Virus record (IMG/VR): IMGVR_UViG_3300031603_000036
Location: 1 to 20,149 of that record
DNA: 20,149 bases
DNA from: a virus
Reading direction: 5' to 3' (one strand)
Below the pieces are notes generated by a model. The model worked only from the letters and a program-made list of their open reading frames with translations, did no database searches and was not told where the DNA came from. A program made the position numbers and the translations under genes. Position 1 is the stretch's first letter. Each line of letters begins with the position of its first letter. Positions 1-20,149 of this stretch are shown piece by piece.

Positions 1-453
1 CCTAATGATACAAAATCAAATCCAATATATACAATTGGGTCAAGTTATAATCCAAGTGATGCGGCAATCGCTGGTATGTATGGGGTAGGCTTCGCCGAGG
101 GCACTAGTGCAACATTTCTCAATACAACAGACTTGGGAGCAGACCCAGCCGGTTGGGGATTATATGTAGCCGCAGATGGAAATGCTCGTGTGTTTTTAGA
201 TGGTACAAACGGACATATTTATAATAAAGGAAATATTTATACTGGTGGTACAATCCAAGGTGCGAACGTGACATCTGGAGTAGATCCCGGGCATACTCAC
301 ACTATTGCGAGTTCACTAAGCGATAGTACTACGTCAGAGCAAACAGCCTCCGTAGGCGAGATACGTATTCAGTCGACTACTTCCACGGAGAGATTCACTA
401 TGTCATACAATGAAACTGATGACACTCTAGACTTCGCGTGGGTCTCCAGCTAA
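1..453 (+). CDS. Tail fibre protein, C-terminal part (5'-truncated by window edge)
   Basis: The reading frame is already open at base 1, so the visible 150 residues are the C-terminal end of a longer protein whose start lies outside the window. The first Met codon at 76 is internal and should not be taken as the start. The sequence is rich in Gly, Thr, Ser and Asn and has fibre-like phrases such as ADGNARVFLDGTNGHIYNKG, followed by a GHTHT motif about 50 residues before the end. His-x-His motifs of this kind occur in trimeric phage fibre shafts and tips, where they can bind metal. The gene ends in a TAATG overlap with the next fibre gene, so the two are probably translationally coupled. A trimeric tail fibre or baseplate fibre is the best call; the exact position in the virion is not determinable. 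Confidence 0.7.
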   Translation, partial: PNDTKSNPIYTIGSSYNPSDAAIAGMYGVGFAEGTSATFLNTTDLGADPAGWGLYVAADGNARVFLDGTNGHIYNKGNIYTGGTIQGANVTSGVDPGHTHTIASSLSDSTTSEQTASVGEIRIQSTTSTERFTMSYNETDDTLDFAWVSS

Positions 454-2858
454 TGGCTGTAGTAGGAAAACTAGGCAAAACTGGCATACTCCAGGTACAC
501 GAACTAGACGAGAAGCTACCCGTACTACGCAAGGGGTTAATGCAGAACTATCCGCTAGATGGTTCTCTAGTTCATTACGTAGATTGCGAGCAATTCCCGG
601 CTAACACCATTCAAGTGCTTTCATATAACAGTCATTCCACAACTTGGCGTCTTAAGAATGAACTAGACAGTGGAAATATCATTAATGGTGCTATGACCGT
701 CAACAATGGGGCTACGTCGGCACAAATGGCAGCTGCGGATATAGTGGTATGTGATTGGTACGTATGGGGTGTATCATCAGGCAACATGTCCTCCTTAAAA
801 ACAGCAGCCGACAATGGAGCAGCAGTAATAGCCACCGGTAACGATACTTCTACTAATGTGTTCGTAGCTACCGTCGGTACCCTGGGTACTGAAAATACGT
901 ACAATGGTACGTTCTACGACAACGCAGAGGTTCGTGCCATAATGGGAGATTACGCTGGAACCCAAATTGCAAACACATCAACCGACCCCAACTACGTAAT
1001 CAAAACATTTAATAGTCTCACTACCGGTAGAATTGTTGCCCTATACGAACATGATTACGGCACAGCAAATATCATGGGATACATGTATATTCCTCACGAG
1101 GGAGGAGGATCCCTTTACTTCGATGAGTTCGGAGGAAATCAGAATATCTCCGCTAATAGACCTATCTACCGGCATATTATAAACTGGATGATGGGAAGAA
1201 AGACGCACGCTGACTATATCACACAAACTGGTATTCAATATAATCAAATTTATAGAGGAACATTCATACAGAAATCATTCTCTAACGTGGTTACTAATTA
1301 CGACATGATTACAGGGTGGACTACCAGCTATTGTACAAGCATACAGTACGATGATTACCCTAAACCCATGGGTGCAGATCCATCAGGTAAGGTAGTTTCA
1401 TTTATAGACGCAAATAGTGATGGTAGCGGATATTGGTTTTCCTACGGCAACTACGCACCGCAGGCTGACAACACCAGATATGAGATATCTATGTGGATAC
1501 GTACTGAACCTGGCGGAAGTAACGTAGCAGTAAGGGCATACACCGCGGACAACGCCGAAACTGATAGAGTGTTCACTCAGATCATTACAGTTACAGCTAA
1601 CGGCGACTGGCAACTCATACATTTCACTACCCTTTTAACTGACACCGGATGGGACTCGGATTCCTTAAGTTTTCAATTTACTACATTACCAGCCGGACAA
1701 CGCGTATGGCTATATGGTCCAAGTATGGCATCCGGGAAATGGACCACAACTCCATTTCACCCCGGGTCGTTGGCATCTCACGCCGACCTGAGACTTCCTC
1801 TTAGACTTGGAACTGGCAACTTCACCATTACTGGTTTTATAACTCCGCAAAGTGAAGCAGACGGCACATACACTTCTACTGCGGCACAAGCTGCTTTATT
1901 CGGATTAAAAGATCTCACTTCTGGGGATAACGTATACTACAGGTACTACGTATCCGGAGGAAGTAGTTATTCCTATATGGATCCCGATGTGTCTAGTACC
2001 TGGAATACCACCGCAACCTCCGGACACGCCCATCAAGGTTACGACCTCGACCTCTATGCGCATTATATGTTCATCATAGAACGAAATAGCTCCACTAACA
2101 TCACGGTAAGATTCAGAACTCATACTGGCACGTTAACCGGCCCGCACACTATGTCCTATGTATCGGCGGCTGCAGTAGCCGATCAGCTTAAATTCGGGTA
2201 TGGCAGTACGGCTATGTGGGAATCACGAATAAGTAGAGTATCTATATACAACCACTCAGATTTTACCGATGCAGAATTACTTAGAGAAGGTGATGATTAT
2301 CGATTAAGCTTACTCCTGAATAAGACTGGAGTACTAAGTACCGGCGGCCGTAATAACGTGTCAGAAGCAGAGGAGAATCTATGGCCCGGGGCTACCTACG
2401 GCGGGTCTAATAGCTACGCCATATCTAGTGGAACTTCTACCGCAGTAGAAGGTGAGTATCATCAAATGGTACTTAGTAGTTACAGTGGATCAAGATATAA
2501 AGGATGGGATATAGCCACGGCTAACGGAGCTACCTACGCGTTCTCTGGTGAATTTTGGATGAGTGGTACCCCTCTATACACACTAGCGTGTCTACGATTC
2601 GAGGGAGAAGTCTCAGGATCTGATTCTATATTGTGGGAACAACTAGAGGAAGAAGTCTGGACACCCCTCACCGTCTACTGCGTAGCGGATACGTTGGTAA
2701 GGTTCCTGACATACCCTAGTAGTAGCAGTGGCCCTACCACTGGAACATTCAGATGGAGAAACATGTCAGTACGTAGGGTTTATCAAAACGAGTTACTAAA
2801 ACTTAATAACTACGACTTTGTAGGCCTAGAAATAGGCGAATTAGTGGAGAATCTATAA
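453..2858 (+). CDS. Multi-domain tail fibre / receptor-binding protein with lectin-like modules
   Basis: An 801-residue protein if translation starts at the ATG that overlaps the previous stop (TAATG at 451-455); an in-frame GTG at 438 would add five residues but has no ribosome binding site. Reading by eye: residues about 50-250 look like an alpha/beta (Rossmann or glutamine-amidotransferase-like) domain, with an AADIVVCDWYVWG strand, an AADNGAAVIATGND strand and an ending GGSLYFDEFGGN...YRHIINWMMG. Residues about 276-430 resemble a CBM4/9-type jelly roll (GYWFSYG, RYEISMWIRTEPGG, VWLYGPSM). Residues about 444-615 resemble a LamG/concanavalin-like domain (LPLRLGTGNFTITGFI, ISRVSIYNHSDFTDAEL). 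Residues about 640-775 look like another jelly roll. Known carbohydrate-binding folds of these kinds occur in phage receptor-binding proteins, so a sugar-binding adhesion role is inferred. No glycosidase catalytic motif was recognised. Confidence 0.6.
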   Translation: MAVVGKLGKTGILQVHELDEKLPVLRKGLMQNYPLDGSLVHYVDCEQFPANTIQVLSYNSHSTTWRLKNELDSGNIINGAMTVNNGATSAQMAAADIVVCDWYVWGVSSGNMSSLKTAADNGAAVIATGNDTSTNVFVATVGTLGTENTYNGTFYDNAEVRAIMGDYAGTQIANTSTDPNYVIKTFNSLTTGRIVALYEHDYGTANIMGYMYIPHEGGGSLYFDEFGGNQNISANRPIYRHIINWMMGRKTHADYITQTGIQYNQIYRGTFIQKSFSNVVTNYDMITGWTTSYCTSIQYDDYPKPMGADPSGKVVSFIDANSDGSGYWFSYGNYAPQADNTRYEISMWIRTEPGGSNVAVRAYTADNAETDRVFTQIITVTANGDWQLIHFTTLLTDTGWDSDSLSFQFTTLPAGQRVWLYGPSMASGKWTTTPFHPGSLASHADLRLPLRLGTGNFTITGFITPQSEADGTYTSTAAQAALFGLKDLTSGDNVYYRYYVSGGSSYSYMDPDVSSTWNTTATSGHAHQGYDLDLYAHYMFIIERNSSTNITVRFRTHTGTLTGPHTMSYVSAAAVADQLKFGYGSTAMWESRISRVSIYNHSDFTDAELLREGDDYRLSLLLNKTGVLSTGGRNNVSEAEENLWPGATYGGSNSYAISSGTSTAVEGEYHQMVLSSYSGSRYKGWDIATANGATYAFSGEFWMSGTPLYTLACLRFEGEVSGSDSILWEQLEEEVWTPLTVYCVADTLVRFLTYPSSSSGPTTGTFRWRNMSVRRVYQNELLKLNNYDFVGLEIGELVENL

Positions 2859-3541
2859 TGGCACGATTATCAGCAGGAACAACTATAGCAGGGTACATAG
2901 CGTACCACACAGGTAATACGGAAAGTATGGCACCCTCATGGGGAGGCGCACACTACGCAGATAATAAATATGCCTACTTCGGCACCGGTGACGACATGAA
3001 GATGTACTTTAGTGGAAGTTACGGATACGTAGACGTGGTTGGTTCCTCGTCCCGTTTCTACTTAAGAGTGAATGGCACCGAAACTGCATTCCTGGCCTAC
3101 GCTAATGGTGGTTCATATATGTACGCCAACGATGTAGCCAGAATAAATGCCAGCACTAGTGGTGCAGCCATTACAGGCGCCCTCACTGCCACAGGAAACA
3201 TAACAGCATACTCATCAGATGCCAGACTTAAAACAAATGTACGAGAGCTGGAAGGTGGACTAGCAACAGTTCTTAGCTTAAGGGGAGTTACGTTCGATTG
3301 GGATAAAGAGAAGTGTGATTTCGCAGGCTTCAACCCTGGATTCGACGGTGATGTTGGGTTTATAGCCCAAGAGTTAGAAGGAAAGATAATAAACGGCACA
3401 GCACAAGCTCCATTCACTATAAGTTCAGAAGAGGTACCCTATGAGGGTGAGGAGTATTTAACCATACATAGCGACAGAATAATACCTTATCTAGTCGCAG
3501 CTATAAAAGAACTAAATCAAAAGATAGAGGAACTTTCATAA
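2858..3541 (+). CDS. Tail fibre/spike protein with C-terminal S74 intramolecular chaperone (endosialidase-type)
   Basis: A 227-residue protein starting on a TAATG overlap; GGAGA at 2846-2850 gives a suitable ribosome binding site. Residues 1-115 are Gly/Ser/Tyr-rich fibre-like sequence (AYHTGN, DMKMYFSGSYGYVDV). Residues 120-227 are a peptidase S74 / intramolecular chaperone domain: the hallmark SDARLKTNV gives Ser120 and Lys125, the spacing of the catalytic Ser/Lys pair in endosialidase, followed by the typical VTFDW, GFIAQELE and the final helix PYLVAAIKELNQKIEEL. In this family the chaperone drives trimerisation and then cuts itself off just before the Ser, so cleavage between residues 119 and 120 is predicted, leaving a short 119-residue trimeric tip protein. 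The neighbours on both sides are fibre or tail-tip genes. Confidence 0.85.
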   Translation: MARLSAGTTIAGYIAYHTGNTESMAPSWGGAHYADNKYAYFGTGDDMKMYFSGSYGYVDVVGSSSRFYLRVNGTETAFLAYANGGSYMYANDVARINASTSGAAITGALTATGNITAYSSDARLKTNVRELEGGLATVLSLRGVTFDWDKEKCDFAGFNPGFDGDVGFIAQELEGKIINGTAQAPFTISSEEVPYEGEEYLTIHSDRIIPYLVAAIKELNQKIEELS

Positions 3542-4674
3542 TGGGTGTACTACCATCAAAAGGAGAGCTGGCGGCGAGCGATATAAATATTGCAATGGGC
3601 ATAACAGGAACTACACTTTTCTACATGGGCCAACGCAATCAAGAATGGTACAACATGGCTCAACTTCCGGGTGGTGTGTTCTACGGAACCGAAGCCACAC
3701 CGCACTCTTTCGACGATTTCCATGGCGGCGAGTGGGCACTGTGTTTCATAGCTGGAACTAAAATCGCCATGGGCGACGGTACTTTGAAAGACATAGAGGA
3801 TGTAGCGGTGGGGGATGAAGTAATAGCGTACAATCCAAACAAAGTACTGTTCGCCCCTAAAGCAGTACTAGCTGCAAAGATAACAGAGAATGACGGCTCT
3901 CCTTTACAGGAAACAATCATCATAGATTTTGAAGACGGCACGCAATTACACTGTACCGATAGTAATCCATTCTGGGTACCTGGGAAATACTGGTGTAGTT
4001 ACAATACACCTAAGTGTCAATATGATCACAGTATAGCCTCCAATCCATTAGATATAGGTGACACGTGCGTCGTATATCGAGACGGCGTTAGCGGCTTGAC
4101 GGCTATAACTAATATAACCGTAGTAAAAGAACCCGTCACTACGTACTCCCTGACCATAGCCATGTGGGCTACCTTCATAGCTAACGGTATTGTAACTCAT
4201 AATAAGTGCATCGACGGTTCCGCCCTGGCCACCATGGCGGACGGCACTACTAAGCCGCTTCGTGATCTTCAGATAGGTGATGTAATACTATCCTACAACG
4301 GAGAAAGCTTCGTAGAGGATAGAGTTAGATGGGTAAGGATGATACCACACACTGGTATATACGAATATACCTTTCATAAAGATAAGATCAAAGCTACCGC
4401 TGGGCATCCATTCCTACTAAGTAGTGGGGAGTACGGAGCCTACGACCCGGAAACAGCCTTAGTTGATTATGAAATTGAATGTGCGCCTCTAGACCCAATG
4501 GTCGACGCGATGACATACTTCGACGGAGATACACTTCCAATAGTCTGCTCTGGTATTAAACTAGTCGATGAGGAAGTGGAACACGAAACGTACATCATTA
4601 AACTAGATAAGAATAATTGTTACATAGCAGATAGCATGTTAGTGTACACCGGCATAGCAGCAAACACAACATAA
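3541..4674 (+). CDS. Tail-tip-type protein carrying two tandem Hint (intein/hedgehog) domains
   Basis: A 377-residue protein starting on a TAATG overlap behind GAGGA. Residues 1-63 resemble the short N-terminal fibre module of phage proteins that begin LPSSG..S..DI (here LPSKGELAASDINIAMG, later ATPHSFDDFHGG). The rest is two Hint folds separated by one residue. Hint 1 (68-221) begins CFIAGTKIAMGDGT...VGDEVIAYN and ends IANGIVTHN, a canonical intein C-terminus, but its block B reads TDSNPF, with Asn142 where the catalytic His belongs. Hint 2 (223-about 370) begins CIDGSALATMADGT...IGDVILSYN and has the intact block B TAGHPF (Thr286, His289), but its end is YIADSMLVYTG with no His-Asn. No homing endonuclease is inserted. 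Autocleavage or covalent attachment is inferred from the Hint family; which reactions occur is unknown. Confidence 0.75.
   Translation: MGVLPSKGELAASDINIAMGITGTTLFYMGQRNQEWYNMAQLPGGVFYGTEATPHSFDDFHGGEWALCFIAGTKIAMGDGTLKDIEDVAVGDEVIAYNPNKVLFAPKAVLAAKITENDGSPLQETIIIDFEDGTQLHCTDSNPFWVPGKYWCSYNTPKCQYDHSIASNPLDIGDTCVVYRDGVSGLTAITNITVVKEPVTTYSLTIAMWATFIANGIVTHNKCIDGSALATMADGTTKPLRDLQIGDVILSYNGESFVEDRVRWVRMIPHTGIYEYTFHKDKIKATAGHPFLLSSGEYGAYDPETALVDYEIECAPLDPMVDAMTYFDGDTLPIVCSGIKLVDEEVEHETYIIKLDKNNCYIADSMLVYTGIAANTT
3742..4203 (+). other. Hint domain 1 (intein-like; intact C-terminal His-Asn, lost block B His)
   Basis: Encodes residues Cys68 to Asn221 of the protein above. The first Cys and terminal His220-Asn221 are in the positions used for intein N- and C-terminal cleavage. 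The residue after Asn221 is Lys222, not Cys, Ser or Thr, so classical splicing is not expected; bacterial intein-like (BIL) domains of type A also tolerate other residues there and mostly cleave. Confidence 0.7.
4207..4650 (+). other. Hint domain 2 (intact Cys and T-x-x-H, no terminal His-Asn)
   Basis: Encodes about residues 223-370. Cys223, Thr286 and His289 are the residues a hedgehog-type Hint domain needs for the N-S acyl shift. The end lacks His-Asn, as in hedgehog autoprocessing domains. The end of the domain is estimated from where intein block G would lie. Confidence 0.65.
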
Positions 4675-4815
4675 ACATGAGAATTTCCTAACACTGTCTG
4701 CCACACTGACACACAATATGTCAGATAGACAAGAACCTCAGAGTTGCACGTAGTACCAGAGTCGTCGAACTTTCACGACGGACACCGATCCCGGAGACAC
4801 AAAGGACAACCCTAA
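4675..4815 (+). promoter_or_regulatory. Leader/gap before the lysis genes, with two possible RNA hairpins
   Basis: A 141-base non-coding gap, one of the two longest in the window. It holds CTGACA (4706-4711) pairing with TGTCAG (4719-4724), extendable by GTCT/AGAC outside, and GTCGT (4761-4765) pairing with ACGAC (4775-4779). Neither is followed by a U run, so they are not classical terminators. No convincing -35/-10 pair was seen. The AGGA at 4803-4806 serves the next gene. Confidence 0.35.
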
Positions 4816-5118
4816 ATGGTAGCCTGGTTTGAATTAACAATGTTCATACTCAATGTGGTAGCTGCAGCAGTTAGTTATCTACTCGGACACACCCTCTCGA
4901 AACACCCCGGAGGTACACGTAAAATAGGACACGGCTTTAAAGTCGTTAGTATCATTTACTTTCTAATCACAGCCCTAGCATATCTCTTAGCAGGACCATT
5001 TGCCCAGATAATAGCCGTAGCTTCCCTAGCAGGAGGATTTATAATCCCCATGTTCTGGGTATACACCTGGCTAACTGGACTAGATGTATTTGTCAAGAGT
5101 CTGGGCAAGAAACATTAA
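4816..5118 (+). CDS. Small three-TM membrane protein, candidate holin
   Basis: A 100-residue, very hydrophobic protein with three predicted membrane segments at about residues 5-24, 43-60 and 62-86, a short basic loop between the first two (KHPGGTRKIGHGFK) and a basic tail ending KSLGKKH. Size, topology and charged C-terminus fit a class I type holin, which forms holes in the inner membrane to let the endolysin out. Family membership was not recognised from sequence, so the call rests on topology and on the neighbours: a coiled-coil/TM protein and an amidase follow directly. AGGA lies nine bases before the ATG. The stop codon overlaps the ribosome binding site of the next gene. It could instead be another small phage membrane protein. 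Confidence 0.5.
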   Translation: MVAWFELTMFILNVVAAAVSYLLGHTLSKHPGGTRKIGHGFKVVSIIYFLITALAYLLAGPFAQIIAVASLAGGFIIPMFWVYTWLTGLDVFVKSLGKKH

Positions 5119-5131
5119 GGAATAGTTATAC

Positions 5132-5587
5132 ATGCCAGACAAGACTCCAGAAGAGAGACTGGCCGGGCACGACGCACGCCTCGACAACGTAGAATCAGGC
5201 GTTAGCGAAATTCGAGCAGATAGCAAAGACCTTTATAAACTTCACAGAGATTTAATGACTTCACAGGCATCTACCCAGGCCAACCTGGATAGAGCAGCTG
5301 CCTCAATCGCAGAAAGCGCAGAGATGCAGAAGGAAGGGAAGAAAGATCTATCAACTAATGCCATTCAATTGGCAGCTCACGACGTCAAGCTCGATAACAT
5401 CACCATAGTCATCCAGAATATAAGTAAGATTGGTATGTACCTCATACTAGTGATCTTGCTTAGTTCAGTTGGCTGGTGGGTTACCAGTCTTAATACAGTA
5501 AATGCTGGAACGACAGCTCCAGTAATAGATCCAACCGGCATCGTCTCGATGCCACCTAGTCCAACAGGTATAAATCCAAAGCCATGA
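5132..5587 (+). CDS. Coiled-coil, single-TM lysis-associated protein (XhlA-like topology)
   Basis: A 151-residue protein. Residues 1-97 are charged and helical, probably a coiled coil; residues about 98-120 (KIGMYLILVILLSSVGWWV region) form one membrane segment; residues 121-151 are a Pro/Thr-rich tail. The helical part holds an internal duplication, LAGHDARLDNVESGVSEI (10-27) and LAAHDVKLDNITIVIQNI (80-97). A soluble coiled coil followed by a C-terminal membrane helix recalls the XhlA/haemolysin family that accompanies holins and amidases, though this protein is longer and I see no firm family motif. AAGGAA (5117-5122) overlaps the previous stop, which suggests coupled translation. A spanin-like or antiholin role is possible; the context supports lysis. 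Confidence 0.45.
   Translation: MPDKTPEERLAGHDARLDNVESGVSEIRADSKDLYKLHRDLMTSQASTQANLDRAAASIAESAEMQKEGKKDLSTNAIQLAAHDVKLDNITIVIQNISKIGMYLILVILLSSVGWWVTSLNTVNAGTTAPVIDPTGIVSMPPSPTGINPKP
5159..5422 (+). repeat. Internal protein repeat pair L-A-x-H-D-x-[RK]-L-D-N
   Basis: Two copies, encoded at 5159-5212 and 5369-5422, flank the middle of the coiled coil. The similarity is at protein level; the DNA has drifted. Confidence 0.6.
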
Positions 5588-5595
5588 GGAACTAA

Positions 5596-6099
5596 ATGAG
5601 ATCACGAGAACTTGAAGTAGTCGATCGAATTGTAATCCACAGATCTAAATCTCTATGGGGTAATGCCAAAGTCATCGATGAGTGGCATAGGGCAGCACCT
5701 AATTTCTGGGACGCCATTGGATATCATAAAGTAATATGCAATGCATACCCGACAGGTGAATCCTTCCGACTAAAACAACCACAGATATATGCCGACGGTA
5801 AAATCGAAGACGGCAGAGACTACAAATGGGTAGGCGCTCATGTTCGTGGTAAAACAGAAGCGGGACTATCATACAATACCGTAAGTATCGGTATCTGCTT
5901 GATAGGGAAGACGACCTTCACGTACAAACAGATCCTAGCACTACGCACACTGGTAGATACTATCAGATATGAATTAGGTCCGTTGCCTATATACGGACAC
6001 GACGAACTACAGTCCGGAAAAGTATGCCCATATCTCGATATGGACTTCATCCGTGAACTGATCCCGATAAAACCCCTCATTGGTCCTCCCAGTCCTTAG
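5596..6099 (+). CDS. N-acetylmuramoyl-L-alanine amidase, T7-lysozyme type endolysin
   Basis: A 167-residue single-domain amidase (Amidase_2/PGRP fold), close in size to the 151-residue T7 lysozyme. It would cut the bond between N-acetylmuramic acid and L-alanine in peptidoglycan. The zinc ligands by family comparison are His15 (IVIHRS), His135 (YGHDELQ) and Cys144 (GKVCPYLD); the catalytic Tyr43 (GYHKVI) and Lys142 also align with T7 Tyr46 and Lys128. Other family signatures are VGAHVRGKT and NTVSIGICLIG. There is no signal peptide or cell-wall binding domain, so export would depend on the preceding holin candidate. The TGAGGA box spans the previous stop, six bases before this ATG. The compact single-domain form is more usual in phages of Gram-negative hosts. 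Confidence 0.9.
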   Translation: MRSRELEVVDRIVIHRSKSLWGNAKVIDEWHRAAPNFWDAIGYHKVICNAYPTGESFRLKQPQIYADGKIEDGRDYKWVGAHVRGKTEAGLSYNTVSIGICLIGKTTFTYKQILALRTLVDTIRYELGPLPIYGHDELQSGKVCPYLDMDFIRELIPIKPLIGPPSP

Positions 6100-6130
6100 C
6101 CTGACGGGAATTATTAATTAGGGTAACTTG

Positions 6131-6146
6131 CCGTGACATAACACGG
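6131..6146 (+). promoter_or_regulatory. Short RNA hairpin upstream of the protease gene
   Basis: CCGTG (6131-6135) and CACGG (6142-6146) flank a six-base loop; two further pairs (one G-U) extend it outward. No U run follows. It lies in the 92-base gap between the amidase and the head genes and could be a processing or weak attenuation site. Confidence 0.3.
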
Positions 6147-6191
6147 TACAGACTGCCAGCGAGCAGCACCTAGGCAATTAGGTAAATCAGT

Positions 6192-7163
6192 ATGGAGTAC
6201 AAAAACATTAAACCTTTCGTAGACGACTTCGAAATTAAACTCAATTTCGTAGATGCAGTCAAGGATGCAGATACATCCAAAGGTTTGATCGTCACCATAG
6301 ATGCTACGCATGGCGGTTATGTTAACCGCAATTTCTATTTTTACCAATCTAAGTATATGAAGAAGTCAGTTGACTCGTGGATTAAACCCTACGCGAAGCC
6401 TATGTTACTTCATCACCGTGTGGGCGGAATGTGGCAAGATGCCGGCGACCCCATCGGACGTGTACTTGGAGCGAAATTCATAGACACCGGTGACGATACA
6501 GGTTTCATTCGCCTTAGGGTTCAAATCTCAGATCCAGATGCGGTAGAGAAAGTCAAAGACGGTAGGTACTTAACGGTATCAACAAGTCAGCGACCATCCG
6601 GTCCTGTTACTTGCTCTATCTGCGACAACGATCTACTCACTGATGGTTACTGCGGTCACGACCGTGGTAAAGAATACATCATAGGAGATGAAGACGACGA
6701 CCCTAAAGACAAAACAGTTAAACTGTGTTACTATATCTTCTCGGATTTAGAATATCGAGAAGTCAGTGCAGTTAACGAACCCGCCGATCAAGACGATGAA
6801 CATGCAGCTACCATTACTAAATGGGAAGCCATGGATTCGGTTGATGCGGAAATGGGTCCACACAATGCCAAAGACGACGTAGTACATGCTGCGATCGTTG
6901 AGGTTGCTAAAGACGCTCTAGAACAACCTGTAGTTGATCCTCCTAAGGAAGATAAACTACCAGAAGACGACGGAGCTGCTGATTCCCCCGAAGGTGATAC
7001 CGACGGAGAACAAGCTGGCAAGAAGATCTCGGATAGTACCGACGGTCAAGAAGATGAACCTTCGGATACCAAAGACGGTATTGACGAAGATGATCCAAAG
7101 GACAAGTTAGATAATGACGCTGACAAGGTCCTAAACGTTCTTAAAACAGACATTTGGAGGTAA
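6192..7163 (+). CDS. Prohead (capsid maturation) protease with Cys/His knuckle and acidic C-terminal tail
   Basis: A 323-residue protein. Residues about 28-205 match the herpesvirus-type/S78-like prohead protease plan: KPMLLHHRV (His74/75), DPIGRVLGAKF, YLTVSTSQRP (Ser130 or Ser132 as nucleophile, about 55 residues after His75) and YREVSAVNEPADQ. Between the serine and that last motif is a CSIC...YCGH cluster (Cys141, Cys144, Cys154, His156) that looks like a zinc knuckle; I recall comparable insertions in some phage maturation proteases. Residues about 213-323 are strongly acidic and low-complexity, possibly a built-in scaffold tail removed on maturation. The protease would cleave scaffold and capsid N-terminal regions inside the prohead. 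The following scaffold and capsid genes support the call. AGG at 6180-6182 is a modest ribosome binding site. Confidence 0.75.
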   Translation: MEYKNIKPFVDDFEIKLNFVDAVKDADTSKGLIVTIDATHGGYVNRNFYFYQSKYMKKSVDSWIKPYAKPMLLHHRVGGMWQDAGDPIGRVLGAKFIDTGDDTGFIRLRVQISDPDAVEKVKDGRYLTVSTSQRPSGPVTCSICDNDLLTDGYCGHDRGKEYIIGDEDDDPKDKTVKLCYYIFSDLEYREVSAVNEPADQDDEHAATITKWEAMDSVDAEMGPHNAKDDVVHAAIVEVAKDALEQPVVDPPKEDKLPEDDGAADSPEGDTDGEQAGKKISDSTDGQEDEPSDTKDGIDEDDPKDKLDNDADKVLNVLKTDIWR

Positions 7164-7166
7164 GAC

Positions 7167-7802
7167 GTGACTCTCAAACCCGAAGTTATCGATCTCCTAA
7201 AGGGCATGCTCAATGATGCCTCAGACGGTCAGCTAGGACGCGTCAACACAATCGTAGACAACATGGACGTTGAAGACGATGTGAAGGCAGCGTACAAGGA
7301 AGAGATCAAAAAGATCTCCGAATCGACCATTGCTATTGATGATGCACTAGCCGCTCCCGGCGTGCAAGAATTCATCGACTCTAAGGTTGCAGATGCAACC
7401 AAGGAAAGCAAGGAACTCGCTGACAAATCAACCGCAGACCATAAAGAGCTATTGGTTGACGCCATTGTTGCTTTAGCTACAACAGTTAAAGCCGAAGGTA
7501 TCAATCCACTCGACATGGAGACATCGGTTGCCGAATACAAAGATTCTCAAAAAGACAAAAGTCTAGAGGATCTACAGACTGCCTATGATGACTTGAAGAA
7601 ACAAGCCATCGCACTTGGCACAGCACCTGCTGAAGAACTAGACAACGAAGACGCTAATAGCGAAGACGGTGTCCAGGGTAAGGCTAAGAAAGATGACAAA
7701 GAAGACAAGGAAGATGACAAGGACGAAGGTCCTGAAATCCACACCGTCAAGGATGTCTTCGACGCCGTAACAGCAGATCCCGAGCCTGCCAAGCAGGACT
7801 AA
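7167..7802 (+). CDS. Prohead scaffolding (core) protein
   Basis: A 211-residue, acidic, almost wholly helical protein with a Lys/Asp/Glu low-complexity stretch near residues 173-191 (KAKKDDKEDKEDDKDEGPE) and a short C-terminal segment, TVKDVFDAVTADPEPAKQD. That composition, and its place between protease and capsid genes, is typical of phage scaffolds, which shape the prohead and are then digested. No specific family motif was recognised. The start is a GTG at 7167 with a full GGAGG six bases before it (7156-7160). The start context ACGTGACTC is identical to that of the next gene. Only three bases separate it from the protease gene, so the two are probably co-translated. Confidence 0.65.
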   Translation: MTLKPEVIDLLKGMLNDASDGQLGRVNTIVDNMDVEDDVKAAYKEEIKKISESTIAIDDALAAPGVQEFIDSKVADATKESKELADKSTADHKELLVDAIVALATTVKAEGINPLDMETSVAEYKDSQKDKSLEDLQTAYDDLKKQAIALGTAPAEELDNEDANSEDGVQGKAKKDDKEDKEDDKDEGPEIHTVKDVFDAVTADPEPAKQD

Positions 7803-7848
7803 GCCCCAGAGGCAACTGAAACACGTATCCTTATAGGAGCAAATTAAC

Positions 7849-9543
7849 GTGACTCAGAATTTTAACTTCAGTACCGGACTAAGCCACAAGCGCCCAATCC
7901 GGAGAGTACCCGAGAAATATCTCGACAGTACTCTACGCCCGAACTTTGACATCTCCGACGGAGATCGTCCAGCCGCTGTCTTCCTACCTCACCGTTCACT
8001 GAACGTGAAGTACAAAGATCGTAGCACAGATCAATATGTCGTGATCCCAAAGGGTCGCCTCGTATCAGCCATCACTCAATTGAATGGCAAAGCTGACATT
8101 TATGTTGGTACAAAAGACTTTGATGGCGACGTCATCAAGATCGACGAAGACGAAAACTACTACGGTGTTCCACGTACGACCCTAGGTCTACTGGTTCCTG
8201 CCAATGGTGGTGCCGCAGCAACGTACACTTATGCAGCAGATGATGTTCTAGCCGAAGTTCCTACTTCAGGTGCAGACACCAACGTAGCAGTAGATGACAC
8301 ACTTGTTATCGCAGCTAATGCTCCAGTGGGCGCCTTGTTTTATGATATGTTCCAGGACATCCGAGGGATGCACCTGAACTATGATACATTCAAGAACTAC
8401 GGTGTTGTTTCAAAGCAACTCGTTCAGGTTCCTTTCATCGACGTATCAGCTCTTGCTGATCTTGCCGATGTAGCAGCAACAAAGTTCCAGCCTAAAGGTT
8501 TTGACTTTGATCTAGCCGGTACAGCCGCAGCTTACGCAGCAGCAGCCGCAGATCTAACAGGTTCAAACCCAGCAGTAGCTGGTGACAACAGCGCAACTCA
8601 TCTTGATATTACTGATGTAGCTCACGGTCTAGAAGCCGGCGACGCCATCACTATCTCAGGTGCAGTAGCGAAAACTGGCTCCGCAGCTACTATCGCAGCA
8701 TCCGCAGCCGATCTTACTGGCGCGACTCCTGCAGTAGCCGGTGACAATAGTGCAACTCACATCACAATCACAGCCGTAGCTCACGAGTTACTAGCTACTG
8801 ACGTAGTTACGATCTCTGGCGCAGTTGCTGGTGATGGTGAAGAAGCAGCACTTAACGTAGCCGTTACAGTTGTTACTGTAATCGATGCTGACAACTTCGT
8901 TGTTGAACTTGCTTACGCAGCTGTTGATGGGGCTAACGCCGCAGCAGCTATCTGGACAGCAGCAGCAGCCGACTTCGCAGCATTCAATGCTGCAACAACT
9001 GTCGTATCAGTACCCGATGCAGATTCATTCATCGTGGAACTAGCGATCCTAGATATCAATGGTGCAGATGCATCAAGTGCAATCTGGGCCCGTGTTGATG
9101 CAGCCGTGACTGGTGCTGGCTATGCCGCAGCAGAGAAGTACTTCACATTCATGACACTGAACAGCGAGAACGCTGCTCACGGTGTCGCTGGATCGTTCGT
9201 ATGTCCTGATATCTTTGGAAATTACATTCCTCAGTACAAGACTCTCACGAACAACTACCGAACAAATCAGACTGTAGGACGTGTCCTTGGTCTTGATAAT
9301 CGGTTCCCGAAAGACCTGCTTGAAACAGTCGAAGGGGAACGCTACGAATCCGAGCCACTGGCTCGCGTTGCTGGCGCATCCACCGAAGGTCTGTCAGAGC
9401 ACTTGTTCTGGTTCGCTTATCGTCTCCTTGAAGGAGCCGGTTACACCTGGCCGACAGACGGAACAGACAAAGCAAAGAAGATCATAGCATTCGTCCAAGC
9501 TGGCGCGATAGGCATGGCCTATATCCAGCTAGACGTTAGATAA
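7849..9543 (+). CDS. Putative head decoration / minor capsid protein with nested internal duplication
   Basis: A 564-residue protein starting at a GTG behind an AGGAG box. Residues 1-220 and 425-564 look like unique structural sequence; QYVVIPKGRLVSAI resembles the start of beta-rich decoration proteins. The Ala-rich middle, about 225-420, holds two copies of a module known in phage structural proteins as the E1-FCCH-like repeat (first half: AHGL..GD.ITISGA; second half: V..V.DAD.F.VEL). The order is first-first-second-second (units at 231-274, 284-327, 341-369, 385-413), as if one module sits inside the other. Codons are capsid-like (GCA/GCT, ATC, CGT) so strong expression is likely. Position between scaffold and capsid genes suggests a head protein; decoration is an inference. 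It could alternatively be a head fibre or a second shell protein. Confidence 0.5.
   Translation: MTQNFNFSTGLSHKRPIRRVPEKYLDSTLRPNFDISDGDRPAAVFLPHRSLNVKYKDRSTDQYVVIPKGRLVSAITQLNGKADIYVGTKDFDGDVIKIDEDENYYGVPRTTLGLLVPANGGAAATYTYAADDVLAEVPTSGADTNVAVDDTLVIAANAPVGALFYDMFQDIRGMHLNYDTFKNYGVVSKQLVQVPFIDVSALADLADVAATKFQPKGFDFDLAGTAAAYAAAAADLTGSNPAVAGDNSATHLDITDVAHGLEAGDAITISGAVAKTGSAATIAASAADLTGATPAVAGDNSATHITITAVAHELLATDVVTISGAVAGDGEEAALNVAVTVVTVIDADNFVVELAYAAVDGANAAAAIWTAAAADFAAFNAATTVVSVPDADSFIVELAILDINGADASSAIWARVDAAVTGAGYAAAEKYFTFMTLNSENAAHGVAGSFVCPDIFGNYIPQYKTLTNNYRTNQTVGRVLGLDNRFPKDLLETVEGERYESEPLARVAGASTEGLSEHLFWFAYRLLEGAGYTWPTDGTDKAKKIIAFVQAGAIGMAYIQLDVR
8539..9087 (+). repeat. Nested duplicated beta module, order A1-A2-B1-B2
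   Basis: A1 (8539-8670) and A2 (8698-8829) share AADLTG-x-x-PAVAGDNSATH and the AH-GL-type turn before TISGAVA. B1 (8869-8955) and B2 (9001-9087) share VV-x-V-x-DAD-x-F-x-VEL and end AIW. The copies differ at many third codon positions, so the duplication is not recent. Confidence 0.75.
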
Positions 9544-9569
9544 GCTAACGATCTACCTTGACAATCCGA

Positions 9570-9591
9570 GGGGCAGGCTTCTGTCTGCCCC
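9570..9591 (+). terminator. GC-rich hairpin between decoration and capsid genes
   Basis: GGGGCAG (9570-9576) pairs with CTGCCCC (9585-9591) around an eight-base loop, followed by CTTACCT, a poor U tract. It may be a leaky terminator or an RNA-processing site. It sits 51 bases upstream of the capsid start. Confidence 0.55.
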
Positions 9592-9642
9592 CTTACCTCC
9601 CAGAGAGAACCTCCTCATTATTCAAATAGGAGAACGAACAGA

Positions 9643-10980
9643 ATGAAGATTCTGAATGAATTCAGCCAAAAGTCGACCCGCGGCGGAGATATGATTTATG
9701 ATGCCCTTACTAATAATGGTATCGTAGGTTTACCTACCGAAGATAAGAAGGTCGTACGTTTAGGTTTTGATGATCTGTTCGACCTTGGCCGGGCACTTGA
9801 CAAGTCGAAAGATGTAAATCTTTCCGCTGCAGATATGGTTTCATCTAAAGACCTCACACGCATGATCGGCACACAGATCACTCGTTTGGTCCAAGAAGCA
9901 ATCGAACCAGACCTGCTAGTCATCCCAAACCTCTTCACAGAGGTTTCATATTCCGGTCCCGGACGATCAATCGAGATCGGCGGACTAGGCGCATTTCATG
10001 CCGGTGAAGTTGCTGAAGGTACTGAGTACCCAGAAGTTGACTTTAACTACGGCGAAGGCGACATGGTCGCAGTTGGCATCTCAAAGCACGGTCTTAAAGT
10101 ACGTGTGACTGAAGAAGTAATCGACGATAACCTCTTCGATGTATTCGGTCTATGGATGCGAATGGCTGGCCGTGCTCTAGCACGTCACAAAGAAATGGCA
10201 GCTATCCAGCTGATCAATGAATTCGGTTATACCGTATTCGACAACGCATCACCCGGTGACTCCCAAAAGGGCGTAACTACTGGTCGTAACATCGCTGGCG
10301 ACGCCAACGGTACCATGACTGTAGACGACCTCTTCGAGATGTACATCTGGTTGTACATGCGTGGATTTGTGCCTGACACACTACTTATGAACCCGCTAGC
10401 ATGGCGTATGTTCATGAGTGACCCTGAAACCCGCGAAATTATCCTCAAGGGAGCAACTATCGCTTCCAACCGCGGACCTAGTGGATCTGGCCCCGGCCAT
10501 CCAACTGGTCATGCCGGTATGGGTGTGCGTGGTGGTAACACTGGTAATCCTCCAAACGGAGCCAAGTTACTCTCAGGTGTGAGCCCATTCACAACCAACC
10601 TGAACCCAATGGGTGCAAGTTGGAACATCCAGCCTGGTTATTTACCTTCTCCCCTGAAGGTTATCATCAGCCCATACGTACCATACGTATCCGCTGCTAC
10701 TAGCCCGGTTAAACCAATCTCCAACATCATCATGGCCGATTCAACGCGTGCCGGTATCCTTCTTACAAAAGAAGGCGTCAGCATCGATGAATGGGATGAC
10801 CCAGAACGGGACATCAAAGCGATGAAGATGAAGGAACGTTGGGGTATGGCACTCTTCGAACAAGGCAAAGGCCTTGCAGTGAGCCGCAACATTGTTATCG
10901 ATAAGAACTACGTGTTCGAAAACGTTAACCAGGCGACTCTAGAGGAGATCACCAAGTCCCTAGCACTAGTTACTGAGTAA
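9643..10980 (+). CDS. Major capsid protein (HK97 fold)
   Basis: A 445-residue protein. The order of elements fits an HK97-fold capsid protein: an N-terminal arm, IEIGGLGAFHAGEVAEGTEYPEV-type E-loop/P-domain sequence near residues 110-133, the long spine helix around 160-195 (LWMRMAGRALARHKEMAAIQL), an A-domain with TVDDLFEMYIWLYMRGFVPDTLLMNP near 226-251, and a beta-rich end (SNIIMADSTRAGILLTKEGVSIDEW). A Gly/Pro-rich loop spans about 277-306. No in-frame ATA or AGA/AGG codon was found, unlike the fibre genes, consistent with very high expression. AGGAGA at 9629-9634 is a strong ribosome binding site, and hairpins lie on both sides of the gene. The position after protease and scaffold genes supports the call. 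It would assemble the icosahedral shell around the scaffold. Confidence 0.88.
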   Translation: MKILNEFSQKSTRGGDMIYDALTNNGIVGLPTEDKKVVRLGFDDLFDLGRALDKSKDVNLSAADMVSSKDLTRMIGTQITRLVQEAIEPDLLVIPNLFTEVSYSGPGRSIEIGGLGAFHAGEVAEGTEYPEVDFNYGEGDMVAVGISKHGLKVRVTEEVIDDNLFDVFGLWMRMAGRALARHKEMAAIQLINEFGYTVFDNASPGDSQKGVTTGRNIAGDANGTMTVDDLFEMYIWLYMRGFVPDTLLMNPLAWRMFMSDPETREIILKGATIASNRGPSGSGPGHPTGHAGMGVRGGNTGNPPNGAKLLSGVSPFTTNLNPMGASWNIQPGYLPSPLKVIISPYVPYVSAATSPVKPISNIIMADSTRAGILLTKEGVSIDEWDDPERDIKAMKMKERWGMALFEQGKGLAVSRNIVIDKNYVFENVNQATLEEITKSLALVTE

Positions 10981-11003
10981 GCAACTAGGCCCCTAACCTA
11001 ACC

Positions 11004-11039
11004 CAATACGGGGGCACCTAATCCGTGCCCCCCGTATTG
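11004..11039 (+). terminator. Strong hairpin just after the capsid gene
   Basis: CAATACGGGGGCAC (11004-11017) pairs with GTGCCCCCCGTATTG (11025-11039) around a seven-base loop, with one bulged C, giving 14 base pairs. It is followed by TTACT rather than a full U run. It is the most stable hairpin seen in the window and probably ends, slows or protects the capsid message. Confidence 0.75.
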
Positions 11040-11056
11040 TTACTAAGGAGAGCAAA

Positions 11057-11710
11057 ATGACAAGTAACATTGAATGCGTAGTGCTCGTAGGTGGAACCAT
11101 GTGGAAGCATGGTTTGGTACATCTACACTTCTTCGAAGAAGATAAGTACTACATGCCAGTTTCTAAGATCCCGGAGGATGACAAGGCCGCCGTTGATCGC
11201 GCAGTAGAGAGTGGTCTCTTAAAGATATCAAAGAAACCAGAACTCAGTTTAGCCCACGCCCAGCGTAAGGCAGCTGAGATTTCACGTCAACCGATAGTTG
11301 CAGTAACTCATATCGATCGTCTGAAATGGAAAGACCAGGAAAAGGTAATAGAGGAGGGCAGTAAACGTCCACCTAAGTCTCCTTCAGTTGGTTCCAAGTC
11401 AGCTACCTATACGAACGAGAAGAGTAAAGTCTTCATGTTCCTCCAGAAACCAGCTCAACACCTCAAGAAAGAACTGGCCGGGGAGATTGGTACGCTTAAT
11501 ACCAATAAGGAAAAGGAAAAGTATCTACGGGAAGCAGAGTACATCGAGAGTCAGGGCTACAACCCAACTAACGCAACTCGTACCGAGATCATGGCCGAAA
11601 TCGTACGGTTACTAAAACCATACAACACTGCACCTATGTCCATGTCGCCTATCGTAACACTAGATGACGACGGAGCACCAGTTGCAGGAATGGAAGACGA
11701 CAAAGACTAA
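11057..11710 (+). CDS. Uncharacterised structural-module protein between capsid and neck genes
   Basis: A 217-residue protein that I do not recognise. It begins with beta-like sequence (IECVVLVGGTMWKHGLVHLHFFEEDKYYMPV), then a charged helical part, a Pro/Ser/Lys-rich linker near residues 100-118, a basic helical stretch with KEKEKYLREAEYIESQGY near 152-169, and an acidic tail ending GMEDDKD. There is no signal peptide or membrane segment. AAGGAG at 11045-11050 is a strong ribosome binding site. It stands right after the capsid gene and three bases before the next gene, where head-completion, connector or capsid-accessory proteins are usual. No function is assigned. Confidence 0.55.
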   Translation: MTSNIECVVLVGGTMWKHGLVHLHFFEEDKYYMPVSKIPEDDKAAVDRAVESGLLKISKKPELSLAHAQRKAAEISRQPIVAVTHIDRLKWKDQEKVIEEGSKRPPKSPSVGSKSATYTNEKSKVFMFLQKPAQHLKKELAGEIGTLNTNKEKEKYLREAEYIESQGYNPTNATRTEIMAEIVRLLKPYNTAPMSMSPIVTLDDDGAPVAGMEDDKD

Positions 11711-11713
11711 TCC

Positions 11714-12928
11714 ATGTCACTGATAATCTCCAGCATTAACCCTACTGACAACCAACGCGACCTAGCGGTTGACGCTGCACTATATGTGAGCTTCAACCAG
11801 GAAGTTGTGGCAACATCACTACAGGATACCATATTCAACCTCGTAAAGGCTGATACCATGGCTCTAGTAGAATGTACTGTCGAATACTATGTATCCGATG
11901 GTGAGTATGATTATCAACAAGTAGTAGTAACTCCTACCTCACCCCTATTCAAAAACACACAGTATAAGCTGTATGTGAACGGTGGTACACGTGGAGTAAC
12001 AGCTGAAGATGGAAGTGTACTAGCTAAAACCTTTGGAATAGATTTCACTACGGGAGGAGCAGTACTTCCAGTACCGGAAGACTCTAACGCCCCAGAAGAT
12101 ATCTACGTCGGAAACGAACTTCGAATCGTATATAGTATCCCGGCTGCAGACGAAATGAATGTCACAGGAAACTCTGTCATCATCACTTGCAACCAGGGTA
12201 TACCTGCGGTAACACAGTTTATACTATCTGCGCGTAATCCACTAGGCTGGCCCTTAACTACGCCAGACCCGTGGGCTGCCAACGCAGTACCTACTATCAG
12301 CGGTAAGGTTGTCACACTTGCGTGTGACCCGGCCGTATCTTTTGATAGTTCTTTGATCTACAGTATCCGAATGGTACACCCCGACAACACCCTGATACCA
12401 GCGATGGAGTTCATGACAGCATTGAGCCCGTCCCATACTACTACCGAAGAAATTCGTTTGGAGTACGGAGGAGCTGCACAGGATCTAACCGACTTCGAGT
12501 TAGCACTGCACATTTATAAACAAAGTTTGCAGGGCTCACAGGCATGGTCGGGAGGAACAGGGGTTCCAACCGCGATACCTTATTACCTGAAGGAATGGAC
12601 CCGCTACAAAGTAGTGCTCCAGCTAGTTCAGGACATTCTCCGAAACGGTCGTTCTACTGGCGCCAAGAAGATATCCATTGGAGATCTCCGTATGGAGTTT
12701 CATGAAGTCGAGAACGGTGTTATCGTTGATCTGAATGGTAGAATCAATGCGCTTTTTGAAAAGGTCAGCAAGGGAGACCTAGGTACTAAACCTCTTGATG
12801 GTGGGGAACCAGGCTACGCATTGCTTAGCCGACACAACTACCATGGTAGCATTGGTAACTCTACCAATGAAACCCTTAACATTGCAGGAATGAGTCGACG
12901 ACTGCCCTCAGATCTACGAGGCCTATAA
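11714..12928 (+). CDS. Neck/connector candidate with N-terminal Big_5-type Ig-like domain
   Basis: A 404-residue protein. Residues 1-115 fit a bacterial Ig-like (Big_5) domain: it opens ISSINPTDNQRDLAVDAALY, then VSFNQEV, VVVTPTSPLFKNTQYKLYVNGG, and ends KTFGIDFTTG. Residues about 125-240 look like a second beta domain, with SPS...EEIRLEYGGAA as the junction. Residues about 258-330 are helical (DFELALHIYKQSL, YYLKEWTRYKVVLQLVQDILRNG), resembling small head-tail adaptor helices. The end is basic and polar. It overlaps the next gene by TAATG. Placement between capsid and connector genes suggests a neck or adaptor protein with Ig-like surface domains; the combination was not recognised as a known family. 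No clear ribosome binding site precedes the ATG at 11714, so coupling to the gene before is likely. Confidence 0.5.
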   Translation: MSLIISSINPTDNQRDLAVDAALYVSFNQEVVATSLQDTIFNLVKADTMALVECTVEYYVSDGEYDYQQVVVTPTSPLFKNTQYKLYVNGGTRGVTAEDGSVLAKTFGIDFTTGGAVLPVPEDSNAPEDIYVGNELRIVYSIPAADEMNVTGNSVIITCNQGIPAVTQFILSARNPLGWPLTTPDPWAANAVPTISGKVVTLACDPAVSFDSSLIYSIRMVHPDNTLIPAMEFMTALSPSHTTTEEIRLEYGGAAQDLTDFELALHIYKQSLQGSQAWSGGTGVPTAIPYYLKEWTRYKVVLQLVQDILRNGRSTGAKKISIGDLRMEFHEVENGVIVDLNGRINALFEKVSKGDLGTKPLDGGEPGYALLSRHNYHGSIGNSTNETLNIAGMSRRLPSDLRGL

Positions 12929-13389
12929 TGCTCGACTTGCGTAAACAACGCAACCTACCTGCACAAAACCTGTACAATGAAGTTAATTCATTGGCGGGCT
13001 TCTGGGTAATCTACCGGCGATACGATCTCTCAACGCCGGCAGCCAGAGATAAAATGACAGGAGAAGGAACTAATAAACGTGACAGATATCAACATGTCGA
13101 CGAGCCCATCGTTGCACGCCAGGAGTCAACCGGGATCACAGGCACACGAGGTATCATCACCGATAAGAGTATCTTTTACTTACCTGCCACAGCTAGGCCC
13201 AAACGCGGCGACGTTATAATAACGGTGCAGCTACCTGACCGGGCCACATATAGCATAATACCCAACGAGGTTATCCAGGCCACACAGTCCGAGAGGTATC
13301 GCATCGTTGAGATCGATACAAAACGAGTACAGTATGGCCAGGTAAGTTACTACGCTTGTGTAGTGGAGCCGGAGTTCGGAAACTTCTAA
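12928..13389 (+). CDS. Small beta-rich head-closure / stopper candidate
   Basis: A 153-residue protein starting on a TAATG overlap with GAGG just before it. After a basic N-terminal helix (LDLRKQRNLPAQNLYNEVNSLAG) it is beta-rich: GFWVIYRRYD, PKRGDVIITVQLP and the end SERYRIVEIDTKRVQYGQVSYYACVVEPEF. Small beta-barrel proteins with a RYRI...V.....G.V.YY.C.VE ending are common as head-closure or stopper proteins between adaptor and tail terminator. The assignment comes from size, predicted fold and gene order; no exact family was recognised. Confidence 0.45.
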   Translation: MLDLRKQRNLPAQNLYNEVNSLAGFWVIYRRYDLSTPAARDKMTGEGTNKRDRYQHVDEPIVARQESTGITGTRGIITDKSIFYLPATARPKRGDVIITVQLPDRATYSIIPNEVIQATQSERYRIVEIDTKRVQYGQVSYYACVVEPEFGNF

Positions 13390-14039
13390 TGAAATTAGCG
13401 ATCTACGCCCCAGACTATCGTGAAACAACATTGGTACCATTGACTATCAATGGTAATCCAATACGTCAGGCTGGTCTTGATACATTCATTGAATTCCTTA
13501 AAACGGCTCTAGAGATAGTGAGTCCAGAGGATGCGACTATACAGTTACATCCAGCTTTCCCTGATCACTTGATCGACGCAGAACCACGCGAATTTACACC
13601 CACGATAACGTGGGACGTAGACTCAATGGCACCGGCTATCTTAGGTGGAAAACCAGCTGAGAATCCCGGGGTAGGAACACGAGAAGTAGGTAAACGTCTG
13701 AGACACGAAGTAGTCTATGATGGATTTCTTCATCAAGTCTACGGACAATCGATAGATGCCTTCCTTCGTTTCGACATCTGGGCAGCCCAAGCCGCAGACG
13801 CTGAACGTCTGGCTTCATGGTTTCGACAGTTCTTCATGGAACATATCGGAACTTTAGCCGGAGCTTCAAAGCTCTGGTTTCACAGTCGTAGTACTGATCG
13901 AGAGATTTCGAAGATAAATAACAAACTTCAGGTACGTAGTCTTAAGTTCTTCGTACAATTTGAAGAGTTAACTGCCGTTCGCGCCGATAGAATTCAGGCT
14001 ATCGAAGCGAGTGTTGAGCAGGTTCATGAATTGAGTTAA
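13389..14039 (+). CDS. Tail terminator / tail completion-like protein
   Basis: A 216-residue protein. The start is placed at the ATG in the TAATG overlap (13389) rather than an in-frame ATG 33 bases upstream that would overlap the previous gene more. The middle, RHEVVYDGFLHQVYGQSIDAFLRFDIWAAQAADAERLASWFRQFF, resembles tail completion/terminator proteins, where a beta strand (LRFDIWA) is followed by a helix that counts across a subunit. The end is FVQFEELTAVRADRIQAIEASVEQV. In contractile tails such a protein caps the sheath and tube and docks the tail to the neck. Placement directly before the sheath gene is the strongest support. Confidence 0.55.
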   Translation: MKLAIYAPDYRETTLVPLTINGNPIRQAGLDTFIEFLKTALEIVSPEDATIQLHPAFPDHLIDAEPREFTPTITWDVDSMAPAILGGKPAENPGVGTREVGKRLRHEVVYDGFLHQVYGQSIDAFLRFDIWAAQAADAERLASWFRQFFMEHIGTLAGASKLWFHSRSTDREISKINNKLQVRSLKFFVQFEELTAVRADRIQAIEASVEQVHELS

Positions 14040-14054
14040 CAGGAGTGTAACATA

Positions 14055-16793
14055 ATGAGCACACCCCGCACAAACTATTACCTAAATGACGGTACTCTTC
14101 CGAGGGAAAGTCAGTCACAGGATCTCAATCGTCGTATCATTCTAATTGGTACTTCCGAAAGAGGACCTATGTACGCGGCTACTTCAATCAGGACTGTCAC
14201 ACAGGCACGTTCCGTGTTCGGCCTAAGTACCGTAGGTACCCTGGTCAAAGCCTTCGAAGAGGCAGTCGACGCGCAGCGGGGATCTGAGAAGAGTCCTGAT
14301 GTCGTATTGATTCGTATTGGCGACGAGCTAGCTGCTAAAGCTAACTTAGAACTAACAGAAACAAGCGATGCCACGACAAACTCACTGATTCTATACGCAG
14401 CCGAAGTCGGCGGTAAATACAATGAAGTTCTTGTAACATTCGACGGTAGCGAGTTTAAGATCTATAACCCAGTATCCGCATTGTGGTCCATCTTCAATGT
14501 AGATTTCACTGGCAACGATCAAGCCTCCTACAACGATGTAGAAGAACTAGCAAACGCTATCAATCTGGATACTAACTTAACCGGTATAATCATCGCCGAA
14601 GTTAATGACCAGGAAGCTCGTTTCGAGCTCGATGTGGCAACGGCAGACTATGTCGCCAATGTCGGTATCGATCTTACAACCGGCGGAAGCGTAGCTGAAA
14701 TCGCTACAAACCTTGTCTATGATAACAGTGCAGTAGACATGGCCAAATCTCTGGACGATATCCAAAGCGGAACAGCGCTTAAGAAAATCAAATCCATTGA
14801 TATGGTCTATGCCCTCACAGCATCTGATTTCATAGAGATACCAAAGAGCGTTAAATCCTACGAGATTCCCTCCGGCGTAGTACACAGTACTACAAATGCC
14901 GGGTACAACACCCTTCTAAATGGACTCGACCTCAAATCAGTAGGTACAGTTGATCTAGTTGATTGGGCTAAAATACCCAATGCGGCCGGTACAGCCGACG
15001 TCAAAGGTAGTGCATGGGAAATGATCGATGCAGAAGCTCTGACCATAACAGACGTCACCAATACAGCGGATGACTCCTCAACTCTGGTCACTGCTACTAT
15101 CATATCACCATTTGGTATTGGTATCATCGGAGACGGCTTCCTAAAAGCAGCCGAAACCAACACATATGCCTATGCTACTGAAATAGCAATGGGATATACC
15201 CCAGATGAAATAGTACCCGCAGAGCTACTTCCACCTAATACCACAGTCACGCAGTTAGGCCTGGACCGTGCATTTACCGTAAAGGTAACATACAACGGCT
15301 CAGACTACTACCTGCACTCTGACGATGTAGGCGCAGTTGTGTTCTCCGCATGGAACAACACTACTAAAGTAGCAACATTGGTCATGAACATGGCCCTGGC
15401 AGTAGACGCCAGTAATGCTGGCAATGTACTGCTTATTGCGGATACAGCAGCTGAAGCTCTAGTACTAGCAGGATCTACTGCTACTGGAACTGGTATCTCA
15501 GCCCCAGGTCTGATGGACGAAATCGCAGCCGGTGTTTCCCTTGGAACCGCCAACACGAACTATCGTTTCATCGACAACAAGATCATCTTCGGTGGCGTAA
15601 CACAACGTCGTCGTTTTGTACGTCACTTAGCACGTATCGATTACAGCACTAGCGAAGTTGATTTCAACCAGACCAACGGTACATTGTTACTGAACGGTCC
15701 TCAACCAGGATTCGGCGCTCTCGGTGCCATCACTGGTAACATCGTAATCGGGCTAAAGCTTGGTTATGTTCCTGAGGAATTCGGCAGCAGCATCAACACT
15801 ACTCTTAAGGGTGGATCCGCAGGTCTAGGTGTGATAGAGCAGCCTCTATACTTCAAACGTGAAGTAGCGGCAGCCCTGAACGAAGTAGAAGCAACAGACT
15901 TCGCAATCGTTCATGTGCCTAAGTTCTATCTTGACACAACCATGACTACCTATAATGAAGACACAGGCGAGCGTATCGTGACCAATGCTGGTTACGCTAA
16001 CACTATGTCTGCATTCCTCAATGGTACTTACGGCGGTCACGCTATTGGTATCATGGACTTCAGTCCTATGGTAGGCACAGGGCCGAATGCTTCCATCACA
16101 CGAGCTGATGTGAAAGCACGGTATGAGCAGCTCGGCGTAGTGAATGCTCTGGACGCTCTTCGTGTTTCTAACACGATCACGGCGTTAACAGACCTCCACC
16201 TCGTAGCAGTTGACCTTGAAGGTGAGTTCGTCAGCGATGGCGTAGCTTACTACAATCAAGCATCCGCTGCTGTAGCTGGACTTCTATCCACAATGCCTTC
16301 TGATGAGGCAGTATATACACGGTACATCCCGAATGTCCGTAAGCTACGCTTCCAGTACACAGAACGTACCGCAGCCGGTGCTAGCCAGACTGATGCCCTA
16401 AGTGATTCTCGAATCAACGTAGGTATCGCAGAATCTGCTGGTGTCCGTATGTCTGACGGTCTAACCCTTGCTGGTCCCTCTAGCGATTATGAACTTATCT
16501 CCACCTTCTGGATGGTAGAAAAGATGCTTAGTCGTACTGATGGAATCGGTCGGGCGTACTTAGGTCTAGCACCGAACATTCTCCGTATTGAAGCTCTGCG
16601 CGATGCGCTTGAAACTTCAATTAACGAGATGGTACCTAATGAAATAACTAAGTACAAGATGGTTATCAATGTTGATCCCATTGCCAAGGCAATGAAGAAG
16701 ATCGATGTTCAATACCAGACTGTGCCTGCCGGTGAAACCCGTGCGTTCAATGTCACTCAGACACTACGTGCGACGGAAGCCGACATAGTCTAA
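14055..16793 (+). CDS. Tail sheath protein
   Basis: A 912-residue contractile tail sheath protein. The N-terminus has the family signature NRRIILIGTSERGP (25-38), then TVTQARSVFGLSTVGTLVKAFEEA (47-70) and VVLIRIGD (83-90). The C-terminal third has the conserved sheath core: DLHLVAVD near 713-720, VAYYNQASAAVAGLLSTMP near 730-748, NVGIAESAGVRMSDGLTL, RTDGIGRAYLGLAPNILRIEALRDAL (827-851) and the last strand KKIDVQYQTVPAGETRAFNVTQTL that links neighbouring subunits. A variable stretch of roughly 370 residues (about 130-500) separates them, making it longer than T4 gp18 (659 residues). AGGAG precedes the ATG. On contraction this protein shortens and drives the tube through the host envelope. Confidence 0.93.
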   Translation: MSTPRTNYYLNDGTLPRESQSQDLNRRIILIGTSERGPMYAATSIRTVTQARSVFGLSTVGTLVKAFEEAVDAQRGSEKSPDVVLIRIGDELAAKANLELTETSDATTNSLILYAAEVGGKYNEVLVTFDGSEFKIYNPVSALWSIFNVDFTGNDQASYNDVEELANAINLDTNLTGIIIAEVNDQEARFELDVATADYVANVGIDLTTGGSVAEIATNLVYDNSAVDMAKSLDDIQSGTALKKIKSIDMVYALTASDFIEIPKSVKSYEIPSGVVHSTTNAGYNTLLNGLDLKSVGTVDLVDWAKIPNAAGTADVKGSAWEMIDAEALTITDVTNTADDSSTLVTATIISPFGIGIIGDGFLKAAETNTYAYATEIAMGYTPDEIVPAELLPPNTTVTQLGLDRAFTVKVTYNGSDYYLHSDDVGAVVFSAWNNTTKVATLVMNMALAVDASNAGNVLLIADTAAEALVLAGSTATGTGISAPGLMDEIAAGVSLGTANTNYRFIDNKIIFGGVTQRRRFVRHLARIDYSTSEVDFNQTNGTLLLNGPQPGFGALGAITGNIVIGLKLGYVPEEFGSSINTTLKGGSAGLGVIEQPLYFKREVAAALNEVEATDFAIVHVPKFYLDTTMTTYNEDTGERIVTNAGYANTMSAFLNGTYGGHAIGIMDFSPMVGTGPNASITRADVKARYEQLGVVNALDALRVSNTITALTDLHLVAVDLEGEFVSDGVAYYNQASAAVAGLLSTMPSDEAVYTRYIPNVRKLRFQYTERTAAGASQTDALSDSRINVGIAESAGVRMSDGLTLAGPSSDYELISTFWMVEKMLSRTDGIGRAYLGLAPNILRIEALRDALETSINEMVPNEITKYKMVINVDPIAKAMKKIDVQYQTVPAGETRAFNVTQTLRATEADIV

Positions 16794-16834
16794 CGGTGAC
16801 ATACCATTAGATGCGAAACAACAGTTCTTTCATA

Positions 16835-16895
16835 ACTGCCCCGAGCAGTCTCTTTCCTCCGGTTAACGGGCCCGTTCATTCGGGCCCACCAACCG
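16835..16895 (+). terminator. Two consecutive hairpins in the sheath-tube gap
   Basis: The first is ACTGC (16835-16839) with GCAGT (16845-16849), loop CCCGA, followed by the pyrimidine run TCTCTTTCCTCC. The second is GGGCCCG (16868-16874) with CGGGCCC (16881-16887), loop TTCATT, flanked by CGGTT/AACCG across a 3x3 internal loop. AACGGGCCCGTT (16865-16876) is also a perfect palindrome. They probably attenuate or stabilise the sheath message. Confidence 0.6.
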
Positions 16896-16917
16896 AGAAC
16901 ATGTAAGGTTAATTAAC

Positions 16918-17559
16918 ATGAACTCACCACAAAATCCCTTCGATATTAGAGACACCTCAGTCCAGGGAGATGTATCCACATTCTCCACGTTCTCTGGATC
17001 TGATATCAAAGCAGCTTTTGGTAACCTTGAAATAGGTAACCTCCAGGGACTGTCCGTATCTGTCAACAGAGAAGTACGTCCTGTGTTTGTAATGGGTGAC
17101 GAGAACGCGGTGTCTTTCAGCCGCGGAAAAAGAGGCATTGCTGGATCAATAATCCTTAGTACCTTCGACCGTCATGCGATGGCAGAGGTATTAGATAAAG
17201 CTCGAGTATACACCAAAACTGGAAGAGTTACCGGAAACTCCGATGACTCCGACAGGGTAGGTGATATTCCAGCAACTGGACTAAACTCTACAACACTCAC
17301 AAACCTTCGTGACAATGCTCCAGGCGATTTCGCTGACGATGCAAAAGACAAGCCACGTTACTCTGATGAGTTGCCTCCATTCATAATCACTCTGGTAGCC
17401 CGTAATTCATTCGGACGAGCAGCAAAGATGACCATCAAGGGCGTCGTGCTGATCTCCGAAGGTACTGGTGTATCTGTAGATGATGCTACTCAAGAAGCCC
17501 AGCTGACATTCGTAGCAAAAGAAGTCATCTGGTGGAGACGCCTACAAGCACAAGGCTAA
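16918..17559 (+). CDS. Tail tube protein (first of four tube-fold paralogs)
   Basis: A 213-residue protein directly after the sheath, the usual place for the main tail tube gene. The signature runs SGSDIKAAF (26-34), LQGLSVSVNREVRPVFVMG (42-60) and SRGKRGIAGSIILSTFD (68-84), then a variable loop (about 105-145) and a beta-rich end PPFIITLVARNSFGRAAKMTIKGVVLISEGTG. The pattern S-G-x-D-I ... S-x-S-x-x-R-E-x-x-P-V ... R-G-x-R-x-I-A-G-S is what I know from tube proteins of contractile phages. Hexameric rings of it would form the rigid channel for DNA. TAAGG before the ATG at 16918 is a moderate ribosome binding site. Confidence 0.75.
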   Translation: MNSPQNPFDIRDTSVQGDVSTFSTFSGSDIKAAFGNLEIGNLQGLSVSVNREVRPVFVMGDENAVSFSRGKRGIAGSIILSTFDRHAMAEVLDKARVYTKTGRVTGNSDDSDRVGDIPATGLNSTTLTNLRDNAPGDFADDAKDKPRYSDELPPFIITLVARNSFGRAAKMTIKGVVLISEGTGVSVDDATQEAQLTFVAKEVIWWRRLQAQG

Positions 17560-17603
17560 CGCCGTAGCGTCTTAACAGACAACGACAATTAGGGTCGAGA
17601 ACT

Positions 17604-18161
17604 ATGCCAGATATCGTAACAGGAGACTTCACGTATTCCGAGGGAAATAAAGACCTCATTACGTATTCTGGTGCTGACATACAGCTACTGTTCTCTTTTA
17701 CAGACCCGATTCTCAGTAACAACAACGTAAACGTTGCAGCTACTGTAGCTCTCTTGTCAACGCTCTCCATATCCACGCATCGGGAGAAACATCCGGTGCG
17801 TGCATTGGGGTTAACAAACCCCAATGGATTTACTTACGGACCTCGCACAATCGCGGGGTCAATGGTTTTAATAAACCCTGCTAACACTGGACTGATAGAA
17901 CATCTAGTCCAAGGAGACAGGGAAGGCGTACCAGACGAAGTCATTCAATACGCCAGAGAAACTAAGCTAGATGAACTAGCTCCGTTTCTAGTAGTAGGAC
18001 AGGTCACGAACCCTGCCACAGGCAGAGTCCTGACATTTAAACTAGAGGACGTTACATTTGTAGATAATGGGACTACCCTAGGAATCGATGAAGGATTTAC
18101 TGAAACAGTGGTACAATACTATGCCAGGGACATGTCCGACATTAACCGCTTACAATCTTAA
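17604..18161 (+). CDS. Tail tube-like protein, paralog 2
   Basis: A 185-residue protein with the same signature as its neighbour: SGADIQLLF (22-30), LSTLSISTHREKHPVRALG (51-69) and YGPRTIAGSMVLI (78-90), then PFLVVGQVTNPATGRVLTFKLEDVTFVDNGTT in place of the neighbour's end. The second element has the same REK..P spacing, which makes common ancestry clear. It may be a tube initiator, a minor tube ring, or a baseplate hub protein built on the tube fold, as in T4 gp48/gp54. Spacing to the previous gene is 44 bases, with a weak AGGG box. Confidence 0.65.
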   Translation: MPDIVTGDFTYSEGNKDLITYSGADIQLLFSFTDPILSNNNVNVAATVALLSTLSISTHREKHPVRALGLTNPNGFTYGPRTIAGSMVLINPANTGLIEHLVQGDREGVPDEVIQYARETKLDELAPFLVVGQVTNPATGRVLTFKLEDVTFVDNGTTLGIDEGFTETVVQYYARDMSDINRLQS

Positions 18162-18170
18162 GGTTTACAT

Positions 18171-19091
18171 ATGGACTGGAATCCTCAATACTACTGCGGA
18201 GATAACCTAGACGTTTCAATCCGTCCATACAATTCTGAAACCTCAGACCACACCACAATAACAGCAGCTTATGTAAATGTATCAGAAGTAACCACTGATA
18301 TGCCAATCTATGGCCATGCTAGCAGACTACCAGATGCGTTCAGCGCGGGTAACAGGCTCGTACAAGGTACGATAGCTTTGATCATGGGTACCACACCGGA
18401 ATGGATGTTAGCATACCCAGACAGACCCTACGCATCGTTTAGGGTACAGCCTAATAAGCAGATGCTACCAGACAACGATGGCCGTAGTGATATACTACGT
18501 ATAGAATATCTTAGCATACAAGGTGTGCATAATGAGATAACTAACGACGGAAGCTTCCTAGTCCAGGTGTTTACCTTTATAGGAATACTAGCTCCGTTCA
18601 GATCAGGTGATGGTAAATACGTACCTGACTTCGATCTAGAAGACAACTTCCTGACTGAAGAAGAGATAGCTGAAGCCAACGACGTACCGGCGTCTGACAA
18701 CACTTTTGTTTATGAATTCGAAATACCAGACGGAACCACCATGGACGAGACCGTCGTTACCACTAGGTTCAGCACTGTATTTAATGACCCTGAGAAGTTC
18801 TACAACATGGTACATAAATACAGAATCAACTGGGAAGACATACAGACATCAGGTGGCGGCTTTGACCTAATAGAACTCAAGCGTTCTATAACAGCAGGTA
18901 TACGAAAACAATGGAAGTCCGGCATAAGCGATGAACTGTTCTACATAACAGTATCTACTCCCCCAGGAGACTCCGGGCACCAGCTGGTACATATAGTAGT
19001 TCCAAAGAAACTAGTAGGCAAGTCATACGACTACGTAATACAAGTCACTACGACCCAGTTAGCATACGTAATAGGAGCGTTGAATGGGTAA
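18171..19091 (+). CDS. Tail tube-like protein, paralog 3, with C-terminal extension
   Basis: A 306-residue protein. The N-terminal 120 residues keep a diverged form of the tube signature: GDNLDVSIRPY (10-20), AAYVNVSEVTTDMPIYG (32-48) and SAGNRLVQGTIALIM (58-72), where P-I-Y-G replaces P-V..-G and VQGT replaces IAGS. After about residue 180 there is an added domain of unknown kind (TVFNDPEKFYNMVHKYRINW, GGGFDLIELKRSITAGIRKQW, HQLVHIVVPKKLVGKSYDYVIQV). TTAAGG lies before the ATG. Tube-fold proteins with extra domains often sit at the tube-baseplate junction, so a baseplate or tube-cap role is inferred. Codons are rich in ATA and AGA/AGG compared with the capsid gene. Confidence 0.5.
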   Translation: MDWNPQYYCGDNLDVSIRPYNSETSDHTTITAAYVNVSEVTTDMPIYGHASRLPDAFSAGNRLVQGTIALIMGTTPEWMLAYPDRPYASFRVQPNKQMLPDNDGRSDILRIEYLSIQGVHNEITNDGSFLVQVFTFIGILAPFRSGDGKYVPDFDLEDNFLTEEEIAEANDVPASDNTFVYEFEIPDGTTMDETVVTTRFSTVFNDPEKFYNMVHKYRINWEDIQTSGGGFDLIELKRSITAGIRKQWKSGISDELFYITVSTPPGDSGHQLVHIVVPKKLVGKSYDYVIQVTTTQLAYVIGALNG

Positions 19092-20034
19092 CTCTATATA
19101 CTTCTCAGGTACTGATGCATCAGTAAAACTGATCAACGAAAAGCTTAACAGTAGTATCTTAGATATTAAGAGTATTAGCTGGGATGCCCACACCCCCGAT
19201 ACTCCGGACTTTGACTACAAAGGTCGTACTCCTAAGGCCTACATACCAGGACCTGCCATGGCGGCCGGATCACTGGTATTAAATATGCACACAAGCGTGC
19301 AACAGAATCCAGACGATCCAGCACGTTTCATACTCCCTTCTCTTTCCGAGAACTACATCGGGTCCGAAGCAGCTATACTCGCCAAGACTGAAGACTTGAT
19401 GAATGGAGAAGGACGTACATTAGTAATTACCATAGACTCTAGCAAAGTAGGGTTTGTAAACTACAGCAGTATCGTCATAACTATAAAAGACGTTCACTTC
19501 GAGAATAGACAGATGGTGGTCTCTGCCGACGGCGAACCTGGTCTTATACAATACCAGTTCAAGGCAGCTACCGTGACGTACTCTTTTAAAGAAGTCGCTG
19601 GAACCCTACCTTCCTCTGATGAAATAGAACAGCGTATACTTGAATCTGAAATAACATACATTCAAAGTCTGGATATAGAAGCAATCTATCTACTAGATGA
19701 AGTAAGATTCTTCAACACAGATACGGCTACAGAGACTATACTGGCCATGCGCACCGACTTCGCCAATGCAATACCCGTACCTCCCGATAGGTATGCTATC
19801 AGCCCCAAGAAGAACTCCGCCTGGAAAGCCAGAGCCATGGAGGCCATTCAATGGTACCATAAACCACAGCCATCTGAGCCCTCCCAATGGGTAATATTAT
19901 TAACTACCCCATTAGGGCGTAATATCTACATTTACAATTACCTACCCACGGGCAGAGTGATCTCAGTATCCCCTGCTACATTCACTTCAGAGAAGCAAGA
20001 CGATCTCTACAGATTCCTCCGCCTCGGCGATTAA
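19084..20034 (+). CDS. Tail tube-like protein, paralog 4, with C-terminal extension
   Basis: A 316-residue protein overlapping the end of the previous gene by eight bases, with AGGAG at 19073-19077 inside it. The tube signature is again recognisable but distant: FSGTDASVKLI (7-17), ILDIKSISWDAHTPDTPDF (25-43) and YIPGPAMAAGSLVLNMH (53-69), where AAGS matches the IAGS of the first two paralogs. The second half is a separate domain (SPKKNSAWKARAMEAIQWYH, WVILLTTPLGRNIYIYNYLPTGRVISVSP). The final part resembles neither paralog 3 nor a domain I can name. A role at the tube-baseplate junction is the best inference. Confidence 0.45.
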   Translation: MGNSIYFSGTDASVKLINEKLNSSILDIKSISWDAHTPDTPDFDYKGRTPKAYIPGPAMAAGSLVLNMHTSVQQNPDDPARFILPSLSENYIGSEAAILAKTEDLMNGEGRTLVITIDSSKVGFVNYSSIVITIKDVHFENRQMVVSADGEPGLIQYQFKAATVTYSFKEVAGTLPSSDEIEQRILESEITYIQSLDIEAIYLLDEVRFFNTDTATETILAMRTDFANAIPVPPDRYAISPKKNSAWKARAMEAIQWYHKPQPSEPSQWVILLTTPLGRNIYIYNYLPTGRVISVSPATFTSEKQDDLYRFLRLGD

Positions 20035-20065
20035 TACCCTGACATAACAATTGGTACCTAAGAGA

Positions 20066-20089
20066 CTTCGCATCCATCGAAGCGATGCG
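20066..20089 (+). promoter_or_regulatory. Overlapping alternative hairpins upstream of the last gene
   Basis: CTTCG (20066-20070) can pair with CGAAG (20078-20082), or CGCATC (20069-20074) can pair with GATGCG (20084-20089). The two exclude each other. They lie in the 78-base gap after paralog 4. Confidence 0.3.
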
Positions 20090-20112
20090 TCGTAAAACAT
20101 AGGAGCTCTTAT

Positions 20113-20149
20113 ATGCCTAAAAAAGAAACAACACCCACTGAGGACGCTC
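20113..20149 (+). CDS. Start of a downstream tail gene (3'-truncated by window edge)
   Basis: An ATG with AGGAGC at 20101-20106 opens MPKKETTPTEDA and runs off the end. Gene order makes a tail assembly chaperone or another tail protein likely, but 12 residues cannot show it. Confidence 0.5.
   Translation, partial: MPKKETTPTEDA

Follow-up and report, generated by a model that had tools for sequence, protein, structure and literature searches.

The 377-residue protein analysed here contains two Hint domains, Hint1 and Hint2, and the remaining reaction residues of both domains face the joint that parts them (N221/K222/C223). It is encoded in a 20,149-base viral fragment from IMG/VR (IMGVR_UViG_3300031603_000036), the whole of which is called the window in this text. 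The residues required for reaction are kept on either side of the joint (H220-N221 before K222, C223 and T286-x-x-H289 after it), and one residue is lost for each of the outer reactions (N142 in Hint1, Y369-T370 in Hint2). The initial annotation had already placed the two reactions at this joint, and the same tendency is now seen in a census of tandem Hint arrays from phages. The coordinates of the gene and its features are listed in Table 1.

The Hint-pair gene is located at the tail-fibre/lysis boundary, with a tail-fibre gene that carries an S74 chaperone on one side and the lysis genes on the other. The upstream neighbour (2858-3541) encodes a protein with an S74 endosialidase chaperone, and its stop is overlapped by the Hint-pair gene. 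The downstream region contains small membrane-type ORFs followed by an amidase gene (4816-6099). The name "tail-tip protein" given in the initial annotation is a putative one that follows only from these neighbours. Two contigs, L005 (198 kb) and L006, encode a capsid protein 71% identical to that of the window and have a different tail module without a Hint, so the Hint-pair gene is regarded as part of a swapped module. When positions 1-4674 of the window are compared with these contigs, the tail-fibre module is found to be replaced, a module swap at the tail/lysis boundary. No close relatives of the whole 377-residue protein were found in the viral contigs with peptide patterns, in phages with tblastn, or in L005 and L006, and the window gave zero megablast matches against 50,697 phage records. 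The DNA pattern of VTHNKCI was tried as a route to relatives and yielded chance matches only. A stretch ahead of the Hint of L132 (SDIN...FDEFYG) resembles residues 1-67 of the window protein.

The presence of two Hint domains in one open reading frame, parted by Lys222, had been read from the sequence and is borne out by profiles, an AlphaFold model and Foldseek. Hint1 matches the Pfam families PT-HINT (2e-7), Hom_end_hint (2.5e-8) and Intein_splicing (1e-5). The Pfam and NCBIfam matches of Hint2 are all partial and comprise the Hint module (best stretch 219-255), Vint (223-291) and TIGR01445 (223-292). A profile made from phage Hints scores 130 bits at residues 68-221 and 74 bits, over nearly its full length, at residues 231-368. 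The AlphaFold2 model of the whole protein displays two separate beta-rich Hint folds. Foldseek searches of the PDB with the whole protein and with Hint1 alone returned Tetrahymena BIL2, the Clostridium BIL CthBIL and many inteins; Hint1 modelled alone (pLDDT 93) has a TM score of 0.81-0.82 to BIL2. Both Hint1 and Hint2 show the horseshoe Hint fold together with a profile match. The comparison with intein, BIL and hedgehog Hints supports the second Hint fold, and among solved structures BIL domains come nearest.

The residues named in the initial annotation (Asn142, His220-Asn221, Lys222, Cys223, Thr286-x-x-His289 and the lost His-Asn of Hint2) are all correct, as read directly. Its inventory of Hint1 was right about the loss of the block B His but incomplete, since the loss of the block F His (Ala210) had been overlooked; Hint1 is therefore weaker than had been stated. 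At the block F position Hint2 has Asn, and His is found there in 68 of 130 relatives. Hint2 also lacks the L-x-x-GD motif and has LDPMVDA instead.

Table 1. Position of the Hint-pair gene, its domains and its catalytic residues in the window
Feature	Position	Strand	Remark
Whole ORF, 377 aa	3541..4674	+	Start overlaps stop of preceding tail-fibre gene (TAATG)
N-terminal module, residues 1-67 (SDIN...FDDFHGG)	3541..3741	+	No family match
Hint1, residues 68-221, A-type BIL-like	3742..4203	+	Profiles, model, Foldseek
Asn142 (AAT), in place of block B His of Hint1 (T139-D-S-N142)	3964..3966	+	
Ala210, in place of block F His of Hint1	4168..4170	+	
His220-Asn221, intact C-terminal cleavage motif of Hint1	4198..4203	+	
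Lys222, single-residue spacer	4204..4206	+	Most frequent +1 residue of related phage Hints is Lys
Hint2, residues 223-370, B-type BIL-like, no terminal HN	4207..4650	+	Profiles, model
Cys223, intact N-terminal nucleophile of Hint2	4207..4209	+	
T286-A-G-H289, intact block B of Hint2	4396..4407	+	
Tyr369-Thr370 (context L367-V-Y369-T370-G), at expected His-Asn position of Hint2	4645..4650	+	

A-type BILs keep the terminal HN and cut at their C end; B-type BILs have no C-terminal motif, and their cut lies at the N end (PMC7765530). Hint1 shares with the A-type BILs the Hint fold, the N-terminal Cys (C68), the C-terminal His-Asn (H220-N221) and a +1 residue other than C/S/T (Lys222), but it lacks the block B His, T139-D-S-N142 standing in place of T-x-x-H. 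Hint2 shares with the B-type BILs the Hint fold, the N-terminal intein motifs (C223 as C1, and T286-x-x-H289) and the absence of a C-terminal motif (Y369-T370). Similar to the window pair, bacterial BILs are found in variable proteins; the window protein differs in having both types in one chain, one Lys apart, in a phage structural protein. The inteins share the Hint fold, HN and C1, but the window protein has Lys222 rather than C/S/T at +1, and its Hints are not inserted in a conserved enzyme.

Hints were collected from IMG/VR viral contigs with a block A pattern, joint patterns and an alignment search, which gave 160 non-redundant Hint proteins. A tandem array was defined as at least two consecutive Hints with a linker of at most 12 residues in a phage structural-type protein. 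This definition covers 40 proteins of uncultivated phages, namely the window protein and 39 others (non-redundant), with 2-7 units; most have 2-4, L140 has five and L142 has seven. The commonest linker between Hints is a single Lys (20 joints), followed by KF and KG. The joint HN-K-C, as in the window, occurs in L021, L089 and L137-L144, and HN-KF-C or HN-KG-C in many others. Among the carriers of the arrays are DUF4815/VrlC baseplate-type proteins, tail proteins rich in glycine and a family whose N-terminal domain has ~300 residues. No description of tandem Lys-jointed Hint arrays in phage structural proteins was found in the open-access literature searched. The single Hints are of the known BIL-like kind, and it is their tandem Lys-jointed arrangement that appears to be new. 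The exact pattern HN-K-CF-x-x-G-T, the one used in 84,980 cellular species, gave two chance matches only.

Several of the arrays have features of their own. The seven consecutive Hints of L142 (7598-10876, minus strand) lie in an 1838-residue glycine-rich phage tail protein, and five of the joints are exactly HN-K-CF. Arrays of 2-4 Hints precede the DPLAQTF motif of DUF4815/VrlC baseplate-type proteins in L021, L138, L139, L141 and L143. The N-terminal domain common to L065, L024, L075 and their relatives occupies residues 1-300 and is followed by a first Hint without C1; in the L065/L024-type arrays it has no Pfam or PHROG match, and an ATP-grasp origin, suspected from E-x-N motifs, was dropped on the same result. 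In L088, L089, L144, L060, L227, L229, L236 and L237, a complete Hint with HN-K or HN-KG is followed by a short second Hint form (CFLAGTPITMADGT...GSHMV...FTDYFDG), which has no C-terminal half.

Judged from the sequences, Lys after HN is a hallmark of this phage Hint group. Lys is the +1 residue after the terminal HN in 89 of the 130 Hints with C1 and in one of the 18 without it. In the data collected blind to the joint, it is the most common residue at this position (58/96), and after clustering it is the majority +1 residue in 12 of 36 clusters. A nucleotide-level artefact was ruled out, as the Lys, His and Asn codons vary freely; the +1 Lys is therefore a protein-level feature. Its origin as a residue of the host protein was ruled out for the DUF4815 family, since its homologs without a Hint carry P, T or W ahead of DPLAQ. 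Because these homologs have no Lys there, the +1 Lys is considered to be part of the Hint unit.

Catalytic losses are concentrated at the ends of the arrays. C1 is lost in 18 of 40 first Hints and in none of the 79 later ones, and HN is lost in 20 of 38 last Hints compared with 3 of 79 others; these counts are strongly non-independent phylogenetically and come from few protein families, so that the Fisher values overstate independence. With the window and all joint-selected arrays set aside, the remaining 25 arrays, subject to the same non-independence, show loss of C1 in 17/25 first and 0/51 later Hints and loss of HN in 11/23 last Hints and 3/51 others. The C1 losses all belong to essentially one family. 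The HN losses belong to about four lineages, one of which is a short Hint form that never has HN. In L100, L131, L043, L047, L106, L154 and L157 the last Hint ends in LVSD instead of LVHN and retains C1 and T-x-x-H, and the loss of HN in Hint2 parallels these. Nearest to Hint1 (39-43%) is the first catalytic Hint of the L075-type arrays, and nearest to Hint2 (~32%) are the last Hints of these arrays; the positions are assigned by similarity ranking only, with IQ-TREE and FastTree in disagreement on Hint1. The last Hints that Hint2 resembles most include ones that retain HN (L044), and the two trees disagree on placement; Hint2 may group with known B-type sequences or with A-type ones that lost HN. 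By its pattern of residues, the window fits a wider rule in which joint-facing residues are kept and losses fall at the outer ends. The losses described earlier as reciprocal are thus real in the window and fit this tendency, but their exact combination is present in no homolog: H142N is found only in the window, and last Hints often lack the terminal HN. With N142 unique among the relatives, strict reciprocity was ruled out as a conserved trait.

We propose that an A-type-like and a B-type-like BIL react at their shared joint and detach Hint2, a reading to which we give about an even chance of being correct. Reaction at Asn221-Lys222-Cys223 is expected because the A-type and B-type BIL chemistry of the two domains points there. 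The cyclisation of Asn221 would cut the 221/222 bond, and/or the formation of a thioester at Cys223 with subsequent hydrolysis would cut 222/223. One product would be residues 1-221, in which the N-terminal module stays attached to Hint1, and the other would be Hint2 in free form (~17 kDa). BILs without a +1 nucleophile mostly yield cleaved products (PMC7664689). The outer bond Leu67-Cys68 would react slowly or not at all. Cleavage at 67/68 in the window protein is less likely; it would still be conceivable because a large -1 residue, here Leu67, can stand in for the block B His (Leu in the experiment; PMC6333167). The purpose might be, as a guess, the timed release or exposure of a piece of the tail module during assembly. 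If the joint reacts, this would be a new way of phage tail-protein maturation. The model is weakened by the absence of the block F and block B His in Hint1 and of L-x-x-GD in Hint2, as either domain could be dead. Furthermore, the exact combination of the window is a single case, the searches described above gave no close relative of the protein, and only a few protein families make up the arrays of the census.

The strongest rival to joint cleavage is a dead structural pair: a decayed array whose chemistry is gone and which is retained for a structural or adhesive role in the tail protein, much as AXH appears to be a Hint devoid of catalytic residues. This is possible but doubtful. Decay is suggested by the two His residues lost in Hint1 and the HN and GD motif lost in Hint2. 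An apparently non-catalytic Hint homolog, AXH, exists, and the gene is dispensable, since it is absent from related phages at 71% capsid identity. However, neither nucleophile has been lost, H220-N221, T286-x-x-H289 and the Lys joint are still in place, and the losses fall at the outer ends, a pattern not favoured by random decay.

Isopeptide splicing, in which Hint1 would be excised and residues 1-67 joined to the epsilon-amine of Lys222, is unlikely. It is modelled on Tetrahymena BIL2, the nearest solved relative, which forms an isopeptide bond to Lys (PMC8616854). Of the solved structures, that of the Tetrahymena BUBL protein (BIL2, PDB 6TMM/6Y75) comes nearest to the phage Hints, both in the profile comparison (E 2e-27) and in fold; BUBL also resembles the phage arrays in its repeated BILs per protein and in the lysine chemistry reported for BIL2. 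In BUBL the BILs alternate with ubiquitin-like domains, whereas one to few residues separate the Hints of the phage arrays. The common +1 Lys, which belongs to the Hint unit and is nearly confined to Hints with C1, would be the acceptor. Hint1 nevertheless lacks the block B His on which the first step depends, even if the large Leu67 could compensate for it. The acceptor of BIL2 is a lysine of ubl5, not evidently the +1 residue, and the crystal construct shows no sign of a +1 Lys. A broader version, in which Lys-spaced arrays serve as a self-processing device of the virion and the N-terminal acyl group of every Hint is handed on to the epsilon-amine of the Lys that follows it, has a low probability. 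If true, it would produce isopeptide links, even epsilon-linked oligolysine in HN-K-C arrays, or would cross-link tail proteins with no need of enzymes or ATP; the window protein would then be the smallest, partly decayed form.

It is equally improbable that H142N stems from an error in sequencing or assembly, or is a private variant, and that Hint1 is a fully active BIL. His is present at this position in 130 of 130 complete relatives, and N142 rests on one base (AAT) in a single contig, yet the block F His of Hint1 is lost as well, which implies that some decay is real. The least probable reading is the hedgehog-like switch of the initial annotation, passing the N-terminal part to a host amine or sterol: Hint2 does resemble Hog domains in the Hint fold, C1, T-x-x-H and the dispensable terminal HN, but the protein ends seven residues past Hint2 without a sterol-recognition region or other acceptor domain, its closest relatives are BILs with Hog structurally far lower (1at0 at rank 24-25), and the transferred part would carry Hint1.

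With joint cleavage as the preferred reading, the arrays bear on the natural role of BILs, which so far have been known as lone, scattered domains whose purpose is uncertain and, in ciliates, as components of polyubiquitin genes. With as many as seven Hints in a row, a conserved Lys joint and losses concentrated at the ends, the arrays offer a testable case for such a role, which may be cutting or joining at the inter-domain joints of virion proteins.

By sequence, the AXH domain of ataxin-1 is a Hint homolog, and it looks like a truncated and catalytically dead Hint. Its homology with the phage Hints, also seen in HBP1, extends over ~105 residues and takes in the GWSS..P..L..GD stretch; AXH differs in having no catalytic residues and no C-terminal Hint part and in being eukaryotic. 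AXH is described as an OB fold in a review (PMC3988977), and no paper linking it to Hint was found in the literature searched. It is absent among the 50 best structural matches listed by Foldseek. If confirmed by structure, the link would provide an evolutionary origin for the AXH of ataxin-1, the SCA1 protein. A search with the phage Hint profile recovers ataxin-1 AXH (E 4e-12) and HBP1 (1e-6), a single phage Hint finds ataxin-1 at 8e-9 (phmmer), and Pfam AXH matches 47 of 57 phage Hints. An intein-like Hint is present in Salicola phage SCTP-2 gp4 (L004, 1150-3963), where it lies inside the tail-collar domain of the tail fibre (GWAL before C...HN, followed by CDGSNGTPDLTDRF).
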